Source of the DNA: Tateyamaria sp. Alg231-49
GTDB lineage: Bacteria; Pseudomonadota; Alphaproteobacteria; Rhodobacterales; Rhodobacteraceae
Length of the DNA: 64,000 bases
Direction of reading: 5' to 3'
Assembly (NCBI RefSeq): GCF_900143535.1
Contig: NZ_FRFA01000005.1
Span: forward strand, 186,001 to 250,000
Made by a program: the position numbers and the translations under genes. The notes below the pieces were generated by a model. That model was given only the letters and a program-made list of their open reading frames with translations. It was not told where the DNA came from and made no database searches. Below, one piece after another: positions 1-64,000 of the stretch; position 1 is the first letter of the stretch; each line of letters opens with the position of its first letter.

Positions 1-442
1 GTAAAACAGCATAGATGGCAATCAACACCGGCACGGGAATGTAACCTGCTGATACCCCCAAAACAGGCAAGTTTTACCAAATGGGCACCGTCAGAACCGC
101 GTAGGGGATGAACGCTGCAGCGCCCAACGCCGCCATCCACCATGGCATCCGCCAAACGTCCCTGTTCACCGCAAAGATATAAAGCAGGATGTAGCCAAGA
201 ATCGGCGCGACATCGGCAACCGCCGCCCAGACCTGCGCATGAGTGTGAAACAGATAGCTCCCCACCCCAATCACAGCCAACACAACGCACAAGGCACGGG
301 CCAGCGGCACACCCGCACTGCGCCGCCACATCACAAAAGCGGCCACCATAAATGCGGCATTGGTCACCGCATTGACCGGCTCCGCCCAATAGGACGCATC
401 CAACCGCTCACAATACCCATCAATCTCGCGCAACAATTCCAT
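1..442 (-). pseudogene. Ceramidase-like membrane protein, interrupted by an in-frame TAA and cut by the window edge
   Basis: The reading frame from ATG at 442 (GGAG about six bases upstream) begins MELLREIDGYCERLD and carries the FHTHAQVWAAVADVAP stretch typical of the membrane-bound alkaline-ceramidase-like family, with several hydrophobic segments. It stops at a TAA at 74-76, after VPIW. The same frame continues beyond the stop to the window edge with family-like sequence (NLPVLGVSAGYIPVPVL). In relatives, as I recall them, this position holds a Gln, so a single CAA-to-TAA change would explain the break. Family members are about 210-230 residues and this product would be 122. The C-terminal half lies outside the window. 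It is probably a nonsense-mutated gene; a sequencing error is the alternative. Confidence 0.7.
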
Positions 443-572
443 ACGCTCTCCAAGCCCGCGCAAACCTATGCATTGCGCGTCCCCCAGCTTCTCTGATTTA
501 AAAAAATCCCCGCCGGAGGCTCCCGAAATTTCAAACCCGCGCTAAGGTAGGCCAATTCAAGGAGACATCGAC

Positions 573-1265
573 ATGAACATCATCTGGCTCGGCCATGGCA
601 GCTTTCGGATCGAAATCGGGGATCAGGTGCTGCTGATCGATCCGTGGATCAACGGCAACCCAATGCTGCCCGAGGGGCAAGGCGATGCGGCCGTCAAAGG
701 GGCCACGCATATCCTGATCACCCACGGCCATTTCGATCATACCGCTGATGTGGTCGAGATCTCCAAAACCACTGGCGCGCCCGTCTCAGCAGTCTACGAA
801 CTTGGCAAACATCTGCATGGGTTAGGGGCGATCGAGGGTCACGCCTTTGGCAAAGGTGGCACGATCACACTTGGCGATGTGACCGCCACGCTGGTGCCTG
901 CCTCGCATTCGTCCTCGATCGACGTGGACGGACGCGGGGTCTATATGGGCGCGGAATGCGGGTTCATCCTCAAGGGCGAAGGCAAAGTGATCTACCTGTC
1001 GGGCGACACCGACATCATGGCCGACATGGAATGGATCGGTGATTTGTACAAACCAGACATCGGAATTCTGTCTGCAGGCGGGTATTTTACCATGGACATG
1101 GCAGGAGCCGCCTATGCTGCAAAGCGGTACTTTAACTTCTCAACAGTCATACCCTGCCACTACCGCACCTTCCCGCTGCTGGAGCAGAGCGCAGACGTCC
1201 TCAAAGACGGCTTGCCGGGGGTCAGCGTGACCGAACCTGAAGTGCTGCAAGCGATCACCCTGTGA
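573..1265 (+). CDS. UPF0173/UlaG-like metal-dependent hydrolase (metallo-beta-lactamase fold)
   Basis: The protein has 230 residues, the usual length for UPF0173 metal-dependent hydrolases. It opens with the family pattern IIWLGHGSFRIE and carries the metal-binding THGHFDH motif at residues 50-56, with further conserved His/Asp positions (ASHSSS, SGDTDIM, IPCHY). These are cytoplasmic hydrolases of the metallo-beta-lactamase fold; the natural substrate of this subgroup is not established. A strong ribosome site AAGGAGA lies about eight bases before the ATG. It stands alone, divergent from the broken ceramidase-like gene. The family is certain, the substrate unknown. Confidence 0.9.
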   Translation: MNIIWLGHGSFRIEIGDQVLLIDPWINGNPMLPEGQGDAAVKGATHILITHGHFDHTADVVEISKTTGAPVSAVYELGKHLHGLGAIEGHAFGKGGTITLGDVTATLVPASHSSSIDVDGRGVYMGAECGFILKGEGKVIYLSGDTDIMADMEWIGDLYKPDIGILSAGGYFTMDMAGAAYAAKRYFNFSTVIPCHYRTFPLLEQSADVLKDGLPGVSVTEPEVLQAITL

Positions 1266-1426
1266 ACAGAATGCACCACCGCTTTACGGCCTCGCTGGAA
1301 GTCGCGGCCGTCACAGTGCGTCGGATCAAAACCTAAGGCGCGCGCAATGCATATTCTGTAGTCAAGCTTTTCTCCTGCTCTGACGCCGTTAGCCACATCG
1401 GATCAGACGACGGGGAATTCTTTTAA

Positions 1427-1687
1427 GGGGAAGAACCACGTCTGCGCATTCGCATCGGACTGCATACAGATGATGTGATCGAAGCGGGCGATGATTTCTT
1501 TGGCACCGTGGTCAACAAGGCCGCGCGCGTTGCTACCGCCGCGGAACCAGACGAAATTCTTGCATCCGACGCCACCCGCGTCATGATTGGCGGCGCTCAG
1601 GACTTTATCTTTGGTGACAGTACCCAAGTGCAGTTAAAAGGATTTGAGGGCTGCCAAATGGTAAACGGCCTGACATGGCAGACATGA
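1427..1687 (+). pseudogene. C-terminal relic of a class III adenylate/guanylate cyclase
   Basis: The frame is open from 1427, just after a TAA. It encodes the second half of a class III nucleotide cyclase domain, readable as LRIRIGLHTDDVIEAGDDFF followed by GTVVNKAARVATAA and a family-like end (QVQLKGFEG). The N-terminal half, which holds the metal-binding Asp residues, is absent: the 160 bases between the preceding gene and this point hold no cyclase-like sequence I can recognise. The only internal start is a GTG at 1475. It is most likely a truncated, non-functional gene. The conserved HTGD is HTDD here, another sign of drift. Confidence 0.65.
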
Positions 1688-1730
1688 TCCACCCCGCCCC
1701 CTGAAATCGCCAACATCCAATAGCGCTGAA

Positions 1731-2116
1731 CTAGCCACCAGCCACTTGCCGGGCATAGTCGTCAGCATCAAACCACCCCCGCGAGGACTTGACCTTTCCC
1801 TCGGCGTCCATGTCCCACTCTTCCCAGCCTTTGACACTAAGCGGGTTGCCGGTACCTGCGTCATGACCTGTAAAGGTCCAGACAAAGATCACATGGGCGC
1901 CCGCCGGGCGCACCTCGTCACAGGTCAGGGTCAAATCGACACGTCAGAGTAAAACCCAGCCGCCATCTCAGCGACGCGGTCCTGCCCGGCCCACGGCTCG
2001 CCCCGGTTGATCACGATCACGCCGTCCTTGGCATAGAACGAAGCCACAGCCTCAGGAGATTTGGAATTCCACGCGGCGGTGTAATCGGCGGCGATTTGTT
2101 CAATGCTATATGACAT
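1731..2116 (-). pseudogene. NTF2/SnoaL-like small protein, frameshifted
   Basis: The first part, from ATG at 2116, reads MSYSIEQIAADYTAAWNSKS and runs 61 residues to a TGA at 1931-1933. The second half continues in the neighbouring frame (LTCDEVRPAGAHVIFVWTFT onwards) to the stop at 1731. Joined, they give a roughly 128-residue protein of the nuclear-transport-factor-2/SnoaL-like fold, a common small alpha+beta cone with many possible ligands. One missing base near 1936-1942 accounts for the break. The second frame keeps good coding sense to its end, so the lesion is either recent or a sequencing error. Confidence 0.7.
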
Positions 2117-2180
2117 GGGGGCGAACCTTTGGGTTGGTTTGAAATGTACCTCTACCCTGCCGCGAAGATGCGCGCGCTGT

Positions 2181-2630
2181 CTAGCGTTTGGCGGCAAAGA
2201 AGTCGCGCAGCAATGCTTCGGCCTCTGTTGCCGCGATCCCGTCGTAAATCTGTGGCACATGATGGCTTTGCGGGTGCGCGAACACGCGCGCGCCCTGCGC
2301 GACCCCACCCGACTTTGGATCTGATGCTGCGTAATAAAGACGTTCGATCCGCGCCGCTGCGATGGCGGCGGCGCACATCGCACAAGGCTCGAGCGTCACA
2401 TACAAAGAATGGCCGCCCAGACGCTCTGACCCCGCAGCGGCGCAGGCGCTGCGTATCGCCAGCATCTCGGCATGGGCAGTTGGGTCGCTCAGTTCGCGCG
2501 TGCGGTTCCCGGCACGGGCCACAACCTCACCTGCGGGCGACACAATTACCGCCCCCACAGGCACCTCATCGCGCCCACCCGCGCTGCGCGCTTCTTCCAG
2601 CGCTATGTCCATGAATGAGCGAAACTCCAT
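2181..2630 (-). CDS. tadA: tRNA-specific adenosine deaminase TadA
   Basis: TadA converts adenosine 34 to inosine in the anticodon of tRNA-Arg(ACG). The start chosen is MEFRSFMDIALEEA at 2630, giving 149 residues, normal for TadA; an upstream ATG would add only five residues. The zinc-deaminase signature is complete: HAE at residues 53-55 supplies a zinc ligand and the catalytic Glu, and PCAMC at 82-86 supplies the two Cys ligands. The C-terminal Q-I-Y-D-G region is also typical. It is divergently arranged with the pseudouridine synthase gene, a pairing that puts two RNA-modification genes back to back with a 55-base shared promoter region. Confidence 0.95.
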   Translation of the reverse strand: MEFRSFMDIALEEARSAGGRDEVPVGAVIVSPAGEVVARAGNRTRELSDPTAHAEMLAIRSACAAAGSERLGGHSLYVTLEPCAMCAAAIAAARIERLYYAASDPKSGGVAQGARVFAHPQSHHVPQIYDGIAATEAEALLRDFFAAKR

Positions 2631-2685
2631 GCCCTCACCTGCCACGTCCCTTGCGAGCAGCGCAAGCCATCGCTATGGCCTGTTC

Positions 2686-3483
2686 ATGACTGACACCCCT
2701 CCAAAAGGCGATCGCATCGCCAAGGTTCTGGCCCGTGCCGGACTTGCATCGCGCCGTGGCGCAGAAACCATCATCGCCGCTGGCCGCGTTTCGGTGAATG
2801 GCAAACAGATCGACAGCCCCGCGCTGAACGTCACCCCGGACGACCGCATCACGGTGGACGGCAAAGCCTTGCAAGAACCCGAACCCGAGCGCATGTGGCT
2901 TTATCACAAGCCCGTTGGTCTTGTGACATCGGACGCGGATGAAAAAGGACGGCGCACCATTTACGACGCCTTGCCCGAAGACATGCCGCGCGTGATGTCC
3001 ATTGGACGGCTCGACATCAATTCCGAAGGGCTTTTGCTGCTCACCAATGACGGCGGGATCAAACGCAAACTTGAACTGCCTTCCACTGGTTGGATGCGGC
3101 GTTACCGCGTCCGGATCAACGGGCGACCCACCGACCCCGATCTTGAGCCTTTGCGCAAAGGGATCACAGTCGAGGGCGAGCGATTCCAGCCGATGCAGAT
3201 CACCCTTGATCGCCAACAAGGGGCAAACGCCTGGCTGACCGTGGGCCTGCGCGAAGGCAAGAACCGCGAAATCCGCCGCGCCATGGACAGCATTGGGCTT
3301 ACCGTAAACCGGCTGATCCGCATCAGCTATGGGCCCTTCCAATTGGGCGAGTTGAAGGCTGGTGAAGTCGAAGAGGTACGTCGCAAGATCGTACGCGACC
3401 AACTTGGGATCGAAGCCATCGATCAGACAGGTACGGCCAAACCCAGTCCCAAAAGACCGGTGCGCAAGCGCAAACCGCGCTAA
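2686..3483 (+). CDS. RluB/RsuA-family rRNA pseudouridine synthase
   Basis: The start at 2686 (MTDTPPKGDRIAKVLARAG) is preferred because the family begins with an S4 RNA-binding domain, here residues 8-60; the longer frame upstream runs antisense through tadA. The catalytic pseudouridine synthase domain follows, with the signature GRLDINSEGLLLLTNDG, in which Asp110 is the predicted nucleophile. The GKNREIRR motif is also present. The 265-residue protein ends in a basic Lys/Arg/Pro tail. The family includes RluB (23S U2605) and RsuA/RluE/RluF; the tail and the S4 domain fit RluB best, but the exact target base is inferred. Confidence 0.9.
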   Translation: MTDTPPKGDRIAKVLARAGLASRRGAETIIAAGRVSVNGKQIDSPALNVTPDDRITVDGKALQEPEPERMWLYHKPVGLVTSDADEKGRRTIYDALPEDMPRVMSIGRLDINSEGLLLLTNDGGIKRKLELPSTGWMRRYRVRINGRPTDPDLEPLRKGITVEGERFQPMQITLDRQQGANAWLTVGLREGKNREIRRAMDSIGLTVNRLIRISYGPFQLGELKAGEVEEVRRKIVRDQLGIEAIDQTGTAKPSPKRPVRKRKPR

Positions 3484-3644
3484 ATCTGCCAAAACGCATA
3501 CAGAACTCCCCTTTGCGTCCCAATCTCACTGTCATACCTGATTGCAACAAAGGTGGCAGAGCGCTGCGTACGGGTCTGCACGGCCCTAGTGCTGTAGATG
3601 CAAAACACATATAGTCGAGACATCCATTGGGTCGGGGGATTTTG

Positions 3645-3734
3645 ATGCAACCAACTGCGTTTCAAAAAATAGCATATGCGGCTCTGATTGCGCTGATGTT
3701 CGGCGTGACCACCGGCCTGATCGGGGGGCTTTGA
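3645..3734 (+). CDS. 29-residue single-span membrane peptide
   Basis: A short frame begins at ATG 3645 and ends with TGA at 3732-3734, three bases before the XpaC-like gene. The product has a short polar N-terminus (MQPTAFQKIAY) and then one hydrophobic stretch (ALIALMFGVTTGLIGGL). A GGGGG-rich sequence lies about eight bases upstream and may act as a weak ribosome site. The tight spacing suggests translational coupling with the XpaC gene and a role as a small membrane partner of the cluster. I know of no named family for it; coding status rests on spacing and composition only. Confidence 0.45.
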   Translation: MQPTAFQKIAYAALIALMFGVTTGLIGGL

Positions 3735-3737
3735 CGC

Positions 3738-4637
3738 ATGGCCCAGCGCTTTGGTGGAAAATACAGTCCCGATGGCACCACGGATGCCCCTGCATCGCAA
3801 GACCGCAGCGCCTATCAGGGCGCGCAGGTCAATCCGGTTGGCGCACGCGCCAATATCCTGTTCGTCCCTGCGATACCCATGGTGTTTCTTGCGCTGAATG
3901 ATGGTGCCGTAAATCTGGCGCTGGCCCTTGTCGCAGCAGGCATTCTGACCCTTGCCGCCTGGCTCTTGCGCGGCGGTCTGGTTGCCGAAGCAGCCTACGT
4001 CTCGCGTAAAGTAGCACGCCGCCCAGCCATCCCGCGCAAGCTGTTTTCCTCTGTCCTGACGGGTATCGGCATTGCCATGGCAGCGTATCGGAATGAACCC
4101 GGTCTGGTTGCCCCCATCCTGTTTGGTGTCGCCGCCAGCGGTCTGCATCTGGCCGCCTTCGGGATCGACCCTTTGCAAGACAAGGGGATGGAAGGCATCG
4201 ATACATTCCAACAAGACCGCGTTGCCCGCGTCGTAGACGAGGCTGAAACCCATCTCGCCGCAATGACCGATGCGATGAAACGTGCCGAAGATCGCCAGAT
4301 GGCCCTGAAGCTCGAAAAATTCCAGGCCACTGCCTGCGACCTGATCCGCACAGTCGAAGAAGATCCGCGCGACCTGACAGCGGCGCGCAAGTATCTTGGC
4401 GTCTATCTGATGGGCGCGCGCGATGCGACGATCAAGTTTGCGGACATCTATTCTCGCACCCGCGACACTCAAGCCCGCGCCGACTACAGCGATCTGCTGG
4501 ATGATCTGAGCGACAACTTTGCCGCGCGCACCCGCAAGCTGCTGGTCGACGACCGCAGCGATCTGAACATCGAAATCGACGTGTTGCGAGACCGATTGCA
4601 ACGCGAAGGGGTACGCACCCCAACAAACGATATTTAA
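3738..4637 (+). CDS. XpaC family (5-bromo-4-chloroindolyl phosphate hydrolysis protein) membrane protein
   Basis: The protein has 299 residues. The N-terminal 30 are polar and cytoplasmic, followed by hydrophobic segments at about 37-72 and 88-130 that give a membrane anchor. The C-terminal half, from about residue 150, is helical and charged (EAETHLAAMTDAMKRAEDRQ onwards), the XpaC domain. XpaC-like genes are regularly found immediately upstream of telA in Bacillus and in roseobacters, as here, with 22 bases between them. The historical name comes from a hydrolysis phenotype and says little about function. It is probably the membrane anchor or partner of TelA in an envelope-stress module. 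Confidence 0.8.
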   Translation: MAQRFGGKYSPDGTTDAPASQDRSAYQGAQVNPVGARANILFVPAIPMVFLALNDGAVNLALALVAAGILTLAAWLLRGGLVAEAAYVSRKVARRPAIPRKLFSSVLTGIGIAMAAYRNEPGLVAPILFGVAASGLHLAAFGIDPLQDKGMEGIDTFQQDRVARVVDEAETHLAAMTDAMKRAEDRQMALKLEKFQATACDLIRTVEEDPRDLTAARKYLGVYLMGARDATIKFADIYSRTRDTQARADYSDLLDDLSDNFAARTRKLLVDDRSDLNIEIDVLRDRLQREGVRTPTNDI

Positions 4638-4659
4638 TTAAGGAACAAGGTACCCCAAC

Positions 4660-5856
4660 ATGTCTGACACCGTCCGCCAAAAGGCCGAAGCCACCCTTGC
4701 CGCAGTCGAAGAAGTGACTGCAGTTGTCCTTCCCGAACCCAAAGATGCAGGGGCCATCGTGCCACTGGCCGAGGCCGACGCGCCTGTGGGCAGCGAAATC
4801 CGCGCCCGCATGGACGAGATTGATATGGGTGATACCAATTCCATCGTCTCGTTCGGGTCTGCAGCACAAGCCGAGTTGCAGGAAATCTCTCAGGCGATGC
4901 TAACGGACGTGCGCAACAAAGATGTGGGGCCGGCAGGCGATAGCTTGCGCGGGATCGTCACCACGATCCGCGGCTTCTCGATCTCAGAACTTGATGTGCG
5001 CCGCGACCGGTCATGGTGGGAAAAGCTGATCGGACGCGCAGCACCCTTCGCCAAATTCACGGCTAAGTTTGAAACAGTCCAAGCCCAGATCGATAAGATC
5101 ACCGACAACCTGCTGGAACACGAGCACACGCTGCTCAAAGACATCAAATCCCTCGATCTGCTCTATGAAAAGACGCTCCAGTTCTATGATGAACTCGCGC
5201 TGTACATTGCCGCGGGCGAGGAAAAGATCAAAGAACTGGATGAAACCACTATCCCCGCCAAGGAAAAAGATGTCGAAGCCGCCGCCGAAGCCGACAAGGT
5301 CATGGTGGCGCAAGAACTGCGCGACCTGCGTGCCGCGCGTGACGATCTGGAACGCCGGGTGCATGACCTCAAACTGACCCGTCAGGTGACAATGCAGTCA
5401 CTGCCTTCGATCCGTCTGGTTCAGGAAAACGACAAGTCGCTTGTTACCAAAATCAACTCGACCCTCGTCAACACCGTGCCTCTCTGGGAAACCCAACTGG
5501 CCCAAGCCGTCACCATCCAGCGCAGCGCCGAAGCCGCAGCCGCTGTGCGTGACGCCAATGACCTGACGAACGAGCTTCTGACCTCAAACGCGGCCAACCT
5601 GCGTGAAAGCAACAAAGCGATCCGCACCGAAATGGATCGGGGCGTTTTCGACATCGAAGCGGTCAAAAAGGCTAATGCCGATCTGATCGGGACGATCGAG
5701 GACAGCCTCAAAATCGCCGACGAAGGCAAAGCCAAACGCGCTGCCGCCGAAGAGGACCTCAAGAAGATGGAAGCCGAATTGCGCGACACCCTGGCCTCTG
5801 CCAAGTCGCGCAAGGACGGGGTCGGCGACACGGCTGGCACGGCCGTTCCCAGCTGA
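4660..5856 (+). CDS. TelA-family toxic anion resistance protein
   Basis: At 398 residues it matches the TelA/KlaA family length. The family features are present: a central region with GDSLRGIVTTIRGFSISELD followed by WWEKLIGRAAPFAKF, then long alternating-charge helices likely to form coiled coils (about 150-260 and 310-385). There is no signal peptide or membrane span, so the protein is cytosolic or peripheral. TelA proteins were first linked to tellurite resistance, but their molecular activity is unknown. It sits between an XpaC-like membrane protein and a lipoprotein in one operon, which suggests that it works at the inner face of the membrane. Confidence 0.88.
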   Translation: MSDTVRQKAEATLAAVEEVTAVVLPEPKDAGAIVPLAEADAPVGSEIRARMDEIDMGDTNSIVSFGSAAQAELQEISQAMLTDVRNKDVGPAGDSLRGIVTTIRGFSISELDVRRDRSWWEKLIGRAAPFAKFTAKFETVQAQIDKITDNLLEHEHTLLKDIKSLDLLYEKTLQFYDELALYIAAGEEKIKELDETTIPAKEKDVEAAAEADKVMVAQELRDLRAARDDLERRVHDLKLTRQVTMQSLPSIRLVQENDKSLVTKINSTLVNTVPLWETQLAQAVTIQRSAEAAAAVRDANDLTNELLTSNAANLRESNKAIRTEMDRGVFDIEAVKKANADLIGTIEDSLKIADEGKAKRAAAEEDLKKMEAELRDTLASAKSRKDGVGDTAGTAVPS

Positions 5857-5865
5857 TCAAAACGC

Positions 5866-6819
5866 ATGACTTGGGTTCGGATCACAGGGGGAGTATGGCG
5901 TGGCCTTGCTGCGCTTACTCTTCTTGCGGCCTGTGACATGCCGCCCGCAGACTCGGCACTGAACCCACAGGCAAGCCCCGCCTCTGCCGGCCTCGCAGAC
6001 CCAATCCCGCAACGCGCCACGTCCGAGCGTAGCGCGACCCTGCGCCAATACCTCACACAAGTGCAATCAAGCCAGCTGACCTCAGGTCTGCTGCGTCAGG
6101 ATGGCGGCGGGCCGGACACGCCGTTCACGGCCGACATGCTGGCGCGCAACTTTGAACAGATCGTGTTCTTTAACGAATACGGGCGCAATGGCGCTCCGCG
6201 CGGTGGACCAAGCGATTTGCGGCGCTGGTCTGGGCCAGTGCGCATCGGGATTGCCTTTGGTCCATCTGTCCCCCCAAGCCAGCGGATGCAGGACCGCGCA
6301 GACGTGCGCGCGTTCGCGGCTCGCTTGGCACGCAGCACCGGGCACCCGGTGTCGACCGCTGGCACGCCCAATTTCATGGTGGTCTTTGCCAGCGAAGATG
6401 ACCGCGCCGAAACCTTGAACAAAATTGCCCCTCGCCTGCCTGGCGTGACCCAAGCCAATCTTGCTCCCCTGCGCGACCTGCCCGATGATGCCTATTGCGC
6501 GGTGGCCGCTTATGCCAGTGGCGCCGAACGCACCACGTACACGGCCGCCGTTGCGGTCATCCGGGCTGAAAACCCAGACCTTTTGCGACTCTCTTGCATT
6601 CACGAGGAACTGGCCCAGGGGCTGGGATTGGCCAATGACAGCCCCAATGCACGCCCTTCCATCTTTAATGATGACGATGAGTTTGCACTGCTGACCAACC
6701 ATGACGACGCCCTTCTGGGCATGCTCTATGACGCCCGCCTTGCCCCCGGCATGGCACTTGATACCGCGCGCCCGATTGTGCGCATTCTTGCCCGCGAGGC
6801 CGTCCAAGGCCCGCTCTGA
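5866..6819 (+). CDS. DUF2927 family lipoprotein
   Basis: This 317-residue protein starts nine bases after telA. The N-terminus has a basic start, a hydrophobic run and a lipobox LLAAC with Cys23, so it should be a lipid-anchored periplasmic protein. The body matches the DUF2927 type, as I recall it: residues 80-130 contain FNEYGRNGAPRGGPSDLRRW, followed by a beta-rich core and CIHEELAQGLGLANDSP near residue 245. The last motif, HEELAQGLG, resembles a degenerate metallopeptidase helix, an inference that needs structure-based comparison. Its place between telA and the SPFH gene suggests a periplasmic arm of the same membrane module. Confidence 0.8.
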   Translation: MTWVRITGGVWRGLAALTLLAACDMPPADSALNPQASPASAGLADPIPQRATSERSATLRQYLTQVQSSQLTSGLLRQDGGGPDTPFTADMLARNFEQIVFFNEYGRNGAPRGGPSDLRRWSGPVRIGIAFGPSVPPSQRMQDRADVRAFAARLARSTGHPVSTAGTPNFMVVFASEDDRAETLNKIAPRLPGVTQANLAPLRDLPDDAYCAVAAYASGAERTTYTAAVAVIRAENPDLLRLSCIHEELAQGLGLANDSPNARPSIFNDDDEFALLTNHDDALLGMLYDARLAPGMALDTARPIVRILAREAVQGPL

Positions 6820-6841
6820 TCCCGACCAAAGGAGACCCCAC

Positions 6842-7951
6842 ATGGGTATTTTCGACTTCCTCTCCGGTGAATTCATCGATGTCATCCACTGGGTGGACGA
6901 CACCCGCGACACCATGGTTTGGCGCTTCGAACGCGAAGGGCACGAAATCAAATACGGAGCCAAGCTGACAGTCCGCGAAGGGCAAGCCGCTGTGTTCGTG
7001 CACGAGGGGCAGCTGGCAGACGTCTTCACCCCTGGTCTCTACATGCTTGAAACCAACAACATGCCAATCATGACGACGTTGCAGCATTGGGATCACGGTT
7101 TCAAAAGCCCCTTCAAGTCCGAGATCTATTTCGTCAACACGACCCGCTTTAATGATCTCAAGTGGGGCACAAAAAACCCGATCATCTGTCGTGACCCAGA
7201 ATTCGGTCCGGTTCGCCTGCGTGCTTTCGGGACCTATTCGGTCAAGGTCGCGGACCCGGCCAAGTTCCTTGTTGAAATCGTCGGTACGGACGGCGAATTC
7301 ACCATGGACGAGATCAGCTTTCAAATCCGCAATATCATCGTGCAGGAAATGTCACGCTCGCTTGCCAAATCCGGCATCCCGGTTCTCGACATGGCCGCCA
7401 ACACGCGCGAGTTGGGGCAAATCGTGGCCAAGGAAATCTCGGCCCTGATCGCAGAGTATGGGCTGGTGATCCCCGAACTTTACATCGAAAACATATCGCT
7501 CCCCCCCGCCGTCGAGGCGGTGATGGACAAGCGTTCTTCGATGGGCGTGGTCGGGAACCTCAATAACTATATGCAGTTTCAGGCCGCTGAGGCGCTGGGG
7601 CGCGAAGGTGGTGGCGCAGGCGATGCGATGCAGGCCGGCCTTGGGGCTGCGATGGGTTTACAGATGGGCAACATGGCCGCCGGGCAAGGCCCTTGGGGTG
7701 CCCGGCCCTCGGCAGCTGGCAGCAACACACCGCCCCCGCCACCGGTCGAACACGTCTGGCACACCGCTGAAGGAGGCCAGACGAAGGGTCCGTTTTCCAA
7801 GGCGCGGATGGCGCGGATGGCCGCAGAAGGCGAACTCACGCGGGAGACCTATGTGTGGACTGCCGGGCAGGATGGCTGGCTTAAGGCCGAGGATGTGACC
7901 GAACTCGCACAACTCTTCACGATCCTGCCGCCCCCTCCACCGGGGGCGTGA
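6842..7951 (+). CDS. SPFH-domain (YdjI/virion-core-like) protein with C-terminal GYF_2 domain
   Basis: The 369-residue protein has an SPFH/Band 7-like domain from about residue 30 to 240 (EGQAAVFVHEGQLADVFTPG; IPVLDMAANTRELGQIV), a low-complexity Gly/Ala/Met region (about 245-295), a Pro-run linker, and a C-terminal GYF_2-type domain (about 303-355, KGPFSKARMARMAAEGELT and the GWLKAEDV end). It has no signal peptide or clear membrane span. Relatives such as Bacillus YdjI are recruited to the membrane by zinc-ribbon membrane partners, as I recall that literature. A strong AAAGGAG precedes the ATG. It ends the first half of the module; the zinc-ribbon partner is found at 14271, beyond the inserted TRAP island. 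Confidence 0.85.
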   Translation: MGIFDFLSGEFIDVIHWVDDTRDTMVWRFEREGHEIKYGAKLTVREGQAAVFVHEGQLADVFTPGLYMLETNNMPIMTTLQHWDHGFKSPFKSEIYFVNTTRFNDLKWGTKNPIICRDPEFGPVRLRAFGTYSVKVADPAKFLVEIVGTDGEFTMDEISFQIRNIIVQEMSRSLAKSGIPVLDMAANTRELGQIVAKEISALIAEYGLVIPELYIENISLPPAVEAVMDKRSSMGVVGNLNNYMQFQAAEALGREGGGAGDAMQAGLGAAMGLQMGNMAAGQGPWGARPSAAGSNTPPPPPVEHVWHTAEGGQTKGPFSKARMARMAAEGELTRETYVWTAGQDGWLKAEDVTELAQLFTILPPPPPGA

Positions 7952-7962
7952 TGGAGTTGACG

Positions 7963-9246
7963 TTACCCGCCAATCAATGAGGGGAGCGTCAGCGAAATCG
8001 CCGGAACGAAGGTGATCAACATCAGTGCGGCAAAGATGGCGAGGTAAAAGGGCCAGATTGTGCGCACGGCCTTTTCCATCGGCAACTTGCCCACGGCGCA
8101 TCCGACGAACAGACACGAGCCCACAGGCGGCGTGCACAGGCCCAGACCCAGATTGACCAGCAGGATCATCCCGAACTGGTAGGGGTCGACCCCAAGGGCG
8201 TTGGCCACAGGCAGAAAGATCGGCGTGCAGATCAGGATAAGGGCGGCCATGTCCATGATCATGCCCAAAATCAACAGGGCCACGTTGATCATCAACAGGA
8301 TCAGGATTGGATTGTCGGTCAGCCCTGTGAGGAAGTCGACCGTCAGGTTGGGCACCCGGTAAAAAGTCAGCATGTAGGCAAAGGCCCCAGCGCAGGCGAT
8401 CAGGATCATCACCATCGCCGTGGTGCGCACGGCCTGCGTTACAGCAAGGCGGAACTTGTCCACTGTGATGGAGCGATAGACCACAAGCGTGACGATGAAG
8501 GCATAGATCGCGCCAAACGCGCCGGACTCGGTGACCGTAAAGACACCCGACAATACGCCGCCCACGATGATAACGGCTGTCAGCAGACCTGGGATCGCAC
8601 CAAAGAACGCCATGACCAGTGCGGTCCAGCCCGGGAACTTCTCGGCTTTATAGCCGCGTTTCACCGCCACAAGATAGGCCGCCAGCGCCAGACACAGGCA
8701 CATCAGGATACCGGGCACGACACCGGCCAAAAACAGCTTTGAGATCGAAATGCCGCCGCCCGCCGCGATGGCAAAGATGATCATGTTATGGCTGGGCGGG
8801 ATGATAATCCCTGCGATGGAGGATGTGACGGTGACGTTTACCGCATAATCTGCATCGTACCCCTTTTCCTTCATCACTGGCACAAGGATCGAACCAAGGG
8901 CCGAAATATCCGCGATGGCCGACCCCGAAATGCCGCCAAAGAGCATCGACGAGAACACGTTGACGATGCCAAGCCCGCCGCGCACCGCGCCTACAGCGGC
9001 CGAGGCAAAGCGCACCAAACGCATCGCAATGCCGCCGTGAAACATCAACTCGCCGGCGAAGATGAAGAACGGGATCGCCATCAGGGCAAAAACATTGATG
9101 CCCGATACAATCCGCTGAAACCCGATCATCAGCGGCAGCCCTTCATACCAGAAGGCGGCGATGGCCGAGATGCCAAGCGCAAAGGCCACTGGCGTGCCGA
9201 TCACAACACACAAGGCAAAAACCCCAAGGAGTACCATTAGTCCCAT
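7963..9246 (-). CDS. dctM: TRAP transporter large permease DctM (probable uronate uptake)
   Basis: The 427-residue protein is almost entirely hydrophobic, with about 12 membrane segments typical of the DctM subunit that couples sodium to solute movement. Family motifs include FGGISGSAIADISALGSI, GIIIPPSHNMIIFA and LGLCTPPVGSCLFVG. It begins nine bases after dctQ and is expected to be cotranscribed with it and with dctP. Its 3' end is 11 bases from the convergent SPFH gene. The substrate is inferred from the KdgF-like and reductase genes sharing operator sites with this operon. Confidence 0.93.
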   Translation of the reverse strand: MGLMVLLGVFALCVVIGTPVAFALGISAIAAFWYEGLPLMIGFQRIVSGINVFALMAIPFFIFAGELMFHGGIAMRLVRFASAAVGAVRGGLGIVNVFSSMLFGGISGSAIADISALGSILVPVMKEKGYDADYAVNVTVTSSIAGIIIPPSHNMIIFAIAAGGGISISKLFLAGVVPGILMCLCLALAAYLVAVKRGYKAEKFPGWTALVMAFFGAIPGLLTAVIIVGGVLSGVFTVTESGAFGAIYAFIVTLVVYRSITVDKFRLAVTQAVRTTAMVMILIACAGAFAYMLTFYRVPNLTVDFLTGLTDNPILILLMINVALLILGMIMDMAALILICTPIFLPVANALGVDPYQFGMILLVNLGLGLCTPPVGSCLFVGCAVGKLPMEKAVRTIWPFYLAIFAALMLITFVPAISLTLPSLIGG

Positions 9247-9255
9247 ATCAACCCC

Positions 9256-9783
9256 CTATTCGATGCTGTCGCGACGCTCATCCACACCAAGGTAAAGGCG
9301 GATAAGGTGACTGACGGAAAACAGCAGGATCAACCCGCCACTGATGGTTAAAGGGAGAGAGCGCAAACCCTCGGGCAATTGGATCAGCGGGATCAGCGAA
9401 CCCCATTTGAAGATGGTGAGTTGCGCACCATACCACAGCATCAGCAGCCCAAACCCCGCCATAATCAGATCAGTGAGGACGACAAAAATGATGCGTACGC
9501 GTGTCGGCACTGCACTGCGCAGGATCGAGACAGACAGATGCGTGTTTTCATAAACACCTACGGCGGCACCGATGAAGGCGATGAACATCACAAGCAACAA
9601 TGCGACCTGTTCGACCCAAGTGGGTGTCGCGTTCAAAACGTAGCGCCCGAAAACAAGCCAGCCAAAAATCACTGTCAGCACCACCAGTGCGATCCCGGTA
9701 AGGATGCGGCAGACCCAGGCAATCGTATCGAGGGTCGTGGTCATGCGGCGGATGGCGGGGGGCAGATCACTTGCGTCATGCAT
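9256..9783 (-). CDS. dctQ: TRAP transporter small permease DctQ
   Basis: This 175-residue protein has four predicted membrane helices (about 23-45, 57-75, 97-117 and 140-160), the standard DctQ layout. The start at 9783 (MHDASDLPPAIRRM) is chosen over an in-frame ATG 36 bases upstream because CGGAGA lies about nine bases before it and because the longer version would begin inside the terminator hairpin between dctP and dctQ. It joins DctM to form the membrane part of the carrier and lies nine bases upstream of dctM. Confidence 0.88.
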   Translation of the reverse strand: MHDASDLPPAIRRMTTTLDTIAWVCRILTGIALVVLTVIFGWLVFGRYVLNATPTWVEQVALLLVMFIAFIGAAVGVYENTHLSVSILRSAVPTRVRIIFVVLTDLIMAGFGLLMLWYGAQLTIFKWGSLIPLIQLPEGLRSLPLTISGGLILLFSVSHLIRLYLGVDERRDSIE

Positions 9784-9798
9784 GGCTGTTCTCCGGTC

Positions 9799-9838
9799 AA
9801 AAAAAGCGCCCGGCCCCAAGAGATGCGGGGCCGGACGC
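9799..9838 (-). terminator. Intrinsic terminator between dctP and dctQ
   Basis: A GC-rich hairpin pairs 9806-9817 with 9827-9838 (12 pairs, one mismatch, nine-base loop). It is followed on the minus strand by seven T residues (9799-9805). It lies right after the binding-protein gene and before dctQ, so it should let the binding protein be made in excess over the permease. Confidence 0.85.
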
Positions 9839-9862
9839 CTTATTCTAATAGCAGATCCGGGC

Positions 9863-10843
9863 TTAGTCGGTGGCCTGGATCAACTCGACCAAGGGGCGCA
9901 AATCCGGGTTGGATTCAAATGCGGCCTCATAGACCGGGCCCATTGCAGCTTGGAACGGTGCCTTGTCTGCCACTTCGTTGACAACGACGCCTGCCGCTTC
10001 AACCGCTTCGCGGCTTGCAGCCTCACGTGCGGCCCACAGATCACGCTGCATCAGCGCAGATTCTTGTGCCGCTTCGGTCACTGCCGCCTGCATGTCAGCA
10101 GACAGACCCGCGAACGTGTCGGCATTGATGCAGATACACTCAGGGATGATCAGGTGCTGGGACAGCGAATAGAAGCCCGCAACCTCAAAGTGGCCGGTGG
10201 ATTCGTAGGAAGGCCAGTTGTTTTCTGCACCGTCCACAACGCCGGTTTTCAGGGCTTGGTAGACTTCGGCAAAGGCCATTGGAGAAGCGTTGCCGCCCAT
10301 TTCGTTGATCATACCGGTGAACAGGTCGTTGTTCATGACCCGCACCTTCATGCCAACAACATCGGCAGGCGTGTTGATCGCCTTTTCGCCGTTGTAGAAC
10401 GACCGGGCGCCGGCGTCATACCATGCCAGTGGCAGCAGTCCTTTTTCGGCCATGCCAGCGGCGATGGCTGCGCCACCTTCACTGTCCAGCACGCGGAACA
10501 TGTGAGGGACGTCCTTGAAGATGAACGGCAGGGATACGACGTTGGCCGCAGGCACAATCGGGCCGATGGGGCCAAGGTTGAAGTTGCCGATTTCCAGACC
10601 GCCCAGACGGACCTGCTCGACCGCGTCAGGCTGGCTGCCCAGTGTGCCGCCGTGGAACATCTGCAGCGTGATTTCGCCACCTGTCTTTTCAGCAACAAGC
10701 TCTGCGAATTTGTCCATCGCGACGGTGTTTGGATATCCGTCCACGTGGATGTTCCAACCGCGCCAGTTTTCGGCAAAAGCGGCTGTGCTAAGCACGCTGA
10801 CGGCGACAGCACCGATCAGTGATTTTGTAAGTGTGTTGAACAT
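9863..10843 (-). CDS. dctP: TRAP transporter substrate-binding protein DctP
   Basis: The start at 10843 gives a 326-residue precursor with a classical Sec signal (MFNTLTKSLIGAVAVSVLST, then AAFA before ENWRGWN) and a good GGGAGGA site. The longer frame upstream has no such features. The mature protein shows DctP-family sequence: GGTLGSQPDAVEQVRLGGLE, VVGMKVRVMNNDLFTGMINE (the Arg that clamps a ligand carboxylate is expected in this stretch) and NNWPSYESTGHFEVAGFY. DctP proteins bind carboxylate-bearing ligands in the periplasm. Together with the KdgF-like cupin and the regulator type, a uronate or deoxyuronate ligand is likely; this is inference. A GntR-type palindrome lies about 130 bases upstream. 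Confidence 0.92.
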   Translation of the reverse strand: MFNTLTKSLIGAVAVSVLSTAAFAENWRGWNIHVDGYPNTVAMDKFAELVAEKTGGEITLQMFHGGTLGSQPDAVEQVRLGGLEIGNFNLGPIGPIVPAANVVSLPFIFKDVPHMFRVLDSEGGAAIAAGMAEKGLLPLAWYDAGARSFYNGEKAINTPADVVGMKVRVMNNDLFTGMINEMGGNASPMAFAEVYQALKTGVVDGAENNWPSYESTGHFEVAGFYSLSQHLIIPECICINADTFAGLSADMQAAVTEAAQESALMQRDLWAAREAASREAVEAAGVVVNEVADKAPFQAAMGPVYEAAFESNPDLRPLVELIQATD

Positions 10844-10970
10844 AGTGTCCTCCCGGTTTGAGTTTTGAACTCTGTTTTGACCTTGGTCTTTCCATGTACG
10901 GGCAGGCAGATCCTCCGAACTGCGATGCCCTGAATTGACCTCGGTTTTCTTCCTCGCCCCCAAAAGAAGA

Positions 10971-10982
10971 CTAGTATACTAG
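10971..10982. promoter_or_regulatory. Putative GntR-family operator upstream of dctP
   Basis: This is a perfect 12-base palindrome, CTAGTATACTAG. It differs only at the outer pairs from CTGGTATACCAG and CTAGTATACCAG near 12.4 kb. FCD-type GntR regulators such as UxuR bind TGGTATACCA-like sites. It probably lets the regulator at 11572 control the TRAP operon. Confidence 0.7.
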
Positions 10983-11031
10983 ATTTGTCAACTGCGAATA
11001 TTCCCCACAAAACCGCAGAAAATGGGCCCGT

Positions 11032-11547
11032 CTAAGCAGTGCCACGCACGGGGCGATTGTTCTCAATGTTAAAGATCATGCCGTCCAGCAGCTCTTCCAA
11101 ATCAGGACGTGCCGCCGGGCCGTTGGAGATATCGACCAGCATTAACGTGCCGTCGGGCCGGATACCAAAGGCACCGGGTTCAGCAAAACGCGTAGACGTT
11201 TCTGCCTCTGACAGTGGGTCAGAAACGTACAGACCCAGCGCGCGCATCTCCAGCTCGCTCAGTCCATAGCACAGATCGAAATCCCAGCTAAACTCTGCCT
11301 TGTCCGCCTGCGCCTTCTCTGCCGTGTCCGCAGATACCACGACCACGTCCATGACCGCCTGCCACGCAGGCAGCACTGCATTCAGTTTGTTCAGGAACCG
11401 CTTGCAACGCGGACAGTGTTTGCCGCGATAGACAAAAAGCATCGTCCAGCGGTCTTTGGCATGACCAACCGAAACGGTGTCTCCGGACGTGGTGGACCAG
11501 GACATCTCATCAATGGGAGCGCCGACTCGGGGTTTGGAGTTGGTCAT
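11032..11547 (-). CDS. Peroxiredoxin-like (AhpC/TSA, redoxin) protein
   Basis: The 171-residue protein has a thioredoxin fold of the redoxin type. The segment MLFVYRGKHCPRCKRFLNKL places a CPRC pair after the first beta strand, at residues 45-48, where peroxiredoxin-like proteins carry their reactive Cys. Later strands (VVVVSADTAEKAQADK; AFGIRPDGTLMLVDIS) fit the family. It is cytosolic, with no signal peptide. The gene lies between the GntR regulator and dctP on the same strand, with an AAAGG site before ATG 11547. Its link to uronate metabolism is unclear; similar redoxins sit in other roseobacter catabolic clusters. The substrate is unknown. Confidence 0.82.
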   Translation of the reverse strand: MTNSKPRVGAPIDEMSWSTTSGDTVSVGHAKDRWTMLFVYRGKHCPRCKRFLNKLNAVLPAWQAVMDVVVVSADTAEKAQADKAEFSWDFDLCYGLSELEMRALGLYVSDPLSEAETSTRFAEPGAFGIRPDGTLMLVDISNGPAARPDLEELLDGMIFNIENNRPVRGTA

Positions 11548-11571
11548 AGCAATACCTTTAGCGTCTGTGCC

Positions 11572-12273
11572 CTACTTAGTCGGGGGTGTTTCGGGTTCGA
11601 AGTAGTTGGCGTTGGTTGCCGATATCTGCTCGATCGTTTTGTCCAGTCGGGACAAATGAAGCATGCCACACTTTATGGCCTCAGCCGCATCATGGCGTTT
11701 GATCGCTTCGGCCATACTCCGATGATCCTCAACCAGCTCCGGCAGTCGATCGACTTTTTCCAGGCTCAGTGTGCACAATCGGTCAACTTTGGATTTTTCA
11801 GCCATGATCACGTCAAATGCAAATTCCGCTTGTGCGATTCGACACAGAGTCTCGTGAAATTCATAATCCAGCTTGCCGAACGTATCATCGTCACCAGCGG
11901 CGATCATCTGATCCTGTCTGGCAAGGGCGGCGTCTAGTTCTGCGGCTCCTTGCGCGTCGCATCGCTCAGCGGCAAGGCGCAGCACTTCTTTTTCGACGGA
12001 GGCACGGACAAAGCGTGACTTGACGATCTCGCGGGATGAAAACCGTTTCACTTCGGTGGCGCGCTGGGGGCGGATCAACAAAAGGTTGCGGGTGGCAAGA
12101 CGGCTGAACGCATCACGGACCGGTTGGCGAGATACACCAAACTGTGCAGCGATGTCGGCTTCGGAAATCTTGTCGCCGGGGCGCAGCCGCAACGACAAAA
12201 TCTCATCATGGAGATAATCGAATATGTCATCCACGCTTGTGCGGCGTTCGTTGAAATTTGTCACTTGCACCAT
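11572..12273 (-). CDS. GntR family regulator, FadR/FCD subfamily
   Basis: The 233-residue protein has an N-terminal winged helix (about 12-75; GDKISEADIAAQFGVSRQPV is the recognition-helix region) and a C-terminal all-helical FCD domain (about 85-215) with the metal/ligand region KLDYEFHETLCRIAQ. FCD regulators usually sense a sugar acid or small carboxylate and are released from DNA when it is present. Two palindromes of the expected type (12407-12418 and 12427-12438) lie in the divergent region to the SDR gene and a third lies upstream of dctP, so it probably regulates both operons and perhaps itself. An AGGGGAGA site precedes the ATG. Confidence 0.9.
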   Translation of the reverse strand: MVQVTNFNERRTSVDDIFDYLHDEILSLRLRPGDKISEADIAAQFGVSRQPVRDAFSRLATRNLLLIRPQRATEVKRFSSREIVKSRFVRASVEKEVLRLAAERCDAQGAAELDAALARQDQMIAAGDDDTFGKLDYEFHETLCRIAQAEFAFDVIMAEKSKVDRLCTLSLEKVDRLPELVEDHRSMAEAIKRHDAAEAIKCGMLHLSRLDKTIEQISATNANYFEPETPPTK

Positions 12274-12406
12274 CGCGCGCTCTCCCCTTTGGGTCGTTCC
12301 ATCGCCTTTTAACGAAACGCAGGCAAAAACAACAACCTTGACCCGCTCTATGAACCCCGCCTGACACTGGCGTGCCTTTGTTGGGGATCAATATGAACAG
12401 TTCGGA

Positions 12407-12438
12407 CTGGTATACCAGTTATTTAACTAGTATACCAG
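12407..12438. promoter_or_regulatory. Tandem GntR-type operators in the regulator/SDR intergenic region
   Basis: CTGGTATACCAG (12407-12418, perfect palindrome) and CTAGTATACCAG (12427-12438, one mismatched pair) are spaced 20 bases centre to centre, about two helix turns, so two dimers could bind the same face. They lie 29 bases before the SDR start and 134 bases before the regulator start. Confidence 0.8.
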
Positions 12439-12466
12439 CCTAGACACATACAAAGAGGAACAGCAC

Positions 12467-13210
12467 ATGAAACTTGCAGGGCAAACGGCAATCATCACCG
12501 GTGGCGGGCGCGATATTGGACAAGCCGCGGCACTGAAGCTGGCCGCTGAAGGCGCACGGGTTGCGATTAACTATTTTTCCAGCAGCGAAGGTGCCGATGC
12601 TGCCGTTGAGCGCATAACGTCCGAAGGCGGGCAGGCTTTTGCGCTTAAGGGCGATCTGACCAAGCAAGAGGATGTCGATGCCCTTGTTTCCAAGACCGTG
12701 GCCGAGTTCGGCAGCATTGACGTTCTGGTCAATAATGCAGGTGGCCTGATCGCACGCAAGACGATTGCGGACATGCCGCTCGATCACTGGAACGCTGTGA
12801 TGGACTTGAACCTGACCAGCACCTTTTTGATGACCAAAACGTGCCTTGAACACATGAAAACCGGTACAATCGTGAACCTTGCCAGCCAGGCAGGTCGTGA
12901 TGGCGGCGGCCCCGGCGCCGTGGCCTACGCCACGTCCAAGGGGGCCGTAATGACCATGACCCGCGCTCTGGCCAAAGAACTTGGTCCGGACATCCGGGTC
13001 AACGCGCTGTGCCCTGGCATGATCGACACCGACTTTCACAACGTTCACACGCCGGATGCAGGTCGCCGCGGCTTTGAGGCCGCTGCCCCCGTCAAACGAC
13101 AGGGCAACACTGATGACACCGCCAATCTGATTCTGTTCCTGGCCTGTAACGACTCGGCCTTTGTCACTGGCACAAACATCGATATCAACGGCGGAATGCT
13201 GTTCTCCTGA
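12467..13210 (+). CDS. SDR-family oxidoreductase, probable deoxyuronate (DEH-type) reductase
   Basis: The 247-residue classical short-chain dehydrogenase has the cofactor motif TGGGRDIG at 11-18 (an Asp where most have Gly/Ser), NNAG at 89-92, the catalytic Ser140 in NLASQAG, and YATSK with Tyr154 and Lys158. The chain ends NGGMLF, as usual. It starts the operon with the KdgF-like cupin 21 bases downstream and tandem operators just upstream, with an AGAGGA site before the ATG. In uronate pathways an SDR reduces 4-deoxy-5-ketouronate (DEH) to 2-keto-3-deoxygluconate; the neighbouring KdgF-like gene makes that the best guess, but the specificity is not provable from sequence. Confidence 0.85.
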   Translation: MKLAGQTAIITGGGRDIGQAAALKLAAEGARVAINYFSSSEGADAAVERITSEGGQAFALKGDLTKQEDVDALVSKTVAEFGSIDVLVNNAGGLIARKTIADMPLDHWNAVMDLNLTSTFLMTKTCLEHMKTGTIVNLASQAGRDGGGPGAVAYATSKGAVMTMTRALAKELGPDIRVNALCPGMIDTDFHNVHTPDAGRRGFEAAAPVKRQGNTDDTANLILFLACNDSAFVTGTNIDINGGMLFS

Positions 13211-13231
13211 CCTACCGGAAAGGTTTCATAC

Positions 13232-13543
13232 ATGTCTGATTTTCCAATCGTCTCTACGGGCGAAAACGTGTCCCGACAGGTCCTGTCAGACCATCCAGAA
13301 CTGATGGTCGTCGTCTTTCGGTTTGATGCAGCGGGGGCCGAAGGAGCGCTGCACAATCACCCGCATGTCCAATCTACCTATGTAGAAAGCGGGCGGTTCC
13401 GGTTCACTTTGGGTGAAGAAACACGCGAGGTAGGCCCGGGCGACAGCTTTGTCGTGCCTTCGGATCAAACCCACGGGTGCGTATGCTTGGAACCGGGCCA
13501 GTTGGTGGATTGCTTTACCCCACGCCGCGACGACTTTCTCTGA
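13232..13543 (+). CDS. kdgF: KdgF-like cupin (unsaturated-uronate linearisation)
   Basis: This 103-residue single-domain cupin resembles KdgF, which opens 4,5-unsaturated uronates from pectin or alginate to the linear 5-keto form. Metal ligands fit the pattern HxHxxxQ plus a late His: His41, His43, Gln47 and His81. The end DCFTPRRDDF puts Asp93, Phe95 and Arg99 at the same spacing as the three active-site residues reported for Yersinia KdgF (Asp102, Phe104, Arg108, as I recall). The gene follows the SDR gene in one operon. Small cupins are diverse, so the call rests on the His/Gln and Asp-Phe-Arg patterns combined with the regulator and transporter context. Confidence 0.75.
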   Translation: MSDFPIVSTGENVSRQVLSDHPELMVVVFRFDAAGAEGALHNHPHVQSTYVESGRFRFTLGEETREVGPGDSFVVPSDQTHGCVCLEPGQLVDCFTPRRDDFL

Positions 13544-13565
13544 GCGTGCCGGATTTACACTCCGC

Positions 13566-13603
13566 ATGCCGGGCAGGACGCGCATAATCGCCCTGCCCGG
13601 CAT
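13566..13603 (+). terminator. Hairpin terminator after the kdgF-like gene
   Basis: A perfect 12-pair stem (13566-13577 with 13592-13603, core GCCGGGCAGG/CCTGCCCGGC) with a 14-base loop lies 23 bases after the cupin stop. The tract after it is only moderately T-rich, so termination may be partial. Confidence 0.6.
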
Positions 13604-13860
13604 TCGTTTGAGGGAACGGGCGCGGCGATCTTGACACGCGCGCACCCATACCACTCTTCCTTGGGTGACTTTTCTGCACCCCAGCCTATTTCCCGCGTGT
13701 ACCCGGCATACGGCCATCAAGTGGCTGCACAAGTACTTTTTAGCTGTACGCAGATCAGAGCGACGGCCATTCATTATGGCCATGGATGCCTGACCCGGCT
13801 ACACCTGAAGAAACAGACTCGACGCGCCCGATACGGCCACTTCGCAAAGGACGCAAACCC
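13604..13860. other. Intergenic stretch at the right edge of the uronate island
   Basis: I find no convincing gene here. An in-frame ATG at 13786 could lengthen the following membrane protein by 25 residues, but it lacks a ribosome site. No transposase, tRNA end or direct repeat that would mark an insertion boundary is evident by eye. Confidence 0.4.
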
Positions 13861-14274
13861 ATGCGCCGCAATGCCACAATCACACTCCACTGGCTGAACT
13901 TTGCGCTGGTCATTTTGCTGGTGGCAGGCGGCCTAGTCCCGTTCCTGGTATGGGCCTTCGCGCTCAGTGGACTTGCCATCTGGGCGATTGAGATCGTGCG
14001 CGGCATGACGAGCGGTCCCGGCCTCAAGCTTCAGGGCGTATTGCGCGCTGCTCACCCGTGGCTGAGTTTGGGAATGTACCTAGGCGCGATAGCCGCAATC
14101 ACCATATGGGTTCTGTTGGGCGGTAACTGGGGCGGGCCGCGTCTTTTCGAACTCTATTTCTTTATGCTCTCCGCCTTGTCTCTGCTTGCCATCTTCCACC
14201 TGTGGCGGCACACGGCGCTGCGTGGCGAAAACCTGCGTCGGATCACACCCACAACACTGCATTGCATGCTATGA
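13861..14274 (+). CDS. Cytochrome b561-like four-helix membrane protein
   Basis: From ATG 13861 (AAAGGA about nine bases upstream) the protein is 137 residues with four hydrophobic helices (about 8-25, 28-47, 68-90 and 98-116). Histidines in LHWLNF, AAHPWLS and IFHLWRH sit at helix ends as in b561-type di-haem proteins, so haem binding is possible but unproven. An alternative start at 13786 would add a Pro/Arg-rich N-terminus. The stop overlaps the ATG of the zinc-ribbon gene (ATGA at 14271), so the two are translationally coupled. I place it in the same module as the SPFH, TelA and XpaC genes. Confidence 0.7.
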   Translation: MRRNATITLHWLNFALVILLVAGGLVPFLVWAFALSGLAIWAIEIVRGMTSGPGLKLQGVLRAAHPWLSLGMYLGAIAAITIWVLLGGNWGGPRLFELYFFMLSALSLLAIFHLWRHTALRGENLRRITPTTLHCML

Positions 14275-15392
14275 CCGACCTGCCAGACCTTTCCAACGCG
14301 ACACCACCCGCCGATCATCGGTTCCCCTGCGACAATTGCGGGGCCGATTTCCGTTTTGACCCCGCCGCTGGTACTCTGACCTGCGATCACTGCGGTAACA
14401 CCAGCACCATCGAAGGAACGCGCGACGCCGCACCGACGGCGATCCACGAACTTGATTACCGCGCGGCCCTGAACGCGAACTTGCCCGACACGGAAATCGA
14501 AGAAACTCGCGTCTCCAAATGCCCCAACTGCGCAGCGCAAGTTGAATTTGATGCCAACATCCACGCAGCCGAATGTCCGTTCTGTGCCACACCCGTGGTC
14601 ACCGACACAGGCGCGCACCGCCACATAAAGCCACGCGGCGTCCTGCCCTTTGCAATGAGCGAACCAAACGCCCGCAAGGCGATGACCGACTGGCTCGGCC
14701 GCCTGTGGTTTGCGCCAAACGGGCTAAAAGACTATGCGCGCAAGGGTCGGACGATGCAGGGCATTTACGTTCCGTACTGGACCTTCGATGCAGACACGCG
14801 CAGCGCCTATGCTGGCGAGCGCGGCACCGTCTACTATGAAACCCAGACAGTCGTACGGGACGGCAAGCGCAGTCAGGTGCGCGTGGCCAAGGTCCGCTGG
14901 CAGCGAACGCGGGGCAAAGTCGCGCGGTTCTTTGACGACGTGCTTGTGCTTGCCTCCACCTCTCTTCCTAAGCATTTCACCGACGCGCTGGAACCATGGG
15001 ATCTGAGCGCGCTGCAACCCTACGCCCCCGAATTCCTCGCGGGTTTCCGGGCGGAAGGCTATTCAGTAGAACTGGATGAGGGATTTGCCGAGGCACGCGT
15101 GCGGATGGACAATATCATTGCCCGCGACATCCGCTTTGACATCGGTGGGGACCGCCAGCGCATTCATTCGGTCGATACCAAAATCGGGGAGGTCACGTTC
15201 AAACATATCCTGCTTCCCGTTTGGCTTGCCGCCTACAAATACCGGGGCAAAACCTATCGATTTGTGGTGAACGGGCGCACAGGCCGAGTACAGGGCGAGC
15301 GGCCCTACTCGACCGGTAAAATCCTGCTTGCTGTTCTCGTCGGGGCGCTTGTAGCCGGGGCCATCGGCTTTTCCATGGCGATGCAACAATGA
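14271..15392 (+). CDS. Double zinc-ribbon (TFIIB-like) membrane-anchored protein, YdjG-like
   Basis: The 373-residue protein has two zinc ribbons: Cys20, Cys23, Cys38, Cys41 and Cys84, Cys87, Cys102, Cys105. A beta-rich middle domain follows (YVPYWTFDADTRSAYAGERG and the region to about 330), then one C-terminal membrane helix (KILLAVLVGALVAGAIGFSM). Databases often label such proteins as primosomal N' helicase-like, but no helicase motifs are present. In Bacillus the zinc-ribbon membrane protein YdjG works with the SPFH protein YdjI, by my recollection, which supports placing this gene with the SPFH gene at 6842. It overlaps its neighbours on both sides by four bases. Confidence 0.82.
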   Translation: MTDLPDLSNATPPADHRFPCDNCGADFRFDPAAGTLTCDHCGNTSTIEGTRDAAPTAIHELDYRAALNANLPDTEIEETRVSKCPNCAAQVEFDANIHAAECPFCATPVVTDTGAHRHIKPRGVLPFAMSEPNARKAMTDWLGRLWFAPNGLKDYARKGRTMQGIYVPYWTFDADTRSAYAGERGTVYYETQTVVRDGKRSQVRVAKVRWQRTRGKVARFFDDVLVLASTSLPKHFTDALEPWDLSALQPYAPEFLAGFRAEGYSVELDEGFAEARVRMDNIIARDIRFDIGGDRQRIHSVDTKIGEVTFKHILLPVWLAAYKYRGKTYRFVVNGRTGRVQGERPYSTGKILLAVLVGALVAGAIGFSMAMQQ

Positions 15393-16063
15393 ACGACTAC
15401 GACACCTTGCTGGACCTGTTGCAAGCGCGCTTTTCCTGCCGGGCGTTCCTGTCGGCCCCCGTACCTCAGGACGACATCGCCAAAATCGTTGCCGCGGCAC
15501 GCCACGTCCCAAGTTGGTGCAACGCTCAGCCGTGGCAGTTGATCATTACGCAAGGGGCCGCAACAGACACTTTCCGCACGGCACTTTTTGAAACCGCCAG
15601 CAAAACGCCTCCATCGCCCGATCTTCCATGGCCTGAAGGCTACCCCGGCATCTATGGGGACAGGCGACGGGCTTGCGGGTTCCAGCTTTATGAGGCTGTG
15701 GGGATAGAAAAAGGCGACCGGGCGGCATCAGGCGCTCAAATGATGGAGAACTACAACCTCTTCGGCGCACCCCACGTGGCGATCGTGACGGCGCCGCGTG
15801 CCCTTGGCCCTTACGGGGCAATGGACACCGGCGGCTTTGTCACCGCCTTCTGCCTTGCGGCACAATCGCTGGGGGTTGCCACCATCCCCCAAGCGGCCAT
15901 CGCCGCACAGGCCCCCTTTGTGCGCGACCACTTCAACGTCCCAGAGGACAAGATGATCCTCTGCGCCATCTCATTTGGCTATGCGGACCCAGACCATCCC
16001 GCCAACGGCTTCCGCACAGAACGGGCTGAGCTTGATGACATCATCGATTGGCGCAACACATGA
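15389..16063 (+). CDS. Nitroreductase-family flavoprotein
   Basis: This 224-residue protein has the nitroreductase fold signatures: [20 protein letters not shown] at the N-terminus for FMN phosphate contacts (Arg/Ser), [18 protein letters not shown], and a C-terminal [20 protein letters not shown] flavin-binding region. These FMN enzymes reduce nitro-compounds, quinones or enones with NAD(P)H; the physiological substrate is not evident. It overlaps the zinc-ribbon gene (ATGA) at its start and the dtd gene at its end, so it belongs to the same transcript. Confidence 0.88.
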
Positions 16064-16506
16064 GAGCATTACTGCAGCGCGTGAGCGAAGCGCGTGTCGA
16101 TGTTGCGGGGCAAACCGTGGGCCAGAGTAGCGCTGGCCTCCTGATCTTCGTTTGCGCCATGCCCGGCGACGACACCGGCACCGCCGAGTCTCTTGCCTTG
16201 AAAATCTCCAAGCTGCGCCTGTTCAAGGACGAGGCAGGCAAGATGAACCTGTCAATCTTGCAAACCGGAGGCAGCGCACTGGTGGTCAGCCAGTTTACTC
16301 TGGCGGCAGATACCTCGCGCGGGAACCGCCCCGGTTTCTCCGGTGCAGCAGGACCTGCCGAGGCAGAGATGCTCTACCTCCACTTCGCGCAGTCTTTGAG
16401 CAATCTCGGGATTGAAACCGAAACAGGCACCTTTGGCGCCGATATGGCCGTGTCCTTGGTCAATGATGGTCCCGTTACGATCTGGCTGGATACAAACGCC
16501 GCCTGA
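16060..16506 (+). CDS. dtd: D-aminoacyl-tRNA deacylase
   Basis: Dtd removes D-amino acids mischarged on tRNA and also glycine from tRNA-Ala. The 148-residue length is normal. The two family motifs are present: SQFTL at 77-81 with its catalytic Thr, and the cross-subunit GPVT at 137-140 (usual Gly-cisPro). The start at 16060 ([15 protein letters not shown]) overlaps the nitroreductase stop by four bases and matches the conserved N-terminus; a start 12 bases upstream is less likely. Confidence 0.95.
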
Positions 16507-16675
16507 TCAAACGTTTGTGCGTAAACGCCCGTGTGTCGCACAGCCTGATCTTAACCATGTGTTTAGAAACAGCCTTTCGCGGCATTTGATCAGAATTTAT
16601 CACTCATTTTACTTGTTTTGATCCGAATGTGCCGGGGGTGGCACATGTGGATGATATCGTGAAAAAGGTGATCTC

Positions 16676-17209
16676 GTGGCCAAACTTACATCTGAAATGC
16701 GGATTGCTTTCCAATGCCTTGGGGTTTGTCCCGGCGCAGATCAAAGGGCAATCCGATCCGCGTGGAAAAAGATGGTCCGCACGTATCACCCGGACAAATA
16801 CAAGAACGACAAGGCAGAAGGAAACCGGCGTCTGGCCGAATTGAATGCCGCCTTTGATCTGGTCTGTGACTGGTCACCCGAGGGGGATGAGACGATCGAT
16901 CACGCAGCGCAAAACCGCAACTCAGCCTATCAAGCGGCGCAGTCACGCAAAGCTGCCACCGAATACGCCGCCGTCCAACGCAAGAAACAGACCAGCCTCA
17001 AGGCACAGGCACGTCACCAGCAGCGTCTGGACGAAGCCGCCGCGCGCAAACGAGCGTCCGAGCTGGATCGCGAAGAGGCATTGAGACGTGCGACCGCACA
17101 ATCCGCCAAAGACGCGAACAGGTCACAAACAAGGCCAAAAGATAAATTCCTTGCTGCTTTGAACCAACTGACAACCCGGCCCACCAATCGGTTTTCATTT
17201 TCGCTTTAA
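16676..17209 (+). CDS. J-domain protein with coiled-coil tail
   Basis: Translation probably begins at GTG 16676. The N-terminal region (to about residue 70) is a J domain with the hallmark YHPDKYK, in which HPD is at residues 38-40, needed to stimulate DnaK ATPase. The remainder is charged and Ala/Arg/Gln-rich helix (about 75-155), likely a coiled coil, with no zinc-finger or C-terminal substrate domain of true DnaJ. It is a specialised DnaK co-chaperone of unknown client. A small hairpin (ATGTGCC at 16627-16633 with GGCACAT at 16640-16646) lies 30 bases upstream; no strong ribosome site is seen. Confidence 0.75.
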   Translation: MAKLTSEMRIAFQCLGVCPGADQRAIRSAWKKMVRTYHPDKYKNDKAEGNRRLAELNAAFDLVCDWSPEGDETIDHAAQNRNSAYQAAQSRKAATEYAAVQRKKQTSLKAQARHQQRLDEAAARKRASELDREEALRRATAQSAKDANRSQTRPKDKFLAALNQLTTRPTNRFSFSL

Positions 17210-17294
17210 GTGGCGTGGGCCTAAATATGTCCCAGTGCAGGATGCTCTCGCTCTCAAGGCTCCTTACACGCTGATTGGCAGAGCGAAACCATGC

Positions 17295-18950
17295 TTACGA
17301 CCTTACATGGTGCAGTTCACCACTCCAGTCCTCCGTCGGTATCTTGGGATCAGTGGGATCGGCTTCGTACGAAGGTGTCATGATCTGCACACCGTTTTCA
17401 TTGAAAACATCCAGGATATTTTCGTGCAAATCCGACAAGATTCTAGGCCTGCTTGCTCCTCGGCTACTGTATGCATTGATCTGATAATTGACAGCATAGT
17501 CCGCCAGACCCGTGCACAAAACAAAGGGATGCGGGCTTTTCTTCAGCCCTTCTGTCCGACGCGACGCCTCGATCAACATGGCTTTTACCTTCTCCTTGGG
17601 TTCTTCATAGCCAATTCCGACGGTGGTATATAACAACAGGCCGCTGCCATCGATTTTGCGCGTAAAGTTAACGACTTCGGAATTCAGCAGCTGTGAATTC
17701 GGAATGCTGATCATCTCATTCTTCGTTGATTTAATGAGGGTTTCCATCAGCTTGATATCCACAACGTCGCCAACCCGATCCCCCACTTCGATCCTGTCTC
17801 CCACATTGGTGCTGCGCCGATAGATCACAAAGAGGCCTGCCATCATATTGCTGACAACTGTGTTGGAGCCGAGAGACACCATAATCCCGGCGAGTATCGT
17901 CAAACCTTGGAACACGACGGAATCCGAGCCGGGGATGAACGGATACGAAAACACCAGAGCGATGAGGATGACCATAACACGGGCTAGGTAGAACGTCGGC
18001 CCAATCCAATGCGGTTCAAAGTCCTTCAACGTGAAAGTGCCGGCTTCCAAATTGTCGAAGAACAGTTTTAACGCATTCAGCGCATATCGCGTCACAATGG
18101 CGATAATCGTCAGGGTAATCAGATTGGGAAGCTGATCTACGAACCCCTGAAATATCCCCATAAGCGGTGCAGACACATACGTCAAAAGCGCTTCTGCAAA
18201 TGGACGGGTTTCCGCAAACGCAAGCAGTACGAAGGTCAAGTAGTAGTAAAGAACGACGAGATAAAAGACCCATAGCAAGACTTTGACACCGAACTTCGCC
18301 AGATTGGCCAGTGCTTTGCCGCGGACAACGGCGCCCGTTGCTTGTTCCAGCCCCTGAAATCTCCGACGGACCAATGTCGCAACCATTTCGCCCGCTTTAT
18401 CTTTCGATCGAAAGAACAGAACTGACAGTATGACGAAACCGATGCTCCAGCCCAGCGCAGACACAGCACTTTCAACCCGGGCATCCGTTGACCGTTCTGA
18501 ACGATAAGCGAGTATCGCATCCACGATTGCTTCGGCCTGAAGCCCCGCAAGTACGTCAATATCGATCTGTTCGAGTTTCGCATCCGCGAGCGTTGTGATC
18601 GTTATCATATTGCCGCCGATAGAAATCTGTCGACCAAACTGAACATCTTCAATTGACGGCTGTATTTTTTCCTTGCTCACTGACCGGGCCGCCAGCCGTA
18701 TCCGGTCCTCGATCCTGTTTGCACGCTCAGTTGCAGGCAGAACGGATGTGCCTCTGACCAAAAAGAGTTTTTCGTTTTCGAATGTGACCGGTGCCGCAAG
18801 GATACCGTCTTGGAGCACGGACGTTGCCAAGTCCGTGCTGGAATTGACCGATGGCTCCTGAGCGGATGAAAACGAAGACAAAATGCAGAACACCACAAAG
18901 GACAAGGCCGCAATCCCATTACGTCTCATCCAATGACCAATTCTGTTCAT
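17295..18950 (-). CDS. MscS-family mechanosensitive ion channel with periplasmic N-terminal domain
   Basis: The 551-residue protein starts with a Sec signal (RRNGIAALSFVVFCILSSFS, then SAQE), followed by a periplasmic domain to about 165, several membrane spans between about 165 and 375, and the MscS core. The pore helix and beta domain are recognisable in GIMVSLGSNTVVSNMMAGLF and NVGDRIEVGDRVGDVVDI, followed by SIPNSQLLNSEVVNFTRK. Channels of this kind release solutes on hypo-osmotic shock; the extra N-terminal part suggests a YbdG/YnaI- or MscK-like variant with added sensing. It is convergent with the J-domain gene and stands alone on its strand. Confidence 0.88.
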   Translation of the reverse strand: MNRIGHWMRRNGIAALSFVVFCILSSFSSAQEPSVNSSTDLATSVLQDGILAAPVTFENEKLFLVRGTSVLPATERANRIEDRIRLAARSVSKEKIQPSIEDVQFGRQISIGGNMITITTLADAKLEQIDIDVLAGLQAEAIVDAILAYRSERSTDARVESAVSALGWSIGFVILSVLFFRSKDKAGEMVATLVRRRFQGLEQATGAVVRGKALANLAKFGVKVLLWVFYLVVLYYYLTFVLLAFAETRPFAEALLTYVSAPLMGIFQGFVDQLPNLITLTIIAIVTRYALNALKLFFDNLEAGTFTLKDFEPHWIGPTFYLARVMVILIALVFSYPFIPGSDSVVFQGLTILAGIMVSLGSNTVVSNMMAGLFVIYRRSTNVGDRIEVGDRVGDVVDIKLMETLIKSTKNEMISIPNSQLLNSEVVNFTRKIDGSGLLLYTTVGIGYEEPKEKVKAMLIEASRRTEGLKKSPHPFVLCTGLADYAVNYQINAYSSRGASRPRILSDLHENILDVFNENGVQIMTPSYEADPTDPKIPTEDWSGELHHVRS

Positions 18951-19249
18951 AGCCGCACTCCCATAGATTCTTTTTGCTTGGACGACCCTTGCACAGGAGG
19001 TTCAACCGCGAAAGTACGCGCGGCGGCGAGATGTTCGTTGAACCCAGAATGGTTTGGCCCGTCACACTTTCACAAGGCAAGGTAACTTCAGGCATAGGAT
19101 CAGTATGGGCGTTGAGTTGGTCAGCGCATTAAACCCGTGAGATGCACCGTTATTTTCGGGCAAGCCGTAAATTCGCCAAAGCAACTCATGGAAACTCGTC
19201 GATCAGGTCTGCGCCCTGGCGCAAGGCGCGCCTCAAACCACCCTAAACC
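18951..19249. other. Intergenic region without recognisable gene
   Basis: About 300 bases separate the MscS start from the HlyD stop. No coding frame has both a start and a ribosome site. A perfect palindrome AACCCTAGGGTT (19246-19257) spans the HlyD stop codon. The MscS promoter should lie here; no clear motif was picked out. Confidence 0.4.
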
Positions 19250-20431
19250 CTAGGGTTCTCGAAACGCTTCACGCGACTTGTAAAGTGGCTTCAAAAGATA
19301 CTGAAGCACTGTCTTCGAACCGGTGTGCAGCTCGACTTCGGCCTGCATCCCCGGTCGGATCGCGATGCTTCTTTGTCGGACGCTCAGATCAGACGTATCC
19401 ACCCCAAGAGTTACCTTATAATGCGGGTCTCCGTCGGCCTTGCGCTCGTCCTTGAACGTGTCCGCCGAGATAAGACGCACCTGCCCTTTGAGCGAACCAT
19501 AGATCGTATAATCATAAGCGCTCAGCTTGATCGTCGCCTCCTGACCGGGGCGTACACCCGCGATATCCTTGGGCGAGACGCGGGCCTCGACAAATAGCTC
19601 TTCATCCAGCGGGATGATCTGCAGGATCTCTTCGCCCGGGCGCACCACTCCGCCGATGGTCGTGACGGACAGATTGTTTACAACGCCACGCATTGGGCTC
19701 ACCAACACTGTGCGGCTCAACTGATCCTGAGCCGCGCGAAAGTTCTGGCGCAGCGTGCCCAATTCTTTGAGCGTTTCTGAATAGGTCTGCGCGCGCTCAA
19801 GCTCGGTCTGGGTGATGATCTCATCAAGCTTGATCCGCGCATCTGCATGCGTTTTGCGCACCCGCGTCACCTCAATCAGAGCAACTATCTTGCGCTCCAA
19901 AAGGTCTTCGAGCAGGACACGTTCCTTGGTAGCCTGATCCAGTACACGTTGGGCCCCTTCCCTACGGCTCAGGAAATCCGTCTGGCGTGCGTTCAACAAG
20001 GCACGTTCGCTGGCCACTAAGCCTTGCATATCTGCCTCGACGCCTTCTGGCAGTTCAAAATCGAACTGCCCGGCCAATTCAGCTTCCAGACGAGCCTTGC
20101 GGACCGTCAGTGCCGTGATTTGATTTTTTAGATCATCTGCCTGACTTTGAAACTGCGTGCCTTCAAGCCGCGCCAGCACTTCGCCCCGATTGACGATGTC
20201 GCCTTCACCGACCAGCAGTTCGGCAAGAATGCCGCCTTCGAGGTTCTGGATGATCTGGGGGCGCGAGGATGAAATCATCTCGCCCTGCCCGCGCACGATC
20301 TCGTCGACCCATGCAAAGGCGGCCCACAAAACAAAGACCAAAACCACGGCCCCACACAGATAGATGATGCGCGCAGGTCCGCGCATATCTGCTTCAAGCT
20401 GCGCGTCCAGACTGGCAGGGGCCATCGTCAT
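19250..20431 (-). CDS. Type I secretion membrane-fusion protein (HlyD family)
   Basis: The 393-residue protein has a short cytosolic N-terminus, one membrane span (about 19-40, IIYLCGAVVLVFVLWAAFAW), then the periplasmic adaptor: a lipoyl-like half motif (GEGDIVNRGEVLARLEGT), a long coiled-coil hairpin (about 95-245), and the second lipoyl and beta-barrel part (VVRPGEEILQIIPLDEELFV onwards). It bridges the inner-membrane ABC protein and the outer-membrane TolC-like channel. The ATG overlaps the ABC gene stop by four bases. With the ABC and TolC-like genes it forms one operon next to a large adhesin gene, its likely substrate. Confidence 0.93.
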   Translation of the reverse strand: MTMAPASLDAQLEADMRGPARIIYLCGAVVLVFVLWAAFAWVDEIVRGQGEMISSSRPQIIQNLEGGILAELLVGEGDIVNRGEVLARLEGTQFQSQADDLKNQITALTVRKARLEAELAGQFDFELPEGVEADMQGLVASERALLNARQTDFLSRREGAQRVLDQATKERVLLEDLLERKIVALIEVTRVRKTHADARIKLDEIITQTELERAQTYSETLKELGTLRQNFRAAQDQLSRTVLVSPMRGVVNNLSVTTIGGVVRPGEEILQIIPLDEELFVEARVSPKDIAGVRPGQEATIKLSAYDYTIYGSLKGQVRLISADTFKDERKADGDPHYKVTLGVDTSDLSVRQRSIAIRPGMQAEVELHTGSKTVLQYLLKPLYKSREAFREP

Positions 20432-22668
20432 GCGATTTTACCTCGGAGCGGCCCGGGTTTGCCCAGATGAGCCAGCACCTGATCCTGTGGCCCATCGATG
20501 GTCATCCGCCCGTTTTGAAGGATCAGAGTGCGATGTGTAAGGGAAAGGATCGGGACCCGGTGCGTGGCAATGATTGCTGTGCGGCCCGTCATCCATTTTT
20601 CGAGACGGCCAACCAACGCCGCCTCCAGCGTCTGATCCAGCGCGGCAGTGGGTTCGTCCAGCAGGCATACCTTCGGATCCTGCAACCACAGACGCGCCCA
20701 GCCGATAGACTGACGTTGCCCGATGCTGAGGCCCTGCCCTCCATCCAGTATCTCCAGATCGAGGCCCTTGTGATGCTCTTTCACAAACTGACCCAGTCCC
20801 GCAAAGTTCAGCGCCTGCATCAGCCGCGCATCGTCGCGTTCCAGCATCGTCAGGTTCAGGTTGTCGCGCAGCGTGCCGGTAAACAGGCGCACGTCCTGAC
20901 CCAGATATCCGATCAGACGGCGCAGGTCGTGTGGTTCTATCTGGGCCATATCGGTGCCATCGATCAGAACCCGGCCCTGTGTTGGCGCGTAAACCCCCGA
21001 CAGCAGTTTCAAAAGCGAAGACTTGCCCGCTCCGTTCGATCCCATGACGGCGATTTTCTGACGCGGCTTGATCTGCACTGCCCCGATATCAAGTGTCGGC
21101 GCACCGTCGTCCTCGTATTGGAACTGAACATCGCGCAACTCAAAATGCCCCTGTAGCGCATCACGGCGCAGATAGGTCCGTTCGGGCAGCGCGTCTTGCG
21201 GCGCATCGGCAATCGCCTCAAGCCCATCCAGTGCGGCCTTGACGTTGCCCCAGCGCGCCATGGTGCCCGCCAATTGTGTGAGGGGCGCAAGTGTCCGTGA
21301 GGTGAGGATGCCGACGGCGATGATCGAACCCACCGTGAACTGCCCTGCAAAGACAAGATAAGTGCCCGCAATGACAGCGGCTACATACGTCATCTGCTGG
21401 ATGCCCTGAGACCAGAATGTCAGCACAGAGGCGAGGCGCCGCTGCTCGGACGATTTCATCGCGCTCAGCGTGTTCAACTCCTGCCACAACCGCATCACGC
21501 GGTCCTCGGCGCGTTGGGTTTTGACCGTGTCGCGCTCGAATATAGCTTCATGCAGCAGACGAGAGGATTTGGCGGATGCCCCTTGGGTTTCCTGCGTCAG
21601 ACGGAGCATCCGTTTCTGCAAGAAGAAGCCGGGAATGACCATCAGCGCCCCGCCAAGGATCAGCACCCAGACGACCGGCCCGGCGATAGAAGCGACAAGC
21701 AGCAGGAAAACGAAGATAAACGGGATGTCGGCAATGGTGCCTATGGTCGAGGCAGTAAAGAATTCGCGCACTGACCCGAATTCGCGCATCGCCGAAAAAG
21801 TCATCGAGGGCGAGTGCCCACGCAAGTCCGAGCGCATCCCCATCACCCGTGCCATCAACAGGCTGAGTACACTAAGCTCGATCTGACGCCCAGCGCCGTC
21901 CATCAACCGGGCGCGCGCAATTTTCAGGAACGCTTCCAGAAGCAGGGCAAGGCAGGCCCCGATGGCCAGCACCCAAAGCGTCGCCTCGGATTGGTGCGGG
22001 ATCACGCGGTCATAGACCTGCAAGGAAAACAACGCCACCGAAACGGCCAGAAGGTTGGCAACGAATGAACCCAGGGCAATCTCGCCCAGTGCCTTGCGAA
22101 AGCGGTGGAACTCACCCCAGAACCAATGTGGTTTGGCGCTGGCAGCCTGATGGGTTTGCGCCACGCGTTCCAGCGGAGCCTCGGCCCGCACCAGCAACCC
22201 GGCGAAGAAGGGAAGAAATTTGGTGACGTTCACCGTGGCGCGATTGTCCGTGCCGGTTTTGTCATAAAGCGTCAGTTCACCCTTGGACATGCCCAGAACC
22301 AACACAACCTGCCCGCTGGTCATATAGGCCAGCGCCGGCCACTGATCGCTGCGCAAATGACTGACAGTCTGGACTTGTGCGACAAGCCCCGCCGCTTGCA
22401 AGCCAGTGACAAGTGCGTCGGCTTCGTCCCGATTGCTGGCACCTTTGGCGGTCTGGGCACGCAACGTATCAAAAACGTCCCCAAACGCTGTGTTGACGCC
22501 CAGCAAGCCGGCATATGCCACAGACACATCCGCCCGCGCGCGCAACCGATCTTCGTACCGATTGGCATTGTCCGCGTTCTTGATCGTTGCGGTCAAGCCA
22601 GTGCCCGCGCTGATGACGGCGTGATCGCCGTTTTTGATGGTCAGAGTGAAGGGGCGCTTGGCGGTCAA
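20428..22668 (-). CDS. Type I secretion ABC transporter (LapB-type)
   Basis: The 746-residue half-transporter has three parts: an N-terminal domain of about 175 residues in the position of a C39 peptidase-like domain but with no catalytic Cys visible, six membrane helices (about 195-470), and a nucleotide-binding domain. The last carries Walker A GSNGAGKSS at 543-551, the signature LSIGQRQ at 647-653, and Walker B VCLLDEP at 667-673. It powers export of an unfolded C-terminal-signal substrate across both membranes. Peptidase-like but inactive N-domains are typical of exporters of giant repeat adhesins, which fits the neighbouring Ig-repeat gene. Confidence 0.93.
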   Translation of the reverse strand: MTAKRPFTLTIKNGDHAVISAGTGLTATIKNADNANRYEDRLRARADVSVAYAGLLGVNTAFGDVFDTLRAQTAKGASNRDEADALVTGLQAAGLVAQVQTVSHLRSDQWPALAYMTSGQVVLVLGMSKGELTLYDKTGTDNRATVNVTKFLPFFAGLLVRAEAPLERVAQTHQAASAKPHWFWGEFHRFRKALGEIALGSFVANLLAVSVALFSLQVYDRVIPHQSEATLWVLAIGACLALLLEAFLKIARARLMDGAGRQIELSVLSLLMARVMGMRSDLRGHSPSMTFSAMREFGSVREFFTASTIGTIADIPFIFVFLLLVASIAGPVVWVLILGGALMVIPGFFLQKRMLRLTQETQGASAKSSRLLHEAIFERDTVKTQRAEDRVMRLWQELNTLSAMKSSEQRRLASVLTFWSQGIQQMTYVAAVIAGTYLVFAGQFTVGSIIAVGILTSRTLAPLTQLAGTMARWGNVKAALDGLEAIADAPQDALPERTYLRRDALQGHFELRDVQFQYEDDGAPTLDIGAVQIKPRQKIAVMGSNGAGKSSLLKLLSGVYAPTQGRVLIDGTDMAQIEPHDLRRLIGYLGQDVRLFTGTLRDNLNLTMLERDDARLMQALNFAGLGQFVKEHHKGLDLEILDGGQGLSIGQRQSIGWARLWLQDPKVCLLDEPTAALDQTLEAALVGRLEKWMTGRTAIIATHRVPILSLTHRTLILQNGRMTIDGPQDQVLAHLGKPGPLRGKIA

Positions 22669-23999
22669 ATCTGCTCTCCATGCACAAGCACGCCCTGCAC
22701 GCGGGCGAGTTCGATCTGAAGGCGCAGCGCCTCAAACTTGAGGGCGATTTCGGTAGATTGGCGCGCATCAAACGTTTCGTAGACGCTCACGATGTCCATA
22801 ACAGGCCGTTGACCGGCCTCGTATTGTGCGCGGAAGAGATCAAGGTTGGCTTTAGCTTGCGCGGTTAGTCCTCGCGCCTCGTCGGCCTGACGGGCTTTGG
22901 CGGCCACTTGCCCTTCCAGCTTGCGCAATGTGCGATTTGCGTCCTCATTGGCTTGGGCGACACGGCGGTCTGCCGCCTCTCCCGCCGCTTCAATAGATTT
23001 GAGGCGCGCGTTGGTGCCAAGACCAATGTTTGCACCCCCGTAAGTGATCCCACCGCCGCTGTTCTCGCCCACCGCCGCTTCGGCGTTGATCCCAGGCAAC
23101 TGGTTCGCACGTTCAATCCGGGCCTGCGCGATATCGCGTTCTTTTTGTGCTCCGGCGCGGGTGACGGCCAGCGGTTCGGCGGCAGAGGCGCTGATGTTTA
23201 GTGTCTTGAGGCCTCGCACGTCGTTTTGTGGCGCAATGGACATCGCATTCAGTTCGGCCAGCGCAGTCGCTGTGGCTTCTTCACTTGCAGAAATGGAAGC
23301 TCGGATTTCCGACAGCTTCTGGCGGATCACGTTAAGATCAGACATGTCCGACACGCCGCCCCGAACCCGTTCGGACATGATGTATTCGAAATGCTCCATC
23401 TCGCGCAGTGTGGCGCGATGTACATGCGACGACCCGCGACCCTCAGCCGCGCTTAGGTAAAGATCAAGGCCGGTCGCGACCCGATCGTTGGTGTCTTCTG
23501 CCAGAGCTACAGCAGCCACTTCGACGTCAGCTTTGGCAAAGGCGCGCTCGCCCTTTTTGCGTCAGTTGTCAAAGATGACCTGTTCCACGACGATTTGACT
23601 GACGATGTCTCCAAGCGAGTTGAGACTGATATTGGGGCCAATGGTAGGCAGCCAGTTCTTTGAGGCCGCCTCGGCTCGCAACCTTGCCGCTCGCAGTTCA
23701 GTTTCTGCCGCGCGCGCGTTGGCGGCCAGAACGTCAGTGGCCACCCGGTCGTAGGCGCTGCCCGTCGGCAGCACGGATGTACGGGACAAGAGCCCCTGAA
23801 TGACGACGCTTTCGCTGTTTAGGGTTTGATCGTTCTTGGTCGGGGTCTGGCGCAAGGCAGCTTGTTCGTCGGTGACAGTGGCATCCGCAGCCGTATTGGC
23901 GCGCGACACAAAGGCTTCGTCGCCTGCGTTGCCCATGCTCCCTGCCTGCAGGGATGCCGCGACGCAAACCGCCGCCACCTTGATACCACCTTGCCTCAT
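22665..23999 (-). pseudogene. TolC-family outer-membrane channel of the type I system, interrupted by an in-frame TGA
   Basis: The frame from ATG 23999 runs 145 residues and ends at TGA 23562-23564 after EQVIFDN. The same frame continues without further stops as RKKGERAFAKADVEVAAVAL and so on to 22665, where it overlaps the ABC start by four bases. Intact relatives read like VLFDHGRKK here, so a Gly codon (GGA) has probably become TGA. Together the halves give a normal-length TolC-like efflux protein (about 444 residues) with a signal peptide and long coiled helices. The downstream piece has an ATG at 23519 that would lack the signal and first strands. Either the secretion channel is lost, the stop is read through, or there is a sequencing error. 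Confidence 0.82.
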
Positions 24000-24139
24000 C
24001 GTTCTGTCCCGTTTCGGGTTTATTGTTGTTGAGGTGGGCGCGGTTGCGGTTGATCCGGTCCGCGCCTCATGTCTTTCTGGAATGCTCGATATTGTTTTTG
24101 TTGTCTTGCCCAGTGATAATTTCGTTTTTGTTCTGATTG

Positions 24140-27100
24140 TTAGCCAACGGCAGTGTTGACCGTGATGTCCTCGTCCATAATCAGGGTGCCTTCGGTGCCA
24201 AGGGAATAAACGTCGTATGTCTGGCTATCGATACTGGTCGATCCGGTGCGCGTGGCGCCTGCGATGGTCACGGTATCATCCGCGCCTCCGTGGACTGTCA
24301 GCGTGTTCGTGGCATCCGACAGACCCAGCAACTGCGCCTCTGTTATGGTCAGGTTCGCCTCTTCAGCGAATTGTAACTCCACCGCCTCGATCTGGTAACC
24401 GCCCAAGGACGGGTTCGAAAGATCCACGGCTGTGTTCGCGCTTTCGTCGTCCAGCACCACATAGGTGCCGCTGGTGTTTCCAGCGGCGTCGGTCGAATTG
24501 ACGATCAGGTGCGAGCCATCAGGTACGTTGGAAGCGAACTGGAAGTTCGTCTCGCCCAGCACGTCGATATCAACCTGGGTGGCCGTCACGTCGTCGACTA
24601 TGCCGTTTGCGTTGACTTGAGCGACGCTCAGATCGCCATCACTTTGCTCGGTTGAAATGCCGCGAATGCCGTCGCCATCCCGTGTATAGCTTGCGATGAC
24701 CGGGCCATCGGGCGCTTCGGTGTCGATGGCCAACGTGTCGCTGATCGCATCGGTATTGCCCACTGAATCAGTGGCCATAACCGTGATGTCCGCATCATAC
24801 GTGCCGCTGGGAATGGCCGATGGTGGTATTGTCAGGGACCATGTCCCGTCTGCCTCCACGACTGCGGCCAGTACACTGCCGTTGAAATCCACCATCACGG
24901 TTGATCCCGCTTCGACCTGCCCGCCGAGGTCAATACCACTGCGCGCCTCTGCCCCATTAATCACGTCGTCAGATGTCACCGTGTCTTGAATGTCCAACTG
25001 GTTCACCAATGTATCGACCCGCACCGTGTCACTGACCGAGGCGACGTTGCCTGCCAGATCGGTGGCGGTCACGCTCACATCGGTGACGTATTCGCCCAAG
25101 GGGATTTGCGCGGGCGTGAACGGTGCCTGCCAGTTGCCTTGCGTGTCCACGGAGGCCTGCACCGTGTGTGCGCCCATTGTCACGAATACGGTTGATCCGG
25201 GTTCTGTTGTGCCCGTCAAAACGACACCGTCGGCGCGCTCGGCCTCGGAGATGACATTGTCACCCTCAATCAAATCTGCGGCGAGAGACAGGTTATCCAC
25301 CTGAGTGTCTACCTGCACCGTGTCGCTGACCGTAGCAGTGTTGCCTGCGGCATCCGTGGTGGTCGCAGTGATTTGCGCTTCGTAGGTGCCTTGTGGAATC
25401 TCAGCCGCTGAATAGTCCGCCTGCCAAACCCCGGCTGCGTTTGCCACAGCCTGATGGGTGACACCGTTCATGGTCACGCTGACGACTGCGCCGGGATCGG
25501 TGTTGCCCGACAGGATGACGCCGTCGCTGGCCTCGACGCCATTGATGATATCGTCGCCTTCAACTGAACCTTGGATAGTCAACGCGCTGGCCTCGGTGTC
25601 GACACCAACCGCCTGATTGATACTGCGCGTATTGCCAGCCTCGTCTGTCGCCGTTGCGGTCACTTGTGTCGAATAGGTGCCCAGAGGGATGGCGTCGCTG
25701 GCAAAGTTTGCCGCCCATGTGCCATCGGGCTCCACCACAGCTGTGGTGGAGCTGGCGCCCATAGCAACAACGACGGTCGATCCCGGCTCTGTGATCCCTG
25801 TGACGACCAGACCCGAGGCAGCTTCGGCGGAATTGATCACGCCGTCTGCCCCGCCAGACGTCGAGGTGAATTCAAGTGTGTTGACCAGCGTGTCCACATT
25901 GACTGTGCCGCTCGCGGTCGAGGTGTTGCCTGCCGCATCCGTGGCCGTCGCGGACACGACCACCTGTGTTTCGCCGGAGGGGATGTTGGATGCGTCATAT
26001 GTCGTGGTCCAACTGCCCGAACCGTCCACAGTCGCCTCTTGGGTGACACCACCAAAGGTGACTTCAACTGTTGAACCAGGCTGCGCCGTACCAGTCAGAG
26101 TAACCCCATCCGCCGCCTCGGCCGCGTTGATCGTGCCATCACCTTCGACTGTCGTTGTGGTCATGCTCAACTCGGCGACAGTATCGACGACAAGCATGTC
26201 GGAGACCGTGGTTGTGTTACCAATGGCGTCCGCGGCGACAATCGTCACGTCCGACGTGTATTCGCCTTCGGCCAGCGTTCCGGCCTGCCATGTGGCTGTC
26301 CATGTTCCTGCGTCCGAAACCGTGGCTGTCCGTGTCACACCGGCAATCGTGATCTCAAGTGCGGCACCCGCCTCGCCGGTGCCGGTCAACGTAACGCCGC
26401 CCGCCAACTCAGTGGCGTTTACGATGTGACCTGTGCTTTCCACGCCCGTTCCAAAGGCAACATCCGGTCCGGTTGTGTCGATGACAAAAACCGGGCCCTC
26501 GATAGTCGTTTCGCCGCCGCCTGCGTGTGTGAAAACTACTGTGGTTTGCGCTGTTCCATCAGCAGGGAATGTGCTCCCTTCGTAAGTTACGGACCACGTG
26601 CCATCATCTGCGATCGTTGTCGTCTGAATTGACCCGCCAGCATCCACTTCGACGGTGTCACCGGGCTCGCCCGTGCCAGAAACAACAAAAATATGCGTCG
26701 ATGTATCGTCGCCACCAAGTTCGGTGGATGTGCCCGCCTCATCAACTGTTGGAGTGGCAGGTAGGCTGGCTGCACCGCCACTGCCACCGCCTCCGCCACT
26801 GCCACTGCCACCACCGGAAAGCAGCGCCGCTCCGCCGACTGCAGCCGCAGCCGCTGCGGCGCCGCCAAGACCACCAATCCCACCCAACAGGGCGGCACCC
26901 AACATCGAAACCCCTTCTTCATCCGCCGCGGCAGCGCCTGCCACTTCGGTCCGGCCAAGGTAGATCAAGTCGTCGGACGGGCTCCATTTGCCCCACTGTT
27001 CTGTCGGTCCGTATTGCGCATAAAGCGCGCCATCGGCGGCTTCGACAAACACCACTTCGTTCAGATAGCCATCCGCCGAGATGAACAGCCTGTTGGCCGG

Positions 27101-27325
27101 ACCGGCATCATCAAAATAATTCTCAAGCGTGATCGTACGCCCGTCGACAAAGGTTACGATCAGATCAGCGCCACTGCGCTGCTGACTGGCGAAGTCAATT
27201 TGCCTTAGGTTTAGGGAAACTTCCTGCCCGCTGGACAGGGCAACGCTCGCGTCCTGACCGACGGGGACAGTGCCACGTTGCAAAGAGCCCGCGCCATCAC
27301 GGACGACAAAATCAATCGCTTTCAT
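24140..27325 (-). CDS. BapA-like Ig-repeat adhesin, probable type I secretion substrate
   Basis: The 1061-residue acidic protein lacks a Sec signal. Residues 1-130 form a BapA-prefix-like domain (MKAIDFVVRDGAGSLQRGTV; DGRTITLENYFDD). A Gly/Ala/Ser-rich linker follows (about 140-190). About seven tandem Ig-like repeats of 95-100 residues come next (each with TLTGTAQPGSTVEV-like, GTW-like and TDAAGN-like strands and ending in VDT), then a divergent eighth. The C-terminus (LTVHGGADDTVTIAG and TYDVYSLGTEGTLIMDED) resembles a type I secretion target. The protein probably mediates surface attachment or biofilm formation. Its secretion operon lies 140 bases downstream on the same strand. If the TolC-like gene is truly broken, export would need another TolC. 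Confidence 0.85.
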   Translation of the reverse strand: MKAIDFVVRDGAGSLQRGTVPVGQDASVALSSGQEVSLNLRQIDFASQQRSGADLIVTFVDGRTITLENYFDDAGPANRLFISADGYLNEVVFVEAADGALYAQYGPTEQWGKWSPSDDLIYLGRTEVAGAAAADEEGVSMLGAALLGGIGGLGGAAAAAAAVGGAALLSGGGSGSGGGGGSGGAASLPATPTVDEAGTSTELGGDDTSTHIFVVSGTGEPGDTVEVDAGGSIQTTTIADDGTWSVTYEGSTFPADGTAQTTVVFTHAGGGETTIEGPVFVIDTTGPDVAFGTGVESTGHIVNATELAGGVTLTGTGEAGAALEITIAGVTRTATVSDAGTWTATWQAGTLAEGEYTSDVTIVAADAIGNTTTVSDMLVVDTVAELSMTTTTVEGDGTINAAEAADGVTLTGTAQPGSTVEVTFGGVTQEATVDGSGSWTTTYDASNIPSGETQVVVSATATDAAGNTSTASGTVNVDTLVNTLEFTSTSGGADGVINSAEAASGLVVTGITEPGSTVVVAMGASSTTAVVEPDGTWAANFASDAIPLGTYSTQVTATATDEAGNTRSINQAVGVDTEASALTIQGSVEGDDIINGVEASDGVILSGNTDPGAVVSVTMNGVTHQAVANAAGVWQADYSAAEIPQGTYEAQITATTTDAAGNTATVSDTVQVDTQVDNLSLAADLIEGDNVISEAERADGVVLTGTTEPGSTVFVTMGAHTVQASVDTQGNWQAPFTPAQIPLGEYVTDVSVTATDLAGNVASVSDTVRVDTLVNQLDIQDTVTSDDVINGAEARSGIDLGGQVEAGSTVMVDFNGSVLAAVVEADGTWSLTIPPSAIPSGTYDADITVMATDSVGNTDAISDTLAIDTEAPDGPVIASYTRDGDGIRGISTEQSDGDLSVAQVNANGIVDDVTATQVDIDVLGETNFQFASNVPDGSHLIVNSTDAAGNTSGTYVVLDDESANTAVDLSNPSLGGYQIEAVELQFAEEANLTITEAQLLGLSDATNTLTVHGGADDTVTIAGATRTGSTSIDSQTYDVYSLGTEGTLIMDEDITVNTAVG

Positions 27326-27546
27326 ACCAATACTGCTCTCGCCGCCGGCCGCTTTTTGCGGTCCATTGTTTTACACCGCCGCCCGCATTATTTGCGGTGC
27401 TGACAACCTGTTGTGGGCCGAACCACAACGGAATCCCGAATCAAGGGATAGAGTCTTTTTGACGTCCAAACACAATTTGGGGCGTGCAAGAGTAAATATT
27501 GTAGGGCGCCGGACTCGTCTCCGCCGCGCAGCACAAGGAAAAGCGC

Positions 27547-28647
27547 ATGGAACTGACCAATAACATCCTGTCCTTGTGGCAAGCTGGCGTTCAGGCCGTG
27601 CGCGGCGACGTGGCAGTCGCACGCGCGATTGAAGACGGGCTTGTCCCAAAACCGGAACGTATTATTGCTGTCGGCAAGGCGGCTGTCGCGATGGCAATAC
27701 CGGCGTGCGAAAAATGGCCGGATGCCCCCTGTCTTGTTGTGACCAAATACGACCATGCCGCAGATGCCCCGACCAGAGCAACCGTGTTGGAGGCAGCGCA
27801 CCCGGTCCCGGATGCCGCTTCGATCATAGCCGGTCGTGCCTTACAGGAAGCCGTTGCCGATTGTGGCCCCGGCACGCATTTGTTGATGCTAGTATCAGGC
27901 GGGGCTTCTGCGTTGGCCGAAGTGCCCAGCGAAGGGCTGAGCCTGACCGACCTTATGGACAGCACCAACGCCTTGCTTGCATCGGGCGCGGCCATCGCAG
28001 AGATGAACGCCCACCGCACCGCGCGCTCACAAATCAAGGGCGGCAAACTGTTGGCAGGATTTGGCGGCGCGCGCGTGACCACACTGGCCCTGTCGGATGT
28101 TGAGGGTGACGCGCTGGCCACGATCGGGTCTGGCATCGCAGACGCCCCGTCCGACCCTCCCTTTGCCTTTCACCCCCACATTGTCGCCAGCAACACCATC
28201 GCCCGCGATGCCGTCGCCGCATCCAGCGCCTTGCCCGTGACCGCAAACGCCGAAACGCTTTATGGCGACATCTCAGACTTGGTTCCAAGGCTAAGCGCCC
28301 AAGTCCATTCGGCGCCGTCTGGGGTGATGATCCTTGGCGGCGAGCCGGTCGTGGTCTTGCCACCCACCCCTGGCAAGGGTGGACGCAACATGGCGCTGGC
28401 TTTGCATCTGGCGCGCGAGATTGCCGGAACAAAAGGACTGCGTGTTCTGGTAGCTGGTACTGATGGAACGGACGGGCCAACGGATGCCGCAGGCGCTCTG
28501 GTCGACGGGCAGACCTGGGACGCAAGCGGTGCGGACGCTTTGGCCCGCGCTGACGCCTACCCTTGGCTTGAGGCACAAGGTGCTTTGATCAAAAGTGGCC
28601 CCACAGGCACCAACGTCGCCGACTTGCTGGTTGCAGTCAAAGACTGA
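27547..28647 (+). CDS. Glycerate 2-kinase (MOFRL family)
   Basis: The 366-residue protein belongs to the GckA/MOFRL glycerate kinase family. The N-terminal domain carries ERIIAVGKAAVAMA and LMLVSGGASALAEVPSEGLS; the C-terminal MOFRL domain has GGRNMALALHLARE and VLVAGTDGTDGPTDAAGA. The enzyme phosphorylates D-glycerate to 2-phosphoglycerate, feeding glycolate/serine-cycle or hydroxypyruvate carbon into glycolysis. AAGGAAAA precedes the ATG. The gene diverges from the adhesin gene and precedes the CocE-type hydrolase by 43 bases, so the two may be cotranscribed. Confidence 0.92.
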   Translation: MELTNNILSLWQAGVQAVRGDVAVARAIEDGLVPKPERIIAVGKAAVAMAIPACEKWPDAPCLVVTKYDHAADAPTRATVLEAAHPVPDAASIIAGRALQEAVADCGPGTHLLMLVSGGASALAEVPSEGLSLTDLMDSTNALLASGAAIAEMNAHRTARSQIKGGKLLAGFGGARVTTLALSDVEGDALATIGSGIADAPSDPPFAFHPHIVASNTIARDAVAASSALPVTANAETLYGDISDLVPRLSAQVHSAPSGVMILGGEPVVVLPPTPGKGGRNMALALHLAREIAGTKGLRVLVAGTDGTDGPTDAAGALVDGQTWDASGADALARADAYPWLEAQGALIKSGPTGTNVADLLVAVKD

Positions 28648-28690
28648 ACAACCGCTTGACAGCGCACCGTTGCGACGAAACCGTGCGCGC

Positions 28691-30643
28691 ATGAAAAATA
28701 CTCTGCGCGATATTGAAGAGCACCCCGACCTTGCCATTGCGATGCCCGACGGCATCCGACTGTCGGTGCGCATGTGGCGACCTGTTAATGCGATGGACGA
28801 TCCGGTGCCGGTGATCCTTGAACACCTGCCCTACCGCAAACGTGACGGCACCTGCGCACGTGATGCGTTGACCCATCCTTATTTCGCGGCCCGCGGTTAT
28901 GCTTGTCTGCGGGTGGACATGCGCGGCAATGGCGACAGCCACGGGCTGATGGAAGATGAATATACCCAACGGGAATTGGATGATGCTGTCGCGGTGATCG
29001 AATGGGTTGCCGCGCAACCTTGGTGCAATGGCCGGGTTGGAATGATGGGCATCAGTTGGGGTGGGTTCAATTCCCTCCAAGTGGCAGGGATGGCCCCCGA
29101 GGCGCTGAAAGCTGTCATCACGCTTTGTTCGACCGTGGATCGTTTCAACGATGACATTCACTATAAGGGCGGCTGCCTGCTGAACGAAAATCTTGGCTGG
29201 GGCGCGACGATGTGGAGCTATTCCTCCCGCGCGCCAGACCCTGCCTTGCGCCCGGATTGGCGCGAGATGTGGATGGAGCGGTTGGAGAACGAGCCCTTTT
29301 TGCCATCCGTCTGGTTGCGCCATCAAGCCCGCGATGACTATTGGAAACACGGGTCAGTCATTGAATCCTACGACACAATGAAAGCCAAAGTTCTGGCCAT
29401 CGGCGGTTGGGGCGATGCCTATAAAAACGCGGTGCCACAACTGGTGGCCGCCCTGCCCGGAGCCAAGGGGATCATCGGGCCTTGGGTGCACAAGTACCCA
29501 CATTTTGCTGTACCTGAACCGCGCATCGGCTTTCTGCAAGAGGCACTTAGATGGTGGGACAAGTGGCTCAAAGACATCGACACCGGCGTCGAAAATGACC
29601 CCGACCTACGCACCTATTTGATGGATGGCGTGCGCCCGGCCACATGGTACACCGAGCGTTCAGGCCGATGGCTGGCGGATGCGCAAAGTGAAGTGCGAAA
29701 ATGGCACCTGACCGACGGCGGGCTTAGCGACGCGCCCGGATCACTCGACCAGACCGTCGCCTCGCCACAGGACACCGGGAGCGATGCTGGCGAATATTGC
29801 GCGATCTGGCTGGGTCCCGAACTGCCGGGCGATCAGAGGCGCGACGATGCACGTGGTCTTTGTTTTGACTCGAGGCCATTGGAAACTGACCTTTCTGTTA
29901 CGGATGCCCCGCGGGTGTGCCTTACGCTGTCTTCCGACCAACCCGTGGCACAGTTGGCCGTTCGATTGGTCCATGTGCACCCAGATGGTGCTGCAACGCG
30001 GATCACCTACGGCGTGCTAAACCTCGCACGTTACCTTGGACGTCCTTTGGTGCCGGGACAGAGCGAAGAGATTGAAATCGCTCTAGACCACATTGCGTAC
30101 ACAGTGCCCGCAGGCCACTGCCTGCGCGTTGCAATATCGACAGCCTATTGGCCCCTGATCTGGCCAAGCCCAACACGCGCAACTTTGACGGTGCTCGGCG
30201 GGACGTTGGAGATTCAAGAACTGCGCGACGCAGGCGACTGGACCTTTCCGCCCCCGGATGCGGCACCCCCCTGGCAAACCGATGAGCTGCGCCCCGAAAC
30301 CCACATCCGCAGACAGGAAACCGACATGGTCACCGGGATCACCAGCCTCGTGATCGAGGACGATTTTGGCAAGGTACGCGACTCTGACCACGGTCTGATC
30401 GCAGGATCCATCGCCCGCGAGCGTTGGGACATCCACCCAGACGATCCACTGTCGGCCCACGGTATATGCCACTGGACGGACGAGCTGGAGCGTGACGGAA
30501 TTGCCCTGCGCACTGAAACCCGCTGCGAGATGTGGAGTGATGCGACCCATTTCCACCTCAATGCGACGCTAGACGCCTTTGAAAATGACAAAACAGTGTA
30601 TCACCGCACAATAAGTGACAAAGTCGAGCGGGACTTGTTGTAA
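28691..30643 (+). CDS. CocE/NonD family serine hydrolase (X-Pro dipeptidyl-peptidase-like)
   Basis: The start at 28691 (MKNTLRDIEEHPDLAIAMPD) gives 650 residues, normal for the family. The alpha/beta-hydrolase core includes VDMRGNGDSHG and the nucleophile motif GISWGG with Ser122; acid and His should lie near GGWGDAYKNA and GPWVHKYPHF. A C-terminal jelly-roll domain (about 340-560) follows, as in CocE and PepX. Members cleave esters or N-terminal X-Pro peptides. With the peptide-type ABC importer starting 141 bases downstream, a role in using imported peptides, esters or amides is likely. No signal peptide, so cytosolic. Confidence 0.88.
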   Translation: MKNTLRDIEEHPDLAIAMPDGIRLSVRMWRPVNAMDDPVPVILEHLPYRKRDGTCARDALTHPYFAARGYACLRVDMRGNGDSHGLMEDEYTQRELDDAVAVIEWVAAQPWCNGRVGMMGISWGGFNSLQVAGMAPEALKAVITLCSTVDRFNDDIHYKGGCLLNENLGWGATMWSYSSRAPDPALRPDWREMWMERLENEPFLPSVWLRHQARDDYWKHGSVIESYDTMKAKVLAIGGWGDAYKNAVPQLVAALPGAKGIIGPWVHKYPHFAVPEPRIGFLQEALRWWDKWLKDIDTGVENDPDLRTYLMDGVRPATWYTERSGRWLADAQSEVRKWHLTDGGLSDAPGSLDQTVASPQDTGSDAGEYCAIWLGPELPGDQRRDDARGLCFDSRPLETDLSVTDAPRVCLTLSSDQPVAQLAVRLVHVHPDGAATRITYGVLNLARYLGRPLVPGQSEEIEIALDHIAYTVPAGHCLRVAISTAYWPLIWPSPTRATLTVLGGTLEIQELRDAGDWTFPPPDAAPPWQTDELRPETHIRRQETDMVTGITSLVIEDDFGKVRDSDHGLIAGSIARERWDIHPDDPLSAHGICHWTDELERDGIALRTETRCEMWSDATHFHLNATLDAFENDKTVYHRTISDKVERDLL

Positions 30644-30784
30644 TCGCGCGCAACTCCCGCCTAGGTTGTGGTGCGTCAGAAAATGGCATTAACCCTTGCG
30701 AGGCGGCGGCAAATGCTTACCCTTCGCAACACAAAGCCAACTACCGCGCAACAGACGCGGAGATCATCCAAACGGGAGACATAA

Positions 30785-32380
30785 ATGTCAAAAGAACTAG
30801 AGAAGCTGTCCGCACGCGTGACAGCAGGCGCAATGACGCGCCGTGAATTCATGAGCCGCGCAGCGGCTCTGGGTGTGAGTGCCGCCGTGGCCTCGACCTT
30901 GCTTGCGGATGCAGCGCATGCCGAAACGCCCGTCGCGGGCGGGACGTTCAAAATGGGCGTTCAGGGTGGCGAATCCACCAACAGCCAAGACCCGGCAAGC
31001 TGGGCTTCTGACGTGCCAATCGCGGGCGGTCAGCTGTGGGGCGAAGGTCTGGTCGAAGTCGAAGCCGACGGATCGCTCAGCGGTCTGGTTGCAGAAAGCT
31101 GGGAAGGCTCTGCTGACGCCAAAACCTGGCGCTTCAAAGTCCGTCAGGGCATCACATTCTCCAACGGTCAGGCCGTGACATCCGAAGACGTCATGCAGAC
31201 CATGGCACGCCACTCGAACGAAGATTCCAAGTCTGGTGCCTTGGGTATCGTGCAAGGCATCGAAAGCATGCGCACAGACGGTGACGTGTTCGAAGTGACA
31301 CTTGGCGTCGGCAACGCTGACTTGCCGTACCTGATGGCCGACTACCACCTGATGATCCAGCCAAATGGCGGGTTCGATGATCCAACAGCGGCCATCGGCA
31401 CAGGGGCATACATCCTGCAAAGCGATGAGCCCGGCGTACGCATGGTTGCGACACGCAACCCCAACTACTGGGGTGGTGATCAAAGCGTGACGGCCCACTA
31501 CGATGAAGTTGAAGTCATCGTTCTGAACGATGCGACAGCGCGTACAGCCGCCCTGCAATCCGGTCAGGTCGACTCGATCAACCGCGTTGAACCCAAAATC
31601 GCCAAACTGCTCGACCGCGCGCCCACCATCGACGTTTTGTCGACACCGGGACGTGGCCACTACGTCTTTATCGCGCATATCGACACGGCACCGTTCGACA
31701 ACAACGAACTGCGTCTGGCGCTGAAGCACGCGTTGAACCGTCAGGAAATGGTGGAAAAAATCCTCCAAGGCTACGGCGCGATCGGGAACGACATTCCAAT
31801 CAACGCAGCCTACCCGCTGTTTGATGAGACGATCCCACAGCGTGAATTTGATCTGGAAAAAGCAGCCGAGCATTACAAAAAGTCCGGCCATGATGGCTCG
31901 CCCATCATCCTGCGTACAGCAGATGGCGCGTTCCCTGGTGCGGTCGATGCCGCCGCCCTGTTCCAGCAATCTGCGCAAGCCGCAGGTATCCCGCTGGAAA
32001 TCAAGCGCGAGCCAAACGATGGCTACTGGTCTGAAGTCTGGAACGTGCAACCCTTCTGCTGTTCCTATTGGGGCGGTCGCCCGGTGCAGGACCAGATGTA
32101 CACGACTGCATATCTGTCCAGCGCAGACTGGAACGACACCCGTTGGAAGCGCCCAGAATTCGACGAGATGCTGCTTGCAGCACGCGCCGAACTCGACGAA
32201 GCCAAGCGCAAGGAAATCTACTCCAAGATGGGCCGTATGCTCAACGAAGAGGGTGGCTTGATGGTGCCAATGTTCAACGACTTTGTGGACGCGGTATCGA
32301 CAAGCGTCAAAGGTTGGGAGAGCGATCCCAACGGGCCACAGATGAACTGGTATGCTTTCAAAAAGACCTGGAAGGCATAA
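30785..32380 (+). CDS. Periplasmic substrate-binding protein of a peptide-type ABC importer (Tat-exported)
   Basis: The 531-residue precursor is of the SBP_bac_5 (DppA/OppA) type. A Tat signal is visible: TRREFM at 18-23, a hydrophobic run (AAALGVSAAVASTLL) and an AHA cleavage site near 47. Family sequence includes LVAESWEGSADAKTWRFKVR and FDNNELRLALKHALNRQEMV. These proteins bind peptides, but also opines, nickel chelates and other organic ligands; the Tat route suggests export in folded form. A good GGGAGA site precedes the ATG. A terminator follows the gene, so it should be made in excess over the permeases. Confidence 0.92.
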   Translation: MSKELEKLSARVTAGAMTRREFMSRAAALGVSAAVASTLLADAAHAETPVAGGTFKMGVQGGESTNSQDPASWASDVPIAGGQLWGEGLVEVEADGSLSGLVAESWEGSADAKTWRFKVRQGITFSNGQAVTSEDVMQTMARHSNEDSKSGALGIVQGIESMRTDGDVFEVTLGVGNADLPYLMADYHLMIQPNGGFDDPTAAIGTGAYILQSDEPGVRMVATRNPNYWGGDQSVTAHYDEVEVIVLNDATARTAALQSGQVDSINRVEPKIAKLLDRAPTIDVLSTPGRGHYVFIAHIDTAPFDNNELRLALKHALNRQEMVEKILQGYGAIGNDIPINAAYPLFDETIPQREFDLEKAAEHYKKSGHDGSPIILRTADGAFPGAVDAAALFQQSAQAAGIPLEIKREPNDGYWSEVWNVQPFCCSYWGGRPVQDQMYTTAYLSSADWNDTRWKRPEFDEMLLAARAELDEAKRKEIYSKMGRMLNEEGGLMVPMFNDFVDAVSTSVKGWESDPNGPQMNWYAFKKTWKA

Positions 32381-32391
32381 AAGCACTTTTG

Positions 32392-32427
32392 TCGGGCGGC
32401 TCCACACGGAGCCGCCCGATTGCTTTT
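32392..32427 (+). terminator. Intrinsic terminator after the binding-protein gene
   Basis: An 11-pair perfect hairpin (TCGGGCGGCTC at 32392-32402 with GAGCCGCCCGA at 32409-32419, loop of six) is followed by TTGCTTTT. It lies 12 bases after the stop and some 200 bases before the first permease gene. Confidence 0.85.
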
Positions 32428-32624
32428 CAAATACACCATGATTTCCAGCACTGACCCGACAGACCAACCCACGCTGCGCTCCGCAGAAAACACACGTGGT
32501 TGCTCCTTGATTGGGGCAGAAACAGTCGGCGCCTTCCAAAACGCGCATGACCATCTGGATCATCCCCCCGTGGAACCGACCCTCCGGGTCCACCTCGCAT
32601 TCAAAGCAGCACAGGTTTGAGCAT

Positions 32625-33581
32625 ATGCACCCCATTCTGAAACTTGTCGCGGAACGGCTTGGCATAGGGCTTTTGCTCTTGCTGGCAGCCTCCGCCCTGA
32701 TCTTCGGGTTGACCGAAGTCCTTCCCGGTGACGCCGCTCAGGCCATTCTGGGTCAGGCCGCAACCCCCGAAAGCCTCGCCAACCTACGCACCGAGATGGG
32801 ACTGGATCGCCCTGCCTTCACCCGCTATTTCGAATGGCTCGGCGGGATCATGACCGGTGACATGGGCGTCGCCCTTACGAACAAACTGCCGATCGGCGAC
32901 CAAGTCGCCTCGCGCATGTCCAACACGCTGTTTCTGGCCTTCTGGGCTGCAATCATCTCAGTGCCGCTGGCATTGGTCTTGGGCCTGATCGCCGTGCGCT
33001 ATCAAAACCGCTGGCCGGACAAGATCATCTCGGGGATTACCCTCGCCTCGATCTCCCTGCCCGAGTTCATGATCGCCTACCTGCTGATCTTCTTTTTTGC
33101 GGTCCAGCTGTTCTGGGCCCCCTCTTTTGCGTCTATCAACGACAGCATGACACTGCTCGAACAACTGCACGCGATCTCGCTGCCGGTGGCAGTGCTAACG
33201 CTCGTGGTCCTGGCACACATGATGCGGATGACACGGGCCGCGATCCTCAACGTGATGCAATCGGCCTATATTGAAACGGCTGAACTCAAAGGGCTCAACA
33301 CCTTTGCGGTCATCCGGAAACACGCCTTCCCCAACGCCATCGCGCCCATCGTGAACGTGGTAATGATCAACCTCGCTTACCTTGTTGTGGGTGTCGTCGT
33401 GGTCGAAGTGGTGTTCGCCTATCCCGGCATGGGCCAATACCTCGTGGACGCCGTGGTGAAGCGAGACGTTCCCGTTGTGCTGGCCTGCGGCGTGATCTTT
33501 GCCGCTGTCTACATAATCCTCAATATCGTCGCTGACGTGGTGTCCATTCTGGCCAACCCACGCCTGCGCCACCCGAAGTGA
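32625..33581 (+). CDS. ABC importer permease, DppB-like
   Basis: The start at 32625 (MHPILKLVAERLGIGLLLLL) gives the normal 318 residues with six membrane helices; the longer upstream frame has no coding character. The family EAA loop appears as YIETAELKGLNTFAVIRKHA (about residues 215-235), which contacts the ATPase subunit. It pairs with the DppC-like permease that begins 13 bases downstream. No strong ribosome site is visible, so expression may be modest compared with the binding protein. Confidence 0.92.
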   Translation: MHPILKLVAERLGIGLLLLLAASALIFGLTEVLPGDAAQAILGQAATPESLANLRTEMGLDRPAFTRYFEWLGGIMTGDMGVALTNKLPIGDQVASRMSNTLFLAFWAAIISVPLALVLGLIAVRYQNRWPDKIISGITLASISLPEFMIAYLLIFFFAVQLFWAPSFASINDSMTLLEQLHAISLPVAVLTLVVLAHMMRMTRAAILNVMQSAYIETAELKGLNTFAVIRKHAFPNAIAPIVNVVMINLAYLVVGVVVVEVVFAYPGMGQYLVDAVVKRDVPVVLACGVIFAAVYIILNIVADVVSILANPRLRHPK

Positions 33582-33594
33582 ACGGAGAGCAACG

Positions 33595-34413
33595 ATGTTC
33601 AAAAACATACCCCTCTCCGCCGCCATCGGGCTCATCATCACCGGGACCTACTTCCTTGCGGCCATCTTTGCCGGGGTGATCGCCCCTTACGGTATGGCCG
33701 AAGCTGTGGGCGATGTGTGGGAACCGTCCTCTGCCGAACACTGGCTAGGCACCGACCAGATCGGGCGCGACTTGCTCACCCGGATGATCTATGGCGGACA
33801 GACCACCATCCTGATCGCAACCCTCGCCACAATCCTCAGCTTCGTCACCGGCTCGGTTCTCGGGTTCATCGCGGCCGTGTCAGGGGGATGGATCGACCAG
33901 ATCATGAGCCGCCTCGTCGACCTTTTCATGTCGATCCCCTCGCTCATCCTCGCGCTTGTGATCCTCAGCTCGATTGAAGCCACAGTGGTCACGCTCGTGG
34001 TGATCATGGGTCTCTTGGACAGCACGCGGGTCTACCGTTTGTCCCGCGCAGTAGCTGTGGACATCTCGGTTATGGACTATGTGGAGGCGGCGCGCCTGCG
34101 TGGCGAAAAACTCTCGTGGATCATTTTCCGCGAGATCCTGCCCAACGCGCTCTCGCCCCTCGTCGCGGAGATGGGCCTGCGGTTCATTTTCATGGTGCTC
34201 TTCATCTCAACGCTTTCGTTCCTCGGGATCGGCGTCCAACCGCCGCTGGCTGACTGGGGCGGCATCGTGAAAGAGAACAAGGAAGGGATCAACTTCGGCA
34301 TCGGTGCCGCACTCTACCCAGCTGTGGCCATTGCCACCCTGGCCATCAGTGTGAACCTGATCGCCGATTGGATCCTGAACCGCACAACATCATTGAAGGG
34401 GGGCCGCGGCTGA
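33595..34413 (+). CDS. ABC importer permease, DppC-like
   Basis: The 272-residue protein has about six membrane helices and the DppC-type N-terminal region after helix one (HWLGTDQIGRDLLTRMIYGG), which is diagnostic of the second permease of peptide/nickel importers. The EAA loop reads MDYVEAARLRGEKLSWIIFR. GGAGAG lies just before the ATG. It forms the pore with the upstream permease and is driven by the fused double ATPase encoded next. Confidence 0.92.
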   Translation: MFKNIPLSAAIGLIITGTYFLAAIFAGVIAPYGMAEAVGDVWEPSSAEHWLGTDQIGRDLLTRMIYGGQTTILIATLATILSFVTGSVLGFIAAVSGGWIDQIMSRLVDLFMSIPSLILALVILSSIEATVVTLVVIMGLLDSTRVYRLSRAVAVDISVMDYVEAARLRGEKLSWIIFREILPNALSPLVAEMGLRFIFMVLFISTLSFLGIGVQPPLADWGGIVKENKEGINFGIGAALYPAVAIATLAISVNLIADWILNRTTSLKGGRG

Positions 34414-34422
34414 TGCGCGCCC

Positions 34423-34473
34423 TTCGTTTCTTCTGACCAAAATACCACGGGGGTCCGGGGGCAGAGCCACCGG
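34423..34473. repeat. Roseobacter-type intergenic repeat
   Basis: The sequence TTTCTTCTGACCAAAATACC followed by CACGGGGGTCCGGGGGCAGAG and CCACCGG resembles, from memory, a short repeat scattered between genes of many Rhodobacteraceae (a TTCTG-AAAATA arm plus a CGGGGG / CCCCCG hairpin). Here the second arm is imperfect. It lies between two genes of one operon. Confidence 0.5.
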
Positions 34474-34485
34474 AAGTAACCAGAT

Positions 34486-36120
34486 ATGACAACATCTCTC
34501 TTAGAAGTCCGCGGTCTCAAAATCGGGGCGACTGTCTATCCACCGGGTGAAAAACCCCACGACATCGAAATCGTCCACGGCGTCGATTTTGATGTCGAGC
34601 CGGGAAAGGTGCTTGGGTTGATCGGCGAGTCTGGGGCCGGGAAATCTACCATTGGGCTTGCTGCCATGGCTTATGGGCGCGGCGGTGTGGAATTGACCGG
34701 TGGTTCGGTCATGGTCAACGGGCGCGATGTGCTGCAATCTTCGACGCGTGACGTACGTCGTCTAAGAGGCGCAGAAGTGACTTATGTCAGCCAATCGGCT
34801 GCTGCGTCTTTCAATCCAGCCAAACAGATCATGGAGCAGGTGATCGAAGCGGCCGTACTTCATGGCAAATTCAACAAATCGGACGCCGAACAACGGGCCT
34901 GTGACCTCTTTGCCAAGCTTGGCCTGCCCGACCCCGACAATATCGGGAACCGCTATCCCCACCAGGTCTCGGGCGGCCAATTGCAACGCTGCATGACGGC
35001 GCTGGCGCTGTGCCCTGAACCCGACCTTGTGGTGTTCGATGAACCCACAACCGCGCTTGACGTGACCACCCAGATTGACGTTCTGAAGGCGATCAAAGAT
35101 GCGATCCGCGACACGGGCGTTGCCGCACTCTACATCACTCACGACCTCGCTGTCGTGGCACAGGTTAGTGACCACATCATGGTTCTGCGCATGGGCGAAA
35201 TGGTCGAATACGGCACCACGGACGAGATCATCAACCACCCCAAAGAGGATTACACCAAGGCGCTTGTTTCCGTCCGATCGATTGAACACGAGGAAAAGCA
35301 GCCGACCGAGCCTGTCCTGCGTGTCGAGAACATCACAGCCCGCTATAAGGGCACGAAGTTCGATGTGCTTCACAATGTGAGCGTTGATCTCAGCCCGGGA
35401 CAGACCCTCGCCGTGGTCGGAGAGTCCGGGTCTGGCAAGTCGACGCTTGCGCGGGTGATCACCGGGTTGTTGCCCCCACGCGATGGGACCATCACCTTTG
35501 CGGGCCGCACGCTTACCCCGGATCAACCCAGTCGCTCTATCGAAGATCTGCGTGAACTTCAGATGATCTATCAGATGGCGGACACGGCAATGAACCCGCG
35601 CCAGACGGTGGGTACCATCATCGGGCGTCCACTGGAGTTCTACTTTGGCCTCAAGGGCGCAGAGAAACAAAAGCGGATCCAGGAATTGCTGGACGAGATC
35701 GAGCTTGGAAAGGGTTTTCAGGATCGATATCCGGCCGAACTGTCGGGGGGGCAAAAACAGCGTGTCTGTATTGCTCGGGCCTTGGCGGCCAAGCCCAAGC
35801 TGATCATCTGTGATGAGGTCACCTCGGCCCTTGATCCTTTGGTTGCGGACGGCATCCTGAAACTACTGCTTGAGCTTCAGAAGATTGAGGATGTGGCCTA
35901 CCTCTTTATCACGCACGATCTGGCCACGGTGCGGGCCATCGCGGACAGTATTGCGGTGATGTATCAGGGTCGGGTTCAGCGATATGGGACCAAGTCCGAG
36001 GTGCTCACCCCGCCCTTTGATGACTACACTGATCTGCTGCTCAGTTCGGTGCCGGAAATGAAGCTGGGCTGGCTCGAAGATGTCATCGCGAACCGGAAAA
36101 TGGAGAGCGCGGGCAATTGA
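34486..36120 (+). CDS. Fused double ATPase (DppD-DppF-like) of the peptide-type ABC importer
   Basis: The 544-residue protein contains two complete ABC ATPase domains. The first (1-265) has Walker A GESGAGKS at 47-54 and the signature VSGGQLQR; the second (about 275-540) has Walker A GESGSGKST at 312-320 and LSGGQKQR. Each has a Walker B (LVVFDEPTTALD; LIICDEVTSALD, in which Pro is replaced by Val) and an H-loop (ITHDLA). Such fusions replace separate DppD and DppF subunits. It completes the importer encoded from 30785; a terminator lies 112 bases downstream. Confidence 0.93.
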   Translation: MTTSLLEVRGLKIGATVYPPGEKPHDIEIVHGVDFDVEPGKVLGLIGESGAGKSTIGLAAMAYGRGGVELTGGSVMVNGRDVLQSSTRDVRRLRGAEVTYVSQSAAASFNPAKQIMEQVIEAAVLHGKFNKSDAEQRACDLFAKLGLPDPDNIGNRYPHQVSGGQLQRCMTALALCPEPDLVVFDEPTTALDVTTQIDVLKAIKDAIRDTGVAALYITHDLAVVAQVSDHIMVLRMGEMVEYGTTDEIINHPKEDYTKALVSVRSIEHEEKQPTEPVLRVENITARYKGTKFDVLHNVSVDLSPGQTLAVVGESGSGKSTLARVITGLLPPRDGTITFAGRTLTPDQPSRSIEDLRELQMIYQMADTAMNPRQTVGTIIGRPLEFYFGLKGAEKQKRIQELLDEIELGKGFQDRYPAELSGGQKQRVCIARALAAKPKLIICDEVTSALDPLVADGILKLLLELQKIEDVAYLFITHDLATVRAIADSIAVMYQGRVQRYGTKSEVLTPPFDDYTDLLLSSVPEMKLGWLEDVIANRKMESAGN

Positions 36121-36139
36121 GTGTCCCACGCTGGGACAC
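36121..36139. repeat. Perfect inverted repeat immediately after the ABC operon
   Basis: GTGTCCCA and TGGGACAC (eight perfect pairs, three-base spacer) begin on the base after the stop codon. It lacks a T tract, so it may be a regulator site or an mRNA-stabilising hairpin rather than a terminator. Confidence 0.5.
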
Positions 36140-36231
36140 GTTGGCACCGACATAAAATCAATAGGTTACAGAGACGGTTTAACCTTTTGGTAATTTCCAG
36201 ACCGACGATGCGTCGGAAATACAGAGCAACA

Positions 36232-36255
36232 GGGGGCGGATGTCGCCCCCTTTTT
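36232..36255 (+). terminator. Intrinsic terminator of the peptide-type ABC operon
   Basis: A seven-pair GC hairpin (GGGGGCG 36232-36238 with CGCCCCC 36244-36250, loop of five) is followed directly by TTTTT. Confidence 0.85.
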
Positions 36256-36271
36256 CATTTGAGGAAGTTGA

Positions 36272-36684
36272 GTGCCACGACAGCTATTCGCCATGGGCTT
36301 AATAACGCCTGTGAAACCGGCACTGGCTGGGACATCTGCGGCGCTTGCTGTATCCACAGCCGCCACCTTTTCCGCGCGCTCCAAAGCCATCGTCGGCATC
36401 GAAATGCTTGCAGGATGTAACGTGTGTACGAAGGGTTTTTTACCCCGGTGCCGGGCGCGCAGTGCGCGCTTGAATCCATTGCCATGACAAGAAAGGTACG
36501 ACACCGCGACGGGTATGCCGTTTTTCACGGCACGCACATAGGTTGCTCCGGGCCGATTGACCCGACAGGCACGACCGGCGCCGCGGATGGCGTCTGTGCG
36601 ATGACGTTCGAGGGCCAAACATTCCGCCACATGACCACGATCCGGCATGATGGAAGAACGCTGCGCAAACGTAGCCAGACGTGA
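36272..36684 (+). pseudogene. Possible secreted protein, frameshifted
   Basis: A GTG at 36272 preceded at ideal distance by GAGGAAG opens a frame with a hydrophobic N-terminus (MGLITPVKPALAGTSAALAV from the eighth codon) that ends at 36487. The neighbouring frame, from about 36424 to 36684, continues with sequence of plausible composition (FFTPVPGAQCALE; FHGTHIGCSGPID; GVCAMTFEGQTFRHM). The switch point is a GTGTGT run near 36421-36427: removing one GT would join the frames into about 136 residues with several Cys. I recognise no family. Coding potential is judged from the ribosome site and composition only, so the call is tentative. Confidence 0.35.
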
Positions 36685-36871
36685 GGCACCAAGACCTTGG
36701 TGGTATGGCAAAGGGAGCGGCGTGCGCGCCCGCGCGTGTTTGGCCCTACTGTCCGCGCAGTGGCGCGTCGCCTTCAGGGTTCACACCTGTCCGTAAGATC
36801 ACCATATTGCTCATGGCATCCCTTGGTGATTTTCTTGGGTCACGCTGGGTCATTGGAAAGGGAACATCGCT
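36685..36871. other. Intergenic stretch without recognisable gene
   Basis: Short open frames exist on both strands but none shows a ribosome site or family resemblance. The promoter and ribosome site (AGGGA) of the DUF4389 gene lie at the right end. Confidence 0.4.
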
Positions 36872-37177
36872 GTGGGGAATGACGAGACAAATATTGAGGG
36901 CCGCTTGCATGGGGAACAGTTCGAACCTGAGCAGCCTGACACGATGCTGTTGAGACTTGTTTACATGTTGCTTATCGCGGTGATGATTTCAGTTGCGCAG
37001 ACAGTGCTGGGCATCGCGACGGTCGTTCAGTTTGTCATCATGCTTGTGAACAACAAACAGCCCAATGAGCGGTTGGCAGAGTTTGGAACAGACCTTGGGA
37101 TATGGGTTGCCAAGGCGGCGCGCTATCAAACCGCTGCGAGCAATGTCAAACCTTGGCCGTGGACTGAACTGGATTGA
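36872..37177 (+). CDS. DUF4389 membrane protein
   Basis: This 101-residue protein starts at GTG 36872. It has an acidic N-terminus, then a membrane region (RLVYMLLIAVMISVAQTVLG and VVQFVIMLVNNKQPNERLAE, about 28-64) and a helix with YQTAASNVKPWPW at the end, all typical of DUF4389. The family is an uncharacterised inner-membrane group, sometimes in lipase or lipid-related contexts. It stands upstream of a secreted beta-propeller protein with about 115 bases between, so cotranscription is possible. Confidence 0.78.
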   Translation: MGNDETNIEGRLHGEQFEPEQPDTMLLRLVYMLLIAVMISVAQTVLGIATVVQFVIMLVNNKQPNERLAEFGTDLGIWVAKAARYQTAASNVKPWPWTELD

Positions 37178-37293
37178 ATCGTTTGGCAGGTCGGTGCGGG
37201 CATAAGACGCCGACCTTTTATGCACCCTGCCGATCAAACCTTCCGAGAATCCCGGAAGCTGCGCTAAGGTCCAAAGACACGGATTGGAGACCT

Positions 37294-38151
37294 ATGTTGC
37301 TGCGCATCGTTTTTGCATTCCTGCTCTTGTCTACGTCGCTGCATGCGCAGCAGGCCGGACCTTTCGCCAGCTTTGTCGGAGCCAGCGCACCGGTGCTCAA
37401 CGACCCGCACGACCTTGCCTTTGGGCCTGACGGGCACCTTTACATCGCAGACAAGTTTGCCAATCGCGTGGCCATCATGGACCCCGATACCCTTGAGATC
37501 ATCGGGAGCATTGGCGATGGCGCGTTGTTCGGCGCACATGACGTTTCATTTGGTCCGGACGGCAAGATGTATGTCGCCGCGACCGGATTGAGTGCGGTGG
37601 CCGTGTTTGATCTGAGCGGCGAAGAGCCAACCAGCGAAGGCATGCTTGGCCCGTTTCCCAGAACCGAAGGTGTGCTCGCCCATTCCAATGGCCGGTTGTA
37701 TGTCATGGCCTCGGGCAGTGGAGAATTGGTGTCGGTTCAGGACGAACAAATTCTTGGGGTCGTTGGCGGAATGCCGGGCGCGCATGACGTAACCGAAGCG
37801 CCGGACGGAACGATCTGGGTCGCTGACAACTTTCAACAGCAACTGATCCAATTCACGCCGGAGCTGGTGGAAATTCGCACCCTGCGCGGCCCTCAATATG
37901 GTTTTGTCGGACCGCGCTATCTGGATGTGGACCAAGACGGTCAACTTTTCGTTGCGGATCAGGATGCGCATCGCGTTTTGAAAATTGACCCGCTCAGTGG
38001 CGAGGTATTGGGCGTTATCGGAACTGGCCTGCCCGGTCAGGGGCCGAACCTGTTGGATGATCCTGAAGGTGTCGTGATCCGCGGGTCGGAATACTTCTTT
38101 GCCGACAGCGACAACAACCGCATCGTCAAATATGTCGTGGCCCTCAACTAG
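37294..38151 (+). CDS. Secreted NHL-repeat beta-propeller protein
   Basis: The start at 37294 (MLLRIVFAFLLLSTSLHAQQ) with TTGGAGA upstream gives a Sec signal and a 285-residue precursor; the longer frame upstream would bury the signal. The mature part is a run of NHL-type blades, each with a GPDG-like turn and a WVADN / LYIADKFANRV / LFVADQDAHRV strand, about six in all, making a beta-propeller in the periplasm. NHL propellers bind ligands or, in some cases, hydrolyse lactones or amidated peptides; no specific catalytic residues stand out. It precedes the reductive-dehalogenase-like gene. Confidence 0.82.
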   Translation: MLLRIVFAFLLLSTSLHAQQAGPFASFVGASAPVLNDPHDLAFGPDGHLYIADKFANRVAIMDPDTLEIIGSIGDGALFGAHDVSFGPDGKMYVAATGLSAVAVFDLSGEEPTSEGMLGPFPRTEGVLAHSNGRLYVMASGSGELVSVQDEQILGVVGGMPGAHDVTEAPDGTIWVADNFQQQLIQFTPELVEIRTLRGPQYGFVGPRYLDVDQDGQLFVADQDAHRVLKIDPLSGEVLGVIGTGLPGQGPNLLDDPEGVVIRGSEYFFADSDNNRIVKYVVALN

Positions 38152-38162
38152 GTTGGTCCGCC

Positions 38163-38176
38163 TTGATCCCGGTCAA
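38163..38176. promoter_or_regulatory. FNR-box-like site upstream of the dehalogenase-like gene
   Basis: TTGAT-CCCG-GTCAA matches the FNR/FnrL pattern TTGAT-N4-ATCAA at nine of ten positions and sits in a slightly larger palindrome (CCTTGATCCCGGTCAAGG, 38161-38178). It lies 77 bases before the start codon. Other CRP/FNR-family regulators (Dnr, NnrR) bind similar sites. Confidence 0.55.
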
Positions 38177-38253
38177 GGTCGCGCAGGGGACAGGCCGAAT
38201 TCCGGTTTGCAGACAACGTCCAAGATGCAAAGCTGTGGAAACGGGAGACACCC

Positions 38254-39243
38254 ATGACCACAGATCGCCGAAAAACCGACTTTCGCCCAAAGCCTGCCTT
38301 GCTGGCTCGCATGCCCGAAATCAGTGGAAACGCGATCAACGGACTGGGTGAGGCAGAGTTCAGGCGCCCCGACGTCGTGTATTGGGCCCCAAACATGGAC
38401 GACATCGCGCACGGCGATGTTCAACGATACTTTTACGAACAATCCGCAAAGGAACCCGCATTTTCCAACGCCCGCGAGGCCCGTGTCGCAGCGACCGCCT
38501 TTGAGCTGCCGCCCGTGGCACAAAACCCAGAGCAGCATGACCCGGCGGATTGGACTGCGATGCTGGATCACTTTGTCGATGCTGGCCAGTGCGAGATGAT
38601 CGGTGTGGCGGACATGAATGTCGACTGGGCCTTTGAGGGCCAAGAGGTGTCGCAGTCAAAGATCATTATGGTTGGCGTTCAGCACGACTATGACGAGATC
38701 AAGAAGGCCCCCGAAATGGCGGCGGGCCTTGAGGTCATGGAACAGTATAAGCGCGCGGCTGTCGTTTCCAGGACGATTGCCGCATGGTTGCGCGGTAAGG
38801 GATGGGAGGCTGAGGCGTTGACGGGCCCCCTTACCAGCGCCGTCACGATGATCCCTCCTGCTTTGGCATGTGGGTTTGGGGAGTTGGGCAAGCACGGGTC
38901 GATCATCAACAAGGAGTTTGGCGCGTCCTTCCGCCTGTCGGCTGTTTTGACTGATGCGCCTTTTGCGGTGACCCCGCCTCGCACCTTTGGCGTCGATGAA
39001 TTCTGTGCCAGCTGTCGCATTTGCGAAGATGCCTGCCCGCCGATCGCCATATCCCCCGACAAGCAAACCGTGCGGGGCGCGCAGAAGTGGTACGTCGATT
39101 TTGACAAGTGCATCACCTATTTCAACGAAACCCATGGCTGCGCGATCTGCATTGCGGAATGCCCATGGTCGCGCCCCGGTGTTGGCATCAATCTTGCCCG
39201 CAAACTGGAACGAAGGTCCGCGCGGCTGGGGACAGGCGCATAA
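38254..39243 (+). CDS. Reductive-dehalogenase-like iron-sulfur protein
   Basis: The 329-residue protein ends in two 4Fe-4S cluster motifs: Cys251, 254, 257, 261 (CASCRICEDACP) and Cys286, 296, 299, 303 (GCAICIAECPW), the layout of reductive dehalogenases and of the related epoxyqueuosine reductase. The region AVVSRTIAAWLRGKGWEAEA and LGKHGSIINKEFGASFRLSA resembles the cobalamin-binding core of RdhA. There is no Tat signal and no membrane anchor gene next to it, so this is a cytosolic, non-respiratory type. QueG carries different flanking motifs and a C-terminal HEAT domain, absent here. A dehalogenating or other cobalamin-dependent reduction is likely; the substrate is unknown. GGGAGA precedes the ATG and an FNR-like box lies upstream. 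Confidence 0.75.
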   Translation: MTTDRRKTDFRPKPALLARMPEISGNAINGLGEAEFRRPDVVYWAPNMDDIAHGDVQRYFYEQSAKEPAFSNAREARVAATAFELPPVAQNPEQHDPADWTAMLDHFVDAGQCEMIGVADMNVDWAFEGQEVSQSKIIMVGVQHDYDEIKKAPEMAAGLEVMEQYKRAAVVSRTIAAWLRGKGWEAEALTGPLTSAVTMIPPALACGFGELGKHGSIINKEFGASFRLSAVLTDAPFAVTPPRTFGVDEFCASCRICEDACPPIAISPDKQTVRGAQKWYVDFDKCITYFNETHGCAICIAECPWSRPGVGINLARKLERRSARLGTGA

Positions 39244-39304
39244 GCCCTGTCACCTACGGCGGCAGGTGCAGGTTTGCGCCGAAATTGGCGCCGGCCCGCC
39301 CTAG

Positions 39305-39457
39305 CTGCAGATGCACGGGGTTCCGACGTGGTCTTATCTGTATCATCGGGTGATTGATTGCCTCGCAGAAACACACCGTGTGATTGCCCCAGAACATTCA
39401 GGCGCGCCAGCCCAACAGGTATCCGTTGGCGGTGGTCACGTGCGCGAAGGCGGTTAG
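39305..39457 (+). pseudogene. Relic of a haloalkane-dehalogenase-like alpha/beta hydrolase
   Basis: A short frame reads MHGVPTWSYLYHRVIDCLAE followed by THRVIAPEHSG. This closely matches the oxyanion-hole region of haloalkane dehalogenases and epoxide hydrolases (HGxPTWSYLYRxxI ... xRVIAPDxxGxG). It is bounded by a stop at 39302 and one at 39455, and no nucleophile, acid or His region is found downstream, so only about 35 meaningful residues remain. The rest of 39244-39604 shows nothing else I can recognise. Confidence 0.6.
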
Positions 39458-39604
39458 GGGATATCTTGCGGGCTTTGTGCCCAGGTCACTTTGTTTGCAT
39501 TGGCGTGTCGTAAACGCATGGGCGCACATCCAAACCCAGAGTGTCGATGCGCCATGCACCGCAAAACCGCGCATTCGACAGCAGGCACACGCCCGCACTT
39601 TAGA

Positions 39605-39973
39605 TCAATCCAGCTTGTCGATTTCAGCAAGGAGTGTCTGGCGCAGATCCTTGGCCATCTGAAAATCGACGGGGGTGTGCGTTTCATCAAACACTGTCAG
39701 CGCCTTTTCAATTTCGACCAGCGCTTGCTTGAAATAGCTCTGTCGGTCTTTGCGAAAGTCCGGAAAGGCGAAAAAGCGCAAGGCCATGGCTTTGTTGATT
39801 TGCGTCGTGCCCCATTGGTACGGCGCGGTGTCGCGAGAGAAAAAGCCGAGCGCGTTGTCAAAATGTGTCATCGACCACTCGATCAGACGATACCCATCTG
39901 CGCTATAGGTGTAGGCCGCCCTATAGCCCAAGGTCGCTGAGCCGTTTGGATTGGCGCGCAGCCAAGGCGTCAA
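39605..39973 (-). CDS. Hypothetical helical (TPR-like) protein or fragment
   Basis: The frame encodes up to 122 residues; the start is uncertain because the first 17 codons overlap the end of the DapA-family gene and none of the candidate starts (ATG 39973, TTG 39931, a later ATG in WSMTHFD) has a clear ribosome site. The C-terminal two thirds look like two helical repeats (YFKQALVEIEKALTVFDETH; PVDFQMAKDLRQTLLAEIDK), resembling the TPR-type repeats common in roseobacter hypothetical proteins. It may be the remaining 3' end of a longer gene. Function unknown. Confidence 0.45.
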   Translation of the reverse strand: MTPWLRANPNGSATLGYRAAYTYSADGYRLIEWSMTHFDNALGFFSRDTAPYQWGTTQINKAMALRFFAFPDFRKDRQSYFKQALVEIEKALTVFDETHTPVDFQMAKDLRQTLLAEIDKLD

Positions 39974-40838
39974 CTTCGCCCATCGCTTTTTTGCTCAGTT
40001 CAGCCCCCGGCTTGCGCAGTGTCGGATGCGCGATGATCCCCTGTTTGGCGAGCGAGTATTTTCTGGTGGCCAGCCCCATACCCGGCTGCGCCTCGTAACG
40101 GACCATGGGCATGTAGGCGTCAAAGATATCTCTGGCCCGTTCGATATCGCCGGACCGAAACGCGTCCACAACCAGCCACATCATTTCGGGATACCCAAAC
40201 CCAGTCATCGCGCCATCCGCGCCCCGCAGCATCTCTTCGAGCAGATACATCCCGCCATTGCCACACAGAATGGAAATGCGACGCGCACCGTCATCGGACG
40301 CCGCGCGCAGTGCGGTGATTTTTTCCAAACCGGGCCAGTCTTCGTGCTTGAGCATGACGCAGGTCGGGCAGGCATCGACGATTTTGAGGATGACCGAGGT
40401 CGAAATCTGAACACCCGTCGCCAGTGGAAAATCCTGTAGCACAAAGGGGATATCGCCCAAGACATCTGCAGTATTCTGAAAATACCCGATGATCTGCGCA
40501 TCTGTCCTGAGCCCCATTGGCGGGGCAACCATGACGCCGGATGCGCCTGCATCCATTGCCACGCGGCTTAGTTCGGACATGGCCGCAAAGCCCGGGGCGG
40601 AGACACCAACCACAATCGGAACTGTGCTGCGCGTCATAACACGTTGAATGACGGCGACGGATTCGTCTGCCGAGAGCTTGCCCGCCTCACCCATCATGCC
40701 CAGTATGGTCAGCCCGGTGGCGCCCTTTTCAATGTAGGCGTCGATCATGCGGTCGAGGCTGTCGAAATCAAGAGCGCCATCGGGCAGGAATGGCGTGGCG
40801 GCGATGGTGAACACGCCTTTGGTGGTTTCATCAAGCAT
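39921..40838 (-). CDS. DapA/N-acetylneuraminate-lyase family aldolase
   Basis: The start at 40838 (MLDETTKGVFTIAATPFLPD) gives 305 residues, the family norm. The (beta/alpha)8 lyase features include the Schiff-base Lys164 in VMLKHEDWPG and GVSAPGFAAMSELS. The usual YNxP motif carrying the proton-relay Tyr is replaced by LQDFP (residues 134-138), so dihydrodipicolinate synthase chemistry is unlikely. It is the last gene of the hydantoin operon, overlapping the racemase gene by eight bases, so it probably splits a keto-acid made from the hydantoin-derived substrate. The exact reaction is unknown. Confidence 0.85.
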   Translation of the reverse strand: MLDETTKGVFTIAATPFLPDGALDFDSLDRMIDAYIEKGATGLTILGMMGEAGKLSADESVAVIQRVMTRSTVPIVVGVSAPGFAAMSELSRVAMDAGASGVMVAPPMGLRTDAQIIGYFQNTADVLGDIPFVLQDFPLATGVQISTSVILKIVDACPTCVMLKHEDWPGLEKITALRAASDDGARRISILCGNGGMYLLEEMLRGADGAMTGFGYPEMMWLVVDAFRSGDIERARDIFDAYMPMVRYEAQPGMGLATRKYSLAKQGIIAHPTLRKPGAELSKKAMGEVDALAARQSKRLSDLGL

Positions 40839-41511
40839 GATCGGCCCTTTGTATTTTATGTGACAGGGACAGGCAGATTTGACCAAGGGCGGCGCTGACA
40901 GCCGCTTGTGTCGGCTCAACAACCGGGAGGCCTGTCGCCTCTTGGAGTGGGGCGCGGTAGCGCGCCATACCTGCGCATCCCATGATCAGGACATTCGCCC
41001 CGTCTTCATCGCGCAGCCGTTTGCCGGTCGCAATCATGGCCGCGAGGCTTTTGGATTCATCCGCCAGATCGGCCACCCCCAGCCCGAGGGCGCGGTCGCC
41101 GGCGAGCCGGTCCAAGACCCCCATGGCCCCAAACGCGCGCAGGTGGCGCGGAATGGACGTGGGCAGGATCGCAATCACACCGAAACGCTGCCCGAGGGTC
41201 AGCGCCGTCATCACCGACACCTCTTGAATACCAACGACAGGCAGCGCGGTTTGATCCCGCAGCGCATGCAGCCCCGGATCACCAAAGCACGCGATGACGT
41301 ATCCGGCCGCATCCTGCTGGTCTGCGGCCAGTGCAAGCATCGGCGCGATGGTCAGGTCCGCCTGCCGCTGGCTTTCGATGCCGGGGGGGCCTTGGGCCAA
41401 GGTAAGGCAACGGATCGGAATGCCAAAGCGGCGCAAGGGATCAACAGCGGCGTCGATGCCGTCGGTCACCGCTTGAGAAGAGTTCGGGTTGATGACAATG
41501 AGCGTTTTCAT
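40831..41511 (-). CDS. Asp/Glu/hydantoin racemase family protein
   Basis: The 226-residue protein begins KTLIVINPNSSQAVTDGIDA, typical of hydantoin racemases. The two catalytic Cys positions are present: Cys75 in YVIACFGDPGL and Cys179 in VLIMGCAGMA, which act as the acid/base pair. It overlaps the VOC gene upstream by four bases and the DapA-like gene downstream. With the hydantoinase, it probably interconverts the two forms of a 5-substituted hydantoin or a related ureide such as allantoin. Confidence 0.9.
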   Translation of the reverse strand: MKTLIVINPNSSQAVTDGIDAAVDPLRRFGIPIRCLTLAQGPPGIESQRQADLTIAPMLALAADQQDAAGYVIACFGDPGLHALRDQTALPVVGIQEVSVMTALTLGQRFGVIAILPTSIPRHLRAFGAMGVLDRLAGDRALGLGVADLADESKSLAAMIATGKRLRDEDGANVLIMGCAGMARYRAPLQEATGLPVVEPTQAAVSAALGQICLSLSHKIQRADHA

Positions 41512-41897
41512 GCGCCGGGCCGCGTCGCCGTTTGAATTTCGATCTGATATCCCTCCGGATCGTTGAAAACAAAGGCCCGAATGCCGAGTGCATCATTGGC
41601 AAACAGGTCTGACAGGGTGTCGAGCGCCTTTGCCTGCGCGTAGGCGTACCAGTCATCGACATCAGGCACGCGGATACAAAGTTGAACCGGTTTGACGGGC
41701 GCCCATTTGTTCATGCCCTTGGCTTCGTCTACCAGCCCCACATGCGCACCGGGGCAGATTTGGTAAATCTTGCACCAGCCCTGATCAATCGCCAGTGGGA
41801 GGCCCAAGACGTCTTCGTAGAACTGCATCGCGGCAGGTAGATCACGATAGTAAAAGAACGTAATCGCCAGTTCATTTGGCGCATCTGGTCTGTTCAT
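41508..41897 (-). CDS. VOC (glyoxalase/dioxygenase-fold) family protein
   Basis: This 129-residue protein has the betaalphabetabetabeta vicinal-oxygen-chelate fold: ELAITFFYYRDLPAAMQFYE at the N-terminus and RAFVFNDPEGYQIEIQTAT at the C-terminus, where the Glu of the last strand usually binds the metal. The N-terminal metal position is not an obvious His (FFYY), so metal use is uncertain. It overlaps the genes on both sides by four bases and is part of the hydantoin operon. The role is unknown; such proteins can be lyases, isomerases or binding proteins. Confidence 0.82.
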   Translation of the reverse strand: MNRPDAPNELAITFFYYRDLPAAMQFYEDVLGLPLAIDQGWCKIYQICPGAHVGLVDEAKGMNKWAPVKPVQLCIRVPDVDDWYAYAQAKALDTLSDLFANDALGIRAFVFNDPEGYQIEIQTATRPGA

Positions 41898-43324
41898 TTT
41901 GCCCTCGTTCTTGGGCGTGACCCGGTTGGTTTCGTCGCAAGCTCAGGTCGGTCGATCCATTGGCCGCTTCCGGCGTTGCCAAAGAACGTGCCCTCTTTCA
42001 CGAGGGTTTTGCCGCGCAGGATGACATGTTCTGGCCAGCCTTGGATGCGGCGCCCTTCCCACGGATTGTAGCCGACGTTGTCGTGCAAGTCGTTGGCGGT
42101 GTAGGTCACCTGTTTGTCTGCGTCCCAGATGGCGATATCTGCGTCCATTCCTGTGGCAATTGCCCCTTTGCGCTGCAGCCCATAGAGCTGAGCGGGTGCG
42201 AATGAGGTCAGTCTGGCGAACGCCTCGGGCCCACCGCGCCCGTTCGACACTATCGCATCGAACAACAGCGGTAACCGCGTTTCGATCCCCGGCAATCCGT
42301 TGGCAATCTGGTGAAACCCAGCATCCGGACCCGCCGACAGTTTGCCCGTTTCGTCAAAGCGATACGGCGCATGATCTGAAGATACGAGGCTGAGCGTTTC
42401 GTCATGCAGCGCGCTCCATAGCGCCTCTTGATCGGCTGGGGTGCGTTGTGGCGGCGAACACATCCATTTCGCGCCCTCAAGCCCGGGTTTGTCGAGCACT
42501 TCGGCTGTCATAAACAGATAGTGCGGACAGGTTTCAGCCCAGACAGGCGCCCCCCGCGCCTGCGCCGCTTTGAGCGCCGCGGCCCCCTCGCCAGTTGATA
42601 TGTGGAACAACATCACAGGCTGGTCGAGGTATTCCGCAAAGCGGCAAATACGCTCCACCGCTTCGATTTCTGCCATTCTGGGTCGAGATTTGGCATGATC
42701 GCTTGGGCTGACGTGACCTGCCGCGATCAGGCTTTCTTTGGCTTGCGTGATGATCGCGTCGTTTTCTGCGTGTACGCAGACCAAAGCGCCGTTTTGGCGA
42801 GCAAGCGCGAAGATCCCAAGAAGTTCGGCGTCGTTCAGTTGGATGTTGTATGTTGTGAAAACCTTGAGCGACCGGTGGCCCGCATGGATCAGTGTGGCCA
42901 GATCGTCTTTGAACCCCGCGACATGCGTGTCGGTCAGCGTGATGTGAAAGGCATAATCGATCATCGCCCCCCGCGTGGCGCGCGCAGCGTAGTCTGCGAC
43001 GGTATCGGCAAGAGACTGTTTGGGGGCTTGGGCGGCAAAAGAGATCACACTGGTCGTCCCGCCCATTGCCGCTGATTTGGTTGCAGTTTCAAACGTGTCG
43101 GCGTTCCATTGGCCCATGCCGGACATCTGTTCGATATGCGCATGTGGATCGACGCCGCCCGGCATGACCCACCTGCCCTTCGCCGATATCGAGGATTTCG
43201 TGTCCGAAACCGGTGTGCCGACCGACACAATTGTTCCGTTTGCGATTGCTACATCACCCTCGACGATGCCCTCAGGTGTGACAACCCGGCCCTCGCGGAT
43301 AACAAGGTCTACGTCTGCACCCAT
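41894..43324 (-). CDS. Dihydropyrimidinase/hydantoinase-family amidohydrolase
   Basis: The start at 43324 (MGADVDLVIREGRVVTPEGI) gives 476 residues, normal for D-hydantoinases, allantoinases and dihydropyrimidinases. Metal ligands are all present: His61 and His63 (DPHAHIE), a Lys154 positioned for carboxylation (SLKVFTTY), His185 (VHAEND), His241 (FHISTG) and Asp317 (SSDHAPY). It opens cyclic ureides to N-carbamoyl acids. No carbamoylase gene is in the window; the racemase and lyase downstream suggest a dedicated pathway. It is the first gene of a four-gene operon following the LysR gene by 97 bases. Confidence 0.9.
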   Translation of the reverse strand: MGADVDLVIREGRVVTPEGIVEGDVAIANGTIVSVGTPVSDTKSSISAKGRWVMPGGVDPHAHIEQMSGMGQWNADTFETATKSAAMGGTTSVISFAAQAPKQSLADTVADYAARATRGAMIDYAFHITLTDTHVAGFKDDLATLIHAGHRSLKVFTTYNIQLNDAELLGIFALARQNGALVCVHAENDAIITQAKESLIAAGHVSPSDHAKSRPRMAEIEAVERICRFAEYLDQPVMLFHISTGEGAAALKAAQARGAPVWAETCPHYLFMTAEVLDKPGLEGAKWMCSPPQRTPADQEALWSALHDETLSLVSSDHAPYRFDETGKLSAGPDAGFHQIANGLPGIETRLPLLFDAIVSNGRGGPEAFARLTSFAPAQLYGLQRKGAIATGMDADIAIWDADKQVTYTANDLHDNVGYNPWEGRRIQGWPEHVILRGKTLVKEGTFFGNAGSGQWIDRPELATKPTGSRPRTRAK

Positions 43325-43421
43325 CAAAATCCGCCTTTCCTGAACGACCTGCCCCGTTGCACAGCATGCAGCCAATTGTCTGATCTGCAAAGCGCAACAC
43401 TGTCAAAAACTTGCGCAGGTA

Positions 43422-44306
43422 TCACTTGGCCCACAACTCAAGCAGCGACGCGGCCATGTCGTTCTTGCTATCCGCATAGACGGCCACTTCCAAAGGTTCC
43501 TGTCCCAGCCGGTTGGCCAGAGAAATCAAATCGCCCGTCTCGATTTCTCGGTATGCCATGCTGAACGGCAACCAACCGACCCCAAGCCCATTCAGAACCA
43601 TTTCGCGTATCCCGCTAGAAAAGGCCGTTTCACACACCGGGTTGGCGCTGTGGGCTTGGGTGCCGAAGGGGCGTTCCCGTTTGTGCAGCAGCGCGCCAAA
43701 AGAACTGTTTTCGGGGTAAACGATTGCGGGCGTGTCCGAAGGCAGCGTGCCGGTGTCCCGGATTGTGTAGCGAAGGGCGCCGCCGACCACCGGGATCAGG
43801 TAGTCGTTGCCCCATTTGCCACGCACCACGTTGGGACCAAATTGCAGGGTCATGGCCCCTTCGGCCTCGTAACACAAAAGCATGTTTGTATCCCCGCGCA
43901 GGAACAAGGCGACACAATCGCTGAGGTTGCCGGGCCGAACCCGGAACCGCACCTGCGGAAAGGCCGTTCTGGCCCGCAGCGCCATGTCGGGAAAGGTGGA
44001 ATAGACCGGAGCATGCTGCGCCGAAATTGCTATTGTGGACGCCGCCGCGTCATGGTGCGCAATTTTTGTGCGCAGCTCTTTCATACGCGACATGAGCGCC
44101 CGTATCTCGACCTCGTTTGACTGCAAGGCCGGGCTGATGTCGATCCGGTTGGTTTTGCGGTCAATCACGGGCGTGCCCAACCAGTCCTCAAAACTGCGAA
44201 TCCGCCTTGAAAAAGCGGGCTGCGTGATGTTTCTGCGCGCCGCTGCACGGGTCATATTGCCTTCTTCCAGAAGAGCCAAAACGTCGTCCAACCATTGCAT
44301 ATCCAT
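43422..44306 (-). CDS. LysR-family transcriptional regulator
   Basis: The start at 44306 (MDMQWLDDVLALLEEGNMTR) has GAGGTG at six bases and gives 294 residues, the LysR norm. The N-terminal winged helix (about 2-62; AAARRNITQPAFSRRIRSFE is the recognition region) is followed by the effector-binding domain (about 90-290). It diverges from the D-cysteine-desulfhydrase operon, with a GAAAAA-N6-TTTTTC inverted repeat in between, and is co-oriented with the hydantoin operon downstream, so it could control either or both. In roseobacters a similar LysR gene (cuyR) accompanies the cysteate lyase gene cuyA. Confidence 0.9.
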   Translation of the reverse strand: MDMQWLDDVLALLEEGNMTRAAARRNITQPAFSRRIRSFEDWLGTPVIDRKTNRIDISPALQSNEVEIRALMSRMKELRTKIAHHDAAASTIAISAQHAPVYSTFPDMALRARTAFPQVRFRVRPGNLSDCVALFLRGDTNMLLCYEAEGAMTLQFGPNVVRGKWGNDYLIPVVGGALRYTIRDTGTLPSDTPAIVYPENSSFGALLHKRERPFGTQAHSANPVCETAFSSGIREMVLNGLGVGWLPFSMAYREIETGDLISLANRLGQEPLEVAVYADSKNDMAASLLELWAK

Positions 44307-44350
44307 TGAGACACCTCGCTTGCCCAAACTTTTTGTATGGGCAGCCATAG

Positions 44351-44368
44351 GAAAAAGCACTGTTTTTC
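44351..44368. promoter_or_regulatory. Inverted repeat in the LysR/desulfhydrase intergenic region
   Basis: GAAAAA-GCACTG-TTTTTC is a perfect 6+6 inverted repeat, 45 bases upstream of the LysR start and 53 bases upstream of the divergent GTG start. Position and AT-rich arms fit a LysR operator. Confidence 0.5.
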
Positions 44369-44420
44369 TAACCCACCACAGGCAACGGTTTCAGCCGACT
44401 CACCGCGGAGGAGCTAAAGA

Positions 44421-45515
44421 GTGGCAAGCACAGACCAAGTCATCGACGAAACACAGACCGATCACGCAGACATGGCAGCAAGCCACTGCAAGGAATTGTC
44501 GATCGCGCTTGCCCAATTCCCAAGGGTCTCGTTGGGTCATTTCCCAACACCGCTCGAACCGATGGACCGCCTGAGTGAGATCCTTGGCGGGCCGCGTCTT
44601 TGGGTGAAGCGCGATGATTGCACCGGGCTGTCTTCGGGCGGCAACAAAACGCGCAAGCTGGAATATTTGATGGCTGATGCCGTCCAGAAAGGTGCGGACA
44701 CGATCATCACCCAAGGTGCGACTCAATCCAATCACGCCCGACAGACTGCTGCGGCGGCTGCCAAGATGGGTATGGCCTGCCACATTCTGCTGGAGGACCG
44801 GACCGGGTCGAACGACCCCAATTACATTATGAATGGTAATGTTTTGCTGGATCGGCTGCACGGCGCGACAGTTTCTAAGCGGCCCGGTGGCACCGACATG
44901 AACCAAGAAATGGCGGCCCTAGCCGACCAGCTGCGCCCGAGCGGTAAGACGCCCTATGTGATCCCCGGCGGTGGTTCAAACCCCATTGGTGCCCTTGGCT
45001 ATGTCAACGCGGCCCGCGAGCTTGCTGAACAAGCCGCACGCATCGGTTTGAAGATTGACGCGCTTGTCCATGCCACGGGAAGTTCGGGCACCCAAGCCGG
45101 TCTGGTCGCCGGGCTGGCCGCGATCCAAAGCGACATCCATCTGCTCGGCATTGGCGTGCGCGCCCCGCAAGAGAAACAGGAAGGCATGGTGTTCGATCTG
45201 GCCGTAAAGACGGCCGAACATCTGGGCACCGGCGTCGAGATCGACCGCGATGCTGTCCGTGCGAATTGCGCGTATGTCGGCGGGGGATACGGGATTGCGA
45301 CGGACGGAATGATCGCCGCAACCAAGCTGTTGGCTCAAACCGAAGGCTTGCTGTTTGACCCGGTCTATTCGGGAAAAGGCCTTGATGGTCTGATCGACCT
45401 TGTCGGCAAGGGATATTTCGACGGCATGGACAACGTCGTCTTTCTGCATACGGGCGGCAGCGCTGCCCTGTTCGGCTATTCCGAAAGTTTTGAATTGCCA
45501 GGCTACACATCATAA
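44421..45515 (+). CDS. D-cysteine desulfhydrase / L-cysteate sulfo-lyase (CuyA) family enzyme
   Basis: From GTG 44421 (GGAGGAG upstream) the 364-residue PLP enzyme matches the D-cysteine desulfhydrase/ACC-deaminase fold-type II family: Lys76 in [11 protein letters not shown] binds [17 protein letters not shown] holds Ser103/Asn104/His105, and [14 protein letters not shown] binds the phosphate. Members release H2S and pyruvate from D-cysteine, or, for CuyA of marine roseobacters, sulfite, ammonium and pyruvate from L-cysteate. The adjacent betaine-type importer and LysR gene favour use of an imported zwitterionic sulfur compound; sequence alone does not separate the two activities. Confidence 0.85.
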
Positions 45516-45550
45516 AAAAACCAAAACTCATCAACTAGGAGACCAAAGAC

Positions 45551-46510
45551 ATGAAACTCACCAAAACACTGATCAGCTCGGCGCTTGCCAGTGCCCTCTG
45601 CGCCCCGGCCTTTGCCGAAGAGGTCAAGATCGGCGTCCCATCGTGGACCGGCGCGCAAGCCATTGCCTATGTGCTGGGCGAAGTTGTCACCTCGCGCATT
45701 GGCGGCGAAGTCGAGTACGTCCCCGGCAACAACGCTACGATCTTTCAGGCGATGGATCAGGGCAAAGGCGACATCGACGTGCATCCCGATGTCTGGCTGC
45801 CCAACCAAGAGAGCTTTACCAAGAAATACGTGGACGAAGCGGGCACTGTGACGCTGAACACGAACCCCTATGAAGGCAATCAAGGCTTCTGCGTGTCCAA
45901 AGCCTTTGGCGAAGCGAACAACATCACCGACATCGCCGATCTGGGTCGCCCGGACGTGGCTGCACTCATGGACAGTGACGGAAATGGCAAAGGCGAGATG
46001 TGGATCGGCGCGCCCGGTTGGGCTTCGGCCAACGTGAACGAAGTCAAAACGCGCGACTATGGCCTGCTTGATTTCATCGAACCCATCCGCGCCGAGGAAA
46101 GCGTGAAAACCGCCCGTATCAAGGACTCTATCGCCAAGGGCGAAGGGTATGCTTTTTACTGCTACAAACCTCACGCGGTGTGGTTCATGTTCGACGTTGA
46201 AATGCTGACCGAGCCAACGTTCGACCCGGCCAAATACACCATGATCCAACCGTCTGACGACGCAGACTGGTACGAAAAATCGTCTGTTGCGACCAAGGAC
46301 GCTCTTAAGCAGGTTCAAATCGCATATTCCAATTCGCTGGCGGACCGGTCGCCTGCAATCGCGGATTTCTTTGCGAACTTTGCTTTGACAGCGGACGACG
46401 TCAGCGGGCTGGCGTTTGAAATCAGTGCAAACGGCATGGAGCCAGCCGCCGCAGCCGCTGCATGGGTCGAGGCGAATTCGGATCGCGTCGACGCGATGCT
46501 GGGCCTCTAA
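45551..46510 (+). CDS. Substrate-binding protein of a betaine-type (OpuAC) ABC importer
   Basis: The 319-residue precursor has a Sec signal (MKLTKTLISSALASALCAPA, then FA before EEV) and OpuAC/ProX-type mature sequence (KIGVPSWTGAQAIAYVLGEV; DQGKGDIDVHPDVWLPNQES; WIGAPGWASANV; AFYCYKPHAVWFMFD). Trp and Tyr residues suitable for an aromatic cage around a cationic amine are frequent. The ligand could be a betaine or another zwitterion; the adjacent cysteate-lyase-type gene suggests a sulfonated amino acid. TAGGAGA precedes the ATG, 35 bases after the desulfhydrase gene. Confidence 0.9.
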   Translation: MKLTKTLISSALASALCAPAFAEEVKIGVPSWTGAQAIAYVLGEVVTSRIGGEVEYVPGNNATIFQAMDQGKGDIDVHPDVWLPNQESFTKKYVDEAGTVTLNTNPYEGNQGFCVSKAFGEANNITDIADLGRPDVAALMDSDGNGKGEMWIGAPGWASANVNEVKTRDYGLLDFIEPIRAEESVKTARIKDSIAKGEGYAFYCYKPHAVWFMFDVEMLTEPTFDPAKYTMIQPSDDADWYEKSSVATKDALKQVQIAYSNSLADRSPAIADFFANFALTADDVSGLAFEISANGMEPAAAAAAWVEANSDRVDAMLGL

Positions 46511-46578
46511 GCCTTAATCAAAATGCAGCACCGGCTTATCGTCGGTGCTGCCCACCTTTCCAGCGGGCGTATCCAAAC

Positions 46579-47634
46579 ATGACAAGCGACACCGTCATTG
46601 AGATTTCTAACGTCTGGAAGATCTTCGGCGCCAAACCCGAGGCTGCTTTGCAAGCCATCCGTGACCGAGGCCTGACCAAGCCGCAAGTTCTCGCAGAATT
46701 CAACGCCGTGGTCGGGGTCGCAGATGTGAGCCTGTCGGTAAACCGGGGCGAGATCTTTTGCATTATGGGCCTGTCGGGAAGTGGCAAGTCCACACTCGTG
46801 CGCCACTTCAACCGCCTGCTCGAACCCACAGCGGGCAAGATCGAGATCGAGGGCACGGATGTGATGGCCCTTGGTCCCAAAGATCTCCAAAAGTTTCGCA
46901 ACCAGAAGATCGGCATGGTGTTTCAGAACTTTGCGCTGATGCCGCACCGCTCGGTGCTCGACAATGTGGCGATGCCGCTGGAAATCCGGCAGGTCGCCAA
47001 GAACGAACGGATGCGACAGGCCGCAGCCATCCTTGATATCGTGGAACTGGGCGCGTGGGGGGCCAAGTTCGCCCATGAGCTGTCGGGCGGGATGCAACAG
47101 CGCGTTGGTCTGGCACGAGCACTTGCCGCCAACCCGGACGTTTTGCTTATGGATGAACCGTTTTCGGCCCTCGACCCGCTGATCCGGCGGCAATTGCAGG
47201 ACGAGTTCATTCGTTTGTCCAAGATCCTCAAGAAGACCACCGTGTTCATCACTCACGATCTGGACGAGGCCGTGCGCATCGGGGACCGCATCGCCATTAT
47301 GCGGGATGGCAAGATGGTTCAGATGGGAACTGCCGAAGACATCGTGATGAACCCCGCCGATGATTATGTTGCTGATTTTGTGGCCGGAATATCGCGCCTC
47401 AAAGTGGTGCACGCCTCTGCTGTCATGCAGCCCATTGCTGAGTTTACCACCACTCACGGTCCTCTGCCTGCCGATGCTCCGCGCGTCGGCGAGGCCGAAA
47501 CGCTCAGCACACTGATCAATATGGCTATCGACGATACCAATCCGATCCTTGTCCAGGAGGGCGGTGTAGATGTGGGCGTCATCACTCGTGCAGACTTGCT
47601 GCGTACAGTTGTCGAAGGGACGGAAATGTCATGA
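46579..47634 (+). CDS. ATPase of the betaine-type ABC importer (ProV-like)
   Basis: The start at 46579 (MTSDTVIEISNVWKIFGAKP) yields 351 residues. The ProV-type N-terminal extension (about 15-45) precedes the ABC core: Walker A GLSGSGKST (about 67-75), signature LSGGMQQR, Walker B VLLMDEPFSALD and ITHDLDEA. The C-terminal 80 residues (ISRLKVVHASAVMQPIAEF to the end) resemble one shortened CBS-like regulatory unit, where full ProV/OpuAA has two. Its stop overlaps the permease start (ATGA). Confidence 0.92.
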   Translation: MTSDTVIEISNVWKIFGAKPEAALQAIRDRGLTKPQVLAEFNAVVGVADVSLSVNRGEIFCIMGLSGSGKSTLVRHFNRLLEPTAGKIEIEGTDVMALGPKDLQKFRNQKIGMVFQNFALMPHRSVLDNVAMPLEIRQVAKNERMRQAAAILDIVELGAWGAKFAHELSGGMQQRVGLARALAANPDVLLMDEPFSALDPLIRRQLQDEFIRLSKILKKTTVFITHDLDEAVRIGDRIAIMRDGKMVQMGTAEDIVMNPADDYVADFVAGISRLKVVHASAVMQPIAEFTTTHGPLPADAPRVGEAETLSTLINMAIDDTNPILVQEGGVDVGVITRADLLRTVVEGTEMS

Positions 47635-49172
47635 GAGACGATGATTTCAACCCGCTCGAGGACACCGAGAGCGAAGCGGCCCTCGCCTATGCGGAAGAGC
47701 GGAAAGCCAATATTCGCACCTTTGTGCGCACCAGCCCCGATTACTACATCGCCAACTTTGACAAGGTTGGCGCCTCTGCTCGGTTCACCGCCACTTTTAA
47801 CGTGATGGCAGGCCTGTTCGGCCCGATCTGGTTTGGTGCGCGGGGTCTGTGGTCTTGGGCGCTGTCGTTCCTTGTGATCGAAGCCATCGCCTTTGTTCAA
47901 ATCGCGCGCGGCCTGTTTGGCGATCTTGGCGCAGACGCCATGGCGCGCATCGCGTCTATCGAAGGTACTCTGGATTTGCGCCGCCAACAGTTGGCAGCAG
48001 CCATAGAGGCCGGATCAGATCGCGCAGATGCCTTTCAGCGGGCGGTGGATGGGCTTGAAGCCAATATCGGCGGCATACGCGCCGAAGCTGAGGCGCTGGC
48101 AGAAACCGGCCCGACCATCGCCCTGACCGGTCTTGCCATTCTGATCGTCGCCAAGCTGGTTCAGGCCACTGTCGCCAACTGGGCGCTCGAGGCGCGGTTC
48201 TCTGACTGGCTTTCGGACCGTTCGCTGCGCTCGGGCATGCCGGTGCCACAGATCGTCTTTTCCGCCGCGTTCATGATCCTGATCGTTGCGGTGGCCATGG
48301 TCCACTACAGCTTTCCTGACCGCTTCGCGCTTTTGTCGACCTTTCCAACCGATCCAAACATTCGCCTGACCAGCATCGACGGCGTCGAGGCGTTCTTTAA
48401 CTGGGCGGTGCTGAACGGTGAGGCGCTGTTTGACGGCATCACATATTGCATCCGCCTTGTGCTTGATGCGCTGGAATTGGTGTTTGTCTCGACCCCGTGG
48501 ATCGTGATCGTGGCCCTGATCGTCTTGCTGACATGGCTGACTGCGGGCGTGCGCATGTCGATCTATTCAGGTGCGTTCCTTGCGTATATGGGCCTTTTGG
48601 GGTTCTGGGAAAAAGCGATGACAACGCTGGCCTTGCTGGGGACAGCAGCGTGCCTTTCGATCCTGATTGGCATCCCGCTGGGCATGTTCGCGGCGCGGCG
48701 TCCGCGGTTCTATTCAACCATCCAACCCATCATGGACTTCATGCAGACCATGCCTGCCTTTGTGTTCATGATCCCTGTCATCGCGTTCTTCGGCACCGGC
48801 AAACCTGCGGCCGTCGTGACCACGATGATCTTTGGTGGCACGCCCGTTGTGCGCCTCACTGTGCTGGGTTTGCGCGGAGTTCCGGAAAGCGTGCGCGAGG
48901 CCGCGATCAGCTTTGGCGCGAACAAGTGGTACTTGCTGACCAAGGTTGATTTGCCACTGGCCAGCCCATCCATTCGGGCCGGGATCAATCAGACGATCAT
49001 GCTGAGCCTCGCGATGGTTGTTGTCGCCTCTTTGATCGGGGCCAAGGGACTGGGCGAGGATGTGCTGGAAGCCCTTCAATATGCCAATGTGGGTCAAGGT
49101 ATTCTGGCCGGCTTTGCAATTTTGTTCTGCGCTATGATCCTTGACCGCATCGTTCAGGGGCAGCGCAAGTGA
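47631..49172 (+). CDS. Betaine-type ABC permease (ProW-like) with a DUF2628-like membrane N-terminal extension
   Basis: At 513 residues it is much longer than ProW (about 280-350). Residues 1-105 hold SPDYYIANFDKV followed by FNVMAGLFGPIWFGARGLWS, resembling the DUF2628 membrane domain (YYxxxF ... N-A-FGP-W). A charged helical segment (about 105-165) follows, then two more membrane spans (about 165-235). The ProW-type permease domain covers about 260-513, with the EAA loop GVPESVREAAISFGANKWYL and GINQTIMLSLAMVVVASLIG. Start and stop overlap the neighbouring genes by four bases, arguing against a frame error. The added domain may sense or modulate transport; this is inference. Confidence 0.88.
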   Translation: MRDDDFNPLEDTESEAALAYAEERKANIRTFVRTSPDYYIANFDKVGASARFTATFNVMAGLFGPIWFGARGLWSWALSFLVIEAIAFVQIARGLFGDLGADAMARIASIEGTLDLRRQQLAAAIEAGSDRADAFQRAVDGLEANIGGIRAEAEALAETGPTIALTGLAILIVAKLVQATVANWALEARFSDWLSDRSLRSGMPVPQIVFSAAFMILIVAVAMVHYSFPDRFALLSTFPTDPNIRLTSIDGVEAFFNWAVLNGEALFDGITYCIRLVLDALELVFVSTPWIVIVALIVLLTWLTAGVRMSIYSGAFLAYMGLLGFWEKAMTTLALLGTAACLSILIGIPLGMFAARRPRFYSTIQPIMDFMQTMPAFVFMIPVIAFFGTGKPAAVVTTMIFGGTPVVRLTVLGLRGVPESVREAAISFGANKWYLLTKVDLPLASPSIRAGINQTIMLSLAMVVVASLIGAKGLGEDVLEALQYANVGQGILAGFAILFCAMILDRIVQGQRK

Positions 49173-49897
49173 CACCGCTTGTTCTGGTCCATGGGTTCAT
49201 GGGCGGCAGCGCGCAGTGGGACGGTCAGCACAGGGCATTTGCGAATGGGCGCGAGGTCATTGCCGTTGATTTGCCTGGGTTTGGCAAACATGCCCATCTT
49301 CCTCCAAGCAATAGTATCGAAGGGTTTGCAGACTGGGTGATCGCGGACCTGCGCGCCAAGGGCGTTGCCCAATATCACCTTCTGGGGCATTCCATGGGCG
49401 GCATGATCGCCCAGGAGATTGCGCGCAAAGACAGCGCGCGCACCGAGCGCCTTGTGCTTTATGCCACAGGTGCCAGCGGCGTTTTGCCGGGCCGCTTCGA
49501 AACCATCGCGCAAAGTAAGGCGCGCGCGATCGCTGATGGCGCGCGCGCCACAGCGCGGCGTATCGCGGCGACTTGGTTTTTGGACGGCAAAACGGCGCCC
49601 GGGTACGAGGCGTGCGCGCAAATCGCGGAACAAGCGTCTTTGGATGCCATTCAGGCCGGGCTCGATGCGATGGAGGCGTGGTCTGGCGCGACAACCCTCA
49701 AGAAGATCGGGGCCGAGACATTGATCATCTGGGGCGATCGGGATCGGACCTATGCGTGGGAGCAGACAGAACGGCTGTGGCGCGACATACCGTTGACGCA
49801 CCTTGCCGTTGTCCCCGGCTGCGCTCATGCGGTCCACCTTGAAAAGGAAGATTTTTTTAACGCATTGCTGGCTGGTTTTATCGAAGCAGGCTCGTAA
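49169..49897 (+). CDS. Alpha/beta hydrolase
   Basis: Translation probably starts at GTG 49169, overlapping the permease stop (GTGA). The 242-residue protein shows the complete set: VLVHGFMGG (oxyanion hole), the nucleophile motif GHSMGG with Ser75, WGDRDRTY with the acid, and GCAHAVHLE with the catalytic His. It resembles the MhpC/BioH-like esterases and C-C hydrolases. It ends the five-gene operon started by the desulfhydrase-family enzyme; its substrate is not deducible from the sequence. Confidence 0.9.
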   Translation: MTPLVLVHGFMGGSAQWDGQHRAFANGREVIAVDLPGFGKHAHLPPSNSIEGFADWVIADLRAKGVAQYHLLGHSMGGMIAQEIARKDSARTERLVLYATGASGVLPGRFETIAQSKARAIADGARATARRIAATWFLDGKTAPGYEACAQIAEQASLDAIQAGLDAMEAWSGATTLKKIGAETLIIWGDRDRTYAWEQTERLWRDIPLTHLAVVPGCAHAVHLEKEDFFNALLAGFIEAGS

Positions 49898-50063
49898 GCT
49901 CCGACGCCAGTTCTTGGATCGGTTTGAGGTCACTCCTTGCCCTCGCTGCTGCCCTGACCAGCGGGAATGAATATTGAACGAGGCTTGGGTGCTGTTTCTC
50001 AAGCGATCGCCATGGAGTATGAGACCAAGCAGGCGGCCAAAGCTCAAGGAGGATTCACTGAAT

Positions 50064-51047
50064 ATGAAAGCTCTGGTTTATGAAGGGGTCGAGACATTAC
50101 GCATCCGCGAGGTCGCCAAACCCGAAGTGGGCAGAGACCAGTCTTTGGTCCGCATTTTGGCGTCAGGCATTTGTGGTTCGGACATGCACGCCTATCTGGG
50201 CCACGATGACCGTCGGCCTGCGCCGCTGATCCTTGGCCACGAGGCGGCAGGTGTTGTTGAGGGCGGCATCCGCGACGGAGAGCGAGTGACCATCAATCCA
50301 CTGGTCAGTTGTGGCGTTTGTACCGCCTGCGCGGCTGGCCGACAGAACTTGTGCCCAGAACGCATGATCATTTCAATGCCACCGCGCGAGGGCGCCTTTG
50401 CTCAATACTTGGTGATGCACAACGACAACCTGATCCCGGTACCGGACGCCGTGCCGCTGGAAAAGGCCGCGTTGGCCGAACCACTTTCCGTCAGTTGGCA
50501 CTCGGCGCGACTGGGGTTGGCCGCTTGGGACCGCGCATTGGGCTCCAGTGCACTCATTGTAGGTGGCGGCGCCATTGGGCTGGCAGCTGCGCTGGCGCTG
50601 AAGGCGCAGGGCCTTGAAGATGTGACCATCACTGAGCCCAATGATGCCCGCCGTGCGTTTCTGACCGATCAATGCGGGCAGCAAGCTGTGTCCAGCAGCG
50701 GCGAACAGTTTGCGATTGTGATTGACGCGGTTGGGTATGCCGCCACCCGTGCAATCGCCTCCGCGCGTTGCAGCCCCGGCGGTGTGATCGTGCATATCGG
50801 TTTGGGCGAAGACCTGGGCGGCCTCGACGTCCGTCGCATGACCTTGCAGGAAATCACCTTTATCGGCACCTACGCCTATACGCCGCAGGATTTCCGGGAC
50901 ACGTGCGCTGCAATCTTTGATGGATCACTTGGCGCCCTAGACTGGACGGAAAAGCGCAGCCTTGATGCAGGGCCTCAGGCCTTTGCCGATCTGCGCGCAG
51001 GCAGCGTTGCAGCGCCAAAGATCATCTTGCGCCCATGGGACGACTGA
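50064..51047 (+). CDS. Zinc-dependent medium-chain alcohol dehydrogenase
   Basis: The start at 50064 (MKALVYEGVETLRIREVAKP) has AAGGAGG at nine bases; the longer upstream frame is not coding-like. The 327-residue MDR enzyme has catalytic zinc ligands Cys37 (GICGSD), His59 and Glu60 (GHEAAG), the structural zinc Cys83, 86, 89 and 97, and a Rossmann motif VGGGAIG. It is somewhat short for the family (about 340-350). It belongs to the sorbitol/threonine/idonate-type dehydrogenases and probably oxidises a polyol or sugar alcohol. It is convergent with the GMC oxidoreductase gene. Confidence 0.9.
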   Translation: MKALVYEGVETLRIREVAKPEVGRDQSLVRILASGICGSDMHAYLGHDDRRPAPLILGHEAAGVVEGGIRDGERVTINPLVSCGVCTACAAGRQNLCPERMIISMPPREGAFAQYLVMHNDNLIPVPDAVPLEKAALAEPLSVSWHSARLGLAAWDRALGSSALIVGGGAIGLAAALALKAQGLEDVTITEPNDARRAFLTDQCGQQAVSSSGEQFAIVIDAVGYAATRAIASARCSPGGVIVHIGLGEDLGGLDVRRMTLQEITFIGTYAYTPQDFRDTCAAIFDGSLGALDWTEKRSLDAGPQAFADLRAGSVAAPKIILRPWDD

Positions 51048-51085
51048 CAGGTAGTCACAGCTGATGAAAGAGCTTAGGCCGACCG

Positions 51086-52696
51086 TTAGGTCGCGCCCAT
51101 CTTTTGGTCTTCCAGAATCATGTCCGACGCCTTTTCACCGATCATGATCGCCGGGGCGTTTGTGTTGCCAGACACGATTTCCGGCATGATGGAACAGTCT
51201 GCCACCCGCAGCCCGGTGATCCCGTGAACCCTCAGACGTTCATCTACGACCGCATCCTTGCCGTTGCCCATTTTGCAGGTTCCGGTTGGGTGATAGATTG
51301 AGGCGGTGTTGTTGCGTGCCCAATCCAACGTCGCGTCGTAGTCGTCGATCGGCAGGTCTGCATGGGGCCGGTATTCCTCGGAGATCTTCGACGTCAGCGG
51401 CGCATGCCGCGCGATGCGGCGAGCGATGTTCACACCCTCGACAATGGTACGGCAATCGGTTTCGGTGCTGAGATAGTTGGGAATGATCTTGGGATAGGTG
51501 CGCCCGTCCTTGCTTTGAAGGCGGATTTCACCTTTTGATTCAGGGCGCAGTTGGCACACTGACATGGTAAAGGCCGAAAACGGGTCTGCTCCTTTGCCCG
51601 GGTTTTCCGCCGACAGGGGTTGTACATGGAACTGAATGTCGGGGGTCTCAAGATCGTCCCGTGTTTTCATAAAGCCAGTGGCAAGACTGGCGGCCATCGT
51701 CATTGGACCTGCCCGGAACATCAGGTATTTCAACCCGATCTTGGCTTGGCCAAACATGCTCGACACTTCGTCGTTCAACGTGGGTTCGTTGCATTTGTAG
51801 ACCAGTCGAGCCTGCAAATGGTCCTGCATGTTTTTACCAACACCGTGCAGGTCTTGCACCACGTCAATGCCGTGTTCCTGCAACTGTGCTGCTTCGCCAA
51901 TACCGGATAGCATCAACAATTGCGGCGAGTTGATCGCGCCGCCTGACAGGATGACCTCCTTGTTGGCCTTCACGCTTTGCCATGTACCGCCCTTGTCGCG
52001 ATAGGACACGCCCGTGACCCGGCGACCGTCCATTTCCAGCTTTTCCACTTGCGCGTGGGTGACAATGGTCAAGTTGTCCCGGCTCTTGACGGGGTTCAGG
52101 AAGGCCACGGCCGACGAACATCGGCGCCCGTTGCGCGCGGTCAATTGGAAGAAACCGACGCCTTCCTGTTCTGCGCCATTGTAGTCGGGGTTGAATTTGT
52201 AGCCCGCGGATTGCGCTGCCGCCACCCATGCGTCGGTGATGGGACGTTGGATGCGCATGTTGGAGACGGACAGGTTCCCTTGGTCGCCGTGGAATTCATC
52301 GGCACCGCGCTCGTTCTTTTCGGATCGCTTGAACAAGGGCAGTACGTCATCCCAGGCCCAGCCGCGATTGCCCATCTGCGCCCAGCGGTCGTAGTCCTGA
52401 GGTTGTCCCCGCACATAGAGCAACCCGTTCAGTGACGATGACCCGCCCAGAACCTTGCCGCGCGGCCATTCAATGGACCGTCCGTTCAGGCCGGGATCGG
52501 GTTCTGTCTTGTAACACCAGTCCACGTTCGGGTTATGGATCGTCTTGAAGTACCCAACCGGAATGTGAATCCACGGGTTGAGATCGCGCCCACCCGCCTC
52601 AAGCAACACAACCTTGTTGTTTGGGTCAGCGCTGAGGCGGTTTGCGATAACGCAGCCCGCTGAGCCGGCCCCAACGATCACATAGTCCGCTTCCAT
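51086..52696 (-). CDS. GMC-family FAD oxidoreductase (choline/alcohol dehydrogenase-like)
   Basis: From ATG 52696 (MEADYVIVGAGSAGCVIANR) the protein has 536 residues; an in-frame TTG two codons earlier is possible. The FAD-binding GAGSAG lies at residues 9-14, the GMC signatures GKVLGGSSSLNGLLYVRGQP and ILSGGAINSPQLLMLSG follow, and the C-terminal active-site His is expected in SIYHPTGTCKMG with a second region NTNAPAIMIGEKAS. These flavoenzymes oxidise alcohols such as choline or polyethylene glycol. It shares a divergent promoter region with the TRAP operon, so the imported compound is likely its substrate or a close relative. Confidence 0.92.
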   Translation of the reverse strand: MEADYVIVGAGSAGCVIANRLSADPNNKVVLLEAGGRDLNPWIHIPVGYFKTIHNPNVDWCYKTEPDPGLNGRSIEWPRGKVLGGSSSLNGLLYVRGQPQDYDRWAQMGNRGWAWDDVLPLFKRSEKNERGADEFHGDQGNLSVSNMRIQRPITDAWVAAAQSAGYKFNPDYNGAEQEGVGFFQLTARNGRRCSSAVAFLNPVKSRDNLTIVTHAQVEKLEMDGRRVTGVSYRDKGGTWQSVKANKEVILSGGAINSPQLLMLSGIGEAAQLQEHGIDVVQDLHGVGKNMQDHLQARLVYKCNEPTLNDEVSSMFGQAKIGLKYLMFRAGPMTMAASLATGFMKTRDDLETPDIQFHVQPLSAENPGKGADPFSAFTMSVCQLRPESKGEIRLQSKDGRTYPKIIPNYLSTETDCRTIVEGVNIARRIARHAPLTSKISEEYRPHADLPIDDYDATLDWARNNTASIYHPTGTCKMGNGKDAVVDERLRVHGITGLRVADCSIMPEIVSGNTNAPAIMIGEKASDMILEDQKMGAT

Positions 52697-52759
52697 CTTC
52701 AAAAAATCTCCCCCGGTATAGAAAAAGTTCTATGAAAACTGGGAATATTAATCTAGCCT

Positions 52760-52784
52760 TTTTTGATAAGATCAATATCAAAAA
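52760..52784. promoter_or_regulatory. AT-rich inverted repeat between the GMC and TRAP genes
   Basis: TTTTTGATA and TATCAAAAA form nine perfect pairs around a seven-base spacer, ending 21 bases before the dctP start, within a region of much lower GC than the surroundings. It is a candidate operator for both divergent transcripts, perhaps for the IclR regulator at 56364. Confidence 0.5.
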
Positions 52785-52805
52785 TTACCATTATGGGAGG
52801 AAACA

Positions 52806-54038
52806 ATGGGAATACTTGATCGAGTGAAGGGCGTTTCGCGCCGTGATTTCTTTAGGATTGCAGGCACTTACGGCATGAGCTCAACGCTCTTGGCGGCGGG
52901 TACATTTGGTGGGGCAATGACTGCCGCCAACCTCGCGAAGGCTGCAGAATCTACCTACGACAAGCGTTTTGCCAAGGAAGCAAAGTTCACGCTGAAGTTT
53001 GGTGCTGCTGGTTTTAACCCGCAAAACCTGCTGATCGAGCGTGCTGGCGCACTCGAATTTGCACGCGACCTCGAAAGCCGCACAGACGGCGAGATTCGCG
53101 TTGAATTCATCGGCAACAACCAGATTTGCGGTCAGGTCTCCTGTGTTGAGAAAGCACAGCAAGGCATCGTCGACATCTATGCGGCTTCAACGCAGAACTC
53201 TGCGGGTGGTGCGCCATATCTGAACGTTCTGGACTATGCGTATATGTTCCGTAACCGTGCGGACCAGTACCACTTCCTGTACTCGCCCAAATCGCAAGAG
53301 CTGCTGCGCGAGCCATATGAGCGTCGTCACGGCCTGAAATTCCTGTTCAGCCACGCTGAACTGCGCGGGATCCAGTTGGGTCTTGCATGGGAAGACAAGC
53401 CAACCGTGACGTCTGTTGAGCAACTGTTCGGCACCAAAAACCGTGTAACGGGCACACAGCTGGGTCGCATCGCGATGACAGCCCTGAACCTGAACCCGGT
53501 TCCGGTTGCTTGGGAAGAAACGCTCGACGGTCTGAAGCAAGGTCTGATTGATGGCGCGGAAACATGGGCCTCGGCCGTGGCTTACGCCAACATGTCTCCG
53601 GTTGTATCTCAGTCGGTTCACCTGAACTTCTTCTGCGGCACAGAGCACACGGCGATGAACGCCGGCGTGTTCGACAGCCTTGGCGGTGAGTTGCAGGATG
53701 CAGTGATGGAATCCTCGTACTGGGCGCAAACCCACGTACAGGCGGCCAACGAAGCTGCGCTGGTCAAGACGGTCGGTCAGTCCGATCCACAACTGCCAGG
53801 AACAATCTTTGCGCAAAACAACGTGCGCAACGCATTCCTGTCGGATGCAGAGATCAGGAAAGCCGAAGAGATGTGTTCGCCAGAGTTCCAGCCGCAACTG
53901 TGGGAGCAGTGGCGCGAGCGGATCAACGGCTGGCAAGGTGGCGCAGACACCTACCAGGAAATCTACGACGAGGTCCGCACGATCCCAGGCGACACACTGC
54001 CCGAGAACGTCGAACCCCGCCGCTGGTGGAAAGCGTAA
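52806..54038 (+). CDS. dctP: TRAP transporter substrate-binding protein, DctP family, Tat-exported
   Basis: The 410-residue precursor is longer than classic DctP (about 330). It has a Tat signal: SRRDFFRIAG at 11-20 and a hydrophobic run (STLLAAGTFGGAMTAANLAK). Mature sequence has DctP features: EFARDLESRTDGEIRVEFIG, VEKAQQGIVDIYAASTQNS, and KQGLIDGAETWASAVAY. Export through Tat may mean folding or cofactor binding before export. GGGAGGA precedes the ATG. A terminator follows, then the dctQ and dctM genes. The substrate is unknown; the neighbouring alcohol oxidoreductases suggest a hydroxylated compound. Confidence 0.88.
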   Translation: MGILDRVKGVSRRDFFRIAGTYGMSSTLLAAGTFGGAMTAANLAKAAESTYDKRFAKEAKFTLKFGAAGFNPQNLLIERAGALEFARDLESRTDGEIRVEFIGNNQICGQVSCVEKAQQGIVDIYAASTQNSAGGAPYLNVLDYAYMFRNRADQYHFLYSPKSQELLREPYERRHGLKFLFSHAELRGIQLGLAWEDKPTVTSVEQLFGTKNRVTGTQLGRIAMTALNLNPVPVAWEETLDGLKQGLIDGAETWASAVAYANMSPVVSQSVHLNFFCGTEHTAMNAGVFDSLGGELQDAVMESSYWAQTHVQAANEAALVKTVGQSDPQLPGTIFAQNNVRNAFLSDAEIRKAEEMCSPEFQPQLWEQWRERINGWQGGADTYQEIYDEVRTIPGDTLPENVEPRRWWKA

Positions 54039-54057
54039 TCTCGACTTAACATCAACA

Positions 54058-54088
54058 AAGCCGGCTCCATCCCGGGGCCGGCTTTTTT
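54058..54088 (+). terminator. Intrinsic terminator between dctP and dctQ of the second TRAP operon
   Basis: AAGCCGGCTCC pairs with GGGGCCGGCTT (54058-54068 with 54074-54084, one G-U pair, five-base loop), followed by a run of T to 54088. It should favour excess binding protein over permeases. Confidence 0.88.
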
Positions 54089-54148
54089 GTCCAAGAGCGC
54101 AGCAAATGCGCCAATGTGGCTACTTCGGAACGTAGGGAGGATCCCCGG

Positions 54149-54994
54149 ATGTCAATCTGGTCGGATATGTCCACCATCGTCGGTTCGACGTTGAGTGGCG
54201 ATATTAATTTCAATGTCGTGAAAGCTTATCGGTCAGATGCCGCGTGGCTTGTGTTTGGGCCCCTCACTTTGATTGGCGCCATTGTCTTTTACTACCGCGA
54301 AAAGTGGGCGATTGGTTTGGAGGAGCGGTTTGGCCGATCCTTGACCAGTATCACGCACCCGATCATCGCTGCCATCATCACGCTTGGCATGGCCGCCGCG
54401 TTTCTGGATCCGGTTGCAGAAGGTCTCAAGACCATAACAGGCGGATACCATCGGGTACTCATCGTCTTCATTCCAATTTTGCTGATGCTTCTTGAGCGCT
54501 CTCCAGAGCGCACGATAGTTATTTATAGCTATATTATTATGGCTGTGATTATCTTTATCGGTGTGATCCAGCGATTTGTATTTTCGGTCCAAGTGCCGTG
54601 GTCCACGACGATCCCACCGCTCTTCTTCATGGTGATGGCTTGGTACGGGTGTGCATTCAACATTCGCTTGCGCACACACCTGAGCTTTTCCGAATTCAGA
54701 ACCAAGTTGAGCCGCAAGGGCCAGCTGTTCTGGCTGACCTTTGACAACTGTCTATGGCTGATCTTTTGCGTGATTGTCGTGACGACGACGGCCCGTGTGA
54801 CCGTCAACACTTACGATAACTTCGCGCTGGTTCTGGGCACGGATGACATCATGCGCTGGTGGTTCATCGTCACGATGCCACTGTGCTTTATCCTTTTGGC
54901 GACACGGGCCATCGAAAATATTGTCGAGGATTTCAAGAAATACGAAAGCGGCGGTCCAATGATCGAGCAAGCTGTCATTGGGGGGGAAACGTAA
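54149..54994 (+). CDS. dctQ: TRAP transporter small permease (DctQ), long form
   Basis: The start at 54149 (MSIWSDMSTIVGSTLSGDIN) has GGGAGG at eight bases. At 281 residues the protein is about 100 residues longer than a typical DctQ and has about six hydrophobic segments (about 32-50, 72-90, 105-122, 128-148, 158-175, 205-225 and one near 245-265). The identity comes from its position directly before dctM (no gap) and its membrane layout. The extra segments may reflect a distinct TRAP subfamily that handles larger ligands. Confidence 0.78.
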   Translation: MSIWSDMSTIVGSTLSGDINFNVVKAYRSDAAWLVFGPLTLIGAIVFYYREKWAIGLEERFGRSLTSITHPIIAAIITLGMAAAFLDPVAEGLKTITGGYHRVLIVFIPILLMLLERSPERTIVIYSYIIMAVIIFIGVIQRFVFSVQVPWSTTIPPLFFMVMAWYGCAFNIRLRTHLSFSEFRTKLSRKGQLFWLTFDNCLWLIFCVIVVTTTARVTVNTYDNFALVLGTDDIMRWWFIVTMPLCFILLATRAIENIVEDFKKYESGGPMIEQAVIGGET

Positions 54995-56353
54995 ATGTCG
55001 GACGGAACCTGGATCACGATTGTCTCGCTTGCCGCGACCTTCCTCTTCATGATGGGCACGCCTGTGCTCCTCGTCATCTTCTACTGGGTCGTCGGGGCAA
55101 GCCCCGTTGCCGACCTTGGTCTGGACAACACGGGCTCGGAACTACTCAACGTGTTCAAAGATGGTTTTGCCTTGATGGCGATGCCGCTCTTTATTCTCAC
55201 GGGGGACCTGATCAACAAGTCAGGGATCGCCAAACGACTATCGGATTTTGCCTATGCCTGTTTAGGGTGGCTTAGGGGCGGGCTTGCGATGGCCTCTCTT
55301 GGGGCGTGCGGCCTGTTTGCCGCCATCTCGGGCTCAAACTCGGCCACAACGGCAACCATCGGCTCGATGCTGCATCCTGAAATGGTCAAGGGCGGTTATG
55401 ATGAACGCTTTTCTGCGGCAACTGCTGCGGCTGGCGGATGTGTAGGGATCATTATCCCACCGTCGATCATCTTCATCGTCTACGGCTTCTTGATGAACCT
55501 GCCGATTTCAGACCTGTTTATCGCAGGCATCATTCCCGGCACCTTGATGGTTCTGGCAATGATGGTGGCGTGTTTCATCGTCTGCACGATCAACGGCTGG
55601 GGCTTTCTGATCAAACTGTCATTCCGTCGCGTTGTTCTGACGGGCATCGGCGCATGGCTTGGATTCTTCGCCATCGGTCTGGTTCTGTGGGGCATCTACA
55701 CTGGTAAATTCTCCCCGACTGAAGCGGCTGGTGTGACGGTGGGCTTCTGTATCATCGTGGGGATGATCAGTTTCTATGCCAACAAAATGATGGGCGATAC
55801 GACGGATACACCGATCGACGAGAAGACCTTTGCGTCTCAGCTTGTGGTCGAAGGCTTCACCCTTAAGGAAATCCCGTCGATCGTTGTGCGTTCGGCGCAG
55901 ATCTCGGGCATACTTGCACCGCTGATCGCCGTGTCAGTCGTGATGCAGCAAATCCTTTCAGCCCTTGGGGCACAGGAAGCGATTGGCCAATTCGTGACAT
56001 CCATGGGCGGATACTATCCGGTTCTGTTCACGGCTATGGCCATGGTCTTTGTGGCCGGTATGATCCTCGAATCCCTTCCGGTGACGATCATTCTGGCGCC
56101 TATTCTTGCGCCAATTGCCCAATCCGTCGGCGTCGATCCAATCCACTTCTCGGTAATCTTCCTGGTTGGTGCGTCCATCGGCTTTATCACGCCACCATAC
56201 GGTTTGAACCTTTATGTGGCATCTGGTGTGACAGGTGTGCCGTATTTTAGATTGCTGCGTTATTCGACCATGTACTTGGTTGCACTTATCAGCGTTTGGA
56301 TATTGGTTGCACTGACACCCGAGCTTGCCTTGTTCCTGCTGCCAGACAGATGA
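54995..56353 (+). CDS. dctM: TRAP transporter large permease DctM
   Basis: The ATG directly follows the dctQ stop. The 452-residue, about 12-helix protein has DctM motifs: FAAISGSNSATTATIGSMLH, GCVGIIIPPSIIFIVYGFLM and IGFITPPYGLNLYVASGVTG. It transports the solute with sodium. An IclR gene follows 10 bases after its stop and is probably part of the same transcript. Confidence 0.93.
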   Translation: MSDGTWITIVSLAATFLFMMGTPVLLVIFYWVVGASPVADLGLDNTGSELLNVFKDGFALMAMPLFILTGDLINKSGIAKRLSDFAYACLGWLRGGLAMASLGACGLFAAISGSNSATTATIGSMLHPEMVKGGYDERFSAATAAAGGCVGIIIPPSIIFIVYGFLMNLPISDLFIAGIIPGTLMVLAMMVACFIVCTINGWGFLIKLSFRRVVLTGIGAWLGFFAIGLVLWGIYTGKFSPTEAAGVTVGFCIIVGMISFYANKMMGDTTDTPIDEKTFASQLVVEGFTLKEIPSIVVRSAQISGILAPLIAVSVVMQQILSALGAQEAIGQFVTSMGGYYPVLFTAMAMVFVAGMILESLPVTIILAPILAPIAQSVGVDPIHFSVIFLVGASIGFITPPYGLNLYVASGVTGVPYFRLLRYSTMYLVALISVWILVALTPELALFLLPDR

Positions 56354-56363
56354 TGTGGAGACT

Positions 56364-57143
56364 ATGCCCAACGACACGCAGAATAGCGAAAAGGCGCAGA
56401 TCGCACCAAACCTGCGTCTTCTCGCAATCATCGAAGAGGTTGCCCGGGCAGGCGTACCCGTAACGCCCGGGGCCCTTTCGGATGCGGTAGGCATTCCTGT
56501 CCCAACAATCCACCGGCTTTTGTCGACAGCCGAGGATGAGGGCCTGCTGCAACGCGACGTTGACGGGCGGTCTTATGGACCCGGCAGACGGATGCGGCGC
56601 ATGTCGGGCAACATCCTGTCCTCGCAACGCATTCGCACAGAGCGTCTTCTCGTGATGAAGGCACTTGCTGAAAAAGTCGGCGAGACCTGCAATCTTGCCG
56701 CCCCTGCCCGCTACGGCATGGTGTATCTGGACCGCGTCGAAACGCACTGGCCTTTGCGCATTCAGCTGGCCGTCGGCGCACAGGTCCCGTTCCACTGCAC
56801 CGCCAGTGGCAAAATGTACCTGTCGTCTCTCAGATCGGACAAGCTGAACCGCGTCCTGAAATGGCTGGAACTTGAGCGTCGGACCGACAAAACGATCACT
56901 GACCGCGAACAATTGAAAGAAGAGCTGGCGAATACCCGTCAGCGAGATTACGCGACCGACGATCAGGAATTCATGGATGGCATGACTGCACTTGCGGTGC
57001 CAATCAAAGACGGCGAGGGGCGCCTTTTGTCGACGTTGTCGATCCATGCCCCGGAGCAAAGGCAAGAAGTAGAAAGCCTCGTCAAACAGCTTTCAGACCT
57101 TCAACGTGCGGCGCAGCGCATCGAAGAACTCTGCGTGAGCTAG
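56364..57143 (+). CDS. IclR-family transcriptional regulator
   Basis: The start at 56364 (MPNDTQNSEKAQIAPNLRLL) with TGGAGA upstream gives 259 residues, normal for IclR. The N-terminal winged helix (about 15-75; GALSDAVGIPVPTIHRLLST is the recognition part) is followed by the IclR effector domain (about 90-255; PFHCTASGKMYLSSL; QRDYATDDQEFMDGMTALAV). It follows dctM by 10 bases and precedes the sugar-catabolism set, so it may control either. Effectors of IclR proteins are usually small carboxylates or aromatics. Confidence 0.9.
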   Translation: MPNDTQNSEKAQIAPNLRLLAIIEEVARAGVPVTPGALSDAVGIPVPTIHRLLSTAEDEGLLQRDVDGRSYGPGRRMRRMSGNILSSQRIRTERLLVMKALAEKVGETCNLAAPARYGMVYLDRVETHWPLRIQLAVGAQVPFHCTASGKMYLSSLRSDKLNRVLKWLELERRTDKTITDREQLKEELANTRQRDYATDDQEFMDGMTALAVPIKDGEGRLLSTLSIHAPEQRQEVESLVKQLSDLQRAAQRIEELCVS

Positions 57144-57210
57144 GCCAATCTCTACATCGTTGGACTGCGAGTGATTGCGCCCATCCGTTAAGACCCGCTA
57201 GGGTCTGCAG

Positions 57211-58197
57211 ATGACAAACGCCCAACCTCCCCGCTTTGCCGCCCGCCTGAATGCTTTTAAAATCGGAGCAGCCGCCTATTGGCCCGGCAAGAACACGATC
57301 ACCACAGCTGATCTGCTGGCCCGTGCTGCCACTGCTGGATTGAACGCGGCTGACCTAAATTATCCGGATCATTTTGAAAAGGACAGCCCCGGCGATCTGG
57401 TGCGGGTGCTGGATGACAACGGCATGGTGCTGAACGGGATGGCGATGCGGTATTACACCGATCCCGGATACAAGCTGGGCGCTTTTACCCACCCCGACCC
57501 GTCCGTGCGCCGCGCCGCCATAGATGAGACCAAGCGGGGCTTGGATGTGCTGGCCGAGATGGGCGGCAACCTGATGACCCTGTGGATGGGCCAGGATGGT
57601 TTCGATTATTCCTTCCAGATGGATTACGCGCGCGCATGGGGGGAAACAATCGAGGCGATGATCGAGGTCGCCGATCATAACCCTGATCTGGACATAGCGC
57701 TAGAATACAAACCCAATGAACCCCGCGCCTTTGCATTGATGCCTGACGCGGCCACGACGTTGTTGGCCATAAAGGAGATTGGGCGCGACAACACCGGCGT
57801 AACCCTAGATTTTGCCCATGTGCTTTACGCTGACGAGATGCCTGCCTTTGCCGCCGCCCTTGTGGCGCGCCATTCCCGGATCTTGGGCGTGCATCTGAAC
57901 GATGGATACGGGAAATGGGACAACGGCCTGATGGTGGGCGCGGTGCATCCCATTCAAACGGTGGAGTTGTTGGTGGAACTGGCGCGGATCAGATACGATG
58001 GCGCGCTCTATTTCGACACCTTCCCTGACCATTCCGGCCTTGATCCGGTGGAAGAGGCCCGCACCAATATCGAAGTGGTTGAGCGTTTGCGCCGCGTTGC
58101 CGCCCGGTTGGTCGACAACGCAGATTTGCAGGCGGCGATTGCCCGGCAGGATGCCCCACAGGCGATGCGGCTGGTGCAGGCAGCCATGCTGCCGTGA
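57211..58197 (+). CDS. Sugar phosphate isomerase/epimerase-like TIM-barrel protein
   Basis: The 328-residue protein belongs to the xylose-isomerase-like TIM barrel group (AP_endonuc_2 fold). Metal ligands are likely the Glu of IALEYKPNEP, the Asp of VTLDFAHVLY, the His of ILGVHLNDGYGK and a later Glu/Asp (YFDTFPDHSG). Such enzymes isomerise or epimerise sugars, or act as hydroxypyruvate-type isomerases. The gene overlaps the kinase gene that follows (GTGA), starting a sugar-degradation set. Confidence 0.85.
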   Translation: MTNAQPPRFAARLNAFKIGAAAYWPGKNTITTADLLARAATAGLNAADLNYPDHFEKDSPGDLVRVLDDNGMVLNGMAMRYYTDPGYKLGAFTHPDPSVRRAAIDETKRGLDVLAEMGGNLMTLWMGQDGFDYSFQMDYARAWGETIEAMIEVADHNPDLDIALEYKPNEPRAFALMPDAATTLLAIKEIGRDNTGVTLDFAHVLYADEMPAFAAALVARHSRILGVHLNDGYGKWDNGLMVGAVHPIQTVELLVELARIRYDGALYFDTFPDHSGLDPVEEARTNIEVVERLRRVAARLVDNADLQAAIARQDAPQAMRLVQAAMLP

Positions 58198-59039
58198 GCG
58201 TATTCATCGCCGGATCGCTGCATCTGGACGTGGTGCTGAGCGCGCCGCATTTGCCAAGAGCCGATGAGACTGTGACCGGCAGTGCGGTCGACTATGTCTT
58301 TGGCGGCAAGGGCGGCAATCAGGCTTTGGCCGCGGCGCGCATGGGGGCGGACGTGGCGTTTGCCGGTCGCGCAGGGTCAGACCGGTTTGGCGACATGATC
58401 CGCGAAGCGCTTGAAAACAGTCAGATCGACCTGTCGCAGTTGCAACGTGATGGTGGGCCAAGTGGCATGAGTGCCGCCATCGTGGACAAAAACGGCGACT
58501 ACGGCGCGGTGATCGTATCGGCGGCGAACCTCAACATTGATGCACACGCAGTTGAGGTGCCGGATCGCACCTCTGTCGTCGTTTTGCAAAATGAAGTCCC
58601 TGAAGAAGTGAATGCGGCCATCGCACGAAAAGCCCGCGCGACTGGTGCGCAGGTTTGGCTAAACGCGGCCCCTGCCCGCCCGTTGTCAGATGCAGTTTTG
58701 GACGCAGTCGATGTGCTGATCGTGAACCGGGTTGAAGCGGCGTTTTATGCCGAAACAGCTGGCTCACACCGCGTGCTGACGACTCTTGGAGCCGAGGGTG
58801 TTGTGTATCAGGGGCGCAAATGGCCCGCCTTTTCAGTGGATGTCGTTTCCACCCACGGCGCGGGTGACATGTTTGTCGGCGCGCTCGCGGCTGAGGTGGA
58901 TGCCGGGCGGGCGATTGATGAGGCCGTGCCTTTCGCCCAAGCTGCCGCAGCCTTGCATGTCTCTTTGGAATCGACCGAACGCGTCCGTATGGATCGTGCG
59001 CGGGTTGCGGCGTTTCTTGCCGCTCACTCCAGCCGGTAG
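58194..59039 (+). CDS. PfkB-family carbohydrate kinase (ribokinase-like)
   Basis: From GTG 58194, overlapping the upstream stop, the 281-residue protein shows both PfkB signatures: GGKGGNQALAAARMGADVAF near residue 38 and the C-terminal STHGAGDMFVGALAAEVDAG, where the Asp of GAGD is the catalytic base. It phosphorylates a sugar or sugar acid with ATP. It is slightly short relative to ribokinase (about 305). Its 3' end overlaps the convergent lactonase gene by 16 bases. Confidence 0.9.
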   Translation: MSVFIAGSLHLDVVLSAPHLPRADETVTGSAVDYVFGGKGGNQALAAARMGADVAFAGRAGSDRFGDMIREALENSQIDLSQLQRDGGPSGMSAAIVDKNGDYGAVIVSAANLNIDAHAVEVPDRTSVVVLQNEVPEEVNAAIARKARATGAQVWLNAAPARPLSDAVLDAVDVLIVNRVEAAFYAETAGSHRVLTTLGAEGVVYQGRKWPAFSVDVVSTHGAGDMFVGALAAEVDAGRAIDEAVPFAQAAAALHVSLESTERVRMDRARVAAFLAAHSSR

Positions 59040-59866
59040 AACCGCGTCGCCGTGCCACCAAACACGTCTGCGCGCTCCGGTTCAGACAGCGCTTCAGTCA
59101 GTTGCTGCGCAAGCCCGTGCCAGTCGGCGTACTCGCCCTTGAGCCGACACACCGGCCAATCGGACCCCCACATGACCCGCGCGGGCCCAAAAGCGCTCAG
59201 CACATGTTCGGCAAAGGGGCGCACATCGTCGGTGGTCCACCAATCGTCGGTTTCGGTGATGAGGCCGGAAAATTTACAGACCCCGGATGTGTTTTCAGCC
59301 AGCGCAGACATCCCGTCCGCCCATTGCGAAAACGCATCCTTGCCCGCTTGGGCATCACGTATTTGCGGCTTCATGCAATGATCATAGACCACACGCATGT
59401 CCGGATAGCGCTGCATCAGGGTCAGGAAATTGGGCAGGTGCTGGGGAAAGCCCAAGGCGTCAAACGTCAGGTCCAGATCGACAAGCGCACCATACGCCCA
59501 TTGCACATCATCGCGCAGCATCCAGTTCACGTCTGGAATATCCTGGATCATGGGCCGCACACCCAAAAACTTGGGATGCGCAGCAAGGCGTTTGAGGTGC
59601 CCAAGATGTGATGGATCCTCAAAATCCACCCAACCGACAACCCCCTTGATGAACGGCGTCGCGTCCGCCAGCCCCAGCATGTATTCAGTTTCCTGAACCG
59701 TTGCTGCCGCCTGCACAAGAACCGTGCCATCGATCCCGAGCGCGTCCAGCGTCGGGGCCAGATCATGCGGGCCATAGGCGCGATTGAGGGTCGCGTTATC
59801 CTGCGGCATCCAGTCATAATCGCCGCGCAAGGGTTGCCAAAAGTGCTGATGCGCGTCGATTTTCAT
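59024..59866 (-). CDS. Amidohydrolase-superfamily lactonase (fuconolactonase-like)
   Basis: The start at 59866 (MKIDAHQHFWQPLRGDYDWM) gives 280 residues. His6 and His8 (DAHQHFW) are the first metal-site residues, and RVMWGSDWPVCRL holds the conserved Asp, as in L-fuconolactonase and 2-pyrone-4,6-dicarboxylate lactonase. It opens a sugar lactone to the aldonic acid, the step after an aldose dehydrogenase. The ATG overlaps the aldo/keto reductase stop by four bases, so the two enzymes are coupled. Confidence 0.88.
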   Translation of the reverse strand: MKIDAHQHFWQPLRGDYDWMPQDNATLNRAYGPHDLAPTLDALGIDGTVLVQAAATVQETEYMLGLADATPFIKGVVGWVDFEDPSHLGHLKRLAAHPKFLGVRPMIQDIPDVNWMLRDDVQWAYGALVDLDLTFDALGFPQHLPNFLTLMQRYPDMRVVYDHCMKPQIRDAQAGKDAFSQWADGMSALAENTSGVCKFSGLITETDDWWTTDDVRPFAEHVLSAFGPARVMWGSDWPVCRLKGEYADWHGLAQQLTEALSEPERADVFGGTATRFYRLE

Positions 59867-60891
59867 GTGGGTGCGTCTTCGCGAAGCAGCCCCTTGGCCT
59901 TGAGGTCTGCCCAAAGGGCTGGCGGAATGTCCGCATGCGCCGCTGCGAGGTTTCCGGCCATTTCAGAGGTGCCCTGCCCGCCCGGAATGACCGCGACATG
60001 GGCCGGATGCAGCAGCGGGAATTGGAAGGCCGCGTCGACCAAGCGCACGTTATGATCCGCGCACACGGCCTCAATCGCGCTGACCCGGTCCAGCACGCCT
60101 TGTGGCGCCAGTTCATAGTTGTAATAGGCCCCTTGTCGCGCGCCCGTGGCGAGGATGCCCGAATTGTAGGGCCCGCCTGTCACGATCCCGATCCCGCGTG
60201 CCTCGCAGAGGGGCAAAAAGCTGTCCAGCGCCGTCTGTTCCAGCAGCGTGTAGCGCCCCGCCAGCAGGAACAGGTCGAAGTCACCGCGTTCGGCCAGGGT
60301 CTGGCAGACCTCCCATTCATTGATGCCGCCGCCGATGGCCTTGATCAGCCCCTGATCGCGCAAGGACACCATCGCGTCATAGCCACGTCCACCAAAGAAT
60401 TCCTCGATCCGCATGTCCGAGATTTCCTTGGAGCCGTGCGAAAAGATGCACAGATCGTGGACATAAAGGATGTCGATCCGATCCACTCCAAGGCGAGAAA
60501 ACGAATGCTCGAAAGATCGCATGACGCCGTCATAGGTGTAATCGTATTGCTCGCGCCGCTGGGGTACTTCGAACCATTTGCCCACGCCGCTGCGATGTTC
60601 GGGCGCACAGGCCTGAATAAGCCGCCCGACCTTGCTGGAGAGCACATAATCATCACGAGGCTTGTCCCGCAGGAATGGATTGAGCCGGGTTTCAGACAGG
60701 CCCAAGCCGTAAAGAGGTGCTGTATCATAATACCGCACGCCCCCGTCCCAAGCAGCATCCAGCGTCGCGCGCGCTTCGGTATCCGAGATCGCCTTGTACA
60801 GGTTGCCCAAGGGTGCTGTCCCGAACCCAAGTTCGGTGAACGTCAGCCCGCCGTTGCCAAGCCTGTCGTAGTGCCGCGTTTTCAGTGCCAT
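59863..60891 (-). CDS. Aldo/keto reductase family (D-threo-aldose/L-fucose 1-dehydrogenase-like)
   Basis: The start at 60891 (MALKTRHYDRLGNGGLTFTE) has GGGAGG at eight bases and yields 342 residues. The catalytic set is readable: Asp and Tyr in YYDTAPLYGLG, Lys in VLSSKVGRL and His in ILYVHDLC. The sequence resembles the L-fucose/D-threo-aldose 1-dehydrogenases that oxidise a free sugar to its lactone with NAD(P). The lactonase gene follows in the same operon. It diverges from the BtpA gene, with a 90-base shared promoter region. Confidence 0.88.
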   Translation of the reverse strand: MALKTRHYDRLGNGGLTFTELGFGTAPLGNLYKAISDTEARATLDAAWDGGVRYYDTAPLYGLGLSETRLNPFLRDKPRDDYVLSSKVGRLIQACAPEHRSGVGKWFEVPQRREQYDYTYDGVMRSFEHSFSRLGVDRIDILYVHDLCIFSHGSKEISDMRIEEFFGGRGYDAMVSLRDQGLIKAIGGGINEWEVCQTLAERGDFDLFLLAGRYTLLEQTALDSFLPLCEARGIGIVTGGPYNSGILATGARQGAYYNYELAPQGVLDRVSAIEAVCADHNVRLVDAAFQFPLLHPAHVAVIPGGQGTSEMAGNLAAAHADIPPALWADLKAKGLLREDAPT

Positions 60892-60981
60892 GCCAGTATC
60901 CTCCCGTTCGCTGAACTCTAACCCACATTTCCTTTGCGTGAACAGAGAGCGGGCCATAAAGTTGCGTTTGGGGGGACGTCT

Positions 60982-61782
60982 ATGACAGCGAATTTTGAAC
61001 AGGTGTTCGGGCGCACAAAGCCTGTCATCGGGATGGTGCATCTGGGCGCTTTGCCCGGCACACCACTACATGACCCGACCTTTGATCTGGTAAAGGGCGC
61101 GCGTGCCGATTTGTTGGCCTTGCAGGATGCCGGGTTCGACGCGGTGATGTTTGGCAATGAAAACGACCGCCCTTATGAATTGTCGGTCGACACCGCGTCG
61201 ACCGCTGCGATGGCGGCGATAATTGGCCAGCTAAAGTCCGACATCACGGTTCCATTTGGCGTGAACGTCTTGTGGGATCCGATGGCGAGCGTGGCTTTGG
61301 GTGCGGCAACAGGCGCACAGTTTATTCGCGAGATTTTCACCGGCACCTATGCGTCAGACATGGGTGTTTGGAGCCCGGATGCGGGCAAGGCGATGCGCTA
61401 TCGCGACCGCTTGGGTCGCTCGGACATGGCAATGTTGTTCAATGTCTCGGCCGAATTTGCCCATTCACTGGATCAACGCCCCTTGGCAGATCGCGCGCGC
61501 AGTGCTGTGTTTTCCTCCATCCCGGATGCGGTGCTGGTGTCGGGCCAAATTACCGGCGAGGCCGCGGCACTCAGCGATCTTGAGGCGGTGAAGGCGGTGT
61601 TGCCGGACATTGCAGTCATGGCCAACACCGGGGTCAAGCACGACACGGTGCAGGATGTACTGCGGATTGCGGATGGCTGCATCGTCGGTTCGTCTTTGAA
61701 GATTGACGGCGATACGTGGAAGGCCATCGATCCCGATCGCGCGCGCGACTTCATGGACCGGGTGCGGGCGGTGCGCGGATGA
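60982..61782 (+). CDS. BtpA/SgcQ-family TIM-barrel protein
   Basis: The start at 60982 (MTANFEQVFGRTKPVIGMVH) with GGGGGGA upstream gives 266 residues. The family pattern is clear: GMVHLGALPGTPLHD, DAVMFGNENDRPY, PFGVNVLWDPMAS and the phosphate-binding-like end ADGCIVGSSLKIDG. BtpA was described for photosystem I stability in a cyanobacterium, and SgcQ is an uncharacterised member in an E. coli sugar operon. No reaction is known for the family. It overlaps the M42 peptidase gene by four bases. Confidence 0.85.
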   Translation: MTANFEQVFGRTKPVIGMVHLGALPGTPLHDPTFDLVKGARADLLALQDAGFDAVMFGNENDRPYELSVDTASTAAMAAIIGQLKSDITVPFGVNVLWDPMASVALGAATGAQFIREIFTGTYASDMGVWSPDAGKAMRYRDRLGRSDMAMLFNVSAEFAHSLDQRPLADRARSAVFSSIPDAVLVSGQITGEAAALSDLEAVKAVLPDIAVMANTGVKHDTVQDVLRIADGCIVGSSLKIDGDTWKAIDPDRARDFMDRVRAVRG

Positions 61783-62873
61783 AGGACCGCATTCGCACCG
61801 ATCTGCTAGACCTGATGCAAGTGCCGGGCCTTTCGGGCCACGAGGATCGTGTCCGCCGCGCCATACGACATCGATTGGGCGAAGTTGGCGTAAAGGCCGA
61901 CACAGACCGGCTGGGCAATCTGGTGACGCATTTTCCGGGCGATGGCCCCAGTGTGATGCTGTTCACCCACATTGATCAGCTTGGGTTTATCGTGCGCCGC
62001 ATCGAGGCGGACGGGCTAATCCGCCTCGAACGTCTGGGGGGCGTTCCGGAACGTGCGCTGGCCGCCCAAGAGGTGTTGATCTGCATCGGCGAAGGGCGCG
62101 ATGTGCCCGGTGTCATCGCCAACAAAAGCCATCATGCGACCGCCCCGGATGAAAAGTACCGCGTGACACCCTATTCCGAAGTGTTCGTCGATACCGGGTT
62201 GGCGTCGGCAGAGGCAGTCGAGGCGACCGGCATCCAAATCGGATCGCCTGTGGTTTATGCACCGCACGCCCGCGCGCTTGCCGATGATCGCATCATGGGC
62301 ACCAGCGTGGATGATCGCGCGGGCTGTGCCGTTCTTTTGGAAATGGCACGCCTTTTGAACGCCCGCACCAGTGGTCCCCCCGTGCATCTGGCCTTTAGCG
62401 TACAGGAAGAATTCAATCTGCGCGGCGCTCTGCCTTTAGCACAGAAATTGCGCCCGGATATCGCGATCCAACTGGATTTGATGCTGGCCACAGACACACC
62501 CGATATGGGAGCGCGGGGTGACATGTTCCTTGGGGGTGGGCCGGGCATGAGCCTTTATTCCTTTCATGGGCGCGGCACGCTTAATGGCGTGATCCCCCAT
62601 CCGGCGATGGTTCATCTTTTTGACGACACGGCGCGCGCGCAAGGCATCCCGTTGCAACGGAGTGCGCAAGTCGGGGTGCTGACTGATCTGTCCTATGTAC
62701 AGCTCGTCGGGGACGGCGTTGCGGCGGTCGATATGGGCTTTCCCATGCGGTACTCGCATTCCGCGCGCGAAGTGTGTGATCTGAATGATCTGGTGTCGTT
62801 GACCCGATTGCTAGACGCCGCACTGGCGCGGATTGGCCCCGATTTTTCGCTGGATAGGGATGACTACACCTGA
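61779..62873 (+). CDS. M42-family metallopeptidase (SgcX/FrvX-like)
   Basis: The start at 61779 (MKDRIRTDLLDLMQVPGLSG) gives 364 residues. Metal and catalytic residues of M42 enzymes are present: His64 and Asp66 in LFTHIDQLGF, Asp in SVDDRAGC, the Glu-Glu pair in SVQEEFNLRGA, and a late His in MRYSHSAREV. M42 proteins are usually large dodecameric aminopeptidases, but homologues such as SgcX and FrvX sit in sugar operons with unknown roles. Its stop overlaps the kinase start (TGATG). Confidence 0.87.
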   Translation: MKDRIRTDLLDLMQVPGLSGHEDRVRRAIRHRLGEVGVKADTDRLGNLVTHFPGDGPSVMLFTHIDQLGFIVRRIEADGLIRLERLGGVPERALAAQEVLICIGEGRDVPGVIANKSHHATAPDEKYRVTPYSEVFVDTGLASAEAVEATGIQIGSPVVYAPHARALADDRIMGTSVDDRAGCAVLLEMARLLNARTSGPPVHLAFSVQEEFNLRGALPLAQKLRPDIAIQLDLMLATDTPDMGARGDMFLGGGPGMSLYSFHGRGTLNGVIPHPAMVHLFDDTARAQGIPLQRSAQVGVLTDLSYVQLVGDGVAAVDMGFPMRYSHSAREVCDLNDLVSLTRLLDAALARIGPDFSLDRDDYT

Positions 62874-64000
62874 TGGCCTACACGCTTGGCATTGATATCG
62901 GCACCTATGAAACCAAGGGCGTCTTGGTGGATACAAACGGCGTCATCCACGCACAGGCCGCGCGCGGGCACAAGATGCTGGTGCCCCAACCCGGCTGGGC
63001 CGAACACCGCCCCGAAGAGGACTGGTGGGGCGATTTTGTATTTGTGGCCAAAGCCTTGTTGGCGGACAGCGGCGTTGATCCCAGCGAAATCAAGGCTGTG
63101 GCGTGCAGTGCCATCGGGCCGTGCATGCTGCCCGTCGATGAAAACGGCGCACCGTTGATGAATGGTGTACTTTACGGTGTGGACGGGCGCGCCGAGGCCG
63201 AAGTGCGTGAGCTGACCGACCGGATTGGCGAGGATACGATCATTGCGCGCTGCGGCAATGCGCTGACATCACAATCGGTGGGGCCAAAAATCCTGTGGCT
63301 AAAGCGTCACCGCCCCGACCTGTTTGCGCGCACGGCCCATATCCTGACCTCAACCAGTTTCCTCGTCCAGCGGCTGACCGGCGAAGTGGTGATCGATCAT
63401 TACACTGCGGCCAACTTTTCGCCGCTCTATGATGTGGCCACGCAAACTTGGATCGACGATCTGGCGGATGACATCGTCCCGTTGGACAAGCTTCCGCGCT
63501 TGCTGTGGTCAAACGAGGTGGCCGGCACCATCACCCCGGCAGCGGCCGCCGAAACCGGCCTTGCCGTTGGCACGCCTGTGACCGCAGGCACCATTGATGC
63601 AGCTGCCGAAGCGTTTTCGGTGGGTGTCGATCAACCGGGTGACATGATGATGATGTATGGGTCGACCATCTTCATCATCCTGAGGGCGCAAACCCAAGTG
63701 GCTGACCCGCGCATCTGGTATGCGCCGTGGTTATTTGAGGGCGAACACGCATCGATGGCGGGCCTTGCCACGTCTGGCACCCTCACGCACTGGTTCCGCG
63801 ATCAGCTTGCCCCCGATCTGGACCCCGCCACGGCCTTTCCAAAGCTCGCCGAAGAAGCCGCAACATCGCCCCCCGGCGCCAACGGGCTTTTGATGTTGCC
63901 TTACTTCTCAGGCGAGCGGACGCCGATCCATGATGTAAACGCCAAGGGCGCGATTTTCGGGCTGAACCTGACGCACACGCGCGGCGACATGTACCGCGCA
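62873..64000 (+). CDS. FGGY-family carbohydrate kinase, truncated by the window edge
   Basis: The visible 376 residues begin MAYTLGIDIGTYETKGVLVD, the FGGY phosphate-1 motif, and include the sugar-binding region VACSAIGPCMLPVDENG, VTAGTIDAAAEAFSVGV and LMLPYFSGERTPI, where family members read ERxP. FGGY kinases are about 480-520 residues, so roughly a quarter lies outside. It phosphorylates a sugar or polyol; the substrate is unclear (xylulose- and fuculose-type kinases share these motifs). It is coupled to the M42 gene and is the second kinase of this sugar set. Confidence 0.9.
   Translation, partial: MAYTLGIDIGTYETKGVLVDTNGVIHAQAARGHKMLVPQPGWAEHRPEEDWWGDFVFVAKALLADSGVDPSEIKAVACSAIGPCMLPVDENGAPLMNGVLYGVDGRAEAEVRELTDRIGEDTIIARCGNALTSQSVGPKILWLKRHRPDLFARTAHILTSTSFLVQRLTGEVVIDHYTAANFSPLYDVATQTWIDDLADDIVPLDKLPRLLWSNEVAGTITPAAAAETGLAVGTPVTAGTIDAAAEAFSVGVDQPGDMMMMYGSTIFIILRAQTQVADPRIWYAPWLFEGEHASMAGLATSGTLTHWFRDQLAPDLDPATAFPKLAEEAATSPPGANGLLMLPYFSGERTPIHDVNAKGAIFGLNLTHTRGDMYRA

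Follow-up and report, generated by a model that had tools for sequence, protein, structure and literature searches.

The closest described systems are the pspA-ydjGHI genes of Bacillus subtilis, the xpaC-yaaN genes of Bacillus, and the XpaC-like and telA genes of Lactococcus lactis. A 2012 study that compared Ter-dependent stress systems is also said to treat TelA, and a Listeria study reportedly concerns TelA and nisin. According to the available passages of the B. subtilis work, YdjI is required for bringing PspA to the membrane, YdjG and YdjH anchor the complex, and YdjG has a YpeB-related domain; a sigmaW table contains both xpaC-yaaN and pspA-ydjGHI. For L. lactis, the available passages of a membrane-protein overproduction paper give an XpaC-like gene and telA1 as raised in a transcriptome table, and telA is among the CesSR-regulon genes raised on protein overproduction. 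Our literature search, which took in little of the subscription literature, returned no paper on DUF2927 and none joining TelA or XpaC with SPFH or DUF2927 in its title or abstract start. Co-mentions of "tela" and "spfh" were irrelevant by title (Theileria and a microalga), and the term "TelA" does not occur in the body of four related papers (main texts of PMC9239133, PMC11237479, PMC8581546, and PMC10936438).

The window analyzed here is a 64,000-nucleotide stretch of the genome of Tateyamaria sp. Alg231-49. As the initial annotation had claimed, seven genes lie on its plus strand in two tight blocks, separated within the blocks by gaps of 3 to 22 bp or overlapping. The first block begins with a microprotein of 29 amino acids and a single membrane helix (3645..3734), called as an open reading frame with relatives before XpaC. 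It is followed after 3 bp by XpaC (3738..4637; PF10112, 90.8 bits against a curated cut-off of 29.8), which has hydrophobic stretches at residues 34-77 and 123-141, and after a further 22 bp by TelA (4660..5856; PF05816, 354.7 bits against a cut-off of 30), which has no hydrophobic stretch and is predicted to form long helices. A putative DUF2927 lipoprotein (5866..6819; PF11150, 200.5 bits), in which an LAAC motif with a conserved Cys23 was judged by eye, starts 9 bp downstream, and 22 bp beyond it lies an SPFH protein (6842..7951) that matches Band_7_1 (PF13421) at 335.7 bits, carries a C-terminal GYF_2 domain (PF14237, 70.3 bits) with a proline-rich linker and tail, and lacks a hydrophobic stretch. 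These matches come from a Pfam scan of ten window proteins in and around the module. The second block consists of a b561-like membrane protein (13786..14274) and a double zinc-ribbon protein, ZnR (14271..15392), whose genes overlap at 14271-14274; an accessory plus-strand nitroreductase-family gene (15389..16063), present in 49 of 80 relatives' loci, overlaps the end of ZnR at 15389-15392. A DnaJ-domain gene lies farther along, at 16676, with relatives in 0 of the 80 loci.

Between the blocks, positions 7963..13543 hold genes on both strands, named here from reading the sequence rather than by family scan: TRAP transporter genes, a peroxiredoxin-like gene, and a GntR regulator on the minus strand, and an SDR and a cupin on the plus strand. 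No relatives of DctP, DctQ, or the peroxiredoxin-like, GntR, and cupin proteins were found in the 80 loci at an E value of ≤1e-5. A DctM relative in one locus (L034) lies outside the SPFH-ZnR gap, and several loci carry SDR relatives, in no case between SPFH and ZnR. The comparison indicates that this TRAP/GntR/cupin cluster is an insertion that split the operon at the window locus, and no convincing flanking repeats were seen at its boundaries.

ZnR has two CxxC...CxxC ribbons (C20/C23/C38/C41 and C84/C87/C102/C105), invariant across 53 aligned rows, a middle domain with a weak match to YpeB, and one hydrophobic stretch at the C terminus (351-369), a probable membrane anchor. Its predicted model had no Foldseek match at an E value of ≤0.001, and it had no match among solved structures; in the same comparison the SPFH protein matched through its GYF domain only (7z3c, E value of 0.0024), and both matches to XpaC covered a stretch of 20 residues. 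The b561-like label stood in part: the protein has three hydrophobic stretches and a conserved His, but it matched no Pfam family at an E value of ≤1, PF01292 (cytochrome b561) included, and L012, the sole direct relative scanned, was likewise without a match. Five further b561-like proteins, paralogues that occupy this gap in relatives, were also scanned, and each scored above the PF01292 cut-off.

Like pspA-ydjGHI, the module places an SPFH protein of the YdjI (PF13421) type and without a membrane helix beside a double-ribbon, single-TM protein, and the weak YpeB-type match in ZnR may correspond to the YpeB-related domain described for YdjG. Unlike pspA-ydjGHI, it has XpaC-TelA in place of PspA and YdjH, and its SPFH protein bears a GYF domain. 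The likeness to YdjI drawn in the initial annotation holds for the SPFH protein, and that to YdjG may hold for the zinc-ribbon protein. The TPM family, to which a YdjH partner would belong, was absent from the Pfam matches of the ten window proteins. XpaC adjoins and precedes TelA as in xpaC-yaaN, but that pair is a separate transcription unit in Bacillus, whereas here it is joined by SPFH-ZnR, the lipoprotein, the b561-like protein, and the microprotein. The L. lactis genes share the XpaC-TelA pairing; they are under a Gram-positive regulator, and SPFH-ZnR is unmentioned in the passages concerned. Adjacent SPFH and ZnR homologues also form stand-alone pairs in other Pseudomonadota (families f132, f135, f136, and f160), which, unlike the module, have no XpaC-TelA alongside.

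Relatives of the microprotein, 22 to 31 amino acids long, precede XpaC in 79 of the 80 loci, four of them as weak matches (L030, L032, L033, and L079); the eightieth locus is cut at XpaC. Small-ORF picking was wrong in 6 of 77 loci, and these, along with two missed loci, were recovered by a microprotein profile. Among 33 sequences of equal length, pN/pS was 0.37 in frame versus 1.22 and 1.76 in the shifted frames, a pattern indicating that the microprotein is conserved and under purifying selection. Upstream lies a conserved two-box element (3585..3615, plus strand), which reads CCTAG-N18-CATATAGT at the window locus and CCCCTAG-N18-CCTAAGTT in many relatives. Of 78 sequences, 61 have the core CTAG-N20-TA within 140 bp 5' of the microprotein gene and 17 lack it. 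The core was absent from all 366 stretches taken upstream of five other genes in these loci and occurred in 29 of 3,900 random windows; the element is likely a promoter. The pattern CCTAGN18CNTAWRKT had a single match in the genome, at the window locus, which is unsurprising in itself since the backwards control had 7, and no wider regulon was apparent in this genome at that stringency. Allowing one mismatch gave a second match in the window, inside the b561-like gene (0.30 expected).

A gene-neighborhood survey bore out the claim that these genes form a set. In each of the 71 loci of relatives with a complete set of five genes, the order XpaC-TelA-DUF2927-SPFH-ZnR is kept, which indicates that the two blocks are one operon and that the arrangement is more than chance. 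The 80 named loci are, however, the best 80 of 305 and close kin (TelA identity of 81 to 94%), and the flanking genes TadA and RluB are likewise present in 67 of 80 loci each, as expected if XpaC-TelA and SPFH-ZnR were two independent pairs kept adjacent by inherited synteny and having no joint function. Each pair also occurs alone. In a class sample of 144 genomes, 7 of the 13 with TelA over the cut-off have no SPFH-ZnR alongside (G003, G010, G034, G052, G125, G128, and G142), so TelA-XpaC works elsewhere without it, and of 10 ZnR-matching genomes from beyond the class, 8 have no TelA, so the SPFH-ZnR pair works without TelA; that pair alone is more widespread. Against the synteny explanation, three further families of Alphaproteobacteria (f46, f100, and f112) have XpaC, TelA, SPFH, and ZnR as four adjacent genes, and profiles of limited reach did not find the TadA and RluB flanks there. 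Across 61 genomes of the family, one from each of 61 sampled genera, TelA and ZnR are present in the same 56 and absent from the same 5, counts that are uncorrected for relatedness and in which the five absences may reflect few events; the two genes lie 2.2 to 4.5 kb apart on one strand in 50 of the 56. Among ten further genomes, TelA is present in all nine family genomes with ZnR (one of which, G290, is already among the 61), and the one without ZnR also lacks TelA. Both genes are retained where they are separated (G343, G293, and G308), ZnR lying far from TelA in the latter two, and the module TelAs form one clade (24 of 31 tree rows, support 99/99). In the class sample, TelA is found in 7 of 7 genomes with ZnR above 300 bits versus 13 of 144 overall, the strong-match lines (240 bits for SPFH, 300 bits for ZnR) having been chosen after the scores were known; at an E value of ≤0.001, Band_7_1 matched 51 genomes (20 over its own cut-off), ZnR 8, and TelA 14. 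The TelA profile built from close relatives missed, or gave low scores to, TelAs of family f11 that Pfam detects, so a failure to find DUF2927, the b561-like protein, the microprotein, or the flanks in distant loci weighs little. Taken with the joint presence and absence, these data make independent pairs an unlikely explanation.

The initial annotation had also suggested that, with no PspA present, TelA could fill its role as the membrane-remodeling effector of a Psp-like system. The SPFH and double-ribbon partners and the long helices predicted at residues 128-207 and 210-326 of TelA (a low-confidence model, mean pLDDT of 68) speak for this, as does the lack of PF04012 in 5 of the 7 genomes of the class sample that carry SPFH-ZnR. 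PspA is indeed missing from the block, with no PF04012 match among the ten proteins scanned, but the genome encodes a PF04012 protein on a different contig (C23). PspA is also found in 11 of 56 TelA-bearing family genomes, and in 2 of 7 class-sample genomes with SPFH-ZnR, G131 having PspA, versus 22 of 137 others (Fisher P = 0.33), which gives no sign of avoidance. A profile comparison of TelA with the genome's own PspA gave no support for homology (probability of 14%). A 358-residue coiled-coil neighbor of PspA (L003) that resembled TelA by eye was rejected on comparison (probability of 0.3%). The low-confidence TelA model had no PDB fold match at an E value of ≤0.001, and 51 matches to solved structures (E values of 0.014 to 0.1) were mostly cytochrome b562 fusion chains, which are helical look-alikes; PspA, Vipp1, and ESCRT-III chains were not among the 50 TelA matches listed by Foldseek or VIA, which excludes nothing. 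We therefore regard a substitution of TelA for PspA as improbable. An operon that confers resistance to metals or oxyanions (tellurite), its zinc ribbons and nitroreductase having a part in metal or redox reactions, would fit the family name of PF05816 and the nitroreductase gene overlapping ZnR. A resistance gene would be expected to be sporadic, however, and 56 of the 61 genera sampled in the family carry the module; the expression links in the published passages are to envelope or overproduction stress, and we consider this explanation rather unlikely. A platform for protein quality or secretion, in which the SPFH-ZnR scaffold and TelA/XpaC would deal with misfolded membrane proteins and not with damaged lipids, matches the L. 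lactis overproduction passages, but there are no proteases among the ten proteins scanned and the DnaJ-domain gene is not part of the conserved locus, making it the least probable of these explanations.

In our reading, which we hold with about even confidence, the module is a single operon of Alphaproteobacteria that encodes a membrane-protection platform, with TelA a separate effector beside PspA rather than its substitute. The membrane-stress interpretation is partly supported: the data establish which genes belong together, how they are ordered and linked, and that they are inherited jointly, and from this we infer both the complex and its function. The C-terminal helix would anchor ZnR, which together with the soluble SPFH protein would build an oligomeric scaffold at the cytosolic side of the membrane in the manner of YdjG and YdjI in Bacillus, and the GYF domain of the SPFH protein may bind the proline-rich tails of neighboring subunits. 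This scaffold would gather TelA at strained or damaged membrane, XpaC and the microprotein would tie TelA to the bilayer, and the DUF2927 lipoprotein and b561-like protein, apparently additions confined to the window's family (as seen with profiles of limited reach in distant loci), may report periplasmic or redox state. The output would be protection from membrane-disturbing stress. A bolder and more tentative proposal, which we consider possible but doubtful, is that TelA and XpaC together serve as the effector part of a PspA-independent membrane-repair machine. In it, SPFH-ZnR would load TelA onto the membrane, the microprotein and XpaC would dock it, and the signal would come in through the periplasmic lipoprotein and a heme protein, all under the control of a promoter element that is genome-unique at the stringency searched.

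TelA and XpaC are widespread, and their activity is a long-standing puzzle on which this module offers a handle. Gene order and shared presence and absence tie them to SPFH-ZnR, a pair whose counterparts in Bacillus, YdjI and YdjG, bring PspA to the membrane, and this raises a concrete question about TelA, namely, whether it needs the SPFH protein and ZnR for reaching the membrane. The operon also contributes a conserved microprotein that matches no family model above cut-off in the two libraries searched (Pfam and NCBIfam). The family that carries the module is large and marine and includes tractable model strains.

The seven genes of the module lie on the forward strand in two blocks, as the initial annotation described. 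The first comprises an ORF for a 29-aa microprotein (3645-3734), XpaC (3738-4637), TelA (4660-5856), DUF2927 (5866-6819), and an SPFH protein with a GYF domain (SPFH-GYF, 6842-7951); the second comprises a b561-like protein (13786-14274) and the double zinc-ribbon protein (ZnR, 14271-15392), followed on the same strand by a nitroreductase-family gene (15389-16063). Pfam supports XpaC, TelA, DUF2927, the nitroreductase, and both Band_7_1 and GYF_2 in SPFH-GYF; the sole model above its cutoff in ZnR is a ribbon model, and the microprotein and b561-like protein match no family. DUF2927 keeps the block C-x-HEE-x-AQG-x-GL-x-ND-x-P-x-ARPSIFNDDDEFA over 79 rows, which by eye might pass for a worn zinc-peptidase site.

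To place this arrangement among relatives, we fetched loci with a TelA query and compared the best 80 of 305 confirmed, in which TelA identity was 81 to 94%, so that all are close kin; the nearest come from Tateyamaria and further Roseobacters. Among these 80 loci, we found XpaC in all, DUF2927 in 78, SPFH in 77, ZnR in 71, the nitroreductase in 49, the b561-like gene in 29, and the flanking genes TadA and RluB in 67 each. In six of the nine loci without ZnR, the sequence stops ahead of the SPFH gene or no more than 1.9 kb from it; in the other three (L011, L037, and L051), ZnR is absent despite >7 kb of further sequence. The neighborhood survey proposed initially gave a uniform result: XpaC, TelA, DUF2927, SPFH, and ZnR had identical order and strand in 71 of the 71 loci holding all five. 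The module is thus one operon, split in the window's genome, where 5.8 kb of other genes separate SPFH-GYF from the b561-like gene. The SPFH-ZnR gap (median, 480 bp) is <150 bp in 24 of 71 loci and >1,500 bp in 11, indicating that other genes often enter at this site. TRAP transporter, GntR, SDR, and cupin genes occupy 7963-13543 in the window and look like a catabolic cluster that invaded the operon; this TRAP/peroxiredoxin/GntR/cupin set was found in none of the relatives' gaps (80 loci). Tandem b561 genes lie in the gap in L016 (16102-17678), L005 (16239-17352), L010 (15187-16140), L050 (14705-16070), and L046; five gap proteins (two in L016 and one each in L005, L010, and L050) match PF01292, and that of L046 was recognized by profile only. 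A second XpaC-like protein, scoring 56 to 166 bits against the XpaC profile, is encoded 5' of XpaC in several genera, as in L005 (7945-8820), L016 (7139-8002), L017 (8069-8908), and L020 (7929-8873).

The microprotein gene belongs to the same arrangement. Relatives of 22 to 31 aa with the pattern QK-(aromatic)-LL...GG precede XpaC in 79 of the 80 loci (4 matches are weak, and the 80th locus is cut at XpaC). Its stop codon falls -4 to +5 bp from the XpaC start in 71 loci, mispicked ORFs excluded; in Tateyamaria loci L008, L009, L012, and L046, the gene lies 0.2 to 0.7 kb farther upstream. Across 33 equal-length sequences, pN/pS was 0.37 in frame and rose to 1.22 and 1.76 when the two shifted frames were read. 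Some 50 to 110 bp (median, 59 bp) 5' of the gene is a two-box element, a candidate promoter, with the general form CCCCTAG-N18-CCTAAGTT and the window form CCTAG-N18-CATATAGT (3585-3615). The core CTAG-N20-TA precedes the microprotein gene in 61 of 78 sequences, compared with 0 of 366 stretches taken ahead of RluB, TelA, DUF2927, SPFH, or ZnR at these loci; it also matched 29 of 3,900 random windows, which may contain the real site. The genome has a single match to the window form and seven to a backwards control.

Co-occurrence extends across Rhodobacteraceae. In a sample of 61 genomes, one per genus, TelA and the ZnR profile were found in the same 56, and both were absent from the same 5 (G339, G349, G350, G363, and G376); the chance of such matching absences at random is 1.7e-7, a value that ignores kinship, and the absences may represent few events. 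The two genes are 2,153 to 4,519 bp apart on one strand in 50 of the 56 genomes, 8,490 bp apart in the window's genome, 38.5 kb apart in G343, and on separate contigs in 4. In an extra set of 20 genomes, all nine family members with ZnR also had TelA (G290 was already counted), family member G323 had neither, and 2 of 10 non-family genomes with a ZnR match had TelA, located elsewhere. In L117 (G293) and L119 (G308), the b561-like and ZnR genes sit together near a DTD gene, with TelA elsewhere in the genome. The ZnR frame contains an internal TAG in G231 (L113) and is split in two in G338 (G338:C1:474096-475177), reflecting either decayed genes or sequencing errors. The window's genome also encodes a second, divergent zinc-ribbon protein (contig C15, L102:8931-10291; 191 bits against the module profile), whose gene overlaps one for a 105-aa membrane protein; second ZnR copies also occur in G328, G336, G340, and G344.

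At the level of the class, TelA was above cutoff in 13 of 144 Alphaproteobacteria. ZnR exceeded 300 bits in 7, all with TelA (hypergeometric P = 7.8e-9), and Band_7_1 exceeded 240 bits in 8, all with TelA (P = 3.4e-10); both lines were chosen after the scores were known, and three of the strong-match genomes belong to one family. XpaC-TelA-SPFH-ZnR is contiguous in one genome from each of three other families (G046, G100, and G112), in which close-relative profiles detected none of TadA, RluB, DUF2927, b561-like protein, and microprotein. Counting against the link, SPFH-ZnR is not beside TelA in 7 of the 13 TelA genomes: G128 has the XpaC-TelA and SPFH-ZnR pairs on different contigs, and G010 has a strong SPFH match away from TelA and no ZnR match. 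Ten genomes with a ZnR match come from outside the class: SPFH adjoins ZnR in nine (weakly in G226), the contig of the tenth (G168) runs out at ZnR, and XpaC-TelA is beside SPFH-ZnR in none. In a tree including 11 of the 80 named loci and some long-branched other rows, the module TelAs form one clade (24 of 31 rows; support, 99/99).

TelA had been suggested to stand in for a missing PspA. However, the window's genome has a PF04012 protein (C23:326362, 57 bits), accompanied by a TetR regulator and a small membrane protein, and PF04012 was above cutoff in 11 of 61 family genomes, all with TelA, and in 2 of 7 SPFH-ZnR genomes versus 22 of 137 others in the class sample; TelA is therefore not replacing an absent PspA. 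Also encoded at this PspA locus (L003:898-5347; TetR regulator, PspA, and 95-aa membrane protein) are a divergent 358-aa coiled-coil protein that matches no family and, next to it, proteins of 102 aa and 372 aa.

Proline-rich peptides are ligands of GYF domains, and the SPFH protein carries a proline-rich linker and tail of its own, making subunit-to-subunit links possible. We infer that a ZnR-SPFH platform would recruit TelA, with XpaC and the microprotein serving as its dock. According to the literature, membrane localization of Bacillus PspA depends on YdjI, with YdjG and YdjH as anchors of the complex (PMC8581546); a sigmaW table includes both xpaC-yaaN and pspA-ydjGHI (PMC3498285); a transcriptome table for membrane-protein overproduction in L. 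lactis gives 10.3 for an XpaC-like gene and 3.44 for telA1 (PMC3139573); and the CesSR regulon includes telA (PMC3164122). In Bacillus, then, xpaC-yaaN and pspA-ydjGHI are two units under common control, whereas here the two gene pairs form one operon. Of the proposed membrane-stress module recalling Psp, the conserved gene set holds, and membership in the Psp system does not. The module is instead a variant of SPFH-zinc-ribbon stress systems in which TelA-XpaC forms the extra half, and its action perhaps resembles that of Psp. It is a real, conserved set of little-studied genes that is near-universal in the sampled family.
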